Shown here piece after piece: positions 1 through 63,540 of a DNA stretch of 63,540 bases. The notes under the pieces were generated by a model. The model made no database searches. It was not told where the DNA came from and saw only the letters and a list, made by a program, of their open reading frames with translations. The stretch's first letter is position 1; each line of letters begins with the position of its first letter. The stretch is from Verrucomicrobia bacterium Ga0077533 (GTDB lineage Bacteria; Verrucomicrobiota; Verrucomicrobiia; Opitutales; Opitutaceae): assembly GCA_001464505.1 (NCBI GenBank), contig LNEH01000209.1, forward strand, positions 1 to 63,540, read 5' to 3'. Position numbers and translations under genes: made by a program.

Positions 1-1
1 G

Positions 2-1096
2 GGCGCCCCGGCCGAGGGCGAGATTTTCCAGAACCCCGCGCTGGCCCGCACGCTGCGCCTCCTGGGCGAGAAAGGCCGCGACGCTTTCTACCGGGGTGAG
101 ATCGCGGACCAGATCGACACGTTCATGCGCGCCCACGGCGGTTTCCTCCGGAAAATTGATTTCGAAAACCACACCTCCACCTGGGTCGAGCCGGTATCGG
201 TGAACTACCGCGGCTACGATGTCTATGAGCTGCCGCCCAACAGCCAGGGCATCGCCGCGCTCCAGATGCTGAATATCCTTGAGGGCTACGACCTCAAGGC
301 GATGGGCTACAACTCACCCGAGGCCTTGCACCTGATGATCGAGGCCAAGAAACTCGCCTTCGAGGACCGCGCGAAATTCTACGCCGACCCCGAGTTCAGC
401 AAAATTCCGCTCGCCGGCCTGCTCGCGAAGGATTACGCCGCCGAGCGCCGCCGGCTCATCAATCCCGCGCGGGCCGGCCGCAGCTACGACGCCGGCAACC
501 CCGCCGTGCAGTCGGGCGACACCATCTACCTCACCACCGCCGATGCTGCGGGCAACATGGTCTCGCTCATCCAGTCGAACTATCGGGGCATGGGCTCCGG
601 CATCACCGTGCCCGGCCTCGGTTTCACGTTTCAGGATCGCGGCGAGATGTTCACGCTCCGGCCCGGCCACGCCAACGACTACGCGCCCGGCAAGCGCCCT
701 TTCCACACCATCATCCCCGCCTTCATTCTCAAGGACGGCGCACCGTGGCTCAGCTTCGGCCTGATGGGCGGCGCCATGCAGCCACAAGGCCACGTCCAGA
801 TCGTCTGCAACCTGATCGACTGGGGCATGAACCTCCAGGAAGCCGGCGACGCCGCGCGCTGGCAGCACGAAGGCTCCTCCGATTACGACAATCCCAAGAT
901 GACCGACGGCGGTTACGTCGAGGTCGAGTCCGGCGTGCCCTACGAGACCGTGCGCGCGCTCCAGCAACGCGGCCATGTCGTCCGCATCGGCCACGGCGGT
1001 TTCGGCGGCTATCAGGCCATCGCCCGCGACCAAAAGAACGGCACCTATCTCGGCGCGAGCGAATCCCGCAAGGACGGCCAGGCCGCGGGCTACTGA
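2..1096 (+). CDS. ggt: Gamma-glutamyltransferase, C-terminal part (5' end outside window)
   Basis: The reading frame is open from base 2, so the gene starts upstream. Gamma-glutamyltransferases are Ntn hydrolases that cleave gamma-glutamyl bonds of glutathione and related amides, usually outside the cytoplasm. The visible part holds the end of the large subunit (NPALARTLR and GRDAFYRGEIA type motifs) and the small subunit. The small subunit should begin at the Thr encoded at 521-523 in the GDTIYLTTADAAGN segment, which aligns with the TTHxxVxDxxGN autoprocessing site. The following SNYRGMGSG segment is the oxyanion/substrate region of the YwrD-like branch. The second and third residues after the nucleophile (Ile, Tyr) replace the common Thr-His. 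Family assignment is firm, the substrate is not known. Confidence 0.9.
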   Translation, partial: GAPAEGEIFQNPALARTLRLLGEKGRDAFYRGEIADQIDTFMRAHGGFLRKIDFENHTSTWVEPVSVNYRGYDVYELPPNSQGIAALQMLNILEGYDLKAMGYNSPEALHLMIEAKKLAFEDRAKFYADPEFSKIPLAGLLAKDYAAERRRLINPARAGRSYDAGNPAVQSGDTIYLTTADAAGNMVSLIQSNYRGMGSGITVPGLGFTFQDRGEMFTLRPGHANDYAPGKRPFHTIIPAFILKDGAPWLSFGLMGGAMQPQGHVQIVCNLIDWGMNLQEAGDAARWQHEGSSDYDNPKMTDGGYVEVESGVPYETVRALQQRGHVVRIGHGGFGGYQAIARDQKNGTYLGASESRKDGQAAGY

Positions 1097-1105
1097 TCTT
1101 AACCT

Positions 1106-1153
1106 GTAGGTGGCGCGCTGGCGCGCCACGTTGCGTGCAAGCACGCAACCTAC
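1106..1153. repeat. Cloverleaf-like palindromic repeat (GTAGGT...ACCTAC)
   Basis: Outer arms GTAGGT and ACCTAC enclose two perfect hairpins, GGCGCGC-TG-GCGCGCC at 1112-1127 and GTTGCGTGC-AA-GCACGCAAC at 1130-1149 (approximate edges). The layout is a three-way junction. The same plan recurs at 8912-8973, and the GCGTGC/GCACGC inner hairpin recurs at about 45606-45619 and 61787-61800. It lies in the gap between ggt and malQ. Confidence 0.8.
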
Positions 1154-1229
1154 CCCAACCTCCGGCAAGCGGGACGATCCCCCTCAAATCGTTCTCGTTC
1201 TCCTTCTCGTTCGCCGCTTTTATTCCGGC

Positions 1230-2828
1230 GTGAAACGTTCCCGTCCGAAATCAGCCACGAAGCCGAAATCACCTACGTCGCTCCTTGCCACGCCGAAGCC
1301 CGCGGGCGAAGGCGGGCCGCTCTTCAACTGGCTGCAGACCCGCGGCGCCGGCCTGTTGCTCCACCCGACCTGCCTGCCCGGCGATCAGGGCTGCGGCGTC
1401 TTCGACCGGCACGCGGTGCGCTTCCTCGATTTCCTGCAAGCCGCCGGCCTGAAATACTGGCAGGTCTGCCCGCTCGGGCCCACCGGCTACGGCGATTCGC
1501 CCTACCAGTGCTTTTCGGCCTTCGCCGGCAATGCCTACCTCATCGACCTCGCCGCGCTCGTTCCCTTCGGCCTGCTCGACGCCGCCGACCTGGCCCCGCT
1601 GGCCGCCCTGTCGGCCGACCGCACCGACTACGGCGCGATCTATCAGATCAAGCCGCGCCTGCTCGCGTCGGCTTACGCGCGGTTCAAACCGCAACGCCCC
1701 GCGCTGCCCTACGGCGACTTCGCGGCCTTCTGCCAAAAGCACGCGCACTGGCTCGACGCCTATGCTTTTTTCCGCGCCTTGAAGGACCACTTCAACGGCC
1801 TGGCCTGGTGGGAGTGGCCTCCCGAGGTCCGCGATTTCGCCCGGGCCGGGAAATCACCGCTCCGCCCCCGGCTCGCCGAAGCCATCGCCGCCTGCCAGTT
1901 CGGCCAGTATCTGTTTTTCGGCCAGTGGGCGCAGGTGCGGGCCGCGGCGCGCGAACGCGGCGTCGAGATCATCGGCGACCTGCCCATCTTCGTCGCCGCC
2001 GATTCCGCCGACGCCTGGGCCAACCCCGGTCTGTTCGAGCTCGACCCGGAGACCCTGCTCCCGCTCGCCGTGGCCGGCGTGCCGCCGGACTATTTTTCCG
2101 CCGACGGCCAGCTGTGGGGCAACCCGCTTTACCGTTGGGCCGCCCACCAGGCCGACGGCTACGCGTGGTGGCTGGCCCGGATGCGCGCCTCGTTTGAACT
2201 GTGCGACATCGTGCGCATCGACCACTTCCGCGGGTTCGACGCCTGCTGGCGCATCCCGTATCCCGCCAAAAACGCCCGCGTCGGCGAATGGGTGCCCGGC
2301 CCGGGCCTCGAGCTGTTCCGCGCTTTCCAGCGCTCCTTTCCCGCGGCCCGCATCATCGCCGAGGATCTGGGCGTGCTCACCGACTCCGTCACGCAGTTGC
2401 GCGCTGATTCCGGCCTGCCCGGCATGCTGGTGCTGCAATTCGCCTGGGGCGGCGACGCAAGGAACGCCTACCTGCCGCACAACGCGGGGCCCAACAGCGT
2501 CATCTACCCCGGCACGCACGACAACGATACGACCGCCGGTTGGTATCAGGCCGCGCCCGAGGCCGAGCGCGACCATGTGCGCCGCTACCTGCGCGTCGAC
2601 GGGGCCGACATCGCGTGGGACTTCATCCGCGCCAGCTACGCCTGTGCTTCGCGCCTCGCCATTCTCACCTTGCCGGATCTTTTCTCGCTCGGCACCGCCG
2701 CGCGTTTCAACACCCCCGCGAAGGCCGGGGGCAACTGGCAATGGCGCTACCGCGCCGCCACGCTGGAAAAATCTTCCGGCCCCACGGCGAAATACCTGCG
2801 GGAACTTTCCACGCTCTATGGCCGCTGA
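1230..2828 (+). CDS. malQ: 4-alpha-glucanotransferase (amylomaltase, GH77)
   Basis: GH77 enzymes transfer alpha-1,4-glucan segments between maltodextrins or glycogen in the cytoplasm. The GTG at 1230 is chosen as start because it gives 532 residues, close to the family size, and the frame further upstream only translates the palindromic repeat at 1106-1153. The N-terminal GAGLLLHPTCLPGDQGCG segment and YWQVCPLGPTGYGDSPYQ are typical. The catalytic set is visible: nucleophile Asp331 in VRIDHFRGF, acid/base Glu378 in IIAEDLGVL, and Asp431 in GTHDNDTTAGW. It probably works in glycogen or starch turnover. No pathway partner lies next to it. Start uncertain, function firm. Confidence 0.92.
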   Translation: MKRSRPKSATKPKSPTSLLATPKPAGEGGPLFNWLQTRGAGLLLHPTCLPGDQGCGVFDRHAVRFLDFLQAAGLKYWQVCPLGPTGYGDSPYQCFSAFAGNAYLIDLAALVPFGLLDAADLAPLAALSADRTDYGAIYQIKPRLLASAYARFKPQRPALPYGDFAAFCQKHAHWLDAYAFFRALKDHFNGLAWWEWPPEVRDFARAGKSPLRPRLAEAIAACQFGQYLFFGQWAQVRAAARERGVEIIGDLPIFVAADSADAWANPGLFELDPETLLPLAVAGVPPDYFSADGQLWGNPLYRWAAHQADGYAWWLARMRASFELCDIVRIDHFRGFDACWRIPYPAKNARVGEWVPGPGLELFRAFQRSFPAARIIAEDLGVLTDSVTQLRADSGLPGMLVLQFAWGGDARNAYLPHNAGPNSVIYPGTHDNDTTAGWYQAAPEAERDHVRRYLRVDGADIAWDFIRASYACASRLAILTLPDLFSLGTAARFNTPAKAGGNWQWRYRAATLEKSSGPTAKYLRELSTLYGR

Positions 2829-2953
2829 AGATTTTTTTGGCGGGCCAAAAATGTTTTTCGCGGACGGAATGCGAAATTTTTTGCGCCAAAATATATTTTC
2901 ACGATGCTGCATATTTTTAGTGCAACTGCGCGGAAAATATCCGACACTGCATC
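2829..2953. other. AT-rich leader upstream of a lysine micro-ORF
   Basis: This 125-base stretch has several T runs and A/T-rich blocks in an otherwise GC-rich region. It sits between malQ and the micro-ORF at 2954. It could hold a promoter, but I see no convincing -35/-10 pair and do not assign one. Confidence 0.4.
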
Positions 2954-2992
2954 ATGGCTAAAAAGAAAAAGGCTAAGAAAAAGAAAAAGTAA
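2954..2992 (+). CDS. 12-residue poly-lysine micropeptide (putative)
   Basis: ATG at 2954 opens a 12-codon frame reading MAKKKKAKKKKK followed by TAA. Ten of the twelve residues are lysine, encoded by mixed AAA and AAG codons. It follows an AT-rich leader and is followed by two strong hairpin-plus-T-run terminators, so it looks like the only coding part of a short transcript. I know no function. It could be a nucleic-acid-binding peptide, a leader peptide sensing lysine or lysyl-tRNA, or chance. There is no downstream biosynthetic gene on the same strand, which argues against classical attenuation of an operon. Confidence 0.45.
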   Translation: MAKKKKAKKKKK

Positions 2993-3024
2993 CGGCGCTT
3001 GCGCCGCTGCTTCTCTCTCCCCTC

Positions 3025-3056
3025 AACGCCGGCTCTTTTTTGAGCCGGCGTTTTTT
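3025..3056 (+). terminator. Strong intrinsic terminator
   Basis: An 11-bp perfect stem AACGCCGGCTC (3025-3035) with GAGCCGGCGTT (3042-3052), loop of six T, followed by more T to 3056. It ends the transcript containing the lysine micro-ORF. Confidence 0.9.
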
Positions 3057-3062
3057 CCCGAG

Positions 3063-3093
3063 ACCCTGCGAACTTTACCACGCAGGGTTTTTT
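3063..3093 (+). terminator. Second tandem intrinsic terminator
   Basis: Stem ACCCTGCG (3063-3070) with CGCAGGGT (3081-3088), ten-base loop, T run to 3093. It is only 6 bases after the first terminator and points the same way, toward the convergent yebC gene. Confidence 0.85.
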
Positions 3094-3117
3094 CTTGGCG
3101 CGATTTGGCCTGAACCT

Positions 3118-3140
3118 GCGGGAGCGGGCTTGCCCGCGAC
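3118..3140. repeat. REP-like hairpin GCGGGC-TT-GCCCGC
   Basis: GCGGGAGCGGGCTTGCCCGC pattern with a perfect 6-bp stem at 3124-3137. The sequence style is that of the classical REP elements described in Pseudomonas. It lies between the terminators and the 3' end of yebC. Confidence 0.6.
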
Positions 3141-3217
3141 ACGATTCCGCCTCGCGAATCTGCGGTGGGACGCCGCGGCGCACCGGGCCGGTGCGCCCTG
3201 CCTGCGCCGCCGAACCC

Positions 3218-3952
3218 TCACTTCACCGCGGCCCACACGCGCTGCACGTCGTCGTGATCCTCCAGCGCCTGCAAAAACTCGCCGACCTGGCCGCGCGCCG
3301 CATCGTCCAGCTCGGGAAACGTCTTCGCCACGTAGCCGATCTCGCTCGTGACCACGTGCCAGCCGTGCTGCTTCAGCCAGGCGGAGACGGCATGCACCGT
3401 CTTGAGCCCGGTGGTGAACCGCACCCCGGCGGCGCCCTCGGGTATGTCGTCGTTCTGCGCGTGGGTCAGCGCCTCGAAATCGTCGGCGCCCGCCTCGATC
3501 GCGGCCGCCTCGGCGTCGAGCCCGGCGTCCGCCGTGTGCCACGCCTCGACGAGGCCGACGTGGTCGAACAGGAATTTGTTGCTGCCCGCGGTGCCGAGGA
3601 TGCCGCCCTTGAAGAGAAACCGGATCTCCGGCGTGATGCGCTGGTGGTTGTCGGTCATGCACTCGACAATGACCGGCACCTTGTGCGGCGCATAGCCCTC
3701 GAAGACGACCTGGTCGAGATGCGTCTTGTCGCCCCCGTTGCCCGTGCCCTTGGCGATGGCGCGCTCGATGGCGTCGCGTGTCACGCTGGCCTTTTTCGCC
3801 TTCTCAATCGCGGCGTGGAGCCGGGCATTCCCCTCGGGATCGCCGCCGCCCAGTTTGGCGGCCACCGTGATCTCCTTCACCATCTTGCCGACCGTCTGGC
3901 CCTTCTTCAGGTTGACGATCGCGCGTTTCGCATGAAGCCATTGGCGTCCCAT
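3218..3952 (-). CDS. yebC: YebC/PmpR family regulatory protein
   Basis: YebC-family proteins are cytoplasmic DNA-binding regulators or, for some members, translation factors that help ribosomes through proline stretches. The start at 3952 gives 244 residues beginning MGRQWLHAKRAIVNLKKG, the usual N-terminus of this family. The frame upstream of it has no family similarity. The N-terminal three-helix part (KMVKEITVAAKLGGGDPEGNARL and the IEKAKKASVTRDAIERAIAKGTG helix) and the acidic central part with EIRFLFKGG are clear. It is a single gene between two plus-strand transcription units. Family assignment is firm. Whether it acts on DNA or ribosomes cannot be told here. Confidence 0.93.
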   Translation of the reverse strand: MGRQWLHAKRAIVNLKKGQTVGKMVKEITVAAKLGGGDPEGNARLHAAIEKAKKASVTRDAIERAIAKGTGNGGDKTHLDQVVFEGYAPHKVPVIVECMTDNHQRITPEIRFLFKGGILGTAGSNKFLFDHVGLVEAWHTADAGLDAEAAAIEAGADDFEALTHAQNDDIPEGAAGVRFTTGLKTVHAVSAWLKQHGWHVVTSEIGYVAKTFPELDDAARGQVGEFLQALEDHDDVQRVWAAVK

Positions 3953-4053
3953 AAGGCGCAAGGTATAGGCGGGGCACCCCGGCCCGGGCAAGGAGGAAGA
4001 AGCCGCATCACTCCCGACATGACGCTGTCAGGAGCTTGTGTTACGCTGCCGCA

Positions 4054-4623
4054 ATGAAAAACCGCTGTCCTTGGGCCGAGGCCGAGCTCCAACACCACTA
4101 CCACGACACCGAATGGGGCGTGCCCTCGCACGATGACCGCCACCTGTTCGAGCTGCTGATCCTCGAAGGCGCGCAGGCCGGGCTGAGCTGGTCCACCATT
4201 CTGAAAAAGCGCGACCACTACCGCGCGGCCTACCATGGCTTCGACGCCGCCCGCATCGCCCGCTACGACGCGAAGGACGAGGCGCGGTTGCTGGCCGACG
4301 CCGGCATCGTCCGCAACCGGTTGAAAGTCGCGGCCTCGGTGCTCAATGCCCGCGCCTTCCTCGCCATCCAGAAGGAATTCGGCTCTTTCGACCGCTACCT
4401 CTGGCGCTTTGTCGGCGGGCGGCCACTTCAGCACCACTTCGCCCGACCTGCGCAAATCCCCGTGCGCACCGCGGAATCCGACGCTCTGAGTCAGGATCTG
4501 AAACAGCGCGGCTGCAAGTTTGTCGGCACCACGATCTGCTACGCCTTCATGCAGGCGACCGGCCTGGTCAACGACCACCTCGTCACTTGCCCGCGCCACC
4601 GCGTCTGCGCCAGACTGTGCTGA
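4054..4623 (+). CDS. tag: DNA-3-methyladenine glycosylase I
   Basis: Tag removes 3-methyladenine from alkylated DNA and starts base excision repair. ATG at 4054 gives 189 residues starting MKNRCPWA, as in the family. Recognisable parts are the N-terminal Cys (residue 5) and YHDTEWGVP with its His, which belong to the structural zinc site, then FELLILEGAQAGLSW with the conserved Glu, and near the C-terminus NDHLVTC that supplies the other zinc His and Cys. The segment WRFVGGRP is also typical. A single-gene unit, divergent from yebC. Confidence 0.93.
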   Translation: MKNRCPWAEAELQHHYHDTEWGVPSHDDRHLFELLILEGAQAGLSWSTILKKRDHYRAAYHGFDAARIARYDAKDEARLLADAGIVRNRLKVAASVLNARAFLAIQKEFGSFDRYLWRFVGGRPLQHHFARPAQIPVRTAESDALSQDLKQRGCKFVGTTICYAFMQATGLVNDHLVTCPRHRVCARLC

Positions 4624-4678
4624 GGGCCAGAGGCGGCCCGGGCTTTGCTTTTCTCCGGCCGGGGCCTATCGTGCCCGG

Positions 4679-4951
4679 ATGTTCGCCGACCTTATCCGCT
4701 GGATCAACCGCCGCACGCCCGAGGCCTATGAGCAGGCCTTCGTCACGGAGGTGCATGCGAGCCGGCCGGTGCCGCGCAATCCGCGGTTGGAGAATATCAT
4801 CCTCGTCTGCTGGGGCCTGATCGCGGTGAAACACATCGCCGTCATCTGGGCCGTGCATCTCTACGCCGTGCCCTTCCACCAGTTGTGGATCAACGCCCCG
4901 ACTTTTCTCCTCGGGCTCCTCGCCACCCTCGCCTACTATTGGCGGGAGTGA
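4679..4951 (+). CDS. Small membrane protein of unknown function
   Basis: ATG at 4679 gives 90 residues. The first half is soluble and charged (FADLIRWINRRTPEAYEQAF), then two hydrophobic stretches follow (about residues 41-60 and 68-85), ending in YYWRE. Probably an inner-membrane protein with both ends in the cytoplasm. I do not recognise a family. It lies 55 bases after tag and 42 bases before the DUF5069 gene. Confidence 0.65.
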   Translation: MFADLIRWINRRTPEAYEQAFVTEVHASRPVPRNPRLENIILVCWGLIAVKHIAVIWAVHLYAVPFHQLWINAPTFLLGLLATLAYYWRE

Positions 4952-4993
4952 CTTCCTTCTGGATTCTGGCCGCGTAATCTTGAATTCTAAGTC

Positions 4994-5443
4994 ATGCCCC
5001 TTGTCCCCGGTCTCCGCAGTCCCTACCTCAAGGTCGGCCGCCTCGTCTTCTTCGGCCGCATGCTCGACAAGATCCGTCTCCATGCCGCCGGCCGGCTCCC
5101 GCCCGCCGACTACGCCGCCAATCTCGGCAAAGGTTTCGACGGGCGCACCTGCGGTTTTTTGCGCGTGAATTATGATGAACTGAAGACGCGCACGCTGGCG
5201 GGCGGCACGGACGAGGAGATTCTCGCCTGGTGTCACGCGAAAGGGGGGCCGCGTGCGGACGATGAATGCGAGGTCTGGAACCAATTCATGACGAAATGCG
5301 GTTGGCGTGACGGCGTGGCCGAGACTCTGGCCAGACGCATCAAGCAGAGCGCGCTGGAGGCCGCCCCCATCATGACCATGTTCGACTATCTCGATTTCGA
5401 CGAGGGCCGCGATCCGGTCAGCAGCCGGGCCTGGGAGCAATAG
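4994..5443 (+). CDS. DUF5069 domain protein
   Basis: 149 residues. The pattern GLRSPYLKVGRLVFFGRMLDKIRLHAAGRLP, NLGKGFDGRTCGFL, GGTDEEILAWC and VWNQFMTKCGWRD is characteristic of DUF5069, a small cytoplasmic family common in Verrucomicrobia and Planctomycetes. No biochemical role is known to me. Its stop (5441-5443) is one base before the ATG of the penicillin-acylase-like gene, so the two are probably co-transcribed and translationally coupled. Confidence 0.85.
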   Translation: MPLVPGLRSPYLKVGRLVFFGRMLDKIRLHAAGRLPPADYAANLGKGFDGRTCGFLRVNYDELKTRTLAGGTDEEILAWCHAKGGPRADDECEVWNQFMTKCGWRDGVAETLARRIKQSALEAAPIMTMFDYLDFDEGRDPVSSRAWEQ

Positions 5444-5444
5444 C

Positions 5445-7835
5445 ATGTCGGCCTGGCGCACCCGCTGGCGTTGGATTTTCGCCGTGCTCGGCGGACTCCT
5501 GCTGATCGTCGGCGCGGCGGTGGCGTGGGGCTGGTGGCAGATGCGCGGCAGCTTGCCGCAACTCGACGGCGAATTGGCCGTGGCCGGCCTGGCCGCCCCG
5601 GTGAAGATCGAGCGTGATGCCTTGGGTGTGCCCATCATCATCGGTTCGACCCGCGCCGATGTGGCCCGCGCCACGGGTTTCCTCCACGCGCAGGACCGTT
5701 TTTTCCAGATGGATCTGCTGCGACGCCGCGGCGCGGGCGAATTGTCGGAATTGTTCGGCGTGGCCGCGGTCGAACTGGACAAGAACGCGCGTTTGCACGG
5801 CTTCCGCCGGCTGGCGGCCCAGGTGCTCGCGCAGGCTGAGCCCGCCGAGCGGGCCGTCCTCACGGCCTACACCGCCGGCGTCAACACCGGCCTCGCCGCC
5901 CTGCCGAAAATCCCGTGGGAATACCTCGTGCTCCGCACGGCCCCGCAGCCGTGGCGCGAGGAGGACGCGCTGCTGTGCATCTACGCCATGTGGTTCGACC
6001 TGCAGGATTACAAGGGCGCCTTCGACCTGAACCGGGCCGCGCTGCGCTCGGCCCTGGGCCAGGCGGGCCTCGATTTTCTCGCGCCCCGCGGCAATTCCTG
6101 GGACGCCGCGCTCGATGGCAGCACCTTCGCGCCCGCGCCGCTGCCGCCGTTGCGATTCCGGAAAGCCGAAACGCCCGCCGCCGGCCTCGCCACCCTCGAG
6201 CCCGCGGGCAAACGCGTAGTCGGCTCCAACGCCTTCGCCCTCAGCGGGGCGCACACCGCCACGGGCGCCGCCATGCTGGCAAACGACATGCACCTCGACC
6301 TCAACGTGCCGCAGATCTGGTATCGCGCCGTGTTGCAATGGACGGACGGGGTCGGTCCGCACCGCGTGGTGGGCGTCACGCTGCCGGGCGTGCCCTTCAT
6401 GGTGGCCGGCAGCAATGGCCGCGTCGCCTGGGGGTTCACCGACGCCTATGTGGACACGACGGATGTCATCACCCTCGCGACGGAGATCACGGCCCACAGT
6501 TTTTATCAGACCCCCGATGGCTGGAAGGAAATCGAGGACCGCCCGGAGGAAATTCGCGTGAAGGGCGAAAAGCCCGTGCCCTTCACCGCCCGCTGGACGC
6601 AGTGGGGCCCGATCATCGACGGCCCCAAGGACGGCCGCGGTCTCGTCCTGCGCTGGACCGCGCACGACGCCGAAGCGACGAACCTGCATTTCATGGCCAT
6701 GGAAACCACGCGCACCGCGGCCGCCGCGGTGGACCTCGCCCACCGCGCCGGCATTCCCCACGAGAACCTGCTCATCGCCGACGCCGACGGCCATATCGCG
6801 TGGACCATCATCGGCCGGCTCCCGCGCCGGGTGGGTTACGACGGCCGCGTGCCGGTCTCGTGGACCTACGGCGACCGCCGCTGGGACGGCTGGCTCGCCC
6901 CCGACGAAATTCCCGTCGTGACCAATCCGGCGGAAGGGGCGCTTTGGTCCGGCAACAACCGCGCGCTCGGCGGCGCGGCTTACGCCCTGCTCGGCGACAG
7001 CGGCTACGACGACGGCGCCCGCGCCGGGCAGATCCGCGACGGCCTGCGCGCGCTGGTGGCTGCCGGCAAAAAAGCCGTCCCGTCCGATCTGCTCGCCATC
7101 CAGCTCGATGATCGCGCGTTGTTTCTCGATCGTTGGCAGAAACTCCTGCTTGAGGTTCTCACCGACGACGCGGTCACCGGAAACAAATCCCGCGCCGCGC
7201 TGCGCGACGCCGTGCGGGCCTGGAACGGCCGCGCCAGCACAGACTCCGTCGCCTACCGCACGGTGCGGGCCTTCCGGCTCCACACGACCGAGCGCGCGTT
7301 CGCACCGATCGTCGAGCTGGCGCAACAAGAATATGCCGCCTTCAACTGGCGCAACCTGATCTATGAGGACGCCCTTTGGCAACTGGTGCATGAAAAGCCG
7401 GAGAAACTGCTCAATCCCGCGCACGCCTCGTGGTCCGCGCTGCTGCTCGCCGCTGCGGACGATGTCACGGCGGATGCGGCGAGGGCCGGCGGCTCGCTGG
7501 CGCGCTTCACCTGGGGCGCACGCAACACCCTGGCCATGCAGCATCCCTTCGGGCGATTCCTGCCGCAACCGGTCGCCCGCCTGCTCGACATGCCGGCGGA
7601 TCAGTTGTCGGGCGACAGTGACATGCCGCGCGTGCAAGGCCCGCGCTTCGGCCAGTCCCAGCGGCTGGTCGTTTCGCCCGGTCATGAGGCCGAGGCGATC
7701 TTCCACATGCCTGGCGGTCAGAGCGGTCATCCGATGTCTCCTTATTACCGCGCCGGCCATGAGGCGTGGGTGAAGGGCGAACCAACCCCGCTGCTCCCCG
7801 GCCCCGTTCGGCACACGCTGACGCTCAAACCTTGA
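5445..7835 (+). CDS. Penicillin acylase family (Ntn) amidohydrolase
   Basis: 796 residues with one N-terminal membrane segment (about 9-30), so the enzyme is probably anchored and faces the periplasm. The family cleaves amide bonds in beta-lactams, acyl-homoserine lactones and similar compounds. The alpha-subunit part shows RDALGVPIIIGSTRADVARATGFLHAQDRFFQMDLLRR. Autoprocessing should occur before Ser261 in VVGSNAFALSG, which becomes the N-terminal nucleophile of the beta subunit. GAAMLANDMHLDLNVPQIWY and the later WSGNNRA fit the substrate and oxyanion regions. Substrate unknown. It directly follows the DUF5069 gene. Confidence 0.9.
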   Translation: MSAWRTRWRWIFAVLGGLLLIVGAAVAWGWWQMRGSLPQLDGELAVAGLAAPVKIERDALGVPIIIGSTRADVARATGFLHAQDRFFQMDLLRRRGAGELSELFGVAAVELDKNARLHGFRRLAAQVLAQAEPAERAVLTAYTAGVNTGLAALPKIPWEYLVLRTAPQPWREEDALLCIYAMWFDLQDYKGAFDLNRAALRSALGQAGLDFLAPRGNSWDAALDGSTFAPAPLPPLRFRKAETPAAGLATLEPAGKRVVGSNAFALSGAHTATGAAMLANDMHLDLNVPQIWYRAVLQWTDGVGPHRVVGVTLPGVPFMVAGSNGRVAWGFTDAYVDTTDVITLATEITAHSFYQTPDGWKEIEDRPEEIRVKGEKPVPFTARWTQWGPIIDGPKDGRGLVLRWTAHDAEATNLHFMAMETTRTAAAAVDLAHRAGIPHENLLIADADGHIAWTIIGRLPRRVGYDGRVPVSWTYGDRRWDGWLAPDEIPVVTNPAEGALWSGNNRALGGAAYALLGDSGYDDGARAGQIRDGLRALVAAGKKAVPSDLLAIQLDDRALFLDRWQKLLLEVLTDDAVTGNKSRAALRDAVRAWNGRASTDSVAYRTVRAFRLHTTERAFAPIVELAQQEYAAFNWRNLIYEDALWQLVHEKPEKLLNPAHASWSALLLAAADDVTADAARAGGSLARFTWGARNTLAMQHPFGRFLPQPVARLLDMPADQLSGDSDMPRVQGPRFGQSQRLVVSPGHEAEAIFHMPGGQSGHPMSPYYRAGHEAWVKGEPTPLLPGPVRHTLTLKP

Positions 7836-7889
7836 GGGTGGCGGTATTCATTCTGGATTCCGGCTCCTGAATTCTGGATTCTTCCGCCA

Positions 7890-8507
7890 ATGCCCCTCCA
7901 CACCCTCTCCCACCCGCTCGGCGCCCACGTGCTCACCCACCTGCGCGACAAGACCACCAAGCCCGCGCTGTTCCGCACGCTCAGCAACCAGATCGCGCTG
8001 CTGCTCGCCCTCGAGGCCACCCGTGACCTCGCCACCGAGGAAAAGAAAATCGAGACCCCCATGGAACCCATGCCCGGCCGCGTGCTGGCCAGGCCGCTCG
8101 TCATCGTGCCCATCCTCCGCGCCGGCCTCGGCATGCTGCAGCCCTTCCACGACCTCTTCCCCGATGTCTCCGTCGGCTACGTCGGTCTGGAGCGCGATCA
8201 CACGACCGCCGTCGCCCGCAGCTATTATTGCAAGCTCCCGCCGCTGGCCGGCACGCGCGTGATCGTGGTCGACCCGATGCTCGCCACCGGCGGCTCCGCC
8301 GTGCAGGCCGTCAACGTCGTGAAAGCCGCCGGGGGCACGGAGATTGTCTTCGTCTGCATCGTCGCCGCGCCCGAAGGCGTGGCCGCCATGCAATCGGCGC
8401 ACCCCGAGGTGCCGATCCACGCCGGGGCGCTCGATCGCGCGCTCAACAGCCGCAAATACATTCTCCCTGGCCTCGGCGACTTCGGCGACCGCCTCTACGG
8501 CACCTGA
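7890..8507 (+). CDS. upp: Uracil phosphoribosyltransferase
   Basis: UPRT makes UMP from uracil and PRPP in pyrimidine salvage. 205 residues, the usual size. The PRPP-binding loop VIVVDPMLATGGSA is intact, and RPLVIVPILRAGLGMLQPF and GLERDHTT are typical, as is the C-terminal LPGLGDFGDRLYGT uracil-binding end. The 54-base spacer before it repeats a TTCTGGATTC motif that is also seen before 4994. Confidence 0.95.
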   Translation: MPLHTLSHPLGAHVLTHLRDKTTKPALFRTLSNQIALLLALEATRDLATEEKKIETPMEPMPGRVLARPLVIVPILRAGLGMLQPFHDLFPDVSVGYVGLERDHTTAVARSYYCKLPPLAGTRVIVVDPMLATGGSAVQAVNVVKAAGGTEIVFVCIVAAPEGVAAMQSAHPEVPIHAGALDRALNSRKYILPGLGDFGDRLYGT

Positions 8508-8524
8508 GCAACCTAAACAAGCCT

Positions 8525-8812
8525 GTGGCGCTTCAAGCACATCAAATCGCAACGCATCTACGCGTTTTCCTGCCCGCGGGTATTGCTGATCAGCAAGCCA
8601 ACTGGATAGTGGAAGACATGGCCCTAATTGGGTTTAACATAGAACTAGCGCCTGATAATCCTCCTGGATTCTGGAGTGCGCATAACTTACCTCAACAGGC
8701 TGAATATCGATTGTCTCAATCGCGCTTCTCTCTGGATTCTGATGACCCTAATTGTGCGATGAGCGGAAGTTTTCTGACGATAGGCCATATACTCTGTGTT
8801 AATTTGGGTTGA
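8525..8812 (+). CDS. Orphan open frame in a low-GC island (doubtful)
   Basis: A GTG at 8525 opens 95 codons reading to TGA at 8812, e.g. HLRVFLPAGIADQQANWIVEDM and PGFWSAHNLP. Base composition is clearly more AT-rich than the flanking genes. No ATG, no clear ribosome site and no recognised domain. It may be a recently acquired small gene, a remnant, or non-coding. Confidence 0.25.
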   Translation: MALQAHQIATHLRVFLPAGIADQQANWIVEDMALIGFNIELAPDNPPGFWSAHNLPQQAEYRLSQSRFSLDSDDPNCAMSGSFLTIGHILCVNLG

Positions 8813-9167
8813 ACACCAAGAGCGTTCTGAACCAATTTTTGCATTTATAAAATCGAGCCGCGAGTGGGTGCGACACCTCCTCTTATACCATTTACCCATT
8901 GCTTCTGGACTGTAGGGTCGGCGCTTGCGCCGCACCTTTTCCCTGCGAGGCGTGCCGCAAGCGGCAGCCCTACAAAGTCTGATACCAAATGGTAATTGGT
9001 ATTACAACCAGACGCCGCCGACCTTGTAGTTGCCGGGAGGGCTTGGGGCACACTTTGCACGCCCGAAGAAGCTCCGGATTTTATCACGCGGAACTTTACT
9101 TGTGTAGCGACACCGTGAATTGCCCGCGACATTTGCGTTTGCGCAAGGCTTTGAGCGCAGCGCGGTC
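8813..9167. other. Intergenic repeat-rich stretch
   Basis: About 350 bases without a gene. It holds the cloverleaf repeat at 8912-8973 and, at about 8983-9003, a short head-to-head pair of ATACCAA and TTGGTAT ends, like the two termini of the ~200-bp elements at 46786 and 54453 joined with nothing between. The rest shows no feature I recognise. Confidence 0.6.
8912..8973. repeat. Cloverleaf-like palindromic repeat, second copy
   Basis: Outer arms GTAGGG (8912-8917) and CCCTAC (8968-8973) enclose hairpins CGGCGC-TT-GCGCCG and TGCCGC-AA-GCGGCA. Same plan as at 1106-1153, but with different bases that remain paired. Confidence 0.75.
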
Positions 9168-9548
9168 TCAGTGAACCAGCACCTTAAGTCCCCGGATTTC
9201 GCGGAAGTGTTTTACATTGCGGGTGACGAGCACCCCTCCGGCCTCGATCACGGTCGCGGCGATCCACAGGTCGTTCTCTCCCGTCATCACCCCGCGTTTG
9301 CGGAGGTCGTGGAAGATCTGCGCCGCCCGCCACGCCACGGCGTCGTTGAACGGATAGACCACAAAGCGGTCGCAGAAGTCGGTCCAGGCCGCCTTGGCGG
9401 TGAACCCTCGCGCCAGTTCACCCCGGGTGATCTCGCTCATTCCGCACACCTCGTCAGTGTGCCGGGTGAGAAATTCCTGCGCCGCTCCGAACGCCCCGCG
9501 CTGCAACTCCCGGTGCAACGCGACAAAGAAGGTGGAATCAAAAATCAC
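9168..9548 (-). CDS. vapC: PIN-domain ribonuclease toxin (VapC-like)
   Basis: VapC toxins are Mg-dependent RNases that cut tRNA or rRNA. 126 residues from a GTG start, MIFDSTFFVA. The acidic active-site set is present: Asp4, Glu44 in ITRGELARG, Asp92 in GENDLWIAAT, and Asn110 in TRNVKHF. The start codon overlaps the stop of the upstream antitoxin frame in a GTGA, which is usual for coupled toxin-antitoxin genes. The toxin looks intact while its antitoxin carries a frameshift. Confidence 0.88.
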   Translation of the reverse strand: MIFDSTFFVALHRELQRGAFGAAQEFLTRHTDEVCGMSEITRGELARGFTAKAAWTDFCDRFVVYPFNDAVAWRAAQIFHDLRKRGVMTGENDLWIAATVIEAGGVLVTRNVKHFREIRGLKVLVH

Positions 9549-9777
9549 GGCGCGTCATCCCAGGGCGATCTGGCCGGAGCGGGTTTCTTCTTCACCGCCT
9601 CAATCGCCTTCACCCCCGCCTCGGACAAAAATCCCCGGCCGGCATAGGCCGCCAGGCCCGCCAACGCGTGAAGAGCTAACCGCCTTCCGGGGCCTTGACG
9701 CGCACGGTTTTGCCCCGGGCGGCGGCGGCGCGGAGAGTGCGAAAGTTTCGGGCGAACTCACGGGTGGTGGTGTCCAT
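9545..9777 (-). pseudogene. Antitoxin of the VapC-like toxin, frameshifted
   Basis: The start at 9777 reads MDTTTREFARNFRTLRAAAARGKTVRVKAPEGG and then meets TAG at 9676-9678. A second frame continues without stop to the toxin, reading LALHALAGLAAYAGRGFLSEAGVKAIEAV and ending SPWDDAP at 9545. Joining them needs one extra base near 9680. Together they make a ~77-residue Phd/MazE-like antitoxin of the kind that precedes PIN toxins. Either the gene has decayed, the base was lost in assembly, or the 33-residue N-terminal DNA-binding part is all that is made. The last four bases overlap vapC. Confidence 0.7.
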
Positions 9778-9796
9778 GTCTGACAATTGTCTGACA
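9777..9796. promoter_or_regulatory. Candidate operator at the antitoxin start
   Basis: Two direct copies of TGTCTGACA (9777-9785 and 9788-9796) overlap the antitoxin start codon, and their junction forms the 10-bp perfect palindrome GACAATTGTC (9782-9791). Toxin-antitoxin operons are commonly autoregulated at such sites. Confidence 0.5.
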
Positions 9797-9989
9797 TAGC
9801 GGTTCAAGTCAAGCGGCCACTATTCCAACCCGCCGCTCGTCGCCTGCAGCGAGGTGGCCAGCAGGAGCCCGGGCAGAAATGATCGCATTCTGGCCGGAGC
9901 CGGGCCGGGTCGGCGGTATTCCCTCCTTTTAGCCGCCAAGCGCGCACTTTTGCTGTGGACACAGGCTATGTGTGAAATAGCGTGGCGAC

Positions 9990-10214
9990 ATGAAAAACAT
10001 CACCCTGGCCCTCGATGAGGAGACCCTGGCGGCCGGCCGGGACTATGCCCGGCGTCACCAAACGAGTCTCAACAGCCTCGTGCGCGACTTGTTGCGGAAA
10101 AACGCCGGGGCGGACCGCGCCGCCGCCCTGAACGAGCTGTTGCGGGTGATGGATGCCTATCCGGGCAACTCCAAGGGCCGGAAGTGGCGCCGGGAGGATT
10201 TGTATGCCCGGTAA
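9990..10214 (+). CDS. vapB: DUF6364-like / VapB-type antitoxin
   Basis: 74 residues: MKNITLALDEETLAAGRDYARRH and TSLNSLVRDLLRK match the ribbon-helix-helix antitoxin pattern, where the short N-terminal strand binds DNA and the acidic/basic tail (YPGNSKGRKWRREDLYAR) wraps the toxin. It precedes and overlaps by 11 bases a PIN toxin in another frame, so the pair is translated together. Confidence 0.85.
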   Translation: MKNITLALDEETLAAGRDYARRHQTSLNSLVRDLLRKNAGADRAAALNELLRVMDAYPGNSKGRKWRREDLYAR

Positions 10215-10620
10215 GATCTTTCTCGACGCGAACATCCTGGTCTACGCCCAAGATGAGGCGGCGCCCAAAAAACAGCAGCGCAGCCGGAAGCTTCTGGCCG
10301 AACTGATTGCCACGGGCGACGGCGTGCTCTCCACCCAGGTGCTGCAAGAATATTATGTGGCGGCCACGCGGAAACTCGGCGTCGCCCCTCTGGCGGCCAA
10401 GGCGGTCCTGAAGACTTTTGCCGCCTTTGAAATCGTGCAGGTCACGCCCGCCCTCGTCCAGGAGGCGGTGGATTGCTCCATCCTCAACCAGCTTTCGTTT
10501 TGGGATGCTTTGATCATCGTTGCCGCCGATGCGGCCGGCTGCACCATGCTCTATTCGGAAGATTTCAACCCCGGTCAGATGATTCTCGGCGTCAAGGTCG
10601 TGAACCCCTACAAAACCTAG
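10204..10620 (+). CDS. vapC: PIN-domain ribonuclease toxin (VapC-like), second module
   Basis: 138 residues. ATG at 10204 is preferred over upstream codons because GGGAGG at 10192-10197 is well spaced for ribosome binding and the protein then starts MPGKIFLDANILVYAQD. Active-site acids: Asp8, Glu49 in STQVLQEYY, Asp101 in SFWDALIIVAA and Asp120 in LYSEDFNPG. Partner of the antitoxin at 9990. The methyltransferase gene follows only 3 bases later and may be read through from this module. Confidence 0.88.
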   Translation: MPGKIFLDANILVYAQDEAAPKKQQRSRKLLAELIATGDGVLSTQVLQEYYVAATRKLGVAPLAAKAVLKTFAAFEIVQVTPALVQEAVDCSILNQLSFWDALIIVAADAAGCTMLYSEDFNPGQMILGVKVVNPYKT

Positions 10621-10623
10621 CCC

Positions 10624-11520
10624 ATGACCATCGAACGCCCCGGCCTCATCGTCGCCGACAGCTGGAAGGACTATCAGTTGCTCGACTGCGGCGACGGTAT
10701 GAAGCACGAGCAGTGGGGCCCCTACACCCTCGTGCGCCCCGACCCGCAGATCATCTGGCCGCGCACCGGCGGCAACGGGCGCTGGGAAAACTGGGACGGC
10801 TTCTACCACCGCAGCGAGACCGGCGGCGGCAAATGGGAATACCGCCAGCCGCTGCCCGACCACTGGAGCATCCGCTACGGCGCGCTGACCTTCAAGATCC
10901 ACCCGACCAGCTTCAAGCACACCGGCCTCTTCCCCGAGCAGGCCGTCAACTGGGACTGGTTCACCGCGCGCATCAAGGCCGCCAAGGCGGCGGGCCGCGA
11001 GGTGAACGTGCTCAATCTTTTCGGCTACACCGGCGCCGCCACCGTCGCCGCGGCCGCCGCCGGCGCGAGCGTCTGCCACGTGGACGCCGCCGAGGGCATG
11101 GTCAAGTGGTGCAAGGAAAACGCCGTGCTCTCCGGCCTGGCCGAGGCGCCAGTCCGCTACATCGCCGACGACTGTCTGAAATTCGTCCGCCGCGAGATCA
11201 AGCGCGGCCGCAAATACGACGCCATCATCATGGACCCGCCGACCTACGGCCGTGGCAGCACCGGCGAGATGTGGAAGCTCGAAGATCACCTCTGGGAACT
11301 GCTCAAGGAGTGCAAGGGGGTGCTGAGCGACCGCCCGGTGTTCTTCCTGATCAACGCCTACACCGCCCGCCTCTCGCCGACCGTCGTCGTCAACCTGCTC
11401 GCCGGCCTGTTGAGCGGGGCTGGCGGCCGCCTCGCCGGCGGCGAGGTCGGCCTGCCCATCCGCCGCGACGGCAAGGTTCTCCCCTGCGGGATCTTTGGCC
11501 GCTGGGAAGCCACTGCGTAA
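10624..11520 (+). CDS. Class I SAM-dependent methyltransferase (RlmI/RlmK-like)
   Basis: 298 residues. The SAM-binding motif VNVLNLFGYTGAATVAAAAAGA and the acidic end of strand 2 (VCHVDAAEGMVKWCKENA) are clear. Motif IV is MDPPTYGRG, the DPPxY form found in RNA and some protein methyltransferases, and close relatives act on 23S rRNA cytosine or guanine. The N-terminal 90 residues (DSWKDYQLLDCGDGMKHEQWG) lack a PUA domain, unlike RlmI. The exact target is unknown. It follows the toxin gene by 3 bases. Confidence 0.85.
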   Translation: MTIERPGLIVADSWKDYQLLDCGDGMKHEQWGPYTLVRPDPQIIWPRTGGNGRWENWDGFYHRSETGGGKWEYRQPLPDHWSIRYGALTFKIHPTSFKHTGLFPEQAVNWDWFTARIKAAKAAGREVNVLNLFGYTGAATVAAAAAGASVCHVDAAEGMVKWCKENAVLSGLAEAPVRYIADDCLKFVRREIKRGRKYDAIIMDPPTYGRGSTGEMWKLEDHLWELLKECKGVLSDRPVFFLINAYTARLSPTVVVNLLAGLLSGAGGRLAGGEVGLPIRRDGKVLPCGIFGRWEATA

Positions 11521-11623
11521 TTCATGGTTTCTCTCTCATCATGATTAACTACGACGCACAGGAAGATTGCACAGCGTCTGTTCCGAAACTTTTTTGTCCT
11601 ATTTCGCGCCCTTCGGGTCCTTC

Positions 11624-12532
11624 GTGGTGAATACAAAATTCAAAATTGGCCTGGACGGCGGCGGCACCAAGACGGAGCTCATTCTCGTCGATGCCGCCGG
11701 CACCGTCGTCGTCCGGCACAGCGCCCCGGGTTGCAACCCGAGCCAGATCGGACCGGAGCGGGCGGGCGCCGTCGTGCGCGACGCGATCGCCGCCCTGCTC
11801 GCCGCCGCGCCACCCGGCGGGGCCCGGCCGGCGATTGTCGCGACGCACCTCTACACCGCCGGCTCGTCGATCTTCTGGAAGGACTTTGCCACCACCTTGC
11901 GCGAGCACGGCCAGGTGCTCACCGGGCCCGACTCCCTGCCCGTGCTCGAACTCGCCACCGGCGGCGCACCGGGGCTCGTGTTGCACGCCGGCACCGGTTC
12001 GTTTGTCGCCGCCCGCGCGCCCGACGGCTCCATCCACTACGCGGGCGGCCTGGGTTGGAAATTCGGCGATCCCGGCAGCGGCTCCGATCTCGGCCGGCGC
12101 GCCATCGGTCACGCGCTCCTCGAACTGCAGGGCTGGGCCAAGCCGACGGCGCTCGGCGACGCCCTCAAGGCCCACACCGGGCTCGCCGACGCCGTGGCCA
12201 ACACCCGTTTCTTCTACACCGCCGAGGACGCCAACGCCCGCATCGCCGGCTTCGCCCCGCGCGTGCTCGAACTGGCCGGCGCCGGTTGCGTCCCCGCGCA
12301 AACCGCCCTCGCCTGCACCGTGACCGACCTCGTGGAATACGCTCGGCTCGTCACCACCAAGCTCTTCGGTTCCGCCGTGGTGCCGTGCGGTGTCAGCGGG
12401 GCGATCCTCAACAGTCCACCCGCCATTTACGCCCTCAAGGCCCTCGCCGAGACCCACGCCTGGCCGGTCGAGTATCGTTTCATCACCGAAGCGCCGATCG
12501 AGGGTGTGCACCGGTTGCTGATGAAAAGCTGA
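11624..12532 (+). CDS. BadF/BadG/BcrA/BcrD-type sugar kinase (N-acetylglucosamine kinase-like)
   Basis: About 302 residues from a GTG at 11624 or 11627, chosen because KIGLDGGGTKTELILVD should be near the N-terminus. This actin-like ATPase fold contains the phosphate loop DGGGTKTE and the LHAGTGSFVAAR and GGLGWKFGDPGSGSDLGRRAI segments typical of bacterial N-acetylglucosamine or glucosamine kinases in this family. It probably phosphorylates an amino sugar in peptidoglycan or chitin recycling. The substrate is inferred only. The next gene starts 1 base after its stop. Confidence 0.8.
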   Translation: MVNTKFKIGLDGGGTKTELILVDAAGTVVVRHSAPGCNPSQIGPERAGAVVRDAIAALLAAAPPGGARPAIVATHLYTAGSSIFWKDFATTLREHGQVLTGPDSLPVLELATGGAPGLVLHAGTGSFVAARAPDGSIHYAGGLGWKFGDPGSGSDLGRRAIGHALLELQGWAKPTALGDALKAHTGLADAVANTRFFYTAEDANARIAGFAPRVLELAGAGCVPAQTALACTVTDLVEYARLVTTKLFGSAVVPCGVSGAILNSPPAIYALKALAETHAWPVEYRFITEAPIEGVHRLLMKS

Positions 12533-12533
12533 C

Positions 12534-13418
12534 GTGGTCGCCACGGACAAAGTCACCCTCCTCGCCGAAGCCGAGTGGCACGAGCGCCGCCGCGCCCACG
12601 AGCAACGCGTGTTCGCGTGGACCGGCACGCACCAAGCCCGGGCCGCTCGCGGCGATAAGCACCCGGTCCACGATTTCCTCTTCGAGTATTACCGCTTTCG
12701 CCCGTCGTGGCTGCGCCGCTGGCACCCCGGTCCCGATGTCGTGCTGGCGGGCACCTCCGCCCGCGAATTTCTCCACTGGCCGGAATATCACGAGACCGAC
12801 GGCGGCATCGCGCTGAACCTCGCCACCCTGCCCCGGCGCGAAAGCATCGCGTGGATCCTCAATCTCCTGCGCGTCACCGCCGGGCGCCCGCCGGCCTTCG
12901 CCTGCTTCGGTCTGCACGAGTGGGCGATGGTCTACCGGCAGACGCCCGCCGAGGTGCGCCACAACCAATGGCCGCTGCGCTTTCCGCCCGACGAGCTGGC
13001 GCGCATCGTCGAGGCCCAGCCCGTCCGCTGCTCGCACTTCGACGCGTTCCGTTTCTTCACCGCGCCCGCGCAGCCGCTCAACAAAATCCAACCGACGCGC
13101 GCCACCGTGCCCGAATTCGAACAGCGCGGCTGTCTCCACGCCAACATGGACCTCTACAAGTGGGCCTTCAAACTCGCACCGTTCACCCCCAGCGAACTCA
13201 TCGCCGACTGTTTCGCGCTGGCCCGCGCCATTCGCGAGGTGGACATGCGCGCGAGTCCCTATGATTTCCAAAAACTCGGCTACGCCCCGATCCGCATCGA
13301 GACGTCCGAGGGCCGTGCCGATTATGAGGCGCAGCAGCGCGATTTCGCCGAACGCAGCCAGCCGTTGCGCGCCCGGTTGATCGCGCTCTGCGAGCGCCTG
13401 TTGTCCGCCAGCACCTGA
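12534..13418 (+). CDS. Conserved protein sometimes named 3-methyladenine DNA glycosylase
   Basis: 294 residues from a GTG one base after the kinase stop, so the pair forms an operon. The pattern EWHERRRAHEQRVFAWTGTHQARAARGDKHPVHDFLFEYYRFRPSWLRRWHPG is one I associate with proteins labelled 3-methyladenine DNA glycosylase in actinobacteria and Verrucomicrobia. I see no helix-hairpin-helix or other glycosylase motif, so I treat that label as unproven. Cytoplasmic, no signal peptide. Conserved His and Asp residues (HPVHDF, HEWAMVYRQ, RCSHFDAFRFF) suggest a metal or catalytic centre. Confidence 0.75.
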   Translation: MVATDKVTLLAEAEWHERRRAHEQRVFAWTGTHQARAARGDKHPVHDFLFEYYRFRPSWLRRWHPGPDVVLAGTSAREFLHWPEYHETDGGIALNLATLPRRESIAWILNLLRVTAGRPPAFACFGLHEWAMVYRQTPAEVRHNQWPLRFPPDELARIVEAQPVRCSHFDAFRFFTAPAQPLNKIQPTRATVPEFEQRGCLHANMDLYKWAFKLAPFTPSELIADCFALARAIREVDMRASPYDFQKLGYAPIRIETSEGRADYEAQQRDFAERSQPLRARLIALCERLLSAST

Positions 13419-13757
13419 TTGCAACGGCCAGATGCCGCACTTGATCGCGGGCATATCCGCCTTCGGTCGCTGCGCCGCCTGGTCCCGGCCCCTCCTTGCC
13501 CCCGGCACATCGGGTTGATGTCAACTATTAGTTGACATCAACCCGATGCCGGTGCGGCGGAGACCGCAACTGGATGAGGTTGGCCGGCGCGACCGGCGCC
13601 AATCCGCGCCCCCCGCCCTTGCGTTGCTGCCGCGCCTCCGTTTGCCTCGGTTTCGCGGCGAATGGCGCGTGAGAACCGGGGACAAACACCGGACTGTCAG
13701 CAGACTGCAACGGTGCGCTATTGCCACGCCGCCATTACTCCCCAGCATCACCCGCGG
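13419..13757. other. Intergenic stretch with two repeat modules
   Basis: About 340 bases without a gene. It holds the long TGATGTCAACTA palindrome at 13508-13548 and, at 13641-13701, a TTTGCCTCGG ... CCGGGGACAAACACCGG module that also forms part of the inserted segment in purC (45821-45870). Confidence 0.7.
13508..13548. repeat. Gene-end palindrome, copy 1 (20-bp arms)
   Basis: CATCGGGT + TGATGTCAACTA arm, single central T, and the exact reverse complement. Perfect over 20 bp per arm. The core is shared with copies at 22710, 32801 and 38381, while the outer 8 bp (CATCGGGT / ACCCGATG) are specific to this copy. It lies 89 bases after the stop at 13418. Confidence 0.85.
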
Positions 13758-14840
13758 ATGGACGCCACCACCGATCCCTTCGGCCCTGTTCGACTGCAGA
13801 AGAAGCCCAGTTTCCCCATCCGGGACGACTTGCGCGACTACCTGAAAAAATACCGGCGCGAACGCGAGCTGCCCGTCACCTACGAGCGGCTGCGGGATTT
13901 CCCTGATTCCGTGCCGCTGATGGACGCCGAGGGCCGCAACACCCTGTGGGAAACCGTCGCCTACCCCGCCGCGGACATCCCCGCCCTCAACGAAGACCTC
14001 AAGCGCCTCTACGCCCTGCTCCGCGTCGACGGCGACTTCTCGGTCATGCAGCACCTCTACATCGACCGCATTGATTTCTGCAGCTTCGGCAACTCCACGC
14101 CGTTCCGCATCCGCATCGTCAACGCCTACAACGACAATCCCGACCACTTCTATGTCAAGCGGGCCGACGCCTCGCGCATTTACGGCCTCGAGCTTGAGCA
14201 CCAGCTCTCGCCCAACCGCCTTAATTTTCTCACCTCCGGCAACACGCTCGTCGAGGAGCACATCGCCGGCATCCCCGGCGACATCTTCATCACCCGCTGG
14301 CTGGACCGCCCCGAGCTGCGCCCCATCCGGATCGCCAAGGAGATGGTGAAGTTCAACGAGCGCAGCTTCGTCCAGCTCCTCGGCGACATGCGCAGCTACA
14401 ATTTCGTCTTCGTCATCACGCCCGACTTCGAGGGCTCGCAGATCCGCATCCGCGCGATGGATTTCGACCAGCAGTCGCACCACGGCCGGAAGAACTTCTA
14501 TCTGCCCCAGTATTTCAAGGACAACCTGCCTCTTGTCGCTTTCTGCACGAAGCACCTGCGCCGCGAGACCGCGTTCCAATACCAGCGCGAGGAGCAGACG
14601 CTCATGCTCGCCCGCGCCGAGCTGTCCGCCGTCCGCCTCAACCTCCTGCTCACCGCCATGGAGGGCGACCCCATCGCGCCGCCGGAGAACGTCCGCACCC
14701 TGCGCGAAGGCCTGGCCGGGCATTTCAAGAACGACCGCTACCTCGCCTGCGAGAGCATGGGCGCGCTCGTGCGCGAAAACCTCGCCACGCTCCGCCACAA
14801 CATCCAACACGGGCTCGGGGCGCTCACCGCCCCCATCTGA
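13758..14840 (+). CDS. Conserved protein of unknown function (360 aa)
   Basis: ATG at 13758 gives 360 residues. No signal peptide or membrane span. Notable segments are FSVMQHLYIDRIDFCSFGNSTPFRIRIV, HFYVKRADASRIYGLELEHQLSPNRLNFL, NTLVEEHIAGIPGDIFI and IRAMDFDQQSHHGRKNFYLPQYF. The order of a Lys-containing strand, a conserved Glu and a later DFDQQ faintly recalls atypical kinase folds, but I do not recognise the family and would not name it. The next gene follows 27 bases downstream, so they may share a transcript. Confidence 0.75.
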   Translation: MDATTDPFGPVRLQKKPSFPIRDDLRDYLKKYRRERELPVTYERLRDFPDSVPLMDAEGRNTLWETVAYPAADIPALNEDLKRLYALLRVDGDFSVMQHLYIDRIDFCSFGNSTPFRIRIVNAYNDNPDHFYVKRADASRIYGLELEHQLSPNRLNFLTSGNTLVEEHIAGIPGDIFITRWLDRPELRPIRIAKEMVKFNERSFVQLLGDMRSYNFVFVITPDFEGSQIRIRAMDFDQQSHHGRKNFYLPQYFKDNLPLVAFCTKHLRRETAFQYQREEQTLMLARAELSAVRLNLLLTAMEGDPIAPPENVRTLREGLAGHFKNDRYLACESMGALVRENLATLRHNIQHGLGALTAPI

Positions 14841-14867
14841 CCGCTCACTGCTTACCGCTCGCTCCAG

Positions 14868-15395
14868 ATGCCCTCCCTCTGGCTCTTCCTTAAAAACCTG
14901 CTCTTCACGCTCATCGTGCCCGGCTTCGTCGTCGGCTGGGTGCCGCTGCGCTGGTTCGAACGGCATCCGTCATGGCCCGAGGTGTGGCGCGGGCCGCAAT
15001 ATGCCGCCGTGGTGCTGGCCGGGCTCGGCGCCGCCGCGTTCCTCTCCTGCCAGTGGCTGTTCGCCGTGCGCGGCCACGGCACGCCCGCGCCCTTCGACCC
15101 GCCGAAAAAATTCGTGCGCCGCGGCCTCTACAAGTGGGTGCGCAATCCAATGTATCTCGCCGTCTTCACGCTCGTCGGCAGCGAGGCCCTGTTCCTTACG
15201 TCGTGGCACATCGCCATCTACCTCGTCCTCCTGATGTGCCTCATCCATGTCTGGGTGTTGCTGTATGAGGAAGAGGCGCTGCGGATGAACTTCGGCGCGA
15301 TGTATGAGGACTACCGCCGCGACGTCCCCCGCTGGCTGCCCCGCAAGCCCCGCCCCCCGTTGGTCACCGTGCCGCCATTCAGTGGGAAGAAGTGA
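14868..15395 (+). CDS. Isoprenylcysteine carboxyl methyltransferase-like membrane protein
   Basis: 175 residues with about four hydrophobic spans. The C-terminal catalytic core of the ICMT/PEMT superfamily is visible: FVRRGLYKWVRNPMYLAV, followed by YEEEALRMNFGAMYEDYRRDVPRWLP, which holds the SAM-binding Arg-Asn-Pro and Glu residues. Bacterial relatives methylate small molecules or lipids, and the substrate is unknown here. Inner membrane. Confidence 0.85.
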   Translation: MPSLWLFLKNLLFTLIVPGFVVGWVPLRWFERHPSWPEVWRGPQYAAVVLAGLGAAAFLSCQWLFAVRGHGTPAPFDPPKKFVRRGLYKWVRNPMYLAVFTLVGSEALFLTSWHIAIYLVLLMCLIHVWVLLYEEEALRMNFGAMYEDYRRDVPRWLPRKPRPPLVTVPPFSGKK

Positions 15396-15500
15396 GCGGT
15401 AAGGCAGGTTTATCTTCGTGAGCTTCGTGTCCTTCGTGGTTAAAAATACTGAAGCGCAGATCAGGCTCGCGGCGGGTGCCTAACAGACTAATCTGTCGCC

Positions 15501-15830
15501 ATGAATCCGCCGCACATCGCCCAGCGGTCGCCCTATGCCGTCAACGTCGAGGCGGGCAAAACCTACGCTTGGTGCGCCTGCGGCCACAGCCAGAGCCAGC
15601 CTTTCTGTGACGGCGCGCACAAGGGGACGGGTTTCGCCCCCAAGCTGTTCAAGGCGGAGCAGGCCGGGACGGTTTATTTCTGTGGCTGCAAACACTCGGC
15701 GACGGGCGCCACCTGCGACGGCACGCACAAGACGCTGCCGCCGCCCGCACCCAACCTGACCACCGAGGAGCAGTTGAAGCGCTTCGAGAAAGACCTGAAG
15801 GAAAAGGACTGGGGCCACCAGCCGTGTTGA
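15501..15830 (+). CDS. Double CDGSH iron-sulfur protein
   Basis: 109 residues with two CDGSH motifs. Motif 1 uses Cys25, Cys27, Cys36 and His40 (CACGHSQSQPFCDGAH). Motif 2 uses Cys61, Cys63, Cys72 and His76 (CGCKHSATGATCDGTH). Each should bind a 2Fe-2S cluster with three Cys and one His. Tandem soluble CDGSH proteins are thought to act in iron-sulfur or redox homeostasis. The spacer before it contains the recurring CTTCGTGTCCTTCGTGGTT motif. Confidence 0.92.
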   Translation: MNPPHIAQRSPYAVNVEAGKTYAWCACGHSQSQPFCDGAHKGTGFAPKLFKAEQAGTVYFCGCKHSATGATCDGTHKTLPPPAPNLTTEEQLKRFEKDLKEKDWGHQPC

Positions 15831-15980
15831 GTTCGGCGGGGGGACAAGAAGGGGGGGACAAGGGCCTCTTCCATGAATAGTCCAAATCCGAAGGGCGATT
15901 GGTATCCGATGGAAGAAGATGACGCCGCCCATACTCCCCGGGGCACGAACAGCCGGTGGAGGAGCTTGTTGAGCGCCACG

Positions 15981-16008
15981 AAAAAGGCGGCGGATCGCTC
16001 CGCCGCCT
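15981..16008 (-). terminator. Intrinsic terminator for the minus-strand gene at 16044
   Basis: Stem AGGCGGCGGA (15985-15994) with TCCGCCGCCT (15999-16008), four-base loop. Read on the minus strand it is followed by a T run from 15984. A second perfect hairpin, GCGTTCTGCC/GGCAGAACGC at 16019-16042, lies between it and the stop codon. Confidence 0.8.
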
Positions 16009-16043
16009 GAAGCCGATGGCGTTCTGCCGGCAGGCAGAACGCG

Positions 16044-16756
16044 TCAGCGCGTGATTTCGCGATACGTGCCGTTCCGGACCACGGTGCGATACTTGGCCGC
16101 CGCCGCCAGCCACTCCGCAAACGACGCCTCGTTGGACATCGCGTCCATCAGGGCGGCGCGCCGTTCTTCCGAGGGCGCGTTCGTGGAGACGAGGTGGGTG
16201 TAGTCGGTGCGCCCGGCAACCACGCGGTAGGCGTTGATCTTGATGTCCTTGAAACCGTGTTTGTCGAACAAGGCGCGAAACTCATCGAGCGCCTTCAGGT
16301 AACCCGCCTCGTCGCTCACGGTTACTTGCGTGTTCAGGAGCCAGGCGCCGTCATTGCGGCCATCGAAACGCACCGCCTTGAGCAGCGTCTGGGGGCCGAG
16401 TTCGCGGATCGCGTTCATGCTTGCGCGGTTCTGCGCTACAGCCGGATCGGCCAGGAGAGCCCGCCAGTTCTTCGTCAAAGTGGCGAACGAGTCGGCAAAG
16501 GTGACCGCTGACACGCCCCGGATGCATCGCCGGCCGCCTCGCCGATGAAGACGCGGAAATATTTGTTGATGCCAAGCTTCTCCTTGGCCACCTCGTTGTT
16601 TCGGGCCATCCACATCGCATAGGTGGTCGAATCCGCGGCATCCACCTGTTGGATCGATAGCACCGGCAACGCCGGCGCGGTTTGGGAAACGGCGGGAAGG
16701 ACTCCCACCGTGATGAGCGCCAAGAGTGGCGCAACAAACCTGAGCATACGTTTCAT
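16044..16756 (-). pseudogene. Secreted conserved protein, single-base frameshift
   Basis: The N-terminal frame starts at 16756 with a signal peptide (MKRMLRFVAPLLALITVGVL, ending near VSQTAPA), then DSTTYAMWMARNNEVAKEKLGINKYFRVFIGEAAGDASG. The remaining part is in another frame, VSAVTFADSFATLTKNWRALLADP through YRTVVRNGTYREITR, ending at 16044. One base is missing near 16510-16516 in a GGGGC run. Joined, it would be about 237 residues. Family unknown. A terminator pair follows it. A homopolymer error in assembly is as likely as real decay. Confidence 0.7.
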
Positions 16757-16975
16757 TGGACTTCGGGGTTTTGGGGTTTCTGGGCTTTGGCTCAACTGCC
16801 CGTCCAAGTCGTGTCGGATGGACACCGGACGGACAAACGCCGTGACGCACAATTTCACGAGCGTCCCTTCTGGATACCATCGCCTTTTCCAATGACAAGC
16901 ATTTGCGGAGACAAAAGGGGTCAGGTTTTAAGTATTTATACTGACTTGGCCGGGCCGTTCGCCCAACTGAAACGG

Positions 16976-17022
16976 GGTCCAACTGAAACGGGGTCAGGCC
17001 CAACTGAAACGGGGTCAGGCCG
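16976..17022. repeat. Short tandem repeat, three units
   Basis: Three head-to-tail copies of CAACTGAAACGGGGTC, the last two followed by AGGCC. The unit length is 17-21 bases. Confidence 0.75.
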
Positions 17023-17111
17023 CTAGATGCTACCAACGCGCGCCCCGAATCCAAGTGAGTGAGACGCGCCCAACACGGACAGCGCACGCCCCGAGCCCCC
17101 GAAGTGAACGC

Positions 17112-17134
17112 CGCCCTTCGCCAAGGCTACGGAG
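17112..17134 (-). repeat. GCCTTGGCGAAGG hairpin repeat (spacer copy)
   Basis: Minus-strand match to the core of the hairpin repeat that also occurs at 17761, 46836, 51307, 54568, 63441 and, in frame, in the coiled-coil gene at 28457-32563. Confidence 0.6.
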
Positions 17135-17216
17135 GACTGGCCGGCGGGCTGGGGGCCAAAGGGCCGGCGACCACGCCGGGCTTGCGGTCTATGTCACCAC
17201 CGCCTAGTTTATCGGC

Positions 17217-17423
17217 ATGAAATTCACCGTGACTATTGACCGCGACGAGACCGGCATCTGGGTCGCCGAATGCCCGGCGATCCCCGGCTGCGTCAGCCAG
17301 GGCGCGACCAAACCCGCCGCGCTCAAGAATGTTCGCGAGGCCATCGGGCTGTGCCTGGAGGTCCGCGCCGAGCGTGGCCTGCCGCTGACTGTGGAGACCC
17401 AGCAGGTCGAGATCGCGCTCTGA
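17217..17423 (+). CDS. hicB: HicB-family antitoxin
   Basis: 68 residues: MKFTVTIDRDETGIWVAECPAIPGCVSQG and ALKNVREAIGLCLE are the typical HicB partial RNase-H-like fold. It neutralises the HicA mRNA interferase encoded one base downstream. The antitoxin-first order is one of the two known for hic loci. No C-terminal DNA-binding tail is visible, so this short form probably does not repress its promoter alone. Confidence 0.9.
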   Translation: MKFTVTIDRDETGIWVAECPAIPGCVSQGATKPAALKNVREAIGLCLEVRAERGLPLTVETQQVEIAL

Positions 17424-17424
17424 C

Positions 17425-17652
17425 ATGGCGCACCTGCCCAGAATGAGCGGACGCGCCGTCGTGAAGGCCTTCGGCCGGGACGGCTGGGTGCTGGCCCGCC
17501 AGAAGGGCAGCCACATGATTTTGGTGAAGACCGGCAGTTGGGCCACGCTCTCCGTGCCCGACCACCGCGAGATCGCGCCCGGCACGCTGCGCAGCCTCAT
17601 CCGCGCCAGCGGCCTGACCGTCGAAGGGTTTGCCACACTCGCGAAAAAATAG
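17425..17652 (+). CDS. hicA: HicA-family mRNA interferase toxin
   Basis: 75 residues with the small double-stranded-RNA-binding-like fold. The catalytic His30 sits in RQKGSHMILVK, and SVPDHREIAPGTLRSLIRASGL is the conserved C-terminal part. It cleaves mRNA when free of HicB. It begins one base after the hicB stop, so the two are coupled. A terminator follows. Confidence 0.9.
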   Translation: MAHLPRMSGRAVVKAFGRDGWVLARQKGSHMILVKTGSWATLSVPDHREIAPGTLRSLIRASGLTVEGFATLAKK

Positions 17653-17684
17653 GCTTACCGCCTTCCATTTGACCTCTGCCCGAA

Positions 17685-17708
17685 CCGCCCCACCCCGGCG
17701 GGTTTTTT
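17685..17708 (+). terminator. Intrinsic terminator after hicBA
   Basis: Stem CCGCC (17685-17689) with GGCGG (17697-17701), seven-base loop, then a run of six T (17703-17708). Confidence 0.75.
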
Positions 17709-17760
17709 GCGAACGCTTCTTGGCATCAAAATCGAATTAATTTCCAAAACAGAAACGATC

Positions 17761-17791
17761 AACCCGCCGTAGCCTTGGCGAAGGCTGGGTT
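17761..17791. repeat. GCCTTGGCGAAGG hairpin repeat at the 3' end of pncC
   Basis: AACCC ... GGGTT outer arms around GCCGTAGCC-TT-GGCGAAGGC. The right arm touches the minus-strand stop codon of the pncC-like gene at 17790. Confidence 0.7.
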
Positions 17792-18278
17792 ATTTCCGGA
17801 TCTCGCGCAGATACGCCGCGAGTTGCTCCAGCGCCTCATCCGCCACGCGCTCCTGCGCCTCGACTCGCGTGGCGCCGGCCATTTCCAAAAAACCCGAGAT
17901 TATCACCGTTTTGCCGCCGCGCTTGCGGTGGCAGAGCGCCCACCACGCCTGCGGCGCCTTCACGCCGACGGCCGGGTTCGGCTCGGCGTAGCCGGTCGTC
18001 ACCACGGCGAGATCCGCCCCGAACAACTCACCGGCCCCCGCCGCCATCTCGACCGCCACCCGTTGCGACACGCAGTTCACGCGCCGGGCGTGGGCCCTGT
18101 TCACCCCGAGCAGCTTCACCTTTTGCTCCAAACCGTAGGCGGTGACACCGCCCAGAAAATAGTTCGACGCGCCCGACTCCGCGCCGATCCGCGCCGCCAC
18201 CCGTCCGCAGGTCAGGCTTTCCGCCACCGCCAGCGTCAGTCGCGGCGCGCGCAACAGCAGTTTCTTCAACTCGTTCAT
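17790..18278 (-). CDS. pncC: Nicotinamide-nucleotide amidohydrolase (CinA C-terminal domain)
   Basis: 162 residues from ATG at 18278. The segments LTLAVAESLTCGRVAARIGAESGASNYFLGGVTAYGLEQKVKLLGV and LAVVTTGYAEPN are diagnostic of the stand-alone CinA C-terminal amidase, which deamidates NMN in pyridine nucleotide recycling. The Ser of AESLTCG is the expected nucleophile. The start overlaps the stop of the upstream phosphoesterase in an ATGA, so the two are coupled. Confidence 0.9.
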   Translation of the reverse strand: MNELKKLLLRAPRLTLAVAESLTCGRVAARIGAESGASNYFLGGVTAYGLEQKVKLLGVNRAHARRVNCVSQRVAVEMAAGAGELFGADLAVVTTGYAEPNPAVGVKAPQAWWALCHRKRGGKTVIISGFLEMAGATRVEAQERVADEALEQLAAYLREIRK

Positions 18279-19258
18279 GGCGCCCTTTTCGGTCGCGACA
18301 GAATCGGCCGCGGGTTGCCGGGCACGATCAGCGGGCCGCACAGGAAAAGTTGCGGAGACCCGGGGTCCACGGCCACGAGCACGCCATGCACGTTGTAGTC
18401 GCCGAAGGTTCCCAGCCGTGTGACATTCGGCAGCGGCGCCTCATCCGGCAGCAGTTGCACGCCCACATCGAGCCGGTAGCGGTGTTCATCCGCATGAACC
18501 AGCAGCACGGGCCTGGCCCAGACGCGCGCTTCGTCCGAAATGACGCGCAAGAACTGGTCAAAGCCTCTCGTTGCACCCGATTGCCCCAGATCCCTGGCCA
18601 ACAGCGGATCGGCCTGGAAAAGCAGCACGACCCCCGCCGCGACTTTCACCCGCGCCTCGGCAAACGCCGCGCGGATCCATGCCGCATTGGCCGCGTCGCG
18701 CTCCTGGAATTCGGCCACGGCGCCGGGCACCGCCGGCTGGTCGTTGTTGTCGCTGCCCACCGCATGCAGCGTGGCGAACACCACGCCGCCGTGCGTCCAG
18801 CGGGCATTCTCCACGAACTTCGCGAACGGTGGGTCGCGCCGTTGCGTCACCAGGGCCAGTGGCGTCTGCCCGAGACTGCGCTCCTCGGCGAAAAACACCT
18901 CCCGTAGTTTGGCCAGCCGTTCGAGCGGGTCATGCCGGCCGGCTGACTGGTAGTGCGAATCAGTCCAGTCGTTGTCCCCCGGAGTGAAGATCAGCGGGCC
19001 GGTGAAGGTGTTGAACTCGTCGCGTCGGCGCCGGAGCAGTTCGTCCGTGCAGGGTTCCTCGCTGCCCTTGAAGTCGCCGAGGTGCACGGTGAACACGGGA
19101 TTCGCCCGGTTGATCTCGGCGATGAGCCGGGCGTAGTTCTCGGCGCTGTTGCCTGCGCGGGCATACGGTTGGCAGCCCAGCGCCGCGAAGGCAAACCGCT
19201 CCGCCGCCGGGGCGGCGGCCGCACTCAACAGAATCACGCCGAGGATGAAATTGCGCAT
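18275..19258 (-). CDS. Secreted calcineurin-like metallophosphoesterase
   Basis: 327 residues with a signal peptide (MRNFILGVILLSAAAAPAAE). Metal-binding motifs of the calcineurin-like fold are VHLGDFKGSEEPC and FTPGDNDWTD, followed by a later VLLVHADEHRYR that would supply the C-terminal His pair in modified form. The N-terminal Asp-x-His site is not obvious (AALGCQPYA), so activity is uncertain. Probably periplasmic or outer surface. It lies between xth and pncC on the same strand. Confidence 0.75.
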   Translation of the reverse strand: MRNFILGVILLSAAAAPAAERFAFAALGCQPYARAGNSAENYARLIAEINRANPVFTVHLGDFKGSEEPCTDELLRRRRDEFNTFTGPLIFTPGDNDWTDSHYQSAGRHDPLERLAKLREVFFAEERSLGQTPLALVTQRRDPPFAKFVENARWTHGGVVFATLHAVGSDNNDQPAVPGAVAEFQERDAANAAWIRAAFAEARVKVAAGVVLLFQADPLLARDLGQSGATRGFDQFLRVISDEARVWARPVLLVHADEHRYRLDVGVQLLPDEAPLPNVTRLGTFGDYNVHGVLVAVDPGSPQLFLCGPLIVPGNPRPILSRPKRAP

Positions 19259-19282
19259 GGGGCTGGGTGGCTTTGACCGGGA

Positions 19283-20038
19283 CTATTTCAGCTCCAGTCC
19301 GACCGGGCAGTGGTCGCTGCCGTGGACGCCGGCCTCGATCCACGCGCGCTTGAGGCGGGGCTTCAGCGCCGCCGAGGCCAGGCAGTAGTCGATGCGCCAG
19401 CCGACGTTGTTGGCCCGGGCGTTGGCGCGGTAGGTCCACCAGCTGTAATGGCCCGGGCCATTTTCAAATTGGCGGAACGTGTCAATGAACCCGGCGGCGA
19501 GATAGTCGCGGAAGCCGGCGCGCTCCTCGTCGGAGAAACCGGGATTGCCCACGTTCTCCTTCGGTCGCGCGAGGTCGATCTCCTCGTGCGCCACGTTGAG
19601 GTCGCCGCAGAAGATCACGGGCTTTTTCTTCTCCAGTTTCTTCGCGTAGGCCAGCAGCGCGCGGTCCCACGCCTGCCGGAAACCGATCCGCGCCAGCTCG
19701 GGCTGCGCGTTGGGCACGTAAACGCCGACAACATAATGGTCGGCGAACTCGGCCGTGATGGCGCGCCCCTCGGCGTCATGCCCGGGCGAGCCGAGCCCGC
19801 GCGCGACACTCAGCGGCTTCTGCCGCGTGAACAACGCCGTGCCGCTGTAGCCTTTTTTTTGCGCGGCGTTCCAAATGATCTCGTAGCCCTTCGGCCAGGC
19901 CACGCCCTGCACGTCGGCGGGGAGCGCCTTGACTTCCTGCAGGCAGATGACGTCGGCCTTCGCCGTGTTCATCCAGTCAAGCAGGCCCTTGCCGAGGGCG
20001 GCGCGCACCCCGTTGACGTTCCAGGAAACCAGTTTCAT
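19283..20038 (-). CDS. xth: Exodeoxyribonuclease III
   Basis: Xth is an AP endonuclease and 3'-5' exonuclease of base excision repair. Start at 20038 gives 251 residues beginning MKLVSWNVNGVRAALGKGLLDWM. All core motifs are intact: CLQEVKA with the metal-binding Glu, YVPNAQ, GDLNVAHEEIDLA with the catalytic Asp-Asn, SWWTYRANARANNVGWRIDYCL, and the C-terminal GVHGSDHCPVGLEL with the catalytic Asp-His. Confidence 0.95.
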   Translation of the reverse strand: MKLVSWNVNGVRAALGKGLLDWMNTAKADVICLQEVKALPADVQGVAWPKGYEIIWNAAQKKGYSGTALFTRQKPLSVARGLGSPGHDAEGRAITAEFADHYVVGVYVPNAQPELARIGFRQAWDRALLAYAKKLEKKKPVIFCGDLNVAHEEIDLARPKENVGNPGFSDEERAGFRDYLAAGFIDTFRQFENGPGHYSWWTYRANARANNVGWRIDYCLASAALKPRLKRAWIEAGVHGSDHCPVGLELK

Positions 20039-20168
20039 GCCGCCTAGGCTCTTGAGTGTTTCCCTCTTCGCAAACCGTTTTCCGCCCGCCCCGCGTGATT
20101 TTCGGCTGCCCTCGCGCGGAATTTTCGCAACTGTGCTGTGGCTTCCGGTGTTATCGGACCAGCCCCCG

Positions 20169-21047
20169 ATGCTTATGCGCTCCTGTTTTGCCCTCTTGTC
20201 CTGCCTGCTGCTGGCCCAACCGGCCATCGTCCGCGCCAAGCCGTCGCCGCGCCCCAACGAGATCATCGTCTCGGCGGCGAATTACGCGCAGACCCCGCCC
20301 GAGGTGTTGGAAAAGCTGTTTCGCGACCCCGCCGAACTCACGGACCTGCCGCCGCCCGCCCCCGCCGCGCGCCCGTTGCAGCACTACCAGTTCCTGCCGG
20401 GCGAGGTGTTGGAGTCCGACCTGACTTATCTCGAGGTCTGCAAGCTGCTCGTCCCCGCCCTGGCCAAGAAAAACCTCGTCAACACCTTCGACCAGGCGAA
20501 GGTCGGCCTCGTGCTCCGCGTCAGCTTCGGCGGGCGCCTGTGGCGCGATCCCTTTGTGCGCGAGGGCGACCTCGAGTGGAAACACGGCCTCGTGCCGCGC
20601 CGCCGTGGGAGCAGCGCCTCCCTCGGCGCCACCGCCGCGTGGGACGAGCGCGCCGGCGGAGATGAAGCCGCGCTCCACCAGACCGAGCAATTCCTCACCG
20701 AGCTCAACCCGACCGGCGGCGCCGAGGGCATGGCAGACCGCCTCATCGGCGGGATGCACACCGAGGATTACTTCCTCGTCGTGGTCGACGCCTTCGATGT
20801 CGCCGCGCTGCGCGCCAAAGGCAGCCGCGCGCCCCGGGCGTGGACGACCTTCATCGCCGTGCCCCGCCAAGGGAAAACGAAATTCTCCGACATCGCCGCC
20901 GCCATGATCGCGAAGGCTGCGCCCTACTTCGGCGAAACCCTGCCGGGCAAGGCCCGCTTCATCGACCGCCAAGGCACGGTCACGACCGGCGAGTTGCAGA
21001 TCATCGAGGAAAACGTGCGCCCGAAGGACAGCCCAAAAATCAAGTGA
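20169..21047 (+). CDS. Secreted protein of unknown function
   Basis: 292 residues from ATG at 20169 with a signal peptide (MLMRSCFALLSCLLLAQPAI). The mature part starts with a proline-rich segment and includes PGEVLESDLTYLEVCKLLVPALAKKNLVN, MHTEDYFLVVVDAFDVAALRAKG and WTTFIAVPRQGKTKFSDIAAAMIAKAAPYFG. No catalytic motif recognised. Similar secreted proteins seem to be restricted to Opitutaceae-like genomes, but I cannot confirm it here. Confidence 0.7.
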   Translation: MLMRSCFALLSCLLLAQPAIVRAKPSPRPNEIIVSAANYAQTPPEVLEKLFRDPAELTDLPPPAPAARPLQHYQFLPGEVLESDLTYLEVCKLLVPALAKKNLVNTFDQAKVGLVLRVSFGGRLWRDPFVREGDLEWKHGLVPRRRGSSASLGATAAWDERAGGDEAALHQTEQFLTELNPTGGAEGMADRLIGGMHTEDYFLVVVDAFDVAALRAKGSRAPRAWTTFIAVPRQGKTKFSDIAAAMIAKAAPYFGETLPGKARFIDRQGTVTTGELQIIEENVRPKDSPKIK

Positions 21048-21079
21048 CCTGCGGCGACTATTCGCGTTTGGCCGCCCTG

Positions 21080-21150
21080 TAGCGGCGGTCTGTGACCGCC
21101 GACGCACATCCCATGAAATCGCCCGGCGGTCACAGCCGCAGTTGCCACTT
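21080..21150. repeat. GGCGGTC/GACCGCC spacer repeat
   Basis: Perfect hairpin GGCGGTC-TGT-GACCGCC at 21084-21100, with a related GGCGGTCACAGCCGC about 20 bases downstream. It fills the gap between the secreted protein and the PLP enzyme. Confidence 0.6.
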
Positions 21151-21181
21151 TTGGCCCGTCGACCAATTTCCCCTTTCCCCG

Positions 21182-22714
21182 ATGTCCGTCTTCCCGTCCA
21201 TTCCCCTCGGTCAACGCATCCCTGGCAGCCCGCACTCCGTCGCGTGCAGCTTGCCGACGCTGGCTGACATCGTGGGTTATGAGGAGGGCCGGCCCGAGAC
21301 CACCCGCCACATCGCCACCGGCTACCCGCGCTTTGTCGTCCACTCATTTGCCAAGCAGCTCTGCGAACACCTCGGCCGCCGCCCCGAACTCGTCGGCCGC
21401 TCCCTCTGGCTCGTGACCTCCCCGAAAATGGCCGCCGCCCTCGCCGACCACCTCGGCCGCACCGGCCCGGCCGCCGCCACGCCGTTTTCCGCCGACGGCA
21501 TTGACGGCGTCGCGCACGCCGACACGCCGGAGCACAACGCCCGCGGCAAGGTCTACCTGCAGAACATCGGCGGCTTCCTCTCCTCGCGCGCCGCCGAGGA
21601 CCATCTCGTGCGCCTCGGCCTGCTTCCGGCTGCCGCGCCGGAAAAACTTTTTGCCGGCGACGCCACCGCCGAGATCAGGCGCGTGCTCCGCGGCCCGTTT
21701 CCCGTCTCCGACGCCGACCTGCTGCTCGCCCCGAGCGGCATGAACGCCCTCTACGCCGCCTTCCGCGCAATCAGCGCCGTGCAGGCGCGTGCGGGCCGCA
21801 CCGCCTGGCTCCAACTCGGCTGGCTCTACCTCGACAGCATCGCGTTGCTGAAAAAATTCACGCCCGATCCGGCCCGCGATTATCTGCGGCACGGCGACGT
21901 CACCGATCTGGCCGGCCTGGAGAAACTTTTCGCCACGCACGGCCCGCGCCTCGCCGGTCTGATCATCGAGGCGCCGACCAATCCGCTCATCCAGACGGCT
22001 GACCTCGCCGCCGTCACCGCCCTCGCCCGCCGTCACGGCGCCAAGGTCATCCTCGATCCCGCCGTCAGCTCGCCCTTCAACGTTGATCTGCTGCCCCACG
22101 CCGACCTCGTCGCCACCAGTCTCACCAAATACACCGCCCACGAGGGCGACGTCATCGCCGGCGCCGTCGTGGTCAACGCGTCGCGCCCCGCCGCCGCCGA
22201 ATTCCGCCGGCTCGTCGCGGCCCAGCTCGAGCCCGTGCATCCGCGCGACCTCGCCCGCCTCGCCGCGCAGATCGGCGCCACGCCGCAATTCGTCGCCCGC
22301 GTCAACGCCAGCACGCTCAAGGTCGCGGCGTTTCTGGAAAAACATCCGGCGGTGGCCAAAGTCTGGTGGGCGCTGCAGCCAGCCTCGCGCACCAACTATC
22401 TCAAGATTTCGCGCACCCCGCAATCAGTGGGCGGCATGATTTCGTTCACACTGAAGGGACCGCTCGCGAAATTCTACGACGCCGTGCGCCTGCCCAAGGG
22501 CCCGAGCTTCGGCATGACGACGACGTTGATCTCGCCGTTCATTTATCTGGCGCACTACGACCTCGTCACGAGCGAGGCCGGCCGAGCCGAGCTCGCCGCC
22601 CACGGCCTGTCGCCCGACCTGCTCCGCCTCTCCGTCGGCACCGAGCCGGTGGACGAAATCATCACCGCGCTGACCGAAGCCCTCGGACCTCCGCCGCCAC
22701 GCCCCGCCGGCTGA
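21182..22714 (+). CDS. Cystathionine gamma-synthase-like PLP enzyme, long form
   Basis: 510 residues from ATG at 21182. The PLP-binding Lys is in VATSLTKYTAHEGDVIAGAVV, and IIEAPTNPLIQTADLAAV is the Cys/Met-metabolism family motif. The usual enzymes have about 390 residues, and this one has an extra N-terminal ~120 residues (IPLGQRIPGSPHSVACSLPTLADIVGYEEG ... TGYPRFVVH), an arrangement I know from fungal cystathionine gamma-synthases. It should join O-acyl-homoserine and cysteine in methionine synthesis, though a gamma-lyase role cannot be excluded. Its stop codon lies inside the palindrome at 22710-22738. Confidence 0.85.
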   Translation: MSVFPSIPLGQRIPGSPHSVACSLPTLADIVGYEEGRPETTRHIATGYPRFVVHSFAKQLCEHLGRRPELVGRSLWLVTSPKMAAALADHLGRTGPAAATPFSADGIDGVAHADTPEHNARGKVYLQNIGGFLSSRAAEDHLVRLGLLPAAAPEKLFAGDATAEIRRVLRGPFPVSDADLLLAPSGMNALYAAFRAISAVQARAGRTAWLQLGWLYLDSIALLKKFTPDPARDYLRHGDVTDLAGLEKLFATHGPRLAGLIIEAPTNPLIQTADLAAVTALARRHGAKVILDPAVSSPFNVDLLPHADLVATSLTKYTAHEGDVIAGAVVVNASRPAAAEFRRLVAAQLEPVHPRDLARLAAQIGATPQFVARVNASTLKVAAFLEKHPAVAKVWWALQPASRTNYLKISRTPQSVGGMISFTLKGPLAKFYDAVRLPKGPSFGMTTTLISPFIYLAHYDLVTSEAGRAELAAHGLSPDLLRLSVGTEPVDEIITALTEALGPPPPRPAG

Positions 22715-22738
22715 TGTCAACTAATAGTTGACATCAGC
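22710..22738. repeat. Gene-end palindrome, copy 2, containing both convergent stop codons
   Basis: GCTGATGTCAACTA, central A, and its exact reverse complement. The plus-strand gene ends with TGA at 22712-22714 and the minus-strand MATE gene ends with TGA at 22736-22734, so each arm supplies a stop codon. There is no other spacer between the genes. Confidence 0.9.
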
Positions 22739-24089
22739 TCTTTGCCTCGACCCGCGAAGGGTCCTCGCACTGGAGGGTCAGCCGGTGGAACCGCCACCCA
22801 AGCAGCAGCGCGGCACAGCCGAGGCCGGCCGCGAGTCCGGTCCACAGGCCGGCCGGACCCAGCGGCGTGCGAAACGCCAGCCAGTAGCCGAGCGGGAGCG
22901 AGATGACCCAGTAGGCGACAAACGTGATGACGGCCGGCACGCGCACGTCGTGCAGGCCGCGCAGGGCCCCGACGCTGATCACCTGCCCGCCGTCGAAGAG
23001 CTGGAAAATCGCCGCGACCACGAGCAACTGGGCGGCGAGGGCGGCCACGTCCGTCGCCGGCGTGAACCCCGCCGTGATGATGCGCCCGGCCAGCGCGAAC
23101 ACCAACGCGAACACCATCATGCACAGCAACCCCGCCGCCAGCGCGCCGAACCCGATGGGCCGCAGCGCGTCGGTCCGGCCCTCGCCCGACGCGCGGCTGA
23201 TCCGCAGACTCACGGCGATCGAGAGCCCGAGCGGCACCATGAAGGTGAGCGACGCGCAGCCGATGGCTATCTGGTGCGCCGCGAGCGGCACCGTGCCGAG
23301 CCAGCCCATCATCAGCGCCGTCGCCGCAAAGGCCCCGGCCTCGAACAGCAGCATCCCGCCCGCCGGCCCGCCGAGCTTCAGCAGCGCCACAAAGCGCGCG
23401 CGTTCCCAGCCGGCCCACGGCGCCTCGCGCACCGGCGCAAAGGTCGGCGAGCGCCGCAGCCATACGGCGATGGCCGCCACCGCCGCCAGCCGCGCGAGCA
23501 GCGTGGCCCAGCCGGAGCCAACCAGGCCGAGGGCCGGAAACCCGAGGTGTCCGAACACGAGCACCCAGTTTAAAAACGCGTTCAGCCCCACATCCGCCAG
23601 GATGATGCCCATCGGCACCCAGGGCCGGCCGAGCGATTCCGCGAACTGGCGCTGCACCTGGAAAAAAAGCGCGGGCACCACCGAGGCTGCGATCAGCAGG
23701 AAAAACGGCCGCATGATCGCCACCACCTCCGGCGGCTGGCCGAAGCGGTGCAGTTGCGTCGAGAGGAGCGCCATCAGCCCGGCGCCCCCCAGCCCCACCG
23801 CGAGCGCCAGCGCCCGTCCGTGCCGCAACCACGCCGCGCACCCCGTCTCGTCACCCGCGCCGTGGTCGCGCGCGGCGAACACCCCCGCGCCCAGCAGCAA
23901 CCCGATGCCCACGACGTAGAACAGCCCGAACACGCCGTGGGTGAACGCCGCCGCCGCCAGCGGCACCGTGCCCACCCGCCCGATGAAGGCGTTGTCGGTG
24001 AGCCCGATCAGCATCTGGCTGACCGACCCGACGATGATCGGGAAGGCCAGCGCCAGCGTCGGGCGCAGTTCTTTCAGCACGGAAGACAT
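22734..24089 (-). CDS. MATE family efflux transporter
   Basis: 451 residues from ATG at 24089, with about twelve membrane spans in two homologous halves. ELRPTLALAFPIIVGSVSQMLIGLTDNAFIGRVG is the typical MATE N-terminus, and the second half starts around FVALLKLGGPAGGMLLFEAGAF. MATE pumps export cationic drugs or metabolites against Na+ or H+ gradients. Substrate unknown. Divergent from the EamA transporter gene. Confidence 0.9.
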   Translation of the reverse strand: MSSVLKELRPTLALAFPIIVGSVSQMLIGLTDNAFIGRVGTVPLAAAAFTHGVFGLFYVVGIGLLLGAGVFAARDHGAGDETGCAAWLRHGRALALAVGLGGAGLMALLSTQLHRFGQPPEVVAIMRPFFLLIAASVVPALFFQVQRQFAESLGRPWVPMGIILADVGLNAFLNWVLVFGHLGFPALGLVGSGWATLLARLAAVAAIAVWLRRSPTFAPVREAPWAGWERARFVALLKLGGPAGGMLLFEAGAFAATALMMGWLGTVPLAAHQIAIGCASLTFMVPLGLSIAVSLRISRASGEGRTDALRPIGFGALAAGLLCMMVFALVFALAGRIITAGFTPATDVAALAAQLLVVAAIFQLFDGGQVISVGALRGLHDVRVPAVITFVAYWVISLPLGYWLAFRTPLGPAGLWTGLAAGLGCAALLLGWRFHRLTLQCEDPSRVEAKS

Positions 24090-24157
24090 AAGGAGGAGGT
24101 CACCACGAAACACCCGAAAGACACGAAAAATATCGGGCGAAACCCGGGAGTTGTTGC

Positions 24158-24195
24158 TGTGGGAGCGAGTCGCCGCGAGCAAGCTCGCTCTCACA
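24158..24195. repeat. TGTGGGAGCGAG hairpin repeat
   Basis: TGTGGGAGCGAG paired with CTCGCTCTCACA (one mismatch) across a 14-base loop, in the divergent gap between the MATE and EamA genes. A related TGTGGGAGCG/CGCTCCCACA element is at 45544-45625. Confidence 0.7.
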
Positions 24196-24265
24196 AGGAA
24201 TTTGTCCGCAACCATGGCGAAGAATCTTTTCGTGTTTTTGGTGCATTCCGTGGTTTCTGTGCCGC

Positions 24266-25132
24266 ATGACCCCGCTCGCGCTCGGCCTCATCCTCGTCGC
24301 CGCGTTCACCCATGCGACCTGGAACTACGCCGCCAAGCGCTCCGGGGGCGGCCTGCCCTTCGTGTGGCTGACCGGGCTGGTGTCGCTGTGCTTCTACGGG
24401 CCGTTGTCCGTGGCCTATATGCTATGGCAGTCACCGGTCCTGCCTGCGAGTGCGTGGGTCGTGGTGGTCGGCAGCGGCCTGATCAAGACGGCCTACGCGC
24501 TCCTGCTCCAGCGCGGCTACCGGCACGGGGATTTTTCCCTCGTCTATCCGCTGGCGCGCGGCACCGGACCGTTGCTCTCCACCCTCACCGCCATCGCTCT
24601 GTTTGGCGAGCGCCCCACGCCGCTCGCGCTGGCCGGGGGCGCGGTCATCATCGCCAGCATCTTCGCGCTCACCGGCGGCACGAAATTGTTGCACGCCGAC
24701 CGCGCCCACCTGCGGCAGGGATTGCTCTACGGCTTCGCCTGCGGCGGCTGCATCGCGGCGCTGACGGTCTGGGACAAACACGCCGTCGCGCACCTGCACC
24801 TGCCGCCGCTGGTCTATGATTGCAGCACGCAGGTCGTGATGTGCGTGGTGCTCGCGCCCTTCGCGTGGCCGCGCCGCGCCGAGGCGGCCGCCGCGTGGCG
24901 CGACCACCGCTGGAAGGTGTTCGTGGTCGCGCTCCTGGCCCCGCTGGGCTACATCCTCATCCTGACGGCGATGGTCTTCACGCCGGTCAGCTACATCGCC
25001 CCGGCCCGCGAGATCAGCATCCTCATCGGCACCTTCTTTGGCGCGAAACTGCTCAAGGAAGCCGACGCCCCGCGCCGGCTCCTCGCCGCCGCCGGCATGG
25101 TCGCCGGTGTGATTGCGCTGGCCCTGGGTTGA
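24266..25132 (+). CDS. EamA/DMT family transporter
   Basis: 288 residues with about ten hydrophobic segments in two EamA repeats. FTHATWNYAAKRSGG and SLVYPLARGTGPLLSTLTAIALFGERP are the usual drug/metabolite transporter signatures, and the second repeat ends FVPVSYIAPAREISILIG-like at the C-terminal half. Inner membrane, substrate unknown. The next small gene starts about 20 bases downstream. Confidence 0.88.
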   Translation: MTPLALGLILVAAFTHATWNYAAKRSGGGLPFVWLTGLVSLCFYGPLSVAYMLWQSPVLPASAWVVVVGSGLIKTAYALLLQRGYRHGDFSLVYPLARGTGPLLSTLTAIALFGERPTPLALAGGAVIIASIFALTGGTKLLHADRAHLRQGLLYGFACGGCIAALTVWDKHAVAHLHLPPLVYDCSTQVVMCVVLAPFAWPRRAEAAAAWRDHRWKVFVVALLAPLGYILILTAMVFTPVSYIAPAREISILIGTFFGAKLLKEADAPRRLLAAAGMVAGVIALALG

Positions 25133-25152
25133 GCCCGGAATACTCTCCCGCC

Positions 25153-25359
25153 GTGCGCCGCAACAAGGAGATCATCGTGCTGCTCGCCCTGCTCGTGGGC
25201 ATGATGGCCTTTGTGCTCTGGTATGTCATCGACCGCCGCGCGAAAAACCGTTTGCCGACGGATGCGAAGCAGTCCGCCGGACAAACCCAGGCCGGCCAGC
25301 AGGCCGGAACGGGGCCAGTCACGCCGACCAAGCAATCCGTCACCCCCGCCAAACCCTAG
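25153..25359 (+). CDS. Small single-span membrane protein (putative)
   Basis: GTG at 25153 opens 68 codons: VRRNKEIIVLLALLVGMMAFVLWYVIDRRAKNR, a charged start and one membrane helix, followed by a Gln/Thr/Pro-rich tail. It lies between the EamA gene and glpK with 12 bases to the glpK ATG. No family recognised. Could be a small accessory of the glp unit. Confidence 0.55.
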   Translation: MRRNKEIIVLLALLVGMMAFVLWYVIDRRAKNRLPTDAKQSAGQTQAGQQAGTGPVTPTKQSVTPAKP

Positions 25360-25371
25360 ACGACAATCCCC

Positions 25372-26865
25372 ATGCCCTACGTCCTCGCGCTCGACCAAGG
25401 CACCACGTCCTCCCGCGCCCTCGTTTTCGACCGGCGCGGTCACGCCCTGGCCACGGCGCAGCAGGAATTCGCCCAGCACTACCCGCGGCCCGGCTGGGTG
25501 GAGCACGACCCGCTCGATCTCTGGGCCACCACCCGCCGCACCGCGCTCGGCGCCGTGGCCGAGGCCAACCTCACCGGCCGCGATATCGCCGCGCTCGGCC
25601 TCACCAACCAGCGCGAAACCACCCTGCTCTGGGAGCGCCGCACCGGCCGGCCCCTCCACCGCGCCATTGTCTGGCAGGACCGGCGCACGGCGGATGCCTG
25701 CGCGAAACTCAAGCGCCGCGGCCTCGAACCGCTTTTCCGGAAAAAGACCGGCCTGCTGCTCGATCCGTATTTTTCCGGCACGAAGCTCGCGTGGCTGCTC
25801 GACCACGTGCCCGGCGCGCGCCGCCGCGCCGAGAAAGGCGAACTCGCCTTCGGCACCGTGGACACGTGGCTGCTCTGGCAGCTCACCGGCGGCCGGGTCC
25901 ATGCCACCGATGCCTCCAACGCCTCGCGCACCCTCCTGCTCAATCTCCGCACCGGCGACTGGGACGCAGAGTTGCTGAAAATCCTCCGCATCCCGCGCGA
26001 GCTTCTGCCCGACGTGCGCGCCAGCAGCGGAGTCTTCGGCGAGGTGTCCGCCGTGCCCGCGTTGCGCGGCGTCCCCATCAGCGGCATCGCCGGCGACCAG
26101 CAAGCCGCGTTGTTCGGGCAGGCCTGCTGGACTCCCGGCATGGCGAAAAACACCTACGGCACCGGTTGCTTTTTGCTCCTGCATACCGGGCAAAAACCGG
26201 TCGTCTCAAAAAACAATTTGCTCACCACCATCGCCTGGAAAATCGGCGGCCACACCGAATACGCGCTTGAAGGCTCCGTCTTCATCGGCGGCGCCGTCGT
26301 CCAATGGCTGCGCGACGGGCTCGGGCTCATCGCCAAGTCCGTCGAGGTGGAAAAACTCGCCGCGCGCGTGCCCGACAATGGCGGCGTCTATCTCGTGCCG
26401 GCCTTTGCCGGACTCGGCGCCCCGCATTGGGACGCCGCCGCGCGCGGGATTATAACCGGGCTGACGCGCGGCAGCAACGCCGGCCACCTCGCCCGCGCCG
26501 CGCTCGAAAGCATCGCCTATCAGAGTGCCGACCTGCTGCGCGCCATGGAGGCCAACGCCGGCCGCAAGCTCCGCGAACTGCGCGTGGACGGCGGCGCGGC
26601 CGGCAACGACGCGCTCATGCAATTCCAGGCCGACCTGCTCCGCGTGCCGGTGGTCCGCCCGCGCATCACCGAGACCACCGCGCTGGGCGCCGCCTATTTG
26701 GCCGGCCTTGCCGTTGGATTCTGGAAAAGCCGCTCCGAGATCGCCGCGCTCTGGTCCGCCGACCGCACCTTCCGCGCATCGGCCCCGGCCGCCACCATGA
26801 AAAAGCTCCAGGCCGAATGGCACCGCGCCGTCGAGCGGGCGAAAAACTGGGTGCAGGCCGGCTGA
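25372..26865 (+). CDS. glpK: Glycerol kinase
   Basis: 497 residues, full length. [18 protein letters not shown] is the phosphate-binding start of FGGY kinases, with [44 protein letters not shown] and the second FGGY-type motif [15 protein letters not shown]. It phosphorylates glycerol to sn-glycerol 3-phosphate in the cytoplasm, feeding the glpD product 3 bases downstream. No glycerol facilitator gene is next to it. Confidence 0.95.
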
Positions 26866-26868
26866 TTC

Positions 26869-28323
26869 ATGAATCGCTCCGCCGCCATCGCCCGGTTGCG
26901 CGCCGGGGAAACGTGGGATGTGCTCATCGCCGGCGGGGGCGCCACCGGGCTCTACGCGGCGCTCGACGCCGCCAGCCGCGGCTATCGCACGCTGCTGCTG
27001 GAGCGCGGCGACTTCGCCTCCGGCACATCGAGCCGCAGCTCCAAGCTCATCCACGGCGGCGTGCGCTACCTGCGTCAAGGCCGGCCGGGGTTCGTCCGCG
27101 CCGCGCTCTTCGAACGCACCTTGCTGCTCCGGAACGCGCCCGACCTCGTCCATCCCCGCGATTTCATCGTGCCGGTCTATTCCGCGTGGGAAAAATTCTT
27201 CTATGGCACCGGCTTGAAATGCTACGATCTGCTGGCCCGGGGGCACCAGCCGCAATCGTCGCGCGTGCTCTCCCGCGCCGAAACGCTCGCCGCCGTGCCC
27301 ACGCTGCAACCCGGCCGGCTGACCGGCGGCGTGCGTTACAGCGACGGCCAGTTCGATGACGCGGCGCTCGCCGTCGCCGTTGCCTGCGCTGCGTGGACGA
27401 ATGGCGGCGCCCTGCTCAATCACGCGCCCGTCACCGCGTTGATCAAAACGGGCGGACGGATCCGCGGCGCGGTCCTGCGTGACGAGGAGACCGGCGAAAC
27501 GTTCGAGGCCGGGGCGCGCATCATCGTCAACGCCACCGGGGTGTTCGCCGACGAGTTCCGCCGCCTTGACGAGCCCGGGGCGGCGCCGACGCTTGCGCCG
27601 AGTCAGGGAGCGCATGTTGTGCTACCGCGCGAATTCCTCCCCGGCGAAACCGCATTGATGATCCCCAAGACGAGCGACGGACGCGTTCTCTTCGCCATCC
27701 CGTGGCACGACCGCGTGTTGCTGGGCACCACCGACACCGAGGTGAAGGAGATCGTGCGCGAGCCCGTGCCCTTCGCGGAGGAGGTCGACTTTTTACTCGG
27801 ACATGCCGCGCGCTATCTCACCCGGGCCCCCACCCGAGCCGATGTGCTCAGCGCGTTCGCCGGGCTGCGCCCGCTCGTCAAGACCGGCTCCAGCCCGGCG
27901 CGCGCGCTCGCGCGCGACCACATCATTGGCGTTTCGCCCGCGGGGCTTGTCACCATCACGGGCGGCAAGTGGACCACCGCGCGCAAGATGGCCGAGGATG
28001 TCATCAACCGCGCCGCCGACCTCGCCGGCCTGCCGGCCCGCCCCTGCCGCACCGCCGCACTGCCTGTTCCGAGCCCGTTTTTCCCCACCGCCGGGGTGCC
28101 CGACGATGCCTTCGTGGCGGCCGCCGTGCGCGAGACGATGGCACGCACCGTGGAGGACGTGCTCGCCCGTCGCTCCCGGGTGCTTTTTCTTGATGCCCGG
28201 GCCGCCGCCGGGGCGGCGCCCCGCGTCGCGGCGGTCATCGCGCAGGCACTCGCTCGCCCGGCCGCGTGGCAGCTGGCGCAGGTGGAGTCGTTCCGCGCCT
28301 TGGCCGCGCGACACCTGCCGTAG
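26869..28323 (+). CDS. glpD: FAD-dependent glycerol-3-phosphate dehydrogenase
   Basis: 484 residues. FAD Rossmann motif VLIAGGGATGLYAALDAASRGYRTLLLERGDFASGTSSRSSKLIHGGVRYL is intact, followed by the typical HAPV, INATGVFAD and GRVLFAIPWHDRVLLGTTDTE segments. It oxidises glycerol 3-phosphate to dihydroxyacetone phosphate at the membrane and passes electrons to quinone. Only 3 bases from glpK, so one operon. The C-terminal cap is somewhat shorter than in E. coli GlpD. Confidence 0.95.
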   Translation: MNRSAAIARLRAGETWDVLIAGGGATGLYAALDAASRGYRTLLLERGDFASGTSSRSSKLIHGGVRYLRQGRPGFVRAALFERTLLLRNAPDLVHPRDFIVPVYSAWEKFFYGTGLKCYDLLARGHQPQSSRVLSRAETLAAVPTLQPGRLTGGVRYSDGQFDDAALAVAVACAAWTNGGALLNHAPVTALIKTGGRIRGAVLRDEETGETFEAGARIIVNATGVFADEFRRLDEPGAAPTLAPSQGAHVVLPREFLPGETALMIPKTSDGRVLFAIPWHDRVLLGTTDTEVKEIVREPVPFAEEVDFLLGHAARYLTRAPTRADVLSAFAGLRPLVKTGSSPARALARDHIIGVSPAGLVTITGGKWTTARKMAEDVINRAADLAGLPARPCRTAALPVPSPFFPTAGVPDDAFVAAAVRETMARTVEDVLARRSRVLFLDARAAAGAAPRVAAVIAQALARPAAWQLAQVESFRALAARHLP

Positions 28324-28347
28324 ACCGCCACACCCACCCGTCGGCTG

Positions 28348-28380
28348 CCGGGGAAATCCCCGGTTAACCAAATATTTTTT
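28348..28380 (+). terminator. Probable intrinsic terminator after glpKD
   Basis: Perfect stem CCGGGG-AAAT-CCCCGG (28348-28363). The T run (28375-28380) is 11 bases after the stem, which is longer than ideal. Confidence 0.5.
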
Positions 28381-28456
28381 AACATGCGGCCACAGGCGGG
28401 CTTGCAGCCGGCCCGTCAGCCGGGCAAATGTATCCTTCCACCCACCAGCCTGCCGT

Positions 28457-31400
28457 ATGAAAACTTTCCGCTCGCTCGCCGCTTTGTTCGTCTTAGCCCT
28501 CGGTCATCTCGCCGCCGCGCAGGAAAGCAGCGAGGTCGCCTCGCTTCGCGCCAAGGCCGAGAAGGGCAACGGCATCGCCCAATACAACCTCGGCCTGGCC
28601 TACGCCGACGGCAAAGGCGTCGCCCGTGATCCCATCGAAGCCTATGTTTGGCTTTCACTCGCCCGGGAAAACGGCGCGCGGGGCCGGGCCCTCGATAATG
28701 TCGTGGCCACGCTCGACAAGGCGTCACTGGATCTCGCCCGGCAGCGCATCACCGAACGCAAGACGGCCCTCGGGATGACCCCGGGGGCGCCCGCCGCGGC
28801 CACCAAACCCGCAACTCCGGCTCCGGCCATCGTCAAGGAAAGCAAGTCCGCCGCACCCAGCCTGACCGGGGCGACCGGCGCCGACACCGCCGAGGATCCG
28901 GCCATCGCCCGTCTGCGCAAGGAGCGTGATGCCTACTCCACCAAGATCGGCGAAATCGCCGCTGACCTCTTCACCGTGCGCACCGACCGCGATCGCCTCG
29001 CCGAGCAGGCCGCGGAAATCCTTAGAAACACGCAGGCCGTCAGCGCGGCCAGCCTCAGCCTGCAGGAACAAGTCCGCGCGGCCGAGGCCCGGGCGGCCGA
29101 ACTCGCCCGCACCAATGCGGCCATGCAGGCCGAACTCGCCCGCACCAAGCAGGAACTCGCCACCCTGACCGCCCTGTCCTCCGAAGCAACCCGCGCCAAG
29201 CAGGAAGCCATGGCACTCTTGAAAGCGAAGGAGGACGCCCCCCGGCCTGCTCCCGACACCGCCGCGCTGGACGCGAAGACCCGCGAACTCCAGGCCGCGC
29301 TGGCCGAACTCGAAGCCGCCCGCCAGTTCGGCCGGCAAGTCGAGGACACGCTTAATAAAGTGAATGACGACCGGGCGCGCGTCGCCGCCAACGCCGCCGC
29401 CGAACTCGAGGCCGCCCGCCAGTTCGGCCAGCAGGTCGAGGTCACGTTGAACAAGGTCAACGACCAGAAGGCCGCCCTGGAAACCCAACTCGCGACCGTT
29501 CAGCGGGCGCTCGCCGCCAAGTCCGCCGCGCCCGGTTATCCCGATTTGTCGGGTCGCGTGTCGGAGCTGGAGACCGCACTCGCCAGCGCGCGCCATGCTG
29601 CGCCGGCTTACCCCGATCTTTCCGGCCGGGTGCGTGAGCTGGAAGCCCAGCTGACCGCCGGTTTGTCCGCCGGAGCTTCAGCGAAGGCGGAAGCCGGCCG
29701 CGCGCAACTGGAAGTGGCGGCGCTGACCAACGCGAAGGAGGGCATCCAGCGTGAGCTTGCCACGGCCAAGGCCGCGCTGGCCCAGGCCAATCAGGCCTTG
29801 GCCACCAAACCCGCCGCCCCGAACTATCCTGATCTTTCGGGCCGCGTGCGCGAACTTGAAGCGCAAGTGTCCGCCGACTTGTCCGCCGTAGCCTTGGCGA
29901 AGGCGGAAGCCGCTCGCGCCAAGCAGGAGGTGGTCGCATTGACCCAAGCAAAGGAGGACGCCCGCAGCGCCGCCCCCGCCTACCCGAACCTCACCGATCG
30001 GGTGCGGGAGCTGGAAGCGCAACGGTCCTCCGACTTGTCCGCCGTAGCTTCAGCGAAGGCGGAAGCAACCCGCGCCAAACAGGAAATCGCGGCGCTAACC
30101 CTGGCAAAGGAGGCGGCCCAGTCCGCCAAACCTGCGGCGCCGGCGTATCCTGATCTTTCCAGCCGGGTGAATGAACTTGAGGCCGCCCTCGCGACTTCGA
30201 TCCAGAAATTCGGCGCGGCCGAACAGGCCCGGACCGAGACCGCGCGGCAGTTCGACGACTACAAGAGCGCCACCGCCGCCGCCCAGCGCGAACGCATCAC
30301 GCTCCAGGCCACCTTGAAGATGCTGGAATCCGACAAGACCTCGCTCCGCCGCCAGGTGGACGCGGCCACGACCGAATCGAACCAGCTCCGCACGCAGGTC
30401 GCGGCGCTAAAAACCCAGGCCGCCGCCCTCCGGCCCGCCACCCCGGGTTATCCCGATCTGTCCGGCCGCGTGGGCGAATTGGAATCACAACTGGCCAAAG
30501 CCAACACCGACTTGTCCGCCTTGGGCTCGGCGAAGGCGGATCTCTCTGGCAAAGTCGCCGAATTGGAGTCCGCGCTCGCGGCCAGACCCGCGGCGCCGAG
30601 TTATCCCGATTTGTCGGGCCGGGTCACGGAACTTGAGACCGCCCTCGCCGCCAAACCCGTCGCCCCGGCCTATCCCGACCTGCGCACCAATGTATCCGCC
30701 CTCGAGACACAGCTTGCGACCGCCCAACAGGCGCTGGCCGCCAAGCCCGTCGCTCCGACTTACCCCGATTTGTCGGGCCGGGTGAGCGAACTCGAGGCCG
30801 CGCTCGCCGCCCTGGGCTCCGAAGCAAACCGCGCCAAACTGGAGATAGCCGCGCTGAACGAAGCGAAGGAGGCGGCCCGCAACTCCTCTCCTGCTTATCC
30901 CGATCTGACCAACCGGGTGGGTGAATTGGAAAGCCAGCTCGCTCGCGCCCAGATCGAGCTCTCCGCCACAAGTTCGGCGAAGACGGACCTCACCGGCCGC
31001 GTGAACGAGCTCGCCGCCGAGATCACCCAGCTCCGCACCGACCGCGAGCGCATGCAGAAACTTCTGGCCGACAGCGGCCGCCAGCTGGCGGAAGCCACCG
31101 CCGCGGCCCGCAGCCGCCCGGTCGCCCCGGCGGGTTACAGCGAACGCGTGCGCGAACTCGAAGCCGCCCTGGCCCAGGCCAAGGCCTCTCCCGCCGCCCC
31201 GGCCTACCCCGACCTGTCCGGCCGAGTGGGCGAATTGGAATCGCAACTGGCCAAAGCCAACACCGACTTGTCCGCCGCAGGCTCGGCGAAGGCGGATCTC
31301 ACCGGCGAAGTCGCCCAGCTCCGGACTGACCGCGAGCGCATGCAGAAGATGCTCGCCGACGTCGGCCGCCAGCTCCGCGACAACACGGCGGACACCGCCC

Positions 31401-32563
31401 GGATCAAGGAACTGGAGACACAACTAGCCGGCCTGTCCGCCGCAGCCAGCCAGACGAAGCAGGAAATACTGGCGCTCACCAAGGCGAAGGAGGACGCGCA
31501 GGCCCAGACCGGCGGTCTCACCAGCGAGCGCGACGCCCTGTCCTCCGAAGCCGCCCGTGCCAAACAGGAAATCGCCACGCTCACTCAAGCGAAGGAGGAC
31601 GCGCGCAACGGGCAGCAGGAATTGCGCGACACCATCGCCCGTCTCGAGCGGGAGAAAGCCCAGCTCGCGAGCGCCAAGCCCATCCAAGCCGGCACCCCGG
31701 CCTATCCCGACCTCTCGGGCCGCGTGCGCGAACTTGAAGCGCAAGTGTCCGCCGACTTGTCCGCCGTAGCCTTGGCGAAGGCGGAAGCCTCTCGCGCCAA
31801 GCAGGAGGTTGCCGCATTGACCAAAGCGAAGGAGGATGCACCCCGCGGCCAGGCCGCCCCCGCCTACCCGGATCTTTCCGGTCGCGTCAGCGAATTGGAA
31901 TCCGCTCTGGCCGCGGCCAAGCAGCAGTTGGCCCAGACCCAATCCGCGACCGCCTCCACCGGCGACACCAGCGGGCTGGAGCAAAAACTCGCCGACTCGG
32001 AAGACCGGCTCGCCACCGCGCTGCGCGGTTATGCCGCTCTCCAGCGCGAGCGCGACACTCTCGCGGAAAACGCCAGCCAGTCGGCCGCCGCGATCGCCGC
32101 CGAACGCGATGTCCTCGCCGGCCAGGTCGCCAGCCTGACCGGCCAGGTCGAGCAACTGCGTGCCAGCGCCCAGAGCAGCGAAGGCAGCACCCAAGCCGAG
32201 CTCACGCGCCTCGGTGCGGCGGTCACCGCGCTCCAGCGCACGACGGCGCAAGCCTCGGGCGATCTCGCCGCCGCGCGCGCCCTCGCCCAGCAGTTGCAAG
32301 GCGCCAACTCCGTGCTCGCCGGGGAAAACTACCAGCTGAAGACGATGCTCGCCCGCACCACCGGCGGCCCCGCGCCCGCCACCGCCCCGGTCACCGCGCC
32401 GGCGGCCCGCACCCATGTGGTGGTCGCGGGAGATTCCCTCTCGCGTCTCAGCCAGCGTTATTACGGCTCCGCCGGCCGCTGGCAGGAAATCTACAACGCC
32501 AACGCCCCGCTGCTCGGGCCCAACGGCGTGCTCCGCGTCGGCACGGAACTCCGCATCCCGTAA
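28457..32563 (+). CDS. Secreted coiled-coil repeat protein with C-terminal LysM domain
   Basis: 1368 residues from ATG at 28457. Order: signal peptide (MKTFRSLAALFVLALGHLAAAQ), a Sel1-like unit at about 27-75 (GIAQYNLGLAYADGKGVARDPIEAYVWLSLA), a Pro/Ala linker, then about 1200 residues of Ala/Glu/Leu/Lys-rich coiled coil, and a LysM domain at about 1318-1368 (VVAGDSLSRLSQRYYGSAGRWQEIYNAN), which binds peptidoglycan. The coil is divided by about 14 copies of a Tyr-Pro-Asp-Leu-Ser-Gly-Arg-Val x Glu-Leu-Glu module. Six segments (nt 29662, 29876, 30032, 30509, 31265, 31754) encode LSAxxxAKA-type sequence from the same hairpin repeat that is dispersed in spacers. Probably a periplasmic fibre or spacer protein. 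Function unknown. Confidence 0.85.
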   Translation: MKTFRSLAALFVLALGHLAAAQESSEVASLRAKAEKGNGIAQYNLGLAYADGKGVARDPIEAYVWLSLARENGARGRALDNVVATLDKASLDLARQRITERKTALGMTPGAPAAATKPATPAPAIVKESKSAAPSLTGATGADTAEDPAIARLRKERDAYSTKIGEIAADLFTVRTDRDRLAEQAAEILRNTQAVSAASLSLQEQVRAAEARAAELARTNAAMQAELARTKQELATLTALSSEATRAKQEAMALLKAKEDAPRPAPDTAALDAKTRELQAALAELEAARQFGRQVEDTLNKVNDDRARVAANAAAELEAARQFGQQVEVTLNKVNDQKAALETQLATVQRALAAKSAAPGYPDLSGRVSELETALASARHAAPAYPDLSGRVRELEAQLTAGLSAGASAKAEAGRAQLEVAALTNAKEGIQRELATAKAALAQANQALATKPAAPNYPDLSGRVRELEAQVSADLSAVALAKAEAARAKQEVVALTQAKEDARSAAPAYPNLTDRVRELEAQRSSDLSAVASAKAEATRAKQEIAALTLAKEAAQSAKPAAPAYPDLSSRVNELEAALATSIQKFGAAEQARTETARQFDDYKSATAAAQRERITLQATLKMLESDKTSLRRQVDAATTESNQLRTQVAALKTQAAALRPATPGYPDLSGRVGELESQLAKANTDLSALGSAKADLSGKVAELESALAARPAAPSYPDLSGRVTELETALAAKPVAPAYPDLRTNVSALETQLATAQQALAAKPVAPTYPDLSGRVSELEAALAALGSEANRAKLEIAALNEAKEAARNSSPAYPDLTNRVGELESQLARAQIELSATSSAKTDLTGRVNELAAEITQLRTDRERMQKLLADSGRQLAEATAAARSRPVAPAGYSERVRELEAALAQAKASPAAPAYPDLSGRVGELESQLAKANTDLSAAGSAKADLTGEVAQLRTDRERMQKMLADVGRQLRDNTADTARIKELETQLAGLSAAASQTKQEILALTKAKEDAQAQTGGLTSERDALSSEAARAKQEIATLTQAKEDARNGQQELRDTIARLEREKAQLASAKPIQAGTPAYPDLSGRVRELEAQVSADLSAVALAKAEASRAKQEVAALTKAKEDAPRGQAAPAYPDLSGRVSELESALAAAKQQLAQTQSATASTGDTSGLEQKLADSEDRLATALRGYAALQRERDTLAENASQSAAAIAAERDVLAGQVASLTGQVEQLRASAQSSEGSTQAELTRLGAAVTALQRTTAQASGDLAAARALAQQLQGANSVLAGENYQLKTMLARTTGGPAPATAPVTAPAARTHVVVAGDSLSRLSQRYYGSAGRWQEIYNANAPLLGPNGVLRVGTELRIP
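29662..31788 (+). repeat. Six in-frame copies of a dispersed hairpin repeat inside the coiled-coil gene
   Basis: Copies at 29662-29694, 29876-29910, 30032-30066, 30509-30540, 31265-31296 and 31754-31788. The two best (29876 and 31754) share 30 of 30 bases with the spacer copy at 63441-63470. All are read in the frame giving D-L-S-A-V-A-L-A-K-A-E-A or close variants. The DNA hairpin is TCCGCC ... GGCGGA with an inner GCC-TT-GGC. Confidence 0.85.
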
Positions 32564-32571
32564 GCTTCAAT

Positions 32572-32716
32572 TATTGAGACTTACTTAAAGAAGTGACCGC
32601 AAATAGGGTGCCCGGACGAGAAACCCACCGCCACACCCCGCCCTGCCGGGCACCCCTCTCCAGAGGGGATGGCGCGCAGCGCCGGGGTGTGTCTCTTCTT
32701 TTGGTAATCATCAATA
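32572..32716. mobile_element. MITE-like element with ~25-bp terminal inverted repeats
   Basis: The left end TATTGAGACTTACTTAAAG and the right end, read in reverse complement as TATTGATGATTACCAAAAG, match imperfectly over about 25 bases (…AAGAAG). Between them lies ACACCCCGCCCTGCCGGGC paired with GGGGTGTG. Much of this content recurs, rearranged, at 40825-40977. No open reading frame inside. Confidence 0.6.
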
Positions 32717-32773
32717 GGTGGAGCGGCTTGTCCCCAAGACGCTCTAAGCGCGTTGAGGGCAACGCGCTCCACC
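32717..32773. repeat. GGTGGAGCG palindromic repeat, copy 1
   Basis: GGTGGAGCG (32717-32725) and CGCTCCACC (32765-32773) enclose CCCCAAGACGCT and CGTTGAGGGCAACG. Other copies: 40713-40788 and 51414-51475. Confidence 0.8.
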
Positions 32774-32800
32774 CGGGTCAGGACGCGGCCCGGTGCATCA

Positions 32801-32829
32801 GCTGATGTCAACTATTGGTTGACATCAGC
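32801..32829. repeat. Gene-end palindrome, copy 3
   Basis: GCTGATGTCAACTA, central T, then TGGTTGACATCAGC. One G·T-type mismatch next to the centre, otherwise symmetric. It is 15 bases beyond the stop of a minus-strand coding remnant at 32845. Confidence 0.8.
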
Positions 32830-32844
32830 CGACGGGCCCCGGAG

Positions 32845-32960
32845 TCAAAACACCGCGAGCGAGGTCAGCACGCTGAGCACGATGGTGCCCGGAGCGATCG
32901 CTTCGCCGCCCTTCCTCCCGAGCGCGATCTGCCCGATGCGTTGGATGGTGAGTGCAGGAG
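32845..32960 (-). pseudogene. 3' remnant of a minus-strand gene (possible)
   Basis: A minus-strand frame ending in TGA at 32847-32845 reads LTIQRIGQIALGRK then GGEAIAPGTIVLSVLTSLAVF, hydrophobic at the end like the C-terminus of a membrane protein. No start codon and no upstream body. The position of the gene-end palindrome just beyond the stop fits a truncated former gene. Weak evidence. Confidence 0.3.
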
Positions 32961-33084
32961 GATTCAGGCGGGCAATCTAGCCGGCCCGGCGGCTTTGGCG
33001 CATACATCTGCACGTTCCTTTGGGCCCAATCCGGGCCCGCGTGAAAGGACTCGCCGGCCAATTGGTCTGCCGTAAGCTGCTGCC

Positions 33085-34212
33085 ATGTTCCGCCGCCTGC
33101 TTCCCCTCATCCTGCTCGGCTGCACCGCCCTCCCCGCCACGGAAAAACTGGCCGACGGCCTCTACGCCGAATTCACCACGCCGCGCGGTGTGTTTGTCAC
33201 CGAATTGTTCTACCAAAAGACGCCGCTCACCGTCGCCAGCTTCGTCGGCCTGGCCGAGGGCACGCTGTCGCCGCGCAACGGCCAACCGTTCTACACCGGC
33301 CTGACCTGGTATCGCGTCGTGCCGGGGTTTGTCATCCAAAGCGGCAACCCCGGCCTCAAGGACACGGGCGACGACATCATCCCCCATAAATTCAACGACG
33401 AGTTCGTGCCCGGCCTGCACCATCGCGAAATCGGCACCGTCTCGATGGCCAACGCCGGCCCCGACACCAACGGCTGCGAATTCTTCGTCACGCTCGGCGA
33501 CTGCACGCGCCTCAACTACCTGCACAGCGTCTTCGGCCGCACCGTGCTCGGGCTGGAGGTGCTGCCGCTTATCCAGCCCGACGACGCCTTTTCGATCAAG
33601 ATCCTCCGCGTCGGCGACTCGGCGCAGGCCTTCAAGGCCGACCCCGACACCTTCAAGGCGCTCGCCGCCAAGACGGCTCCGTATAACGGTCCCGCCGCGC
33701 CCGGCCCCGGGGCGTTTTTCGACGACCCCGCCGGGCTCATTCCCGTCGAGCCGCCGCGCGCGAAAAACTTCAACTACAAGCTCGCCAACTTCGAGCGCGC
33801 CACCGGCGTGCGGATCGTCGGCCGCCTGTTCGCCCAGTCGCCGACCGCGGCCGAGGACGCCGTTCCCGGCGCCTACATGAAGGCGCTCGCCGCAAAACTC
33901 GGCGTGGCGAAACGCGGGGCTCTGGCGGTCCATTTCGCGGCCGACGACGACTGGCGCATATGGATCGGCGACGAGTCCACCGCCGCCTTCCTCGGCCGGT
34001 CTGCGAATACGACCGGACCGGGCGAGGGCAACCCTCTCCACCTCGCCAAGAAAACTTTCCTCGCCGCCGCCCGCGCCGAGGGCGACGCCGCCTTTGCCCG
34101 GCAGCAAAAAGCCGCCCCGGCCGACAAACAACCCCCGCCGGCCCAGCAACTCAAACTCCAGACCGACGCCGTGCTCGACGGCCTCATTCTCCAACTCGAA
34201 CCAAAGCCTTAA
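33085..34212 (+). CDS. Cyclophilin-type peptidyl-prolyl isomerase, lipoprotein
   Basis: 375 residues. The lipobox LILLGC puts the lipidated Cys at residue 13. The cyclophilin domain covers about residues 25-180: LTWYRVVPGFVIQSGNP, GTVSMANAGPDTNGCEFFVTLG and LNYLHSVFGRTVLGLEV hold the Arg, Phe, Met, Gln/Asn and His positions of the active site. A C-terminal extension of about 190 residues (KNFNYKLANFERATGVRIVGRLF ...) is not part of the known fold. Probably assists folding in the periplasm. Confidence 0.88.
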   Translation: MFRRLLPLILLGCTALPATEKLADGLYAEFTTPRGVFVTELFYQKTPLTVASFVGLAEGTLSPRNGQPFYTGLTWYRVVPGFVIQSGNPGLKDTGDDIIPHKFNDEFVPGLHHREIGTVSMANAGPDTNGCEFFVTLGDCTRLNYLHSVFGRTVLGLEVLPLIQPDDAFSIKILRVGDSAQAFKADPDTFKALAAKTAPYNGPAAPGPGAFFDDPAGLIPVEPPRAKNFNYKLANFERATGVRIVGRLFAQSPTAAEDAVPGAYMKALAAKLGVAKRGALAVHFAADDDWRIWIGDESTAAFLGRSANTTGPGEGNPLHLAKKTFLAAARAEGDAAFARQQKAAPADKQPPPAQQLKLQTDAVLDGLILQLEPKP

Positions 34213-34225
34213 CCCGCTATTGCAC

Positions 34226-35140
34226 ATGGCTGTCCCTGATTACCAAACTTTGATGCTGCCACTACTGCGTTTCCATGCGGACGGCTCGGTCCATTCACTA
34301 CAGGAAGCCATGGATGCGCTTGCGCGGGAGTTTAAGCTCACCGAAGAAGATCTGCGCGTGCTTTTGCCGAGTGGGCGGCAAACGGCATTTCGCAACCGGG
34401 TTAGTTGGGCGCGCACTTACATGTCAAAAGCTGGTCTGCTAGTCACTGTAAAGCGCGGCCATTGTAGCATTACAAAAAACGGAATGAAGGTTCTGGCAGA
34501 CAATCCGGCCCGCATTGATGCACGCTACCTCCGCCAATTTCCCAGCTTTATTCAATTTCAAGAATCTAAACACGAGAGTGACTCAACGGAGACGACTCCG
34601 TTACCACTTTCAGAAACCAAAGAGAGCCCAGAAGAACAGATCGAGTCGGCGCACACTCAGCTGACACGCGCGCTGGCTGGTGAATTACTCACTCGCATCC
34701 AGACTTCTGCGCCCGATTTTTTCGAGCGGCTTGTCGTCGAACTGCTCCTCAAGATGGGCTACGGCGGTTCACGGCAAGACGCTGGGCGCGCGATCGGCCG
34801 CAGTGGAGACGGCGGTATCGACGGCATCATTAATGAGGACCGGCTTGGACTAGACAGTATCTACCTCCAAGCGAAGCGCTGGGAAAATCCCGTCGGCCGG
34901 CCAGAGATACAGAAATTCGCCGGAGCACTTGCCGAACACCGAGCTAAGAAAGGTGTTTTTATCACTACCTCGACATTTACTAAAGAAGCCCACGCTTCCG
35001 CTATGAAACACGACGCCCGCATCGTCCTTATCGACGGTGAAAAGCTCGCTACACTCATGATCGATCACGGACTCGGCGTAACACTTGAAGCTACCTATGA
35101 AGTGAAACGGATCGATTCCGATTATTTTACTGAAGAATAA
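34226..35140 (+). CDS. mrr: Mrr-type restriction endonuclease
   Basis: 304 residues from ATG at 34226. The N-terminal winged-helix part (MLPLLRFHADGSVHSLQEAMDALAREF, RQTAFRNRVSWARTYMSKAGLL) recognises DNA, and the C-terminal PD-(D/E)xK nuclease has DGGIDGII, LDSIYLQAKRW and GVFITTSTFTKEA. Mrr cuts DNA with methylated bases. Base composition is clearly lower in GC and richer in A/T-ending codons than every neighbour, which indicates recent transfer. It starts 13 bases after the cyclophilin gene, inserted between two housekeeping-type genes without a partner methylase. Confidence 0.92.
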   Translation: MAVPDYQTLMLPLLRFHADGSVHSLQEAMDALAREFKLTEEDLRVLLPSGRQTAFRNRVSWARTYMSKAGLLVTVKRGHCSITKNGMKVLADNPARIDARYLRQFPSFIQFQESKHESDSTETTPLPLSETKESPEEQIESAHTQLTRALAGELLTRIQTSAPDFFERLVVELLLKMGYGGSRQDAGRAIGRSGDGGIDGIINEDRLGLDSIYLQAKRWENPVGRPEIQKFAGALAEHRAKKGVFITTSTFTKEAHASAMKHDARIVLIDGEKLATLMIDHGLGVTLEATYEVKRIDSDYFTEE

Positions 35141-35159
35141 CCTCTCCAATCATGCACCC

Positions 35160-36509
35160 ATGAAAAAACACCCCTCCCCTTCTGCTCTCCGTCTACTGTC
35201 TTCCATCCTCTGTTTACTGGCCCCCGCCGCTTTCGCCGTCACCGACGGCCTGCGCGACGCCGTCGACCAGAAGATCACCGCCGAATACGCCTCGCTCGAG
35301 GCCATCTACAAGGACCTGCACGCCAATCCCGAACTGTCCTTTGTCGAGACCCGCACCGCCGCCCTCATCGCCAAGGAAATGAAGGCCCTGGGTTTCGAGG
35401 TCACCGAAAAATTTGGCGGCATGGGCGTGGTCGCCGTCATGAAAAACGGTTCCGGCCCCGTCCTCCTCGTCCGCGCCGACATGGATGCGCTGCCCATCAA
35501 GGAGGAGACCGGTTTGCCCTACGCGAGCAAGGTGGTGATGAAGGATTTCACGGGCAAGGACCAGCCCGCCATGCACGCCTGCGCGCACGACATGCATGTG
35601 ACCGGCCTCATCGGCACCGCCCGCGTGCTCGCCTCGCTCAAGCCGCATTGGTCGGGCACGCTCATCATGATCGGCCAGCACGCCGAGGAAATGCTCGGCG
35701 GCGCGCGCGCCATGCTCCAGGACGGGCTCTACACCAGATTTCCCACGCCCGACGCCGCGATTGCGCTCCATGTCGGCGGCGACATTCCCGCCGGGCAGGT
35801 GGGCTACGTCGAAGGCCCCGTCTACGCCAATGTTGACACCGTCGTTATCAAAGTGCGCGGCATCGGCGGGCACGGCGCCCGGCCCCACACCACGCGCGAC
35901 CCGATTGTGCTCGCCGGTCAGATCATCGGCGCCCTGCAGACCATCGTGGCGCGCGAGCTGAAGCCCGGCACGCCGGCCGTCGTCACGATCGGCAGCATCC
36001 ATGGTGGCTCCCGGGCCAACATCATCCCCGCCGAGGTCACGATGGAGCTGACCCTGCGGTGCTACGATGAGGCCGTGGGCGACCATCTCATCGCCTCCAT
36101 CAAGCGCATCAGCGAAAACCTCGGCCGCGCCGCCGGCCTGCCCGACCACCTGCTGCCCGAAGTCACCGTGCCCTACGACCGCAACCCCGTCACGGTGAAC
36201 GACGGCCCGCTCACGCGCCGGCTGGCGGCGACCTTCCGGGCCTGGTTCCCCGCCGACCAGGTGAAACCGCAGGAGCCCGCCACCTACGGCGAAGATTTTG
36301 CGGAATTTGGCCGCACGACGCACAAGGTGCCGATCTCCATCTTCTGGATCGGCGGCACCGACCCCGCCGTGATGGCGGCCGCCCACGCGAAGGGCGAGCC
36401 GTGGCCGTCGAATCACAGCGCGCTGTGGGCCCCCGTGCCGGAACCCACCCTCAAGGCCTCCGTCAAGGCCATGAGCGCCGCCGTCCTCGATCTGCTCGCA
36501 AAAAAATAA
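35160..36509 (+). CDS. Secreted M20 family amidohydrolase
   Basis: 449 residues with a signal peptide (after the lysines, LRLLSSILCLLAPAAFA). The metal site of the M20/ama-type hydrolases is visible in HACAHDMHVTG, QHAEEMLGGARAML and the later HVGGDIPAGQ. The family removes acyl groups from amino acids or related amides. The dimerisation domain starts around VVIKVRGIGGHGARPHTTRDP. Periplasmic. The S41 peptidase gene follows 12 bases later. Confidence 0.9.
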   Translation: MKKHPSPSALRLLSSILCLLAPAAFAVTDGLRDAVDQKITAEYASLEAIYKDLHANPELSFVETRTAALIAKEMKALGFEVTEKFGGMGVVAVMKNGSGPVLLVRADMDALPIKEETGLPYASKVVMKDFTGKDQPAMHACAHDMHVTGLIGTARVLASLKPHWSGTLIMIGQHAEEMLGGARAMLQDGLYTRFPTPDAAIALHVGGDIPAGQVGYVEGPVYANVDTVVIKVRGIGGHGARPHTTRDPIVLAGQIIGALQTIVARELKPGTPAVVTIGSIHGGSRANIIPAEVTMELTLRCYDEAVGDHLIASIKRISENLGRAAGLPDHLLPEVTVPYDRNPVTVNDGPLTRRLAATFRAWFPADQVKPQEPATYGEDFAEFGRTTHKVPISIFWIGGTDPAVMAAAHAKGEPWPSNHSALWAPVPEPTLKASVKAMSAAVLDLLAKK

Positions 36510-36521
36510 CGCCGCGCAGCG

Positions 36522-37811
36522 ATGCACCTTCGTTCTTGTTTTGTCTTGCTGTGTCTCGCCGTCGGTCTCGCCGCCGCAGAAACCACGCCCACCTTCTCGG
36601 CCAACGATCTGGACCGGGCCCGCGGCATGCTTGGCCTCGCCCGCGACGAGGTCGTCAAGGAATTCTATGATCCAGCCCGGGTGGGTCCGGAGTTTCTCGC
36701 CCGCTGCCGGGCCGCGCATGAGGCCTTGGCCTCAGCCAAGTCCAATGATGCCGCCCTGATGCTGATCGCCCAACCGTTTTTTGATATTGGTGATTCACAC
36801 ACGAGGTTCCTGCCGCCGGCCCGGAAGGACCGCGTGCAACACCACTGGAAATTCCATGCGGTCGGCCCCGACATATTTGTCAGCGAAGTGGACCGGGGCA
36901 GCGACGCCGAGAAACAGGGACTAAAGGTCGGGGACCAACTGCTCAGCCTCGACGGCATCAGACCCACCCGGGCCAGCCGGCATATGCTACAGTATTTGTT
37001 CTACCATCTGGCACCGCGCACCGGGATGCGTGTGGTGGCCCAGGCCCCCGGGCAGCCTCCCCGCACGCTTGATGTGCGCGGGGAGATCAGGGCCGGCACA
37101 CCCCTGCGCGAACTTCGGAACGATCGCGACCGGACCGAGCTCGAGCTCGAGTATGAAAACGATGACGAACGCCTCAAATCGCGCCTCGTTGAGTTGCTGA
37201 ATGGAGTCCTTGTCTGGAAGCTGCGCCAGTTTGATCCGGAGAAAATCGCCAGCGGCCTCCGCAAGGTGGCGTCGGCCAAGGCGGTGATCCTCGATCTGCG
37301 CGGCAATCCCGGCGGCTATGTCCAGTCAGCGGAGGACGTGCTGCGTGGTTTTTTTGCCGACAACTTTGACGCTTATACCACCCACTGGCGCAAAAAGACC
37401 GAGACCACCCGAATCAAGGGCAAGGGCTACAAGGGCCTGCTGTTGGTGCTGATGGACGAGACCTCAGCCTCGGCCTCGGAGATTTTCGCCCGCACAGTGC
37501 AGATGCGCCAGCGAGGCATCCTGCTGGGCGACCGAATAGCGGGCGCGTTGTCTACCGCGCGCTATTATCCGCTGGTCCTGGGCACGGCGGAGCGCTTCAT
37601 CGCCTTTGGCGTCAGCATCACCCTGAGCAGTGTCGTTATGGCGGATGGCTCAATCATCGAAGGCAAGGGTGTCGGGCCGGACTACCAGCTTCTGCCCACC
37701 CACGAGCAACTCTATCTCGGTCACGATCCGGTGCTGGCCAAGGCCCTCACCATTGCGGGCCGCAAGACCACCCCGGAAGAAGCTGGGAAATTTTTCCCGC
37801 CTCTGAACTAA
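36522..37811 (+). CDS. Secreted S41 family peptidase-like protein with PDZ domain
   Basis: 429 residues, signal peptide MHLRSCFVLLCLAVGLAAA. A PDZ region (VSEVDRGSDAEKQGLKVGDQLLSLDG) precedes the S41 core: AVILDLRGNPGGYVQSAEDVL and LLVLMDETSASASEIFARTVQ, where the Ser of SASE is the nucleophile. The position where CtpA-type proteases carry the catalytic Lys (GxTFGKG) reads GDRIAGALSTARYYPL, with no Lys, so the catalytic dyad may be altered. Probably periplasmic, co-transcribed with its neighbours. Confidence 0.85.
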   Translation: MHLRSCFVLLCLAVGLAAAETTPTFSANDLDRARGMLGLARDEVVKEFYDPARVGPEFLARCRAAHEALASAKSNDAALMLIAQPFFDIGDSHTRFLPPARKDRVQHHWKFHAVGPDIFVSEVDRGSDAEKQGLKVGDQLLSLDGIRPTRASRHMLQYLFYHLAPRTGMRVVAQAPGQPPRTLDVRGEIRAGTPLRELRNDRDRTELELEYENDDERLKSRLVELLNGVLVWKLRQFDPEKIASGLRKVASAKAVILDLRGNPGGYVQSAEDVLRGFFADNFDAYTTHWRKKTETTRIKGKGYKGLLLVLMDETSASASEIFARTVQMRQRGILLGDRIAGALSTARYYPLVLGTAERFIAFGVSITLSSVVMADGSIIEGKGVGPDYQLLPTHEQLYLGHDPVLAKALTIAGRKTTPEEAGKFFPPLN

Positions 37812-37818
37812 TCCCGCC

Positions 37819-38340
37819 ATGCGCCAGTTCGGCATCCTCCTCATCCTCGGCCTCGTGCTCGCGTTCATCGCGTGGCAGGCGCGCACCGGCATCTTCCGCC
37901 GCGCCAATCCCGGCGAACCGGCCAACAAATATATGCGCCAGGTCATGGAGAACCCGCAATTGAGCGAGGCGGACGCCGCGATCATGCGCGAAAAATACGG
38001 CACCGCCCGCCTGAGTCCCTCCGGACTGCGCTACATCGTCCGCGCCCCCGGCACGGGCGCAACGCCCTCCACGGGCAGCGAGGTTGTCGTGCATTACGAC
38101 GGCTCACTGCTCGATGGCACGAAATTCGACAGCTCGCGCGACCGCGGTGCGCCGTATGCCTTCCGCGTCGGCACCGGCAGCGTCATCAAGGGCTGGGACG
38201 AGGCCCTCGCCACCATGAAGCCGGGCGAGAAGCGCACGCTCATCATTCCGTGGTGGCTCGGTTACGGCACGACCGGCAAGGGCCCGATCCCACCCAAGGC
38301 CACGCTGGTCTTCGAAGTCGAATTGCTGGAAATCCGGTAG
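37819..38340 (+). CDS. Membrane-anchored FKBP-type peptidyl-prolyl isomerase
   Basis: 173 residues with one N-terminal membrane helix (FGILLILGLVLAFIAWQA). The FKBP domain covers about 85-173: GSEVVVHYDGSLLDGTKFDSSRDRGAPYAFRVGTGSVIKGWDEALATMKPGEKRTLIIPWWLGYG shows the complete active site. It probably folds exported proteins at the membrane. It starts 7 bases after the S41 gene and ends this operon, with the gene-end palindrome 40 bases downstream. Confidence 0.92.
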   Translation: MRQFGILLILGLVLAFIAWQARTGIFRRANPGEPANKYMRQVMENPQLSEADAAIMREKYGTARLSPSGLRYIVRAPGTGATPSTGSEVVVHYDGSLLDGTKFDSSRDRGAPYAFRVGTGSVIKGWDEALATMKPGEKRTLIIPWWLGYGTTGKGPIPPKATLVFEVELLEIR

Positions 38341-38380
38341 CGCGCGCACCAGGGGCTTCAGCACCACCGCGGCTGGGGCG

Positions 38381-38419
38381 CCGGCGTTGATGTCAACTAA
38401 TAGTTGACATCAACGCCGG
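38381..38419. repeat. Gene-end palindrome, copy 4 (19-bp arms)
   Basis: CCGGCGT + TGATGTCAACTA, central A, exact reverse complement. It lies between the convergent ends of the FKBP gene (stop 38340) and the YgjP-like gene (stop 38481). Confidence 0.85.
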
Positions 38420-38480
38420 GAGCGGCCCGTCGGTTTTCGCGCCCGCCTAGGGCCGGCGGCACCCGGCCGGTGCGGTCCGG

Positions 38481-39158
38481 TCACAGACCGAGCAGGCTGC
38501 CGTTGCGCTTGAGCCATTTTTCGGCGTCGCGCCACCACGGGCAGACTTTCTCCACCCGCGCCCAGAAACGGTCGGAGTGGTTCATCTCCCGCAGATGCAT
38601 CAGCTCGTGGTAGATGATGTAGTCGCGCACGGTGTCCGGCCCCTGCACCAGCCGCCAGTTGAGCGAGACGGTGCCGCCGGCCGAGCACGAGCCCCAGCGC
38701 GAGCGCTGGTTGCGCACCGAAACATGCTTCATGTCCGCGCCGGTCTCGGCCGCCAGTTCCCAGGCGCGCGCCGGCAGTTCGATCTTGGCGCGGCGGAGAA
38801 ATTGCTTTTCCAGCGCCGGCCGCAGATCACCCTCGCGTGACGCCACGCGGAAAATATCGGCGGCCAGGCAGAGTTGGGGGGGTTCGCCCGGGCGCGCGAT
38901 GCGGATCTCCGTCATGCCCCCGCGCCAAAGCACCGGGGTGCCGACCGTCCAGACTACCGCCGCCTGCGGCCGGCGGGCGTGCTGGGCCACAAAGAGCCGC
39001 GCCTCCCGCTCCGAACCCCGCGCCGGCACGGTGGCCACCGCCACCCCGTCCTTGCGCAAGGTCAACCGGTAATGCCGCGCCCGCTGGCTGCGGACAAAGA
39101 CCAGCTCGGGGCCCGCCACGGCACTGGTGTTTATCAATTGCTGCGGTTGGCTGCTCAC
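38481..39158 (-). CDS. YgjP-like (DUF45) M48-type metallopeptidase
   Basis: 225 residues. The zinc motif is His184-Glu185-Leu-Met-His188 in DYIIYHELMHLREMNHSDRFW, with His194 as a likely further ligand. VSVRNQRSRWGSCSAGGTVSLNWRL is the typical strand before it. These are cytoplasmic WLM-like zinc hydrolases, often near restriction or DNA-repair genes, with unproven substrates. Convergent to the FKBP gene. Confidence 0.88.
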   Translation of the reverse strand: MSSQPQQLINTSAVAGPELVFVRSQRARHYRLTLRKDGVAVATVPARGSEREARLFVAQHARRPQAAVVWTVGTPVLWRGGMTEIRIARPGEPPQLCLAADIFRVASREGDLRPALEKQFLRRAKIELPARAWELAAETGADMKHVSVRNQRSRWGSCSAGGTVSLNWRLVQGPDTVRDYIIYHELMHLREMNHSDRFWARVEKVCPWWRDAEKWLKRNGSLLGL

Positions 39159-39364
39159 GTCGCGTTCTTGGCTAAACGTGGCCGAGGCCGGACGCCAGCC
39201 GGCAGTTCCCGGGGATAAAAAGACCCATTAACCTGAGGGAATAGCCCCATTTCAGCGGAATTCTCAAAATTTTCTGTAAGAATCGGGCCGGGCAGTTGTT
39301 GTAGCCTGAATGCTTGCACCCGGGTTAAACACTTGTGTAGGGTGCCTGCCTGTTAAACAAATCC

Positions 39365-39880
39365 ATGCCGCCAAGTTTGCCCATCTCCCGCCCATTGCGC
39401 CAACAGACTAGGGCGTTTACCTTGGTGGAAATCATGGTGGTCGTCGTGATTATCGGCCTGCTGGCGGCGGCCGCCATCCCGGCCTTCCGGCTGGTCACCC
39501 TGCGCTCCCGGGCTTCGACCGTCGCCAACGACTTTCGCACCTTCTCCACCGCCTTCATCACTTACAGCCTGCAAAACGGCCGCTGCCCGGACAACCAGGC
39601 CGATCCGCAAGACCCCATGCCGCAACTCGCCGGTCAGTTGACCGACGCTTTCAACCAGCGCAGTCCGGTCGGCGGTTTCTACAAGTGGAATTTCGACATC
39701 CCTGCCGACGGGGTTCCGGCCAAGGCCGCGATCATCATCCAGGCCGCCGCAGGCAATCCGCTCGTGGACGACCTCGATCAGCTTGAGCTGGTGGACAAAC
39801 AGCTGGACGACGGCAACCTCGCCACCGGCAACGTGCAACTCGGGTCCACCAACTCGCTGGTGTTTATCATCGAACGATGA
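39365..39880 (+). CDS. Type IV pilin / general secretion pseudopilin-like protein
   Basis: 171 residues. The class III signal peptide ends RAF18TLVEIM, so prepilin peptidase should cut after Ala17 (instead of the usual Gly) and methylate Phe18. Glu22 is the conserved +5 residue. The hydrophobic N-terminal helix runs VEIMVVVVIIGLLAAAAIPAF. The globular part (RCPDNQADPQDPMPQL, GGFYKWNFDIPADG) is of the small periplasmic pseudopilin type common in Verrucomicrobia. A 200-base AT-richer leader precedes it. The stop overlaps the next start (ATGA). Confidence 0.88.
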   Translation: MPPSLPISRPLRQQTRAFTLVEIMVVVVIIGLLAAAAIPAFRLVTLRSRASTVANDFRTFSTAFITYSLQNGRCPDNQADPQDPMPQLAGQLTDAFNQRSPVGGFYKWNFDIPADGVPAKAAIIIQAAAGNPLVDDLDQLELVDKQLDDGNLATGNVQLGSTNSLVFIIER

Positions 39881-40680
39881 GTGTCACCTATCGCATCACC
39901 CTGGTTCAGCTCAAGCGCGACGCTTCCGGGGTCGGCGCCGCCAGCGACAAGATCGAGCATGGCAACCATCCGGTCGAGGAAGTCATCCGGCTGGCCGGCA
40001 AGCTCCTGGTGTTGGATCTCTCCAGCACCAAGGCCGAGCCCGGCATCATCGTGCAGCGCGGCGACAAAGGCTGGCGCATCGGCGTGCACCAGGGCCACCT
40101 GCGCATGCACAAGAGCATGTCGCTCTTCGACGATTTCTGGTCCATCGACAATCCGGCGGAGCTTGCCGAGCTGCCCCCGTTCCGCGTGTCCGCCGGCCCG
40201 GGCGCCGCTGTGCAGCACTCTCCCGGTCCCGGCCGGAAGCAGCACAGCGCCATGCGCACGGTCTTTGAAGCCGCCGGTCTTTTCGCCGCCGCTGTTGTCC
40301 TTGTCGCCATCGGCCTGCGCTACGGCCTCCCGCAACGCCGCCTGAGCGATCTGCCGCCCGGCGTCACCATCGTCAACGGCGCCGACGCCCGGGCGACCAT
40401 CTTCAAGACCGTGGCCGGAGTCTACTCCACCGGCAAAACGGCGGGCAACAGCCTCGTGATCATCTCTGCGGACGGACGGGTCTCGCTCGGCGCCATCGGC
40501 AAGGATGGCAAACCCACCAAGCCCCGCCTGCAGGAGCAGGCCCGCGCCGGTTACAGCGGCAACCTGGCCTGCGTGATCACTTCGTTTGGCATCATCACCG
40601 GCATCGAGCCGCCCGAGGCCGTCAAGGTCGGCAACTTCCAGTGGAAGAAAGCGCCTGACTCGGTGACCGCGGTAAACTGA
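39877..40680 (+). CDS. Membrane protein of unknown function coupled to the prepilin gene
   Basis: 267 residues. Start overlaps the prepilin stop. The N-terminal ~120 residues look cytoplasmic (DKIEHGNHPVEEVIRLAGKLLVLD, GWRIGVHQGHLRMHKSMSLFDDFWS), then one membrane helix (FEAAGLFAAAVVLVAIGLRYGL) and a periplasmic part (GVTIVNGADARATIFKTVAGVYSTGK). No family recognised. Tight coupling suggests a role with the pilin-like protein. Confidence 0.7.
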   Translation: MSVTYRITLVQLKRDASGVGAASDKIEHGNHPVEEVIRLAGKLLVLDLSSTKAEPGIIVQRGDKGWRIGVHQGHLRMHKSMSLFDDFWSIDNPAELAELPPFRVSAGPGAAVQHSPGPGRKQHSAMRTVFEAAGLFAAAVVLVAIGLRYGLPQRRLSDLPPGVTIVNGADARATIFKTVAGVYSTGKTAGNSLVIISADGRVSLGAIGKDGKPTKPRLQEQARAGYSGNLACVITSFGIITGIEPPEAVKVGNFQWKKAPDSVTAVN

Positions 40681-40712
40681 CCGCGGTTCACAGCCGGACT
40701 CATGCAGATCGA

Positions 40713-40788
40713 GGTGGAGCGGGTTGACCTCAACACGCTGGTTTGCGAGCGGACACGCTGAAGCGCGCTGGGGTCAACGCGCCCCACC
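40713..40788. repeat. GGTGGAGCG palindromic repeat, copy 2
   Basis: GGTGGAGCGGGTTGACC with GGGTCAACGCGCCCCACC, nearly fully complementary, and a longer centre than copies 1 and 3. Confidence 0.8.
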
Positions 40789-40824
40789 TTTTAGCCCGCA
40801 TATTTCATACCCAGATCTGATGCA

Positions 40825-40977
40825 ACACACCCCGCCCTGTCGGGCACCCCTCTTGATAGAGGGGACTTCGGCAGCGTGCGTTTGAAATCCCCTTGCCCGG
40901 TAGGGCGGGGTGTGTCGGGGGTCTCGACGTGATGGGGTATGGACTGCGGTCACTTCTATTGGTAAGCCTCAATAATT
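40825..40977. repeat. ACACACCCCGCC inverted repeat with MITE-like end
   Basis: Arms ACACACCCCGCCCTGTCGGGCA (first 20 as listed elsewhere) and its near-complement ending GGCGGGGTGTGT at 40915. The right flank, read in reverse complement as AATTATTGAGGCTTACCAATAG and AAGTGACCGCA, matches the left end of the element at 32572. So the two loci share modules in different arrangement. Confidence 0.65.
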
Positions 40978-40990
40978 GCATGATTTCGCC

Positions 40991-41434
40991 TCAGAGCCGC
41001 TCCAGCCGCCAGTCGGGTGGTGCGCCCTGTTTCAAACTCAACCAGCCGAAGCTCGCCCGGGCCCCGCGGCTCGGCCGTGTGATGCAGCCGGGGTTCAGCC
41101 AGCGCACGCCCTGTGCGTCCGTTTCGTCCCGCGGCACATGCGTGTGGCCGTGCAAAAGCAGGTGGATTCCGGCCGGGGCCCGGGGTGGCGCGATGTGCGT
41201 CAGGTAACACCGCCACCCGGCGCGCTCGAGCCGCAGTTCCAGCGGCCAGAAATTGTGCCACTCGTTGTTGCCGAGCACCACGTGCAGCGGTTTGCCGAGA
41301 TTGGCGAATTCCTCCAGCGTCGCCGGATCGCACACATCGCCCAGGTGCCAGATCTCGTCGGCCCCCGCCAGCCGCGCCGGCAACCCCGGTGGATAGCGGT
41401 CGTGCGTGTCGGCGATGACCGCGATGGTTGTCAC
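40991..41434 (-). CDS. YfcE/MJ0936-type metallophosphoesterase
   Basis: 147 residues from a GTG at 41434. The dimetal site is complete: ADTHDRYP, WHLGDVCD, LGNNEWH, YLTHIAP and LLHGHTHVPR. Small enzymes of this family hydrolyse phosphodiesters in vitro, and the natural substrate is usually unknown. Start overlaps the cstA stop in GTGA, so they share a transcript. Confidence 0.9.
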   Translation of the reverse strand: MTTIAVIADTHDRYPPGLPARLAGADEIWHLGDVCDPATLEEFANLGKPLHVVLGNNEWHNFWPLELRLERAGWRCYLTHIAPPRAPAGIHLLLHGHTHVPRDETDAQGVRWLNPGCITRPSRGARASFGWLSLKQGAPPDWRLERL

Positions 41435-43468
41435 TTGGCGGCGGAGGTTCCCACCAGCGGCACGTAGTGTTCCTCACGCAGGTCGGCGGCGCGCCGGCCG
41501 GCCAGCAGCTGCCACCACACCCGTGCGTTCGCCGCCACGACGACGAGCACCAGCACCATGAACGCCCCCGTCACCGCCGCATCGATGTAATTGTTCAGCA
41601 ACTGCGAACGCCATGCCGCGATTTCCGCGGCACTGCCGCCGGTCGCGATCCGGTCTTCGAGGCCGCGCGCGATGGCCAGGAATCCGACCGGCGCGGGACT
41701 GAAGATTTTCATCCAGCCCGCCGTCATCGTCACGGCCAGCAGCCACGCCAGCGGCCCGAGCGTCACCCACGCATAGCGCGCGCGGCCCATCTTGATCAGC
41801 ACCGTGGTGCCGAGGGCAAAGGCGATGACCGCCAGCAGCTGGTTGGCCACGCCGAAAATCGGCCAGAGCGAATTGATGCCGCCAAGCGGATCCACCACCC
41901 CTTGGTAGAGAAACCAGCCCCACGCGCCGACAAACAGCGTCGTCGCCACCGTATTGCCGGTGAAGGATTTTGTGTCGCCGAGTTTCTTGGAAAACAAGCC
42001 CAGAAAATCCTGCACCAGGAAACGCCCCACGCGCGTGCCGGCGTCAAGGGTCGTCAGGATGAACAGCGCCTCGAACATGATGGCAAAGTGATACCACAGC
42101 GCCGAGGCGGTCTTGCCCCCCAGCACGCCGGAAAACATCTGGGCCATGCCGACCGCGAACGTCGGCGCCCCGCCCGTCCGCCCGACCATCGTTTTCTCCC
42201 CCACGCTGGCCGCCAGGTCGTTCATCTGCGCCGCCGTCACCGGGTAGCCGAGCGCGGTGACCTTGGCGACCACCGCCGCCGGGTCGCCCTTCATGTTCAC
42301 CGCGAAATATTCCCCGGGCTCCATCGCGCACGCCGCGATCAGCGCCATGATGCCCACGAGCATCTCCGTGACCATCGCGCCGTAGCCGACCAGGCGGATG
42401 TGGCTCTCCCGCGTGATCAGCTTCGGGGTCGTGCCCGACGAGATCAGCGAGTGGAAGCCCGACACCGCCGCGCACGCGATGGTGATGAAGACGAACGGAA
42501 ACCACGGCCCCGCCACGACCGGCCCCGTGCCGTCGATAAACTTCGTCAGCGCCGGCATCTTCAGCATCGGGCCCACGGCCACGATCGCCAGCCCCAGCGC
42601 GGCCACCGTGCCGATCTTCATGAACGTGCTCAGATAGTCCCGCGGCGCGAGCAGCCGAGGCCAGCAGCCCGTAACCCATGAGCCACCACGCCAGGGTTGT
42701 GCCCTTGAGCGTCAGCCAGCCCTCCAGCGCCGTGCCGTGGACGAACTGTCCGCCCCACACCGCCACCAGCAGCGCGACAACGCCGAAGCCACTCGTGCCG
42801 ATGAGCCACTTGCCGCTGGCGCCGCCATAGCGCATCGCGCAGCCCATGATGACGGCGATGGGCATCGTCGCCGCGATGGTGAACACGCCCCACGGGCTCT
42901 CCGCCAGCGCGTTGACCACCACCAGCCCGAGCACGGCGAGGAGGATGGTCATGATGGCGAGGATGCTCACGAGCGCCACCAGCCCCGCGAACGGCCCGAC
43001 CTCCTCGCGCACCATCTGGCCGAGGGATTTGCCGCGCCGCCGCACCGAGCAGAACATGATCACGCTGTCATGCACGGCGCCGCCGAGCGTGGCCCCGATC
43101 AGCATCCACAGCATCCCGGGCAGATAGCCGAACTGCGCCGCCAGCACGGGCCCGACCAGCGGCCCCGGCCCGGCGATGGCCGCAAAGTGATGGCCGAAGA
43201 CCACCCACTTGTTCGTCTGCACAAAGTCCTTCCCGTCCTCATTGACCTTCGCCGGCGTCGCCCGCAGCTCGTCGAGCGTCAGCACCTTCGCCATCAGCCA
43301 GGCCGAGTGAAACCGGTAGGCCACGGCGAACACGCACATCGCCGCGACCAGCATCCACAGCGCGCTCACCGGTTCGCCGCGCGACATCGCCAGCACGGCG
43401 ATGGACCCGACGCCCAGCGCCACGACGAGAGTCCAGGTTCCGACCCGCAGCCAAGAGGGGAATTTCAT
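41431..43468 (-). pseudogene. cstA: Carbon starvation protein A, interrupted by a ~14-base deletion
   Basis: CstA imports pyruvate or peptides under carbon starvation. The N-terminal frame starts at 43468 (MKFPSWLRVGTWTLVVALG) with the family signatures NKWVVFGHHFAAIAGPGPLVGPVLAAQFGYLPG and GAVHDSVIMF, up to WWLMGYGLLAS. The C-terminal frame resumes at LLAPRDYLSTFMKIGTVAALGLAI and runs to 41431 with HSLISSGTTPKLI and WPIFGVANQLLAVIAF. Relatives have about five residues (VLPVW-like) between the two, so roughly 14 bases are missing near 42650-42658. All other parts look intact, which suggests recent loss or an assembly fault. An internal ATG at 42621 might allow a C-terminal product. Confidence 0.85.
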
Positions 43469-43521
43469 GGGGTAAACGTCGGTTTAACTAGGGCCGTGAC
43501 CCTAAGCCTCCAAGCGTGAAA

Positions 43522-44631
43522 TCAGCGGCCGGTCTTCCGGCCGGCGGCGATTTTCCGTTTCAACCATTTTTCGTAGAGCGCGGCATTCAGCGGCAACTCG
43601 ACCGTCTGGCCGGTCCAGGCGGACAGGAGCATGGCGTTGGCCAGTTCGAGCGAGTGGATGCCCTCAACGGCGGGGGCGATCAGCGGCACCCCGTCGAGGA
43701 TCGCCACGGTAAAATTCGCCAGCACGTCGCTGTGCTGGCCGCCCTGGCCGAGACCGGCGATTTTTTCCTCCGTCGTGCCCGGGGTCAAAAAAAATTCGCG
43801 GGAAGTCCGGCAGAAGACTGACGCCGGCGTGGTGTTGCGGGTCAATTGCAGCACATCGTGCTCATAGACGATCCGCCCGCCGTCGGCGGCGATCTCCAGC
43901 CGGTTGGTGCCGGGCGCCTCACCAGTGGACGCAATGAACACGGCGTGCGCCCCGTCCTTGTATTCCAGGTAGGCGCTGACGTCGTCCTCCACCTCGATGT
44001 CGTGGTAGCGGCCGAAGTGGCAGTGGGCGCGCACGCGCGCCGGCATGCCGGTCATCCACTGGAGCAGGTCGAGGTGGTGCGGGCACTGGTTGAGCAGTAG
44101 GCCGCCGCCCTCGCCCGCCCAGGTCGCGCGCCAGGCACTGGATCGGTAGTAGGCCTCCGAGCGGAACCAATTCGTGATCGTCCAATTGATCCGCCGCACC
44201 GCGCCGAGGCTGCCGCCCCGCACGAGCTCGCGGATTTTTCGATAATACGGATTGGTGCGCTGGTTGAAGACCGCGCCGAACACCTGTTGCGGCCGGCGTT
44301 TCGCCGCCGCGATCAGGCGCACGGCCTCGGCCTTGTGCACCGCGATGGGCTTTTCCAGCAACACGTGCAGACCGGCTTTGAGCGCGGCGAGGGCCAGCGG
44401 CGCGTGCGACGGATGCGGCGTGGCTATCAGCACCGCGTCCACCAGCCCGGATTTCAGGAGCGCGACCGGTTCGGTGAAAAACTTCACTCCGGACAGACTG
44501 GGCCGGTGCGCGGGGGAACGCGTGGCCACGGCCGCCAGCGCCAGCCGCGGGATTTTCCCGTCGAGGATCAGCGCGGCATGCCCCGACCCCATTTTGCCGT
44601 AACCAATGAGACCGAGGCGGACTTTTTGCAT
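43522..44631 (-). CDS. Gfo/Idh/MocA family oxidoreductase
   Basis: 369 residues. NAD(P)-binding start RLGLIGYGKMGSGHAALIL, then AVLIATPHPSHAPLALAALKAGLHVLLEKPIAV with the Lys of the EKP motif, and GGGLLLNQCPHHLDLLQWMTG with the catalytic His region. Members oxidise or reduce sugars, cyclitols or their derivatives. The substrate is unknown. It stands alone between cstA and the tRNA gene. Confidence 0.92.
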   Translation of the reverse strand: MQKVRLGLIGYGKMGSGHAALILDGKIPRLALAAVATRSPAHRPSLSGVKFFTEPVALLKSGLVDAVLIATPHPSHAPLALAALKAGLHVLLEKPIAVHKAEAVRLIAAAKRRPQQVFGAVFNQRTNPYYRKIRELVRGGSLGAVRRINWTITNWFRSEAYYRSSAWRATWAGEGGGLLLNQCPHHLDLLQWMTGMPARVRAHCHFGRYHDIEVEDDVSAYLEYKDGAHAVFIASTGEAPGTNRLEIAADGGRIVYEHDVLQLTRNTTPASVFCRTSREFFLTPGTTEEKIAGLGQGGQHSDVLANFTVAILDGVPLIAPAVEGIHSLELANAMLLSAWTGQTVELPLNAALYEKWLKRKIAAGRKTGR

Positions 44632-44833
44632 GTCAGGTCAGAGTGAAATCCGGCGCGCTGCCGGTGTGGCGCAGCTCATTCCATCCGGCTCTTCGGGCAT
44701 CCGACAAGGAAGCCCGCTACCAGCGAGGAAGGCAATGCCTTTGGTGAGCGTGGCTTGCCCGACCGGGCCCGGTCCGCCCAGAAAATCCTTGCGCGAGGGG
44801 GTGCAGGCCGTAGCTTCCCCGATTCCGTGCTGG

Positions 44834-44910
44834 GTCCCCATCGTCTAGCCCGGTTAGGACACCACCCTTTCACGGTGAGAACCGGGGTTCGAATCCCCGT
44901 GGGGACGCCA
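44834..44910 (+). tRNA. tRNA-Glu (anticodon TTC), CCA encoded
   Basis: Acceptor arms GTCCCCA (44834-44840) and TGGGGAC (44900-44906) pair fully. Anticodon loop CTTTCAC gives TTC. T arm GGGGTTCGAATCCCC is canonical. The 3' GCCA is encoded. The last 11 bases, TGGGGACGCCA, recur at 45049-45059 and 45414-45424 in the direct repeats downstream. Confidence 0.97.
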
Positions 44911-44943
44911 ACGAAATGCCGCCGAAAGGCGGCTTTTTCGTTG
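44911..44943 (+). terminator. Terminator after tRNA-Glu
   Basis: Stem GCCGCC-GAAA-GGCGGC (44918-44933) with T run, extended by AACGAAA/TTTCGTT. Confidence 0.9.
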
Positions 44944-45007
44944 GCGCTGCGCAGCAGATCGGCCCCCTGAGGGGTTGGGGCGAAGCCCTGAGGCCACTTG
45001 CGGCCGA

Positions 45008-45116
45008 ATCAATCCCCGCCTGTCAGCCGTAGGCCCGGCGAAGGCCGATGGGGACGCCACCCGCCAGGCCTTTGGATTCCAAAGGCCGTGGCGAGGTGTC
45101 TCGCCGGAGCCCAAAG
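45008..45116. repeat. 109-bp direct repeat, upstream copy
   Basis: Begins ATCAATCCCCGCC, contains the GCCGTAGGCCCGGCGAAGGC hairpin, TGGGGACGCCA, the palindrome GGCCTTTGG-ATT-CCAAAGGCC, GGCGAG/CTCGCC, and ends GAGCCCAAAG. By eye it differs from the downstream copy (45373-45481) at 7 of 109 positions. It ends 16 bases before the GIY-YIG start codon. Confidence 0.9.
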
Positions 45117-45132
45117 AGCGAAGGCGGACAAT

Positions 45133-45519
45133 ATGCACTACGTTTACGTTCTGAAGTCGGTATCCCATCCACAGCACTATTACACCGGGGAAACCAGTGA
45201 TTTGCGCCAGCGATTCAAACAGCACAATGCCCGATCTTCCCGACACACGTCAAAATATGCCCCTTGGGAGCTGATATGGTATGCCGGATTTTCTGACCAT
45301 GCGACGGCGCTGCGTTTCGATGTGTTTTTGAAAACGGCCACTGGCCGGCAATTCCAGAAGCAGCATCTATCTATCAATCCCCGCCTCTCAGCCGAAGGCC
45401 CGGCGAAGGCTGATGGGGACGCCACCCGCCAAGCCTTTGGATTCCAAAGGCCTTGGCGAGGCGTCTCGCCGGAACCCAAAGGGAGTAAAGATCCTCGGGG
45501 CAAGCCCCGAGGCATTTGA
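45133..45519 (+). CDS. GIY-YIG nuclease domain protein in a repeat-flanked cassette
   Basis: 128 residues from ATG at 45133. The domain occupies residues 1-80: HYVYVLKSVSHPQHYYTGETSDLRQRFKQHN is the GIY-YIG strand pair (YVYVL ... YYTG) with the catalytic Arg, and DVFLKTATGRQFQKQHL ends the fold. The family includes small stand-alone nucleases of unknown role as well as UvrC and homing endonucleases. The last ~45 residues (RLSAEGPAKADGDATRQAFGFQ ...) are translated from the downstream 109-bp direct repeat, not from a protein domain. It lies about 220 bases after tRNA-Glu. Confidence 0.85.
   Translation: MHYVYVLKSVSHPQHYYTGETSDLRQRFKQHNARSSRHTSKYAPWELIWYAGFSDHATALRFDVFLKTATGRQFQKQHLSINPRLSAEGPAKADGDATRQAFGFQRPWRGVSPEPKGSKDPRGKPRGI
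45373..45481. repeat. 109-bp direct repeat, downstream copy
   Basis: About 94% identical by eye to 45008-45116, 365 bases away. It overlaps the 3' end of the GIY-YIG frame and includes a second TGGGGACGCCA. Confidence 0.9.
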
Positions 45520-45523
45520 TCAA
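45492..45523. repeat. CTCGGGGC-AAG-CCCCGAG hairpin
   Basis: Perfect 8-bp hairpin near the end of the GIY-YIG frame (about 45494-45512). It has no T run, so it is not a clear terminator. Confidence 0.5.
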
Positions 45524-45543
45524 GACAACTCTTGTCCGGCTTT

Positions 45544-45625
45544 TGTGGGAGCGACCTCTTGTCAGGCCATAGCGCTCGGGCGACGGCTGATGGTCGCGAC
45601 AGTCGCGTGCAAGCACGCTCCCACA
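45544..45625. repeat. TGTGGGAGCG palindromic repeat
   Basis: TGTGGGAGCG and CGCTCCCACA ends, 82 bases apart including both, with the inner GCGTGC-AA-GCACGC hairpin also seen at 1131-1148. Confidence 0.75.
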
Positions 45626-45693
45626 GGTTCCAGCCAAGCCGAAGCAAGCTCCGGAGTATTAAACCCACAGTGAATAAACCTGCCATGTGTCTT

Positions 45694-45739
45694 GGTTGGG
45701 TGTTGAACGTTGAATGTTGGGTGTTGAGCGTTGTCCGCA
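45694..45739. repeat. Short GTTGAAYGTTG-type tandem stretch upstream of purC
   Basis: Repeated GTTGAA, GTTGGGTGTTGA phrases in 46 bases just before the purC start. Low-complexity, role unknown. Confidence 0.5.
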
Positions 45740-45743
45740 GCCA

Positions 45744-46781
45744 ATGACCTTCGCTGAGATCGAATCCGCCCTCCCGACGACCGCCGTCACGTCGCTCGCA
45801 GACATCACCGCCCTGCTGCCTTTGCCTCGGAGTGTGCCGATGGACACAGCTCCGGGGACAAACACCGGGCTGGCAGCCCCTCGACAAACTCAGGGCCTTG
45901 AGCCTGTCGAAACGGCAGCCAGCAACGGCGCCACGCCAGTTCACCTCGCCTCCGGCAAGGTCCGCGAAATCTTCGACCTCGGCGACGCCCTGCTGCTCGT
46001 CGCCACCGACCGGCTCTCGGCCTTTGATGTGATTCTGCCCGACGGCATTCCGGGAAAAGGCGCCATCCTCACCCAGATGAGCCATTGGTGGTTCGCGCAG
46101 ACCGCCCACCTCATCCCCAACCACCTGCTGCCCGACCAGGCCGGCGAGTTCGCCCGCCGCGGGATCACGAATCGCGACCTGCAACTCCGCAGCATGGTCG
46201 TGAAAAAACTTAAACCCCTCCCCCTCGAGTGCGTCGCCCGCGGCTACCTCATCGGCGGCGGCTGGAGCGCCTACCAACACAACGGCGAGGTGTGCGGCCT
46301 CAAGCTCCCCGCCGGCCTGCGCCAGGCCGACAAACTCCCCGCCCCCATCTTTACGCCCACCACCAAGGCGCCCAAGGGCCAGCACGACGAGCCCATCACC
46401 GACGCGCAGGGCGCCGCCGTGATCGGCGAAAGACTCTACGCGCAGGTCAAGGCCCACAGCCTCGCGCTGTATCAGTTCGGCCATGACCGCGCCCGGCAGG
46501 CCGGCATGATCCTGGCCGACACCAAATTCGAGTTCGGCACCGATGCCGCCGGGAAACTCCATCTCATCGACGAGGTGCTCACGCCCGACTCCTCCCGTTT
46601 CTGGCCGGCCGACGAATACCGCCCGGGCGGCTCACCCCCCAGTTACGACAAGCAGTTCGTGCGCGACCACCTCCTCGCGCTCAAGTGGGACCAGAAACCC
46701 CCGGGTCCGCGCCTGCCCGCCGAGGTCATCACCCGCACCCGCGACAAATATCTGGCCGCCCTGCGCAATCTGATCGGATGA
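45744..46781 (+). CDS. purC: SAICAR synthetase with an in-frame repeat-derived N-terminal insertion
   Basis: PurC joins CAIR and aspartate in purine synthesis. 345 residues from ATG at 45744, against about 300 for this subfamily. The core is complete: LASGKVREIFDLGDALLLVATDRLSAFDVILPDGIPGKG, VVKKLKPLPLECVARGYLIGGGWSAY, FTPTTKAPKGQHDEPI, ILADTKFEFG and IDEVLTPDSSRFW. Residues ~22-65 (…PRSVPMDTAPGTNTGLAA, PRQTQGLEPVETA …) have no counterpart in the family and are encoded by two dispersed repeat modules. The DNA of the second module is a 30-bp palindrome. The insertion lies before the first ATP-binding strand, where it should be tolerated. Confidence 0.92.
   Translation: MTFAEIESALPTTAVTSLADITALLPLPRSVPMDTAPGTNTGLAAPRQTQGLEPVETAASNGATPVHLASGKVREIFDLGDALLLVATDRLSAFDVILPDGIPGKGAILTQMSHWWFAQTAHLIPNHLLPDQAGEFARRGITNRDLQLRSMVVKKLKPLPLECVARGYLIGGGWSAYQHNGEVCGLKLPAGLRQADKLPAPIFTPTTKAPKGQHDEPITDAQGAAVIGERLYAQVKAHSLALYQFGHDRARQAGMILADTKFEFGTDAAGKLHLIDEVLTPDSSRFWPADEYRPGGSPPSYDKQFVRDHLLALKWDQKPPGPRLPAEVITRTRDKYLAALRNLIG
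45821..45910 (+). repeat. Two palindromic modules inside purC
   Basis: Module 1: TTTGCCTCGG (45821-45830) and CCGGGGACAAACACCGG (45852-45868), also in the spacer at 13641-13692. Module 2: TCGACA ... TGTCGA palindrome at 45881-45910, 26 of 30 bases identical to 54526-54555 inside the ~200-bp element. Both are open in the purC frame. Confidence 0.85.
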
Positions 46782-46785
46782 TTTT

Positions 46786-46982
46786 ATACCAATAGCCCGA
46801 TGAAAATACCCTGTCATTGCGAGGAGCGCAGCGACGACTTGTCCGCCATAGCCTTGGCGACGGCGGAAGCAATCCAGCCGTTTCTGAGCCGGAGCCGAAG
46901 GGGCCCCGAGCCTGTCGAGGGGCTGGATCGCCACGGCGCACTTCGCGATGACAACAGGGTAAAAGGTAACGGCGATTGGTAT
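46786..46982. mobile_element. ~200-bp MITE-like composite element, copy A
   Basis: Ends ATACCAAT and ATTGGTAT, with imperfect terminal inverted repeats continuing about 40 bases (…TACCCTGTCATTGCGAGG and …TACCCTGTTGTCATCGCGAAG in mirrored order). Inside are the GACTTGTCCGCC hairpin repeat (46836-46870), AGCAATCCAGCC and half of the TGTCGA module. It has no reading frame. It starts 4 bases after the purC stop. Copy B at 54453-54652 is in the opposite orientation. Confidence 0.8.
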
Positions 46983-47020
46983 TACAGGAGAGAACAGAGC
47001 CAAGACAGGAGGGTTGAATC

Positions 47021-47045
47021 TCTCTGTTTCCTCTGTTACCTCCTG
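47021..47045. repeat. CTCTGTTTCCTC-GTTACCTCCTGT spacer motif
   Basis: CTCTGTTTCCTCTGTTACCTCCTGTGA directly before the start of the next gene. A near-identical copy lies at 48396-48421. Confidence 0.55.
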
Positions 47046-47050
47046 TGAAA

Positions 47051-47545
47051 ATGAATCCGTTTCTTCGTCTGAAGACCCTGTGTTGTTTCATTCTCCTGTT
47101 TGGTGGCGCTTTAGTGGTCACAAGTCCCGCCCGCTTGGGCGACACCCTCGCCGATATCTCCAAACACCGGGGCAAGCCCGCCGGCAAACCGGACAAGAAC
47201 AAGGCCCTGTGGTTGTTCGAGGGGGATGACGGGCAACTGGCTTATGCCGTCAAATTCGACGCCCACGGCCGGTCGATCGCCGAGACCCTGAAGCCTGCGC
47301 TGACCGGGCGGCGGCTGCACCAGGATATCGTCATGGATTTCATCAAAGCCCAGCGCGAGATCCTCGCGGACTCCAAGACCACACGCGAACTGGCGGCCGG
47401 AGAAAAATACACCTTCGCCGGCCAGGAACTCGTCGTGGCGGACAACGAATACGTCGTGGTGGACGAACCCCGCGGTTTCCTCCTCGTGTGGGTCCGCGGC
47501 TCGCTCCCTTCCGTTACGGTAATAGCTCCCGCTGCCCTGCAGTAG
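47051..47545 (+). CDS. Secreted protein of unknown function
   Basis: 164 residues from ATG at 47051 (47045 is an alternative). Signal peptide LKTLCCFILLFGGALVVTSPA. The mature part has ALWLFEGDDGQLAYAVKFDAHGRSIAETLKP and a C-terminal YTFAGQELVVADNEYVVVDEPRGFLLVWV. No catalytic motif seen. Similar small exported proteins appear in this bacterial group, but I cannot name a family. Confidence 0.7.
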   Translation: MNPFLRLKTLCCFILLFGGALVVTSPARLGDTLADISKHRGKPAGKPDKNKALWLFEGDDGQLAYAVKFDAHGRSIAETLKPALTGRRLHQDIVMDFIKAQREILADSKTTRELAAGEKYTFAGQELVVADNEYVVVDEPRGFLLVWVRGSLPSVTVIAPAALQ

Positions 47546-47646
47546 CACCTGACCGGACACCCAAGGAGTATTGCCGGGCACCAGTTTGCCCGTTCTGCTT
47601 CCCGCGTAACCATGGTGCCTAGCGTGATCAGCGGAGAATTTCTGCT

Positions 47647-48297
47647 TTAAGTCAGCTGAAACCCCAGCGCTTCGAGCTCGTTCAGGTGGAACGGCGCGCT
47701 GGCGAGCACTTCCTGCAGTTTGGCGAGCGCCTCGGCCAGTTTCGGCGACTGGAACACGCTCGCGCCGTCGTCGGAGTCATGCACCTGCACCACCCAGGCG
47801 CCGGTCGCCTCGTCGCCCACGTGAAACACCGCCCCGTGCAGGTAATTGCCGGGCAGCCCTGGGTGCGGGCCGGCGCCCGGCACGAGAAAGAGGGTGTGCA
47901 GCGGATCGTGGACGGCGGCCACACCGTGCTTGGCGCGGTGGTGGATGGCCTTGCCGATCACCATGACACGCTGCTTTTCCGCCCGGGCGCGCCGGTCGAT
48001 GGGCAACGATTGCACATAGCGGTCGTAGATGCTGGCGTTGGTCTCCAGCGCGTCATCGGTGATCTTCCCCGCGATGAAGTCGGCGAGGTTGTGGGCGTGA
48101 AAAAACGGGAGTTGCGCCAGCGAGCGCGCCGTGACGTGCCCGCCCTTGTGGTCAGCGGAGGCGTAAACCTGCTGCGCGGCGTAGAGCCGGCGGAGGGCAT
48201 CCTGATAGGCGGGGGTGGTCGGCACCGCGCCGATGGGACTGAGGTCGATCTTGTCGAGGACGGCGTGGTCGAATTCGGCGTTGGGGTCGGTGGACAT
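47647..48297 (-). CDS. Conserved protein of unknown function (216 aa)
   Basis: 216 residues, cytoplasmic, no membrane span. Segments: AEFDHAVLDKIDLSPIGAVPTTPAYQDALRRLY, HVTARSLAQLPFFHAHNLADF, QRVMVIGKAIHHRAKHGVAAVHDPLHTLFLVPGAGPHPGLPG and HGAVFHVGDEATGAWVVQVHDS. The His-rich IHHRAKHG and HDPLH pieces could bind metal. Family not recognised. Confidence 0.7.
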   Translation of the reverse strand: MSTDPNAEFDHAVLDKIDLSPIGAVPTTPAYQDALRRLYAAQQVYASADHKGGHVTARSLAQLPFFHAHNLADFIAGKITDDALETNASIYDRYVQSLPIDRRARAEKQRVMVIGKAIHHRAKHGVAAVHDPLHTLFLVPGAGPHPGLPGNYLHGAVFHVGDEATGAWVVQVHDSDDGASVFQSPKLAEALAKLQEVLASAPFHLNELEALGFQLT

Positions 48298-48395
48298 GGG
48301 GTGAGATGAAGTAAACCACAGAAGTCACGGAACACACGGAAGTTTTAGCAGGAGGGAACAGAACCCATGCAAGCAAGGTTGGGTTCACACCCTCT

Positions 48396-48421
48396 GTTTC
48401 CTCCGTTACCTCCTGTAAGAA
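48396..48421. repeat. CTCTGTTTCCTC-GTTACCTCCTGT spacer motif, second copy
   Basis: Matches 47021-47045 except for one base (CCGTTACC versus CTGTTACC). It lies between two minus-strand genes, so it does not sit before a start codon here. Confidence 0.55.
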
Positions 48422-48449
48422 TCTGTTCTCCGTTCCCGGTCCTCTGGCT

Positions 48450-50087
48450 TCAATCCCCGGAGTAGCCGGGGATTTTCGAGACATCGACCACGTCGATTTG
48501 GACGGGGTCGAGGTGATCCTTGGCGTAGCGTTCGTAGACGCGGGCGCGGATGAAGATGTCGAACAGGTCGGGGTCGATGTGGCCGTCGAGCCGCATTTTT
48601 CCCAGGATGTGGAGCGACTCGGTGAGGGTCTTGCCGGGCTTGTAGGGCCGGTCGCGCGCGGTGAGCGCCTCGAAGATGTCCGCGATGCCCATGATGCGGG
48701 CCTGAACGGACATCTGGTCGCGGGTCAGGCCGCGGGGGTAGCCTTTGCCGTCCATCCGCTCGTGATGGCCGCCGGCGTATTCGGGGACATTCTTCAGGTG
48801 CCGCGGCCAGGGCAGCGCCTCCAGCATCTGGATCGTGACCTCGATGTGGTGGTTGATGATCTGCCGCTCCGCCGTCGTGAGCGTGCCGGCGCGGATGGTG
48901 AGGTTTTCAATCTCGTCCGTCGTGAGGAAATCGACCTCCTCGCCCGTCGGATTGCGCCAGCGGTATTTTTTCGCGATGCCGCGAACGCGTTCCTGATCTT
49001 CGTCCGTCATGGCCTCGCCGCCGATGTTGCAGAGACGGAGAAACTCGCGGTCTTCCTGGATTTCCCAGAGGCGCGCGCGGTAGGCCTGGTCGACGGCCTT
49101 GGCGTCGGCCCCGGGGACCGCGCCGGCGCGGAGGGCCGTGAGCTCGGCGTCGCGCCTGAGGATTTCGAAACGGGTGTCGACGAGGTGAATGCGGTCGAAG
49201 AGCGTCTGGAGTTTCCGGGCCTTGTCCACGACGTGGACCGGGGTGGTGACCTTGCCGCAGTCGTGGAGCAGCGCGGCGATCTTGAGTTCGTAGCGGTCCG
49301 GGTCGGTCAGGCGCCACGCGGCGTGCGGACCGGATTTTGTCTCATGCACGGCCTCCGCCAGCAGCATGGTGAGCACGGGGACGCGGTGGCAGTGGCCGCC
49401 GGTGTAGGCCGACTTCTCGTCAATGGCCTTGTTGAGCAGGCCGATGAAGGATTCGAACAGGTTTTCCAGCTGGAGGATGAGCAGGCGGTTGGTGAGCGCG
49501 ACGGCGGCCTGCGAGGCGAGCGATTCGGCGAGGCGCTGGTCGGTCTCGCTGAACGGCACGATCTCCCCGGTGGTGCGCTTCCGGGCGTTGATGAGCTGGA
49601 GGACGCCGATGATCTCGTCCGCGTGGTTCTTCATCGGCACCGTGAGGAAAGACTGGGAACGATAACCGGTGTGGCGGTCGAAGGCCTTGGTGCCGTTGAA
49701 GTCGAAGCCTTTTTCCTGGTAGGCGTCGGCAATGGCGACGGTGCGGCCCTTCAGCACGGCATAGGCGACCACCATCGAGTTGTTCTCGCGGCCCTGGGCA
49801 TCGCGGAGCTGGATGGGGGGATAGGGAATCTTGACGCCCGTGGTGCCGCCCATGGCGATGCCGAGCGAGTCGTTCCGGATGATGGCAAAGCTCAGTATGT
49901 TCTTGCCGGGCGGATGCCGGTAGAGCGTGCCTCCATCGGCGTTGGTGATTTTCTTGACCGCAAGGAGGATGGTCTCAAGCAGCCGGTCGAGGTTCTTTTC
50001 CTGCGACAGCGCCACACCGATCTGGTTGAGCTCCGCCAGCCGCCGGATGAGATCGTGCGAAGGCTCGGGCCGGGGTGTGCTGTCCAT
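48450..50087 (-). CDS. GAF plus HD-GYP domain phosphodiesterase-like protein
   Basis: 545 residues. A GAF domain (about 20-205) senses an unknown ligand. An HD-GYP domain follows: His275-Asp276 in AALLHDCGKVTTPVHVVDKA and 441-451 HHERMDGKGYP with the GYP motif, then ARIMGIADIFEALTARDRPYKPG. HD-GYP proteins usually hydrolyse cyclic di-GMP. Between the HD and the second His cluster (about 290-400) there is an insertion of roughly 100 residues (LRLCNIGGEAMTDEDQERVRGIAKKYRWRNPTGEEVDFLTTDE) not found in short family members. Confidence 0.9.
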   Translation of the reverse strand: MDSTPRPEPSHDLIRRLAELNQIGVALSQEKNLDRLLETILLAVKKITNADGGTLYRHPPGKNILSFAIIRNDSLGIAMGGTTGVKIPYPPIQLRDAQGRENNSMVVAYAVLKGRTVAIADAYQEKGFDFNGTKAFDRHTGYRSQSFLTVPMKNHADEIIGVLQLINARKRTTGEIVPFSETDQRLAESLASQAAVALTNRLLILQLENLFESFIGLLNKAIDEKSAYTGGHCHRVPVLTMLLAEAVHETKSGPHAAWRLTDPDRYELKIAALLHDCGKVTTPVHVVDKARKLQTLFDRIHLVDTRFEILRRDAELTALRAGAVPGADAKAVDQAYRARLWEIQEDREFLRLCNIGGEAMTDEDQERVRGIAKKYRWRNPTGEEVDFLTTDEIENLTIRAGTLTTAERQIINHHIEVTIQMLEALPWPRHLKNVPEYAGGHHERMDGKGYPRGLTRDQMSVQARIMGIADIFEALTARDRPYKPGKTLTESLHILGKMRLDGHIDPDLFDIFIRARVYERYAKDHLDPVQIDVVDVSKIPGYSGD

Positions 50088-50129
50088 TCGCCCAGCCTAG
50101 ACCGACCCGGGGTGCCGGTTCAATCCCGC

Positions 50130-51278
50130 TTACAGCCGGTTGCGCTTCAGCTCCCTCAGCCGGTAGAATGTGCCGCGCCAGGTGACGCCCCCGGTCCAAT
50201 GCGTAACCACCATCGAGCGGAGCAGGATGTAGCTGAACACCGCCATGCCCAGCGGCAGGAACAGCCCGTGCCACCAGCGGCCGCCGGCGAAACGCGGCTG
50301 GTCGCAACCTACCGCTAACATAAGCACCACCGCCCCGGCGTAACACCACCAAGCGGGGCCGGTTGCGACGAACAGCGCCATCACCGGCCAGAAGTAGCCG
50401 AGCAACAACGCGAACGCCCCAAGCGGCGGCACCCAGAAACGATAATCCGCGCCCGCGTAGGCGTTCTTGGTCAGCCCGCGGATCATGTCACCCATCGTGG
50501 CATACCAGGAAACCGAGATCGCCCCGGCTCCGAGCAAAAATTCGCTGAATCCCCCCGCCTTCATGAGCTTCCCGAGCTTGATGTCGTCGTCCGGCCGGAG
50601 GCGCAGCGGCTCGTGGCCGCCCATTTTCCGATAGGTGGAGGCGCGGACGAGATTGAAGGCGCCCACCCCGCCGTGCGTCGGGCTGCGCGGATCAGGAATC
50701 CGCCACGGACGGAGGCCGACCGTGAAGGCCACACTGAAGGCGTTCACGCAGATCCCCAGCCAGTGCCCGTGCTCGGTGAGCTGGGGCACGGCGGCGAGAT
50801 GATCCAGCGACTGGGCGCGGGCGTGGGCCACGGCCCGCCGCAACACGTCCGGCTGGAAATGAATGTCGGCATCGGTGAAGAGGATCCACTCGCCGGTGGC
50901 GCGGGCCGCGCCGAGGTGCAACGCGTGGTTCTTGCCGATCCAGCCGTCGGGCAGCGCGCGCACATGCTCCACTTGCAACCGCGGGTTGGCCGCGGCCAGC
51001 CGGTCGAGCTGGGCTCCGGTGTCGTCCTCCGAGCGGTCGTTGACCGCGATGACCTCGAGGTCGGGGTAGTCGAGTGCCAGGATGGTCGGCACGGCGACCC
51101 CGATGGTCGCGGCTTCGTTGCGGGCGGCAAAGACGACCGACGCGCGCGGCCAGGCCGCGGGGAGGGGTGCGGCAAGGGTGGCCAGCCGTTTCAGCCGGCG
51201 GTTGCCGCGAAAAACCTCCTGGGCGACACCGAGCCAGGTGAGCAGGATGATGGCGGCCAGGAGGAGGGAATAGTTCAT
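50130..51278 (-). CDS. Family 2 glycosyltransferase, membrane-bound
   Basis: 382 residues. One N-terminal and about four C-terminal membrane spans enclose the GT-A domain: ASVVFAARNEAATIGVAVPTIL, VIAVNDRSEDDTG and WILFTDADIHFQPDVL with the DxD metal motif, and RPDDDIKLGKLMKAGG. The layout resembles hopanoid- or carotenoid-glycosyltransferase-like proteins. Donor and acceptor unknown. Confidence 0.88.
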   Translation of the reverse strand: MNYSLLLAAIILLTWLGVAQEVFRGNRRLKRLATLAAPLPAAWPRASVVFAARNEAATIGVAVPTILALDYPDLEVIAVNDRSEDDTGAQLDRLAAANPRLQVEHVRALPDGWIGKNHALHLGAARATGEWILFTDADIHFQPDVLRRAVAHARAQSLDHLAAVPQLTEHGHWLGICVNAFSVAFTVGLRPWRIPDPRSPTHGGVGAFNLVRASTYRKMGGHEPLRLRPDDDIKLGKLMKAGGFSEFLLGAGAISVSWYATMGDMIRGLTKNAYAGADYRFWVPPLGAFALLLGYFWPVMALFVATGPAWWCYAGAVVLMLAVGCDQPRFAGGRWWHGLFLPLGMAVFSYILLRSMVVTHWTGGVTWRGTFYRLRELKRNRL

Positions 51279-51306
51279 TGGTTCGTCAGCGCGAGCCCGG
51301 CGGCTC

Positions 51307-51337
51307 GTCTCGCCGAAGCCTCGGCGAAGGCGGAAGC
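51307..51337. repeat. GCCTCGGCGAAGG hairpin repeat (spacer copy)
   Basis: GTCTCGCCGAAGCCTCGGCG then AAGGCGGAAGC. Variant of the hairpin family, just upstream of the glycosyltransferase start. Confidence 0.6.
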
Positions 51338-51413
51338 CGGGCGTGGCGATCCAGCTACCACATGGATTGCTTCTTCACTGCACTCCCCGCAATAACAGAA
51401 AAGCCAAATCGGC

Positions 51414-51475
51414 GGTGGAGCGGCTTGACCCCAAGACGCTTGGTGCGAAGTGCGTTGAGGTCAACGCGCTCCACC
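51414..51475. repeat. GGTGGAGCG palindromic repeat, copy 3
   Basis: GGTGGAGCGGCTTGACCCC and GTTGAGGTCAACGCGCTCCACC-type arms. It ends 4 bases before the stop codon of the minus-strand gene at 51480. Confidence 0.85.
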
Positions 51476-51479
51476 AAAA

Positions 51480-52817
51480 TCACATCGGCGGGGTGGTGTC
51501 GCCCGTGCCGACGCGCTCGAACTTTACCCGCCGGGCGCGCTCGGCGTTGGCCTCGGTCACCTGCAACCGGTATTCGCCGACAGTCGTCTTGTCATCGCGC
51601 TTGGGCACGCGGCCGAAGTGCCGGTGCGTCCAGGTGGCGACGGTCTCGCGCGGCGTCCACTCGAGCGGCCAGCCGGTCTCGGCCTGCAGCTCGCGCATGG
51701 TGAGCGAGCCGCTGACGGTGATGGCGTTCGCCGTGCGCTCGTAGATCGGGCCGCTCTCGATGTCGGTCTCGTCGCGGATGTCGCCGACGATCTCCTCCAG
51801 CACGTCCTCGAGCGTGACGAGCCCGGCGAGCGCCTTCTTCTCGTCGAGCACGACGGCGAGGTGGCTGCGCGAGTGGCGGAAACGCTCGATCATGTTGTGG
51901 AGCGGCGTGGTGAGCTCGAACTCAACGACCTCGCGGACGAGCGGCACAAACGAAGTGTCGGTCCCGAGCGCGCTGATCTGCCAGAGCCACTCGCGGACGA
52001 GCAGCAGGCCCTCGACCTTGTCGAGCGAGCCGGAGCAGACCGGGAAGCGGCTGTGGCCGCTGGTCTGGGCGATGCGCAGGTTCTCGGCCATGGGGCGGTC
52101 GGACCAGAGCGCCACCACCTGGTCGCGCGGCCGCATGATCTGCTGGGCCGTGGTCTGCCGGGCGCGGAGGGACTGGACCATGAGCTTGTTGATCAGGGCG
52201 TCACCCGGGTGGGGATGGCGGGCGTGGCTGAAGACATATTCGAGCTCCTCCGAACTGAAGCCGCGCTCGCCCTCGGTCGCCGCCTGCAACCCGGCCAGGC
52301 GCAGGAAGTAGTTGGCCGTGCCATTCAGCGCCCAGATAAAGGGGAAGAAGGCGTAGTAAAAGACCATCAGCGGGCCGGCGGTCCACAGCGAGACGGCCTT
52401 CGAGCGTTGGATGGCGAGGGACTTCGGCCCGAGTTCGCCGAAAACGATGTGGAGGAAGGTGATGACGCCAAAGGCGACGGCGAAGGAGATCCCTTGCACG
52501 GTGGCGGGGTTGTCAACGCCGGCGGCCGCGAAGAGCGGCTCAAGCCGGCGGGCGACAAAGGGCTCACCGACCCAGCCAAGACCGAGGCTGGTGAGCGTGA
52601 TGCCGAGCTGCGTGGTGGAGAGCGTGGCGTCGAGTTTCTGGGTGACCCTGAGCGCCATGCGCAGGCGCCAGGAGGCCTTGCCCTTCTGGGCCAGCGGCCG
52701 CAACTGGCTGGCGCGGACCTTCACCAGCGCGAACTCGGCGGCCACGAAGAAACCGTTGGCGAGCACGACGCCGACAATGATCAGGACTTCGAGGGTGATG
52801 CCGAAAAAGACGTGCAT
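51480..52817 (-). CDS. CNNM/CorC-type hemolysin-like membrane protein
   Basis: 445 residues from ATG at 52817. The DUF21 membrane domain (about 1-190: GVVLANGFFVAAEFALVKVRASQLRPLA, LGLGWVGEPFV, HIVFGELGPKSLAIQ) is followed by two CBS domains (MRPRDQVVALW, HLAVVLDEKKALAGLVTLEDVLEEIVGDI) and a C-terminal CorC_HlyC domain (ITVSGSLTMRELQAETGWPLE). The family handles Mg2+ or other divalent cations at the inner membrane. Confidence 0.92.
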   Translation of the reverse strand: MHVFFGITLEVLIIVGVVLANGFFVAAEFALVKVRASQLRPLAQKGKASWRLRMALRVTQKLDATLSTTQLGITLTSLGLGWVGEPFVARRLEPLFAAAGVDNPATVQGISFAVAFGVITFLHIVFGELGPKSLAIQRSKAVSLWTAGPLMVFYYAFFPFIWALNGTANYFLRLAGLQAATEGERGFSSEELEYVFSHARHPHPGDALINKLMVQSLRARQTTAQQIMRPRDQVVALWSDRPMAENLRIAQTSGHSRFPVCSGSLDKVEGLLLVREWLWQISALGTDTSFVPLVREVVEFELTTPLHNMIERFRHSRSHLAVVLDEKKALAGLVTLEDVLEEIVGDIRDETDIESGPIYERTANAITVSGSLTMRELQAETGWPLEWTPRETVATWTHRHFGRVPKRDDKTTVGEYRLQVTEANAERARRVKFERVGTGDTTPPM

Positions 52818-52989
52818 GGCGTGACAGCCGGCCAACCTACGGCCCTCTGCGCGACGGGCAACTCATTTGGCCCGTGAACCGACCTAAACCGCCGGACGCA
52901 AGCCGGTTAAACATGTCAAAGGCCGGCCGGCACACCGGACTTCGGGTTGGACAAGCCCCCAGCGCCGCCTAGGCTCCGCGCACTCCCCC

Positions 52990-54372
52990 ATGGCCGGCTC
53001 CACCTCTGACAAATTGGCCAACCGCATCCTGCGCGGGCTGGTCATCGGTATCATCCTGGGTGTCGCCACCCTTTTCGTCGGGCCGCATGTGCCCATCCCG
53101 GAATTCCTCCAGGGCTGGCTGACCCATGTCGGCATCAAGAGCTCCGCCACCCTCCTCGACCTCATGCGCGGCACCTCCACGGTGCTGCTCGACCCCTTTG
53201 GCCGCGTGTTCCTGCGCCTGCTGTTCTTCGTCGTCATGCCGCTGGTGTTCGCGTCGCTCGCCACCGGCGTCGTGCAGCTCGGCCGCCCGCAGAAACTCGG
53301 GCCGCTCGCCGGCCGCACCTTTCTGTTCTTCTTCCTCAACATGGCCATCGGCGTCGCCCTCGGCCTCGTGATGATGAACATCCTCGAGCCCGGCCACCAC
53401 ATCGACGCCGCCACCAAGGACCGCCTCATGGCCGAATACGGCGGCGCGGCCCAGAAACACGTCGCCGCCTCGGCCAGCCAGACCGGCCTCTCGTTCGCCG
53501 TCATTGTCGAGATGTTCATGCCCGCCAACCTGCTGGCGTCCGTCGTCGGCAACAGCACCGCCCGGATCGGCGACGTGCTGCCGCTCATTCTCTTCGCCAT
53601 TTTGGTCGGACTTGTGGGCACCAGCCTCACCGATGAAAAGCGCCGGAAACTGCAGGATTCGCTCGAAATGATCACGGAGCTGATGACCGGCATCGTGCAT
53701 CTCGCGCTGCGGCTGGCCCCCTACGCCGTGCCCTGCCTCATCTACAGCGTGCTCGTCAAGTCGGGCTTGGACATCCTCGTCGCGCTCGGGGTGTTCGTGC
53801 TCGGTTGCGTCAGCGTGATGGCGCTGCACCTCTTCGGCACGATGTCCGTGTGGCTCAAGGTGTGGACCACCTGGCAGCCGCGCGCGTATTTCGCCGCGAT
53901 CAAGGACGTGCTCGTCACCGCCTTCTCCACCAGCTCCAGCAACGCCACTCTGCCCAGCGCGCTGGCCAACGCCACGGAGAAACTCAAGATCACGCCCAGC
54001 ACCGCCGGCTTCGTGCTGCCGCTCGGCACCACGATGAACATGAGCGGCACCGCCCTCTACGAGGGCTGCGTCGTGCTCTTCGTCGCGCAGGTTTTCGGCA
54101 TCGATCTCACGATGGGCCAGCAGATCACCCTGTTGTTGCTCTCCGTGCTCAGCGCCGTGGCCGTGGCCGGCATTCCCGGCGGCTCGCTGCCGCTCATCGC
54201 CGGCCTGCTCATCACCTTCGGCATCCCGGCCGAGGGCATCGGCATCATCCTCGGCACCGACCGCATCCTCGACATGTGCCGCACGGCGACGAATGTCGGC
54301 TGCGACGTGACCACCACGCTCGTGGTGGACGAGATTACCAAGAAGGCCGAGGCGAAGGCTGCTGGGCGTTGA
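52990..54372 (+). CDS. Dicarboxylate/amino acid:cation symporter
   Basis: 460 residues of the DAACS family. Signature regions: FLRLLFFVVMPLVFASLATGV (start), AFSTSSSNATLPSALANATEKL (hairpin 1), LPLGTTMNMSGTALYEG (the NMxGT substrate/Na+ motif) and AGIPGGSLPLIAGLLITFGIP, GTDRILDMCRTATNVGCD. It imports glutamate, aspartate or C4-dicarboxylates with Na+ or H+. A large charged loop (about 135-170, EYGGAAQKHVAASASQT) is unusual. Inner membrane. Confidence 0.93.
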   Translation: MAGSTSDKLANRILRGLVIGIILGVATLFVGPHVPIPEFLQGWLTHVGIKSSATLLDLMRGTSTVLLDPFGRVFLRLLFFVVMPLVFASLATGVVQLGRPQKLGPLAGRTFLFFFLNMAIGVALGLVMMNILEPGHHIDAATKDRLMAEYGGAAQKHVAASASQTGLSFAVIVEMFMPANLLASVVGNSTARIGDVLPLILFAILVGLVGTSLTDEKRRKLQDSLEMITELMTGIVHLALRLAPYAVPCLIYSVLVKSGLDILVALGVFVLGCVSVMALHLFGTMSVWLKVWTTWQPRAYFAAIKDVLVTAFSTSSSNATLPSALANATEKLKITPSTAGFVLPLGTTMNMSGTALYEGCVVLFVAQVFGIDLTMGQQITLLLLSVLSAVAVAGIPGGSLPLIAGLLITFGIPAEGIGIILGTDRILDMCRTATNVGCDVTTTLVVDEITKKAEAKAAGR

Positions 54373-54452
54373 GGGGAGTTTGGCCTGCCATCCGTAGCCC
54401 TGAACGCGGGCTCTGGCAGTCTTCGCGCCATGTCGATTCCGAACCGGGCGTT

Positions 54453-54652
54453 ATACTAATCGCCGTAACCTTTTACCCTGTTGTCATCGTGAGGTGCGCG
54501 AAGCGCGCCGTGGCGATCCAGCCCCTCGACAGGCTCGGGGCCTTGAGCTTGTCGAAACGGCTGGATTGCTTCCGCCGTCGCCAAGGCTATGGCGGACAAG
54601 TCGTCGCTCTGCTCCTCGTAATGACAGTCCAAAAGCTAGAGAACGTTGGTAT
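54453..54652. mobile_element. ~200-bp MITE-like composite element, copy B
   Basis: Starts ATACTAATCGCCGTAACC and ends GTTGGTAT. Reverse complement of copy A (46786-46982) over most of its length, including TTTTACCCTGTTGTCATCG, GGCGATCCAGCCCCTCGACAG, CGGCTGGATTGCTTCCGCC and GGACAAGTCGTCGCT. It also has a complete TCGACA/TGTCGA palindrome (54526-54555) and extra AAGCGCGCC. It lies between the symporter gene and the minus-strand lipoprotein gene. Confidence 0.8.
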
Positions 54653-54671
54653 GAGTCCATCGCCGGACGGC

Positions 54672-55139
54672 CTACTTCGGCTCGAGTGTGTTCCAGATGG
54701 CCTCGACCTGCTCCTGGGTGAGCGTTTTCCCCGACCGGTCGGTGTGCTGATGGTCGGTGTATTTGCCGTCGGCGGAATACGTGTAGTGCATGATCACCAC
54801 AATTTCCCCCTGCCCGTTGAGCGTGTCGAGTTGCTGCAACCGGCCGGCGGCGTTGTAGCGGTAGTGTTCCGCCATCGTGACCCGTCCCGACCCATCCTTG
54901 ACGATCGCCGACTGCGGGCGGGCGCCACTGGTCATGCCGAGATAGGTCTTCTCATAGGCGACTGAGTTGTCGCTGCGATAGCGTATTTCCGTGCGCGTGG
55001 TGCCGTCCTCGCTCAACGTCTTGACCACCCGTGAGCCATCGTCGTTCCTGATCTCGGTAATATTTTTCCCGGGGAAAACACAAGCGGCTGATCCGAGGAG
55101 CAGGACGGCCGCGCACATGAGGGGGAGGTATTTTTTCAT
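54672..55139 (-). CDS. Lipoprotein of unknown function
   Basis: 155 residues. Lipobox LGSAAC puts the lipidated Cys at residue 20. The mature part has short YD-like strand repeats: EIRNDDGSRVVKTLSEDGTTRTEIRYRSDNS, AEHYRYNAAGRLQQLDTLNGQGEIVVIMHYTYSADGKYTDHQHTDRSG. These resemble weak MORN/RHS-type repeats of secreted beta structures. Function unknown. Confidence 0.75.
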   Translation of the reverse strand: MKKYLPLMCAAVLLLGSAACVFPGKNITEIRNDDGSRVVKTLSEDGTTRTEIRYRSDNSVAYEKTYLGMTSGARPQSAIVKDGSGRVTMAEHYRYNAAGRLQQLDTLNGQGEIVVIMHYTYSADGKYTDHQHTDRSGKTLTQEQVEAIWNTLEPK

Positions 55140-55274
55140 GGGAGCTAGATTTTACCTGATACCTCCCGTCCCTGCTACAAGGAGCGAACCTGCTCAAGGC
55201 CAGTTGGCTACGCCCACACTAATCCAAATGGCGCGCTGGTCTAGCTATGAGTGACTTGTCGCCGAGCTATTCCT

Positions 55275-55580
55275 TCAACTTATCTCAGCTAGCAACCGGC
55301 GCACTTCCAGCGCGGGGTCGTCGTGGTCCTGGGTGATGGCCAATTGGAGAGCCTGTTCCAACCAAGGCTTGGCCTCAGCGCGCCGGCCCAGCCCAAGCAG
55401 AGTCTGGCCGAGCAGGAGGCGTGGCAGCATCCAATCGGCTTTCTGGCCGGCACAGAATTGCAGGTGTTCGAGGGCCTCAGCCGGGTGGTTATCCGCCAGC
55501 AGGGCCTGCGCGAGACTGAAGCGAAACAGGCCGTTGGCGGGTTGCGCCGCCACGAGTGCGGCGAATTGCTGCGACCGCAT
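55275..55580 (-). CDS. TPR protein
   Basis: 101 residues from ATG at 55580: PANGLFRFSLAQALLADNHPAEALEHLQF, then ADWMLPRLLLGQTLLGLGRRAEAKPWLEQAL, two to three tetratricopeptide repeats. It starts one base after the stop of the PP2C phosphatase gene, so it is probably co-translated and a partner of that phosphatase. Confidence 0.75.
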   Translation of the reverse strand: MRSQQFAALVAAQPANGLFRFSLAQALLADNHPAEALEHLQFCAGQKADWMLPRLLLGQTLLGLGRRAEAKPWLEQALQLAITQDHDDPALEVRRLLAEIS

Positions 55581-55581
55581 G

Positions 55582-56298
55582 TCAGTCGAAAAAGAGCACC
55601 ACGGCGGTGGAATTGTCCAAGCCACCGCGATCATTGGCGCGCTGGACCAGCTCCCGCGCGGCGGCCTCGGGGTCCGTGGCGGCGGCGAGAATATCCGTGA
55701 TTTCCGCGACTGTGACGAAACGCGAGATGCCGTCGCTGCAAAGCAGGTAGCGGTCATGGGGCAGCAAGGTGTGGCTGGTGCATTCGGCCTCCAACGGCGG
55801 TGGCTGACCGATGCAGCGCGTGAGGGCGTTGCGGTTCTCCATCAGCAGGACCATGGGTTCGCCGCGGGCGGCCCGGTCTTTCATTTCGGTCTCGATGGTG
55901 TGGTCGCGGGTGAGTTGTTCGAGGTGTTTGGACCGCAGGCGCAAGGCGCTGGAATCGCCGACGTGGCCGATGTTTATCTTTACCCCGGTGACATGGGCGA
56001 AGGTGAGGGTTGAACCGATGCCGAATTGCGGACTGAGCACGCGCCCCAGTCGGAAGACCTGGTCGTTTATCTCGGCCAGGATGCGCGGATAATTGAGTTT
56101 ATGGCCGGCCTCGTGGCTTGTGAAAATCTTCTCCAGTGTCGCCACCGTCAGCTGGCTGGCCTGGCCGCCCGAGGGAAGCCCGCCGATGCCGTCCGCCACG
56201 GCGTAAAGCCGGTGGGCATCGTTGCACAGGAAACTGTCCTCGTTTTCCGGTCGGACTAGGCCGACGTCGGTCAGGGCAAAGGAGCGCAACTTCATCAT
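55582..56298 (-). CDS. PP2C-family protein serine/threonine phosphatase
   Basis: 238 residues. Metal-binding motifs are in place: GLVRPENEDSFL, LYAVADGIGGLPSGG, INIGHVGDSSALRL, LLCSDGISRF and the last Asp in RGGLDNSTAVVLFF. Bacterial members reverse Hanks-type kinase phosphorylation. No kinase gene lies nearby. The 27-base gap to the helicase gene upstream and the tight TPR gene downstream suggest one transcript. Confidence 0.92.
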   Translation of the reverse strand: MMKLRSFALTDVGLVRPENEDSFLCNDAHRLYAVADGIGGLPSGGQASQLTVATLEKIFTSHEAGHKLNYPRILAEINDQVFRLGRVLSPQFGIGSTLTFAHVTGVKINIGHVGDSSALRLRSKHLEQLTRDHTIETEMKDRAARGEPMVLLMENRNALTRCIGQPPPLEAECTSHTLLPHDRYLLCSDGISRFVTVAEITDILAAATDPEAAARELVQRANDRGGLDNSTAVVLFFD

Positions 56299-56325
56299 TG
56301 GCGAAAGACTAGAGGCAGCTTCGGT

Positions 56326-58410
56326 TCAAGGGAAAGGCCTAAAAACGCGCTCCCGATCGGTGCGGTCCATGCGTTCGTAACCCCCGGCCGGCAGGGAGCC
56401 CAAGAACTCACGCCCGTAGGTCTTGGCCAGCACTCGCGAGTCGAGGATCGTGACGACGCCCCGGTCGGTCTTGTTGCGGATGAGACGGCCGATGCCTTGG
56501 CGGAACTTGATGAGGGCGTCGGGCAGTGTAAGCTCATTGAAGGGGTTGCCGCCGGCACCGCTGATGTGCTCGCATTGGGCCTCGGTGATCGGATGGGTCG
56601 GCGGATCGAAGGGCAGCCTGGTCACAATGACCTGGGACAGGGCTGTGCCCGGCACATCCACCCCGGTCCAGAAACTGTCGGTGCCGAAGAGCACGGCGTT
56701 GCCCAGGGTGCGCATTTGGTGCGCCAACTCGGTGCGCGAGAGATCGGCGCCTTGCAGGAGGAAAGGCCGGCCGGCCTCGCGCCAGGAGGGCTCAAGGGCC
56801 AGGGCCACCGAGCGCATGTCGGCGTAGCTGGTAAAAAGCACCAGTGAGCCGCCGCGCACTCTCTCCGTGCAAAAACCGATATAGTCGGCGAGGATGTCGA
56901 GCGCCAGTTTCGCCTCCTTCGGCGAGGGCAAAGGCACGTCGGCCGCCACGTAGATGCGCATGTTGCGCTCGAAATCGAACGGTGATTTCACGGCGACGGC
57001 CCGGGCGCCGTCGGCGCCGAGGCGGGAGGCGAGCGGATCGATGCTGCCGCCCATGGCGAGCGTGGCGCTGGTGCAGACGACGCTCGTGCGGCAGCCAAAG
57101 AGGTGTTGGCGCAGTTCGGGTGCGACGTCGATGGGCGCGCTGCGGAGCGTCACGATGGTCTGTTTCCGCCCGCTGCGTTCGGCCCAGTAAACGTGGCCTT
57201 TGTCACCGAGCGTCAGCCACTCCGTGATTCCGGCCTGCAGGCCCTTGATGCGCTGTTGCTGCTCCAGCATCTCGTCGTGCTCGCGCCCGTCCTCCAGCTT
57301 GTCGGCCAGCTTGCCGATGAGCCGGTGCAGCGCGCCAAGCGGGCCGTCCAATGTCGGTTCGGCGACATCCGACTCGCGGATGCGCACGATTGGTCGCGGC
57401 GTCAGGATCTTGTCGGCGATGAAAGCGAAGAATTGCCTCGAAGCCTCGAGCGCATCGAGCACCAGCTGCTGGGCCGGAGCGCCGCCGAGCTTGCGAAGCA
57501 GGCCGCGCTTGGTGCGGGGGTTGAAGAGATACTTGAGCGCCCGGTCCACGCCGTAGCTGCTGAGCGAGAGCCCGAAACTGTTCGTCGCCACCTCCGGCAC
57601 CGTGTGCGCCTCGTCGAGCACCAGGAAATCGTCGGGAAACAGCACGCCGCGCGTGTCGGTGCCGGCGCCGTGGGCCCGCGCGCCGCCGGCATTGATGAGC
57701 GCGAAGAGGAGGGCGTGGTTGACAATGACAACCTGCGCCGTGCGCAGGCGGGCGCGGGCTCTCTGGTAGTGGCACTTTTGCTCGTCGCAATGCTTGCGTG
57801 AGCAGGAGGAGGAGTCGGCGTTGACGGCGTCCCAGACCTCGGGCCGCGGCGGCGGTTTCAAGTCGTGGCGCAGGCCGGTTTTGGTGGTCTCGGCCCATTT
57901 CGCGAGGCGCTGCAATTCGTCGTAGTCGGCGTCGGCGAACAGTGTGCTGCGGTCCGCCAGGGCGTGGCCCAGCCGGGTCGGGCAGAGGTAATTCGATTTG
58001 CCGACCAGCACGGTCGAGCGGAAACCCGCATAGGGGGCGAGGATGGCCGAGGTCTTGAAGACCTTCCGGCAAATCGGCAGATCCTTTTGCTCGATCTGCT
58101 CCTGGAGGGAGATGGTGTGCGTCGAGACGATCAGCTGGCGGCCCTGGTCGGTGGCGTGGATGATGCCCGGGATGAGGTAGGCGAGCGATTTGCCCACGCC
58201 CGTGCCGGCCTCAAAGAGCAGCGCCTTGTCATCGCGCATGGCCGTCGCGACGGTGCCGGCCATCTGCGCCTGCTCGGGGCGGTGTTCCAGGTGAAGCGAT
58301 TCGCACAGCGCGCCGGCCTCGGAAAAAATGTCCAGGGTCAGCTCGCGCACCCGGGTTGGCTTGGGGCCGGTTGCCGTGGGCGGGCGGGCATCGTCGTGCA
58401 GGCCAATCAT
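56326..58410 (-). CDS. dinG: DinG-like ATP-dependent DNA helicase
   Basis: 694 residues. Walker A at 67-75 (EAGTGVGKS), DEAH box at 266-269 (VLDEAHTVPE), and four Cys between them (143, 203, 208, 213) that should hold the 4Fe-4S cluster of XPD/DinG helicases. Motif V/VI are in GTDSFWTGVDVPG and FRQGIGRLIRNKTDRGVV. 5'-3' helicase for R-loops, forks and repair. Full length, minus strand, with the PP2C gene downstream. Confidence 0.93.
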   Translation of the reverse strand: MIGLHDDARPPTATGPKPTRVRELTLDIFSEAGALCESLHLEHRPEQAQMAGTVATAMRDDKALLFEAGTGVGKSLAYLIPGIIHATDQGRQLIVSTHTISLQEQIEQKDLPICRKVFKTSAILAPYAGFRSTVLVGKSNYLCPTRLGHALADRSTLFADADYDELQRLAKWAETTKTGLRHDLKPPPRPEVWDAVNADSSSCSRKHCDEQKCHYQRARARLRTAQVVIVNHALLFALINAGGARAHGAGTDTRGVLFPDDFLVLDEAHTVPEVATNSFGLSLSSYGVDRALKYLFNPRTKRGLLRKLGGAPAQQLVLDALEASRQFFAFIADKILTPRPIVRIRESDVAEPTLDGPLGALHRLIGKLADKLEDGREHDEMLEQQQRIKGLQAGITEWLTLGDKGHVYWAERSGRKQTIVTLRSAPIDVAPELRQHLFGCRTSVVCTSATLAMGGSIDPLASRLGADGARAVAVKSPFDFERNMRIYVAADVPLPSPKEAKLALDILADYIGFCTERVRGGSLVLFTSYADMRSVALALEPSWREAGRPFLLQGADLSRTELAHQMRTLGNAVLFGTDSFWTGVDVPGTALSQVIVTRLPFDPPTHPITEAQCEHISGAGGNPFNELTLPDALIKFRQGIGRLIRNKTDRGVVTILDSRVLAKTYGREFLGSLPAGGYERMDRTDRERVFRPFP

Positions 58411-58489
58411 GGCTGCTGAAAGAGCCGGTTAATCAATGCGCAGCAAATCAATTTGCGGGTCCGGCAAATCGCGCCACCCTCTGTCAATC

Positions 58490-60690
58490 ATGTCACCGCC
58501 GGCCGACCGCAACTGGACCGAGGAGCTCGTGCGTTTCCTGCGCGAGCAGCCGGAGGTGAGGGCGGTGCGTATCGACACCGCGGCGCAGAAGGTCGCCGTC
58601 GCCACCATCAACGACATCAACCTGCCCGATCTGGAGGCGAAACTGGCCGCGACCATCAGTGCCGTCGAATCGCGGCTGACGACCGGCGCCGGGCTGAAGG
58701 TTCCGGGCGGCTACTCGCTCCGGCAACAGGGCGGAGCCATCGTGCTGGGGCGCGACACCTGCGTGACGGCGGAGAAACTCTGGCTCTGGCGCGAGATGGA
58801 GTGGCCTGAGATCAAGGCCGAACCCTCGCCCGAGGACCAGGAATGGCGCACGCTGGCCCTACTGGCGGTGGTGTGCGGCGCGGCGGGCCTCGCCGGGTTG
58901 CTCGTCGAGAATTTTCTGCCGAACCTGCCGTGGCTGGCGCGCGGGTTGTTCGTGATCGGCCTGATCGCCGGCGCGTGGGACGCGGCGGTGGATTCGTGGG
59001 CCAACCTCAAAAAGGGCGACATCGACATTCATTTTCTGATGCTCGCCGTTGCCCTCGGCGCGATGTTCATCGGCGCTTGGGGCGAGGCAGTGTTGCTGCT
59101 TTTCCTCTTCTCCGCGTCGGGTGCCATGGAAGGATACGCCCTCGACCGCACGCAGCGCGAAGTCAGCGCCCTGCTCAAGTCGGCGCCGAAGCAGGCGACA
59201 CTCGTGCGGCCGGACGGCAGCGAGAAGGAGGTCGCGGTGGAGGAACTTCAATTGCGCCAGCGCGTCCGGGTGAAGCCGGGCGCGGCCTTTGCCGCCGACG
59301 GCCTCATCGTCAGTGGCCGCAGTGCCAGCGACGAATCGGCGCTGACCGGCGAGGCCAATCCGGTGGAGAAGACCACCGGCGACCAGGTGTTCAGCGGCAC
59401 GCTCAATCTGTGGGGCGCGGTCGATTACGAGGTCGTGCGGCTGCCGGCCGAGAGCACGCTGCAGAAAATCATCCGCCTCATCCAGACCGCCCAGAAACTC
59501 AAGGCGCCGAGCGAGCGTTTCACGGACAAGTTCGGGACAGGCTACACTTACGCGGTCATCGGCGGCTCGGCGGCGATGTTTCTGGTCTGGTGGCTGGGCT
59601 TTGAGCTGCCGGCTTTCACCAACACGCCCGAAACCCGCTCGGCCTTCTACCGCGCGATGACGCTCATGGTGGTGGCGAGCCCGTGCGCGCTCGTGCTGTC
59701 CATCCCCTCGGCCATCCTGGCGGCCATCGCGTGGGGCGCGCGGCACGGCGTGTTGTTTCGTGGCGGCGCGGCCATCGAGCAGCTGGCCGGCATCAACGTG
59801 GTCGCGCTCGACAAGACCGGCACCCTCACGACCGGCGAGCTCGCCGTCGTCGGCTATGAGAGCTTCCCGCCCGGTCGCGAGACCGAGCTGATGGAGCTGG
59901 CCTACGCCCTCGAGGCCAAGTCCGAGCACCCGCTCGCCCGCGCCATCGTGCGCGACGCCAAGGCCCGCAGCGTGCGGCTGATCGAACTGGATGATTTCAA
60001 GAACCTCGTTGGGCAGGGGGTGCAGGGCCGTCTCGACGGCGCGCAGGCGCTGCTTGGCCGGCGCGAACTGCTGGAGGCCGGTCCGCTCGCCGGCTGGGTG
60101 GAGAAATTACCGCCGGCCTCGGCCGAGCTTTCGGAGGTGTGGGTCGTCGGCAAGGATCTGCTGGGCCGCGTGCTGCTGCGTGACCAGATTCGCGCCGAGT
60201 CGCGGGCCGTGCTGGCGGAGTTGAAAAAACGCGGCATCCACACGGTCATGTTGACCGGCGACCGCCGGCAGGCGGCGGAATCCGTGGCCCGGGAGCTCGG
60301 GGTGGCGGAAGTGCGCGCGCATCTGACGCCCGAGCAGAAAGTCGAGGCCATCCAGTTGTTGCGGCAGGGGCCGCCGACGCCCCAAGCCTGGCGATGGCCG
60401 ATGTCAGCGTGGCGATGGGCGCACGGGGCAGCGATGCCGCGCTGGAGCAGGCCGAGGTCATCCTGATGCACGACCGCATTGAAAACTTCCTTGCCGCCCA
60501 CCGGCTCAGCCTCCGGGCCCGGGCCATCATCCGGCAGAACCTGACTATCTCATTGGGGGTGGTCATCATCATGGTGTTGGCCACGGCTTTCGGGGCGGTG
60601 CCATTGGCCGTTGGCGTGGCCGCTCACGAGGGCAGCACACTGGTCGTGTGCATCAATTCGCTCCGGCTGCTCTTTGGCCGCAACGTCTGA
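58490..60690 (+). pseudogene. P1B-type metal-transporting ATPase, hinge region deleted and frameshifted
   Basis: The N-terminal frame (58490) has no Cys-rich metal domain. It holds the actuator motif SALTGEANPVEK, the membrane SPC motif (VVASPCALVLSIP, Cys399), the phosphorylated Asp441 in ALDKTGTLTTGE, SEHPLA and MLTGDRRQAA. After HLTPEQKVEAIQLLRQG the frame breaks. It resumes at DAPSLAMADVSVAMGARGSDAALEQA, ending at 60690 with AHEGSTLVVCINSLRLL. Relatives have GxxVAMVGDGVN here, so the GDGxND ATPase-hinge motif is lost (missing length 3n+1, about 25-34 bases). SPC plus HEGST points to the P1B-4 (Co/Zn/Fe) group. Without the motif the protein could not couple ATP to transport. Confidence 0.85.
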
Positions 60691-60776
60691 TCCGCGTTTA
60701 TCCGCAGAAGGATTGCGCCCTTGCGTCTGGGTTCATTTTGGCTGAAGCTGCCCTCAGAATCCCCCGCCCACCTGTC

Positions 60777-61043
60777 ATGCGCGCACTACAGCTATCCCAC
60801 GGTGTGTTGGGCGCAATGTTGCTCCTGGGGACCGGCTGTGTCCTGCCATCAAACTATTCGTCCTGGTCGGCGGAACCGGCTTCGGCGTCCCCGCAACCGC
60901 AAGCGGAAAAATCAAAATCCGGTGACCGGGATCGACGCCACCGGTATGACGGGAGGGGGCACGGGCGAAAACATGACGGACATGGTGATCGAGATCGGCG
61001 GCGGGATGATGACCATCATCGAGGGCGGGGCCGCCGCGGGTAA
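60777..61043 (+). CDS. Short lipoprotein with a His/Arg/Asp-rich tail
   Basis: 88 residues from ATG at 60777. Lipobox LLGTGC gives Cys21. After a Ser/Pro/Gln-rich linker the last ~40 residues are DRDRRHRYDGRGHGRKHDGHGD and then RDRRRDDDHHRGRGRRG, a mixed-charge, His-rich tail that could bind divalent metal ions or polyanions. It follows the metal ATPase gene by 86 bases on the same strand. Its start region resembles that of the next gene at the DNA level (CCTGTCATGCGCAC), so the two may be duplicates at the 5' end. Confidence 0.65.
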   Translation: MRALQLSHGVLGAMLLLGTGCVLPSNYSSWSAEPASASPQPQAEKSKSGDRDRRHRYDGRGHGRKHDGHGDRDRRRDDDHHRGRGRRG

Positions 61044-61125
61044 CACCGTCGGAACCGGGATAGGGCACTTGTGTTGCCGGCCATTTGGCATGAAACTATT
61101 TTCCCAATAACCCGTCATACCTGTC

Positions 61126-61602
61126 ATGCGCACGAAACTGCTGTCGAGTGGTTTGCTGGGCGGAGTAATTCTCCTGGGGGGCGGTTGCACGCTGCCGTCG
61201 TCGACGACGGTGGTGCCGACCTCGCAAGCGAATCAAATGCAGGTCGCCGATATCGGCACGGTCGTCAAGGTGACCGACCTGACTATCGAGGGCCGTCGGA
61301 CCCATCTCGGTCAGGCGGGAGGCGGGATCATTGGCGCCGCCGCCGCCAGCCCGGTGGGCGGCGTCAGGAGCACCGGCTCGGCGTTGGGTGTGGCCGGAGC
61401 TTCGATTGCCGGGGCGATCATCGGCGAGGCGGTCGAGGAATACGCCACCCGCAAGCGCGCGCAGGAAATCACGGTCCAGCTGAAGAATGGCGACCTGGTC
61501 GTGATCGTGCAGCCGGCACCGCCTTACTACGCGGTCGGCGACAAGGTAAATGTCATTCACAGTCCCGGCGGGGCGCGGGTGGCGATGGCGATGGACTACT
61601 AG
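61126..61602 (+). CDS. Glycine-zipper lipoprotein (SlyB-like)
   Basis: 158 residues. Lipobox LLGGGC gives Cys21. GQAGGGIIGAAAASPVGGV and GVAGASIAGAIIGEAVEEYATRK form a glycine-zipper (2TM Gly-zipper) region as in SlyB/Pcp outer-membrane lipoproteins, followed by AQEITVQLKNGDLVVIVQPAPPYYAVGDKVNVI. Outer membrane, structural role. Confidence 0.88.
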   Translation: MRTKLLSSGLLGGVILLGGGCTLPSSTTVVPTSQANQMQVADIGTVVKVTDLTIEGRRTHLGQAGGGIIGAAAASPVGGVRSTGSALGVAGASIAGAIIGEAVEEYATRKRAQEITVQLKNGDLVVIVQPAPPYYAVGDKVNVIHSPGGARVAMAMDY

Positions 61603-61611
61603 CACTACTAC

Positions 61612-61700
61612 GTTTGGTTTGTTGTGGGCGGGGTGCCATCACCCCGCAGTTTTCGGCTCCTGTGACCCGTGCCTCGCGGGTGAGGCCACCCCGCCTACAA
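61612..61700. repeat. GCGGGGTG palindromic spacer repeat
   Basis: GCGGGGTG-CCAT-CACCCCGC hairpin (about 61628-61647), then ACCCG/CGGGT hairpin, closed by TTTGT ... ACAAA-like ends. No protein fits. Confidence 0.6.
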
Positions 61701-61778
61701 AGACAGCAATTTCAGAGGAGAATACCATAACCTAACGGAGCAGTGCCAGAGGCTGTCCGAAAACCCTGAAATTATTTC

Positions 61779-61805
61779 GTAGGCCAGCGTGCTTGCACGC
61801 GCCGC
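61779..61805. repeat. Half of the cloverleaf repeat (GTAGG + GCGTGC-TT-GCACGC)
   Basis: GTAGG at 61779 and the GCGTGCTTGCACGC hairpin at 61787-61800, but no closing CCTAC follows nearby. Confidence 0.5.
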
Positions 61806-61869
61806 TTATGCTGAAGCGCGACCAAGGTCGCTGCCCACCGCTGCGCGAAACCGGGTATCCGGATAGCCT

Positions 61870-62406
61870 CTAGTCCTCGATCCACACCAGATCGCCGGTG
61901 CGGACCTCGTCGAACAGGTCTATGAGCTCAACATTGCGCATCTCGATGCAGCCTTCGCTGAAGGGTGTGCCCAGTAGCTCTTCGTGATTGGTGCCGTGGA
62001 TGTAGACGTAGCGCTGGTAGGTGTCCACGTTGCCACCGGCGTTGACGCCCGGCTCAAGGCCGCGCAGCCAGAGGATGCGCGTGGTGACAAGATTCTTGGC
62101 ATTTTCCTCGTCACCCAGCTCAGAGAAATGTTTTCCGGTGCTGACCCGGCCCTTGAACACGATGCCGGGGGGCGCGCCGGCTCCGTGTTTCTCGGCGATC
62201 TCGTGCAGACCGCGGGGAGTGCCGAGGGAATTCCTCACATTCGAGGGCGGCCGGCGCGAAGTTGAGATCACGTGGCTCTTGCGCAGCGCGTCGGCGGCGT
62301 AAAACAGCATGAGCTGCCGCGCGATCGAAACGGTTATGACACGTTCTGTGGGCTTGATTCCCAGGGCGCCGCACCTTTCTTTCATCCGTTTCAATGTTTC
62401 ATTCAT
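61870..62406 (-). CDS. L,D-transpeptidase (YkuD domain)
   Basis: 178 residues from ATG at 62406. The catalytic motif is His137 in YVYIHGTNHEELLGTPFSEGCIEMRN with the nucleophile Cys153. No signal peptide is obvious at this start (ETLKRMKERCGALGIKPTERVITVSIARQLMLFY), which is unusual for a periplasmic peptidoglycan cross-linking enzyme. Its start codon is one base from the divergent asd start. Confidence 0.88.
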   Translation of the reverse strand: MNETLKRMKERCGALGIKPTERVITVSIARQLMLFYAADALRKSHVISTSRRPPSNVRNSLGTPRGLHEIAEKHGAGAPPGIVFKGRVSTGKHFSELGDEENAKNLVTTRILWLRGLEPGVNAGGNVDTYQRYVYIHGTNHEELLGTPFSEGCIEMRNVELIDLFDEVRTGDLVWIED

Positions 62407-62407
62407 C

Positions 62408-63427
62408 GTGAGCAATAGTTCCCTCAGGGTCGGCATCGTCGGGGCCACGGGAGCAGTCGGTCAAGAGCTGATTGCCCTGCTGGCCGCGCGCGCGTTTCCG
62501 CTCGCGGAGCTGCGGCCGCTGGCCTCGGCGCGTTCCGCGGGCCGCAGCCTGGAATTTCAGGGGCGGATGCTCACGGTGCGGGAGGCGACACCGGAGGCGT
62601 TCACCGGACTCAATGTGGCGTTCTTCGCCGCCGGCGGCACCGTCACCAAGGCCCTGGCACCGGAGGCCGTGAAACGCGGCTGCCTCGTCAGCGACAAAAG
62701 CTCTGCCTTCCGCATGGACCCGGATGTTCCGTTGGTCGTGCCGGAGATAAACCCCGAGGCGATCCACGCCCATCGGGGCATCATCGCCAGCCCGAACTGC
62801 TCCACCACGGTCGCCCTCATGGCGCTTTTTCCGCTGCACCGCGCGTTTGGCCTGAAACGCGTCGTTTTCGCGACTTATCAATCCGTGTCCGGCACGGGCG
62901 CGGAGGCGATTGTGGAGCTGGAGCAACAGGTGCAGGCCTATGCCGCCGGGCAGCCGCTCACCCGTGTGGTTTACCCGCACCAGATTTTCCAGAACGTGAT
63001 CCCCCACATTGATTCGTTCGGCGCCGACGGCTATACCGGCGAAGAGACCAAGATGTGCCTCGAGAGCCGCAAGATTCTCGGTCTGCCCGGTCTGAAGGTC
63101 TCGGCGACGTGCATCCGCGTGCCGGTGGTGCGGGCGCACTCCGTCGCGATCAACGCCGAGTTTGAGCGCCCGGTCTCGGTCGCGGCGGCGCGCTCGGCCA
63201 TCGCCGCCTTTCCCGGTGCCGAGCTGATCGACGAGCCGGCGAAGAGCGCCTATCCGACGCCACTCGCCTATAGCCGCAAGGAGAAGTGCGGTGTGGGGCG
63301 GATCCGCCTGGACACGGCTTTCGACAACGGGCTGGCCCTGTGGGTCAGCGGCGACAATCTCTGGAAGGGTGCCGCGCTCAACGCCATCCAGATTGCCGAA
63401 AAGATGATGGAGATGAAGTTGCTTTGA
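62408..63427 (+). CDS. asd: Aspartate-semialdehyde dehydrogenase
   Basis: 339 residues from the GTG at 62408, chosen because RVGIVGATGAVGQELIALL should be at the N-terminus. Catalytic Cys131 in ASPNCSTTVALMALFPLH, with YQSVSGTGAEAI and VIPHIDSF further on, and IRVPVVRAHS with the catalytic His region. It makes aspartate semialdehyde for lysine, diaminopimelate, threonine and methionine. Divergent from the L,D-transpeptidase with a one-base gap between the two start codons. Confidence 0.94.
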   Translation: MSNSSLRVGIVGATGAVGQELIALLAARAFPLAELRPLASARSAGRSLEFQGRMLTVREATPEAFTGLNVAFFAAGGTVTKALAPEAVKRGCLVSDKSSAFRMDPDVPLVVPEINPEAIHAHRGIIASPNCSTTVALMALFPLHRAFGLKRVVFATYQSVSGTGAEAIVELEQQVQAYAAGQPLTRVVYPHQIFQNVIPHIDSFGADGYTGEETKMCLESRKILGLPGLKVSATCIRVPVVRAHSVAINAEFERPVSVAAARSAIAAFPGAELIDEPAKSAYPTPLAYSRKEKCGVGRIRLDTAFDNGLALWVSGDNLWKGAALNAIQIAEKMMEMKLL

Positions 63428-63440
63428 GTGATACGTCCGG

Positions 63441-63470
63441 CTTGTCCGCCGTAGCCTTGGCGAAGGCGGA
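63441..63470. repeat. GCCTTGGCGAAGG hairpin repeat after asd
   Basis: CTTGTCCGCCGTAGCC-TT-GGCGAAGGCGGA (written in parts), 14 bases after the asd stop. All 30 bases are identical to the in-frame copies at 29879 and 31757 in the coiled-coil gene. Confidence 0.85.
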
Positions 63471-63540
63471 TGCGGGCGTAAACCCGGCTTTCTCCTTGCG
63501 AGCAAGCGGGCGGACCGGCTTTAGTGGCCGCCTTCCGGAC

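Follow-up and report, generated by a model that had tools for sequence, protein, structure and literature searches.

Our analysis indicates that a small REP-like palindrome of 30 bp, mobile and non-autonomous, very probably entered a coiled-coil gene of Verrucomicrobia bacterium Ga0077533 and was then duplicated internally together with the repeats of this gene. The DNA under study, here called the window, is a stretch of 63,540 nucleotides (contig LNEH01000209.1), and its features are collected in Table 1. As read from the DNA sequence, the case is carried by the unit length, the dispersal, the filled and unfilled sites, the in-frame insertions and the separate contexts of the copies. The initial annotation had offered two explanations, namely that a mobile palindrome colonised the gene or that the family originated from the repeat of the gene. 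The first is favoured by 30-bp filled/unfilled pairs at five loci, ten codons inserted into a gene for an FAD oxidase, copies that lie in frame in unrelated genes, and two groups of in-gene copies that are alike in the element but not in the flanks.

Table 1. Features of the window that bear on the 30-bp palindromic element.
Feature	Position	Strand	Remarks
Spacer copy	17111..17136	-	palindrome with 4 mismatches
Spacer copy	17763..17788	+	3 mismatches; without CYTG tag
Host gene, 1368 aa	28457..32563	+	Sel1, long helical/coiled-coil repeat region, C-terminal LysM (Pfam; genus orthologues)
Unfilled counterpart within coiled-coil gene	29167..29202	+	...TCCTCCGA^AGCAACCCGCGCCAAGCA, compared with copy 3 ...TCCTCCGA(30 bp)AGCAACCCGCGCCAAACA
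In-gene copy 1	29662..29691	+	TTTG tag, GGAGCTTCAGCG core; 4 mismatches in palindrome; in frame
In-gene copy 2	29878..29907	+	30/30 identical to spacer copy 63441-63470
In-gene copy 3	30034..30063	+	flanks match unfilled unit at 29167
In-gene copy 4	30511..30540	+	second flank group, together with copy 6
In-gene copy 5, degenerate	30958..30987	+	7 mismatches and no remaining tag; flanks with weak likeness to second group (11-12/20)
In-gene copy 6	31267..31296	+	flanks common to copy 4
In-gene copy 7	31756..31785	+	identical to copy 2 and 63441 spacer copy; flanks common to copy 2
Unfilled copy of host repeat carrying the element in locus L042	32668..32691	+	likeness by eye
Unfilled counterpart of locus L057 copy	45594..45629	-	33/36 bases, cut length 30
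Spacer copy	46838..46867	+	palindrome at 46842, 2 mismatches; nested in larger repeat GCGACGA(30 bp)AGCAATCC
Spacer copy	51309..51334	+	palindrome with 4 mismatches
Spacer copy	54571..54600	-	2 mismatches; nested in a copy of the larger repeat seen around 46838
Spacer copy	63441..63470	+	perfect 30-mer; palindrome at 63445

The moving unit is 30 bp long and consists of a CYTG tag and a 26-bp palindrome. Our first assumption of a 26-bp unit was ruled out by the filled/unfilled pairs, which give 30. The hairpin has a 6-bp outer stem, a GTA/GAA internal loop and an inner stem of 2-3 bp. Among the 52 copies outside the coiled-coil gene we counted 17 two-sided compensated cells, compared with a mean of 3.4 and a maximum of 8 in shuffles (n = 1000), and these compensated stem changes indicate that the hairpin is under constraint. 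Ahead of the stem stands the tetranucleotide CTTG in 21 of these copies, CCTG in 14 (35/52 with the CYTG tag) and others in 17, but GTAG in none; GTAG-like bases are found inside the hairpin, at palindrome positions 7-10, and not at its end. Likewise, none of the 52 copies listed has CTAC or GACG directly after the stem, or CGTC before it. Five of the six reading frames of a perfect copy are open and, since 30 is divisible by three, a gene that receives the element gains ten codons without a frameshift.

The genome-wide search proposed in the initial annotation yielded 53 places with the palindrome (up to three mismatches) in the 2.93-Mb draft genome, 27 on the forward and 26 on the reverse strand, whereas the reversed control pattern gave none. 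The palindrome is present in 17 of the 21 genomes of the genus, including its own; of 16 genomes that represent other genera in the family, 6 have it as well. Within the window there are eight matches with at most three mismatches, compared with none in each of 100 dinucleotide shuffles. The six window sites other than the coiled-coil gene all lie in spacers; the copies that had been noted there at 17112, 17761, 46836, 51307, 54568 and 63441 all exist, with 0-4 mismatches.

A scan for unfilled counterparts, in which one locus was counted on both strands, self-matches were not excluded and only the five scores above 30 were counted, gave a match clear of the background at 5 of 59 places (31-35/36), and the cut length was 30 in all five. 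At the other 54 places no unfilled counterpart stood out, the best scores of 25-29 being those of the background and many of them self-matches. For L042, the best match of the scan falls within the locus itself. In the genome studied (G000) and in G018, the FAD-oxidase gene is longer by precisely ten codons, located at one and the same site. This insertion is absent from 13 of 14 other aligned orthologues, and the alignment took in orthologues of 16 of the 21 genomes, those with loci given. The G012 protein has unrelated residues at the insertion site, and in a tree of 14 genomes G000 and G018 are not sisters (support 0.70). The insertion would then be one event with later losses or two events at one site, unless the tree is wrong.

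Moreover, no fewer than seven further genes, each with a Pfam domain, hold the element in frame (L004, L047, L049, L051, L089, L097 and L099); in L051 and L089 it is located outside the matched domain. This count is a lower bound that comes from reading 15 candidate frames proposed by a home-made coding-potential classifier, with L001, L005, L038, L059, L095, L096 and L107 left out as unsupported or as likely upstream of the true start.

The product of the coiled-coil gene matches Sel1 at residues 41-73 and LysM at residues 1320-1368. The gene contains six copies with at most four mismatches, whose palindromes start at 29666, 29882, 30038, 30515, 31271 and 31760, and one degenerate copy starting at 30962. 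All seven share one frame and are oriented along the sense strand. The initial annotation was right about six good copies in a single frame, but the peptide D-L-S-A-V-A-L-A-K-A-E-A that it gave for all of them is encoded exactly (DLSAVALAKAEA) by only two of the seven; the remaining five read GLSAGASAKAEA, DLSAVASAKAEA, DLSALGSAKADL, ELSATSSAKTDL and DLSAAGSAKADL. The 30/30 identity that it reported between the spacer copy at 63441 and two in-gene copies is real (30-mer CTTGTCCGCCGTAGCCTTGGCGAAGGCGGA at 29878-29907, 31756-31785 and 63441-63470), though its in-gene starts of 29879 and 31757 were one base off. Such identity, third positions included, together with the absence of matches from the shuffles, leaves practically no room for ordinary coding convergence, in which the codons of an alanine/lysine-rich helix would resemble the palindrome by chance. 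Stretches that differ from the palindrome by 6-8 mismatches and encode a comparable KA-rich peptide do exist in several orthologues, as convergence would have it, but spacers contain the same 30-bp unit as well, and so do other genes, where it is read in other frames, and the filled/unfilled pairs and the FAD-oxidase insertion likewise speak against it. We consider convergence ruled out by the identities, the zero shuffle expectation and the copies in other genes.

The in-gene copies fall into two main flank groups, between which the flanks match at only 4-10 of 20 positions but the elements at 23-27 of 30. Since the element is common to both groups and the flanks are not, it entered the coiled-coil gene at least twice. 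The degenerate copy at 30962, with its weak flank likeness to the second group, was not counted as a separate entry. After entry, the copies appear to have multiplied along with the repeat units of this gene. The flanks of copies 2 and 7 agree at 67 of 80 bases on the left and at 54 of 67 on the right. The unfilled unit at 29167 agrees with copy 3 at 28 of 36 positions (cut -4, length 30); on the left side of the cut eight bases are identical, on the right side 17 of 18. The best unfilled match was found at length 30 for 13 of 19 in-gene copies and look-alikes, from this gene and orthologous genes, compared with 9 of 60 control positions (Fisher p = 2e-5, with ties broken towards 30 in copies and controls alike and with in-gene copies that are not independent). 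The scores of these matches (30-34/42) are no better than those of the controls (29-37); the preferred length alone differs. The shared flanks of copies 2 and 7 also mean that the gene exchanges sequence internally, and a recent gene conversion or recombination that pasted spacer copies into the gene would likewise give copies identical to a spacer copy at 30 of 30 bases. Conversion, however, requires a pre-existing similar site, while insertions elsewhere are seen as presence or absence of 30 bp at unrelated sites, and we regard it as improbable.

No other single locus seen is as dense as the coiled-coil gene with its seven copies, as might be expected if its repeat were the source and the dispersed copies its fragments. 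Nevertheless, the orthologues of this gene in G004, G010, G003 and G020 contain no copy within 8 mismatches, although dispersed copies number 11, 8 and 5, respectively, in the first three genomes (G020 has none). Furthermore, the dispersed copies show the compensatory stem changes and the tag without any surrounding gene sequence. This second explanation of the initial annotation is thus very hard to maintain.

Insertion sites resemble CGR^AGS or GA^AGC and are often the tips of other hairpins. In the coiled-coil gene GAAGC is found at 4.4 per kb, compared with 1.1 in the rest of the window, and 17 of its 18 occurrences on the sense strand are in phase 0, mostly as Glu-Ala codons. The uniform in-gene frame of the first flank group may therefore stem from target choice. 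The GA^AGC rule does not explain the second group, because there the element is followed by TCTC and not by AGC. It is plausible that the palindrome was retained because one of its frames suits a coiled coil. A stronger version, compatible with a mobile palindrome, is that the colonising copies were positively selected since the peptide usefully lengthens the coiled coil. All in-gene copies use one frame, two of the inserts lie inside continuous helices in the predicted structure, and the copies multiplied together with the repeat units. Still, the target phase alone predicts the frame of the first flank group, several orthologues are without the element, and copies in other genes mostly use frames other than that of the coiled-coil gene; we consider positive selection rather unlikely. 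A further, tentative possibility, less likely than not, is that the 30-bp length, the preference for Glu-Ala codon junctions (GA^AGC) and the alanine-rich sense frame together steer the hairpin into coiled-coil genes as a ten-residue helical module that the host then multiplies.

For the mobile palindrome that we favour, the following course can be proposed. Each insertion lengthens its target by exactly 30 bp, and CGR^AGS-like sites are preferred. In one flank group, entry at Glu-Ala codons (GA^AGC) would give D-L-S-A-V-A-L-A-K-A-E-A, an alanine-rich helical insert, and internal duplication of the repeat units of the gene would then multiply the inserted copies as well. We infer that some HUH/Y1-type enzyme transposed the element in single-stranded form and that it may have stayed by tolerance and not by selection. 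Y1_Tnp (PF01797) has 85 matches in 16 of the 21 genus genomes. A scan of 34 of these 85 loci for nearby copies revealed no convincing link between the element and a Y1 transposase; L160 is the only scanned locus with good copies nearby (two, with 2 mismatches each), and L157 has one match with 5 mismatches.

Opitutus terrae is a member of the Opitutaceae, and we take the genome G023 to be that of this species. One study reports intragenic REPs (repetitive extragenic palindromes) in O. terrae, including both uvrA genes (PMC3733652). Identity with the uvrA REPs was not found, as the two uvrA regions of G023 contain no copy of our element closer than 8 mismatches. With 30 bp, 53 places and a covarying hairpin, our element agrees with a broad definition of REPs as palindromic units of 20-40 bp in many copies. 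REPs of the GTAG- and CGTC-tagged superfamilies are likewise short, tagged and dispersed hairpins (PMC3733652); they are mostly intergenic and in a minority of cases inside genes, which may also hold for our element. In contrast to their GTAG or CGTC tags, the element described here has CYTG before the stem and a GTAG-like motif within the hairpin. GTAG-tagged REPs associate with a RAYT (Y1_Tnp) gene that the repeat flanks; among the 34 Y1 loci scanned for our element no convincing link of this kind emerged, with good copies near L160 only.

The Rickettsia palindromic elements (RPE) are also mobile palindromes that lie in frame in unrelated protein genes (PMC10969869, PMC3733652), and in-frame insertion is what we found in the FAD oxidase, by comparison with 13 orthologues, and in the seven Pfam-supported genes. 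RPEs are described as about 150 bp long (PMC10969869), compared with 30 bp here, and sequence and phylum differ. The short RPE-4 and RPE-6 type repeats are stated to carry a CGTC tag (PMC3733652), which our element does not have. PARCEL resembles our element in that dyad-symmetric DNA codes for amphipathic helical repeats. It is, however, a protein motif of 25 residues that is arrayed in tandem inside ORFs and mostly also recognised by DUF285, while our element occurs mostly outside the coiled-coil gene, and there is no DUF285 among the Pfam matches of the product of that gene. In the open literature searched we found no publication on this element in a coiled-coil gene.

Hence, the element is an intragenic palindrome that resembles both REPs and RPEs. 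In-frame selfish palindromes are already known from Rickettsia and from REP-rich genomes. Distinctive here are the fixed length divisible by three, the filled and unfilled sites, and a target preference whose phase predicts the frame. In the coiled-coil gene the inserted copies apparently went on multiplying as protein repeats, and this route by which mobile DNA turns into protein repeats becomes directly testable in cultivable Opitutaceae.

The six spacer sites of the palindrome TCCGCCGTAGCCTTGGCGAAGGCGGA listed in the initial annotation were all confirmed, as were six copies inside the coiled-coil gene at 28457-32563, where we found one degenerate copy besides. All in-gene copies lie on the sense strand and in a single frame, as had been claimed, and the perfect 30-mer occurs at 29878 and 31756 in the gene and at 63441 in a spacer. 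The shuffling expectation for palindrome matches is zero. Two more distant variants (45023-45048 and 45388-45413; 5 and 6 mismatches) probably belong to a more extended duplication, since the 30 bases that follow them are identical but one (tggggacgccacccgccaRgcctttggatt).

The supposed dispersal of the repeat extends to the whole draft genome (226 contigs, 2.93 Mb, 82.75% complete; the window is contig 209), with the palindrome at 53 places when up to 3 mismatches are allowed (27 in forward and 26 in reverse orientation), against 0 matches for the reversed control pattern. The element is present in 17 of the 21 genus genomes, our own counted, and in 6 of 16 genomes of other genera in the family. 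At a limit of 4 mismatches, 52 copies were read outside the gene, and the tetranucleotide 5' of their stem is CTTG in 21, CCTG in 14 and something else in 17. The stem co-varies: TCAGCC/GGCTGA, TCCTCC/GGAGGA and CCCGCC/GGCGGG pairs are all found, and two-sided compensated cells in these 52 copies number 17 versus a shuffle mean of 3.4 (maximum 8), which argues that the hairpin itself is the thing maintained or copied.

To define the unit, 24-34 bases were removed at 59 places (one locus on both strands) and the joined flanks were sought elsewhere in about 0.2 Mb of the own genome. Five loci were clear of background (L042 34/36, L043 35/36, L045 31/36, L057 33/36, L093 35/36), and in all five the removed length was exactly 30 bases, with the exact ends slipping by 1-2 bases in three. 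The other 54 places, with best scores of 25-29 and many self-matches, carry no information on unit length. Many hosts are repeat-like, with the element mid-way in GTCATTGCGAGGAGCG...AGCAATCC, CATCCTGAG...AGCGAAGGATCC and similar sequences. At 46838-46867, 54571-54600 and the five clear loci the 30-bp hairpin is nested in other repeat-like sequences, often close to the symmetry centre of the host repeat. The two flanks of an element complement each other better than permuted ones do (mean stem score 3.56 vs 2.83, sd 0.16, maximum 3.31, 300 permutations; the figure is indicative, as host families are not independent), which suggests that the element is often placed at the tip of another hairpin.

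The product of the coiled-coil gene (1368 aa) carries a Sel1 repeat and a LysM domain in Pfam, with a long repeat-rich middle in between. Orthologous matches were found in 20/20 other genus genomes searched, and 23 of the 26 named loci related to the product are Opitutaceae, Opitutia or unnamed Verrucomicrobiota records (Lacunisphaera, Opitutus, Oleiharenicola and others); the remaining three are weak, short matches outside those groups. Copies with up to 4 mismatches are present in the orthologues of G012 (1), G014 (2), G017 (1) and G018 (3, one perfect). The orthologues of G004, G010, G020 and G003 contain no copy within 8 mismatches; in G007, G011 and G016 the gene has look-alikes only, at 7-8 mismatches, and the partial genes of G001 and G015 have no copy. 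No usable frame was obtained for G005, G009 and G029.

By their flanks, which align over up to 85 bases within a group, the good in-gene copies fall into two groups, {29666, 29882, 30038, 31760} and {30515, 31271}; the copy at 30962 weakly resembles the second (11-12 of 20). Between the groups the elements match at 23-27 of 30 positions but the flanks at only 4-10 of 20, which argues that the element entered the gene at least two times, followed by internal duplication. Copy 3 (30038) has an unfilled counterpart within its own gene, TCCTCCGA|AGCAACCCGCGCCAA, and another in G007 with 21 identical right-hand bases. Across the own and orthologous genes, the best unfilled match fell at a removed length of 30 for 13 of 19 copies or look-alikes; control positions from these genes did so in 9 of 60 cases (Fisher p 2.2e-5). 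This preference is supporting evidence and not proof, because the match scores do not differ from controls and the copies are not independent.

The element was also read in 15 candidate coding frames elsewhere, and seven of the genes have Pfam support. Five of these seven contain a SAFAKATADK-type frame from the reverse strand, one DLSAIASAKAE and one PVRRSLGEVG. The reverse-strand frame of L089 encodes SAVAKPMADK; a second look-alike lies further on in the other frame (DLSAVGPAKAEA).

Element-bearing genes with Pfam support. The gene names RlmI, GlcD and IspE are our presumed assignments.
Locus	Product	Position of element	Pfam support
L004	RlmI-like SAM methyltransferase		yes
L047	FAD-linked oxidase		yes
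L049	DUF2238 protein		yes
L051	Pyrimidine nucleoside phosphorylase	just after C-terminal domain	yes
L089	PD40/DPPIV-N protein	before matched part	yes
L097	GHMP kinase resembling IspE		yes
L099	M20 peptidase		yes

Orthologue comparisons of two of these genes give the cleanest evidence for in-frame insertion. In the FAD oxidase, aligned over 16 genomes, the own genome and G018 have ten extra codons at VFPG^Q; exactly those codons are absent in 13 of the 16, and G012 has unrelated residues at the site. The ten-codon step itself is firm. It may go back to one insertion event or to separate ones, because in a 14-genome tree built on two proteins the own genome and G018 are not sisters, G018 grouping with four others (support 0.70). 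In-frame stop codons occur within the match in G010, G001 and G019 (1, 1 and 2), and the match of G017 is split over two frames, reflecting either assembly error or decay. The methyltransferase has about 28 extra in-frame residues in the own genome alone, absent in 15 aligned orthologues, made up of the element and neighbouring repeat-like sequence.

Insertion sites resemble CGR^AGS. GAAGC occurs 18 times in sense and 3 times in antisense in the coiled-coil gene, 17 of the 18 in phase as Glu-Ala codons, at a sense density of 4.4 per kb versus 1.1 per strand elsewhere in the window; four of the 18 arise from the element's own right edge. Because insertion into an in-phase GA^AGC is read as D-L-S-A-V-A-L-A-K-A-E-A, target phase is enough to account for the frame in the first flank group, with no need to invoke selection. 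In the second group TCTC follows the element, and target phase gives no explanation there. The perfect 30-mer has a stop in only one of six frames. In a single-sequence structure model (residues 440-600, mean pLDDT 75) the inserts of copies 2 (29882) and 3 are predicted inside uninterrupted helices, a placement that shows compatibility only.

Y1 transposase (PF01797) matches number 6 in the own genome and 85 over 16 of the 21 genus genomes. Among 34 such loci, scanned with flanks of at most about 1.5 kb at either end, one has two element copies with 2 mismatches (L160) and one a single match with 5 (L157), and no link to the element can be claimed. At L160 (G017:C151) direct copies of an ATAG/GACG variant lie 110 bp apart at 2253 and 2363; a 327-aa open frame with a Y1 match is no more than 1.5 kb away.

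The uvrA regions of G023, which we take to be O. terrae, gave no match to the element at 7 mismatches or fewer. PMC3733652 describes GTAG- and CGTC-tagged REPs, some within genes, O. terrae being the genome with the most intragenic GTAG repeats. The element bears the end tag of neither superfamily. PARCELs have a different protein motif (PMC2996958). RPEs work like the present element but are given as about five times longer (PMC10969869). We class the element as REP-like, with RPE-like behaviour.
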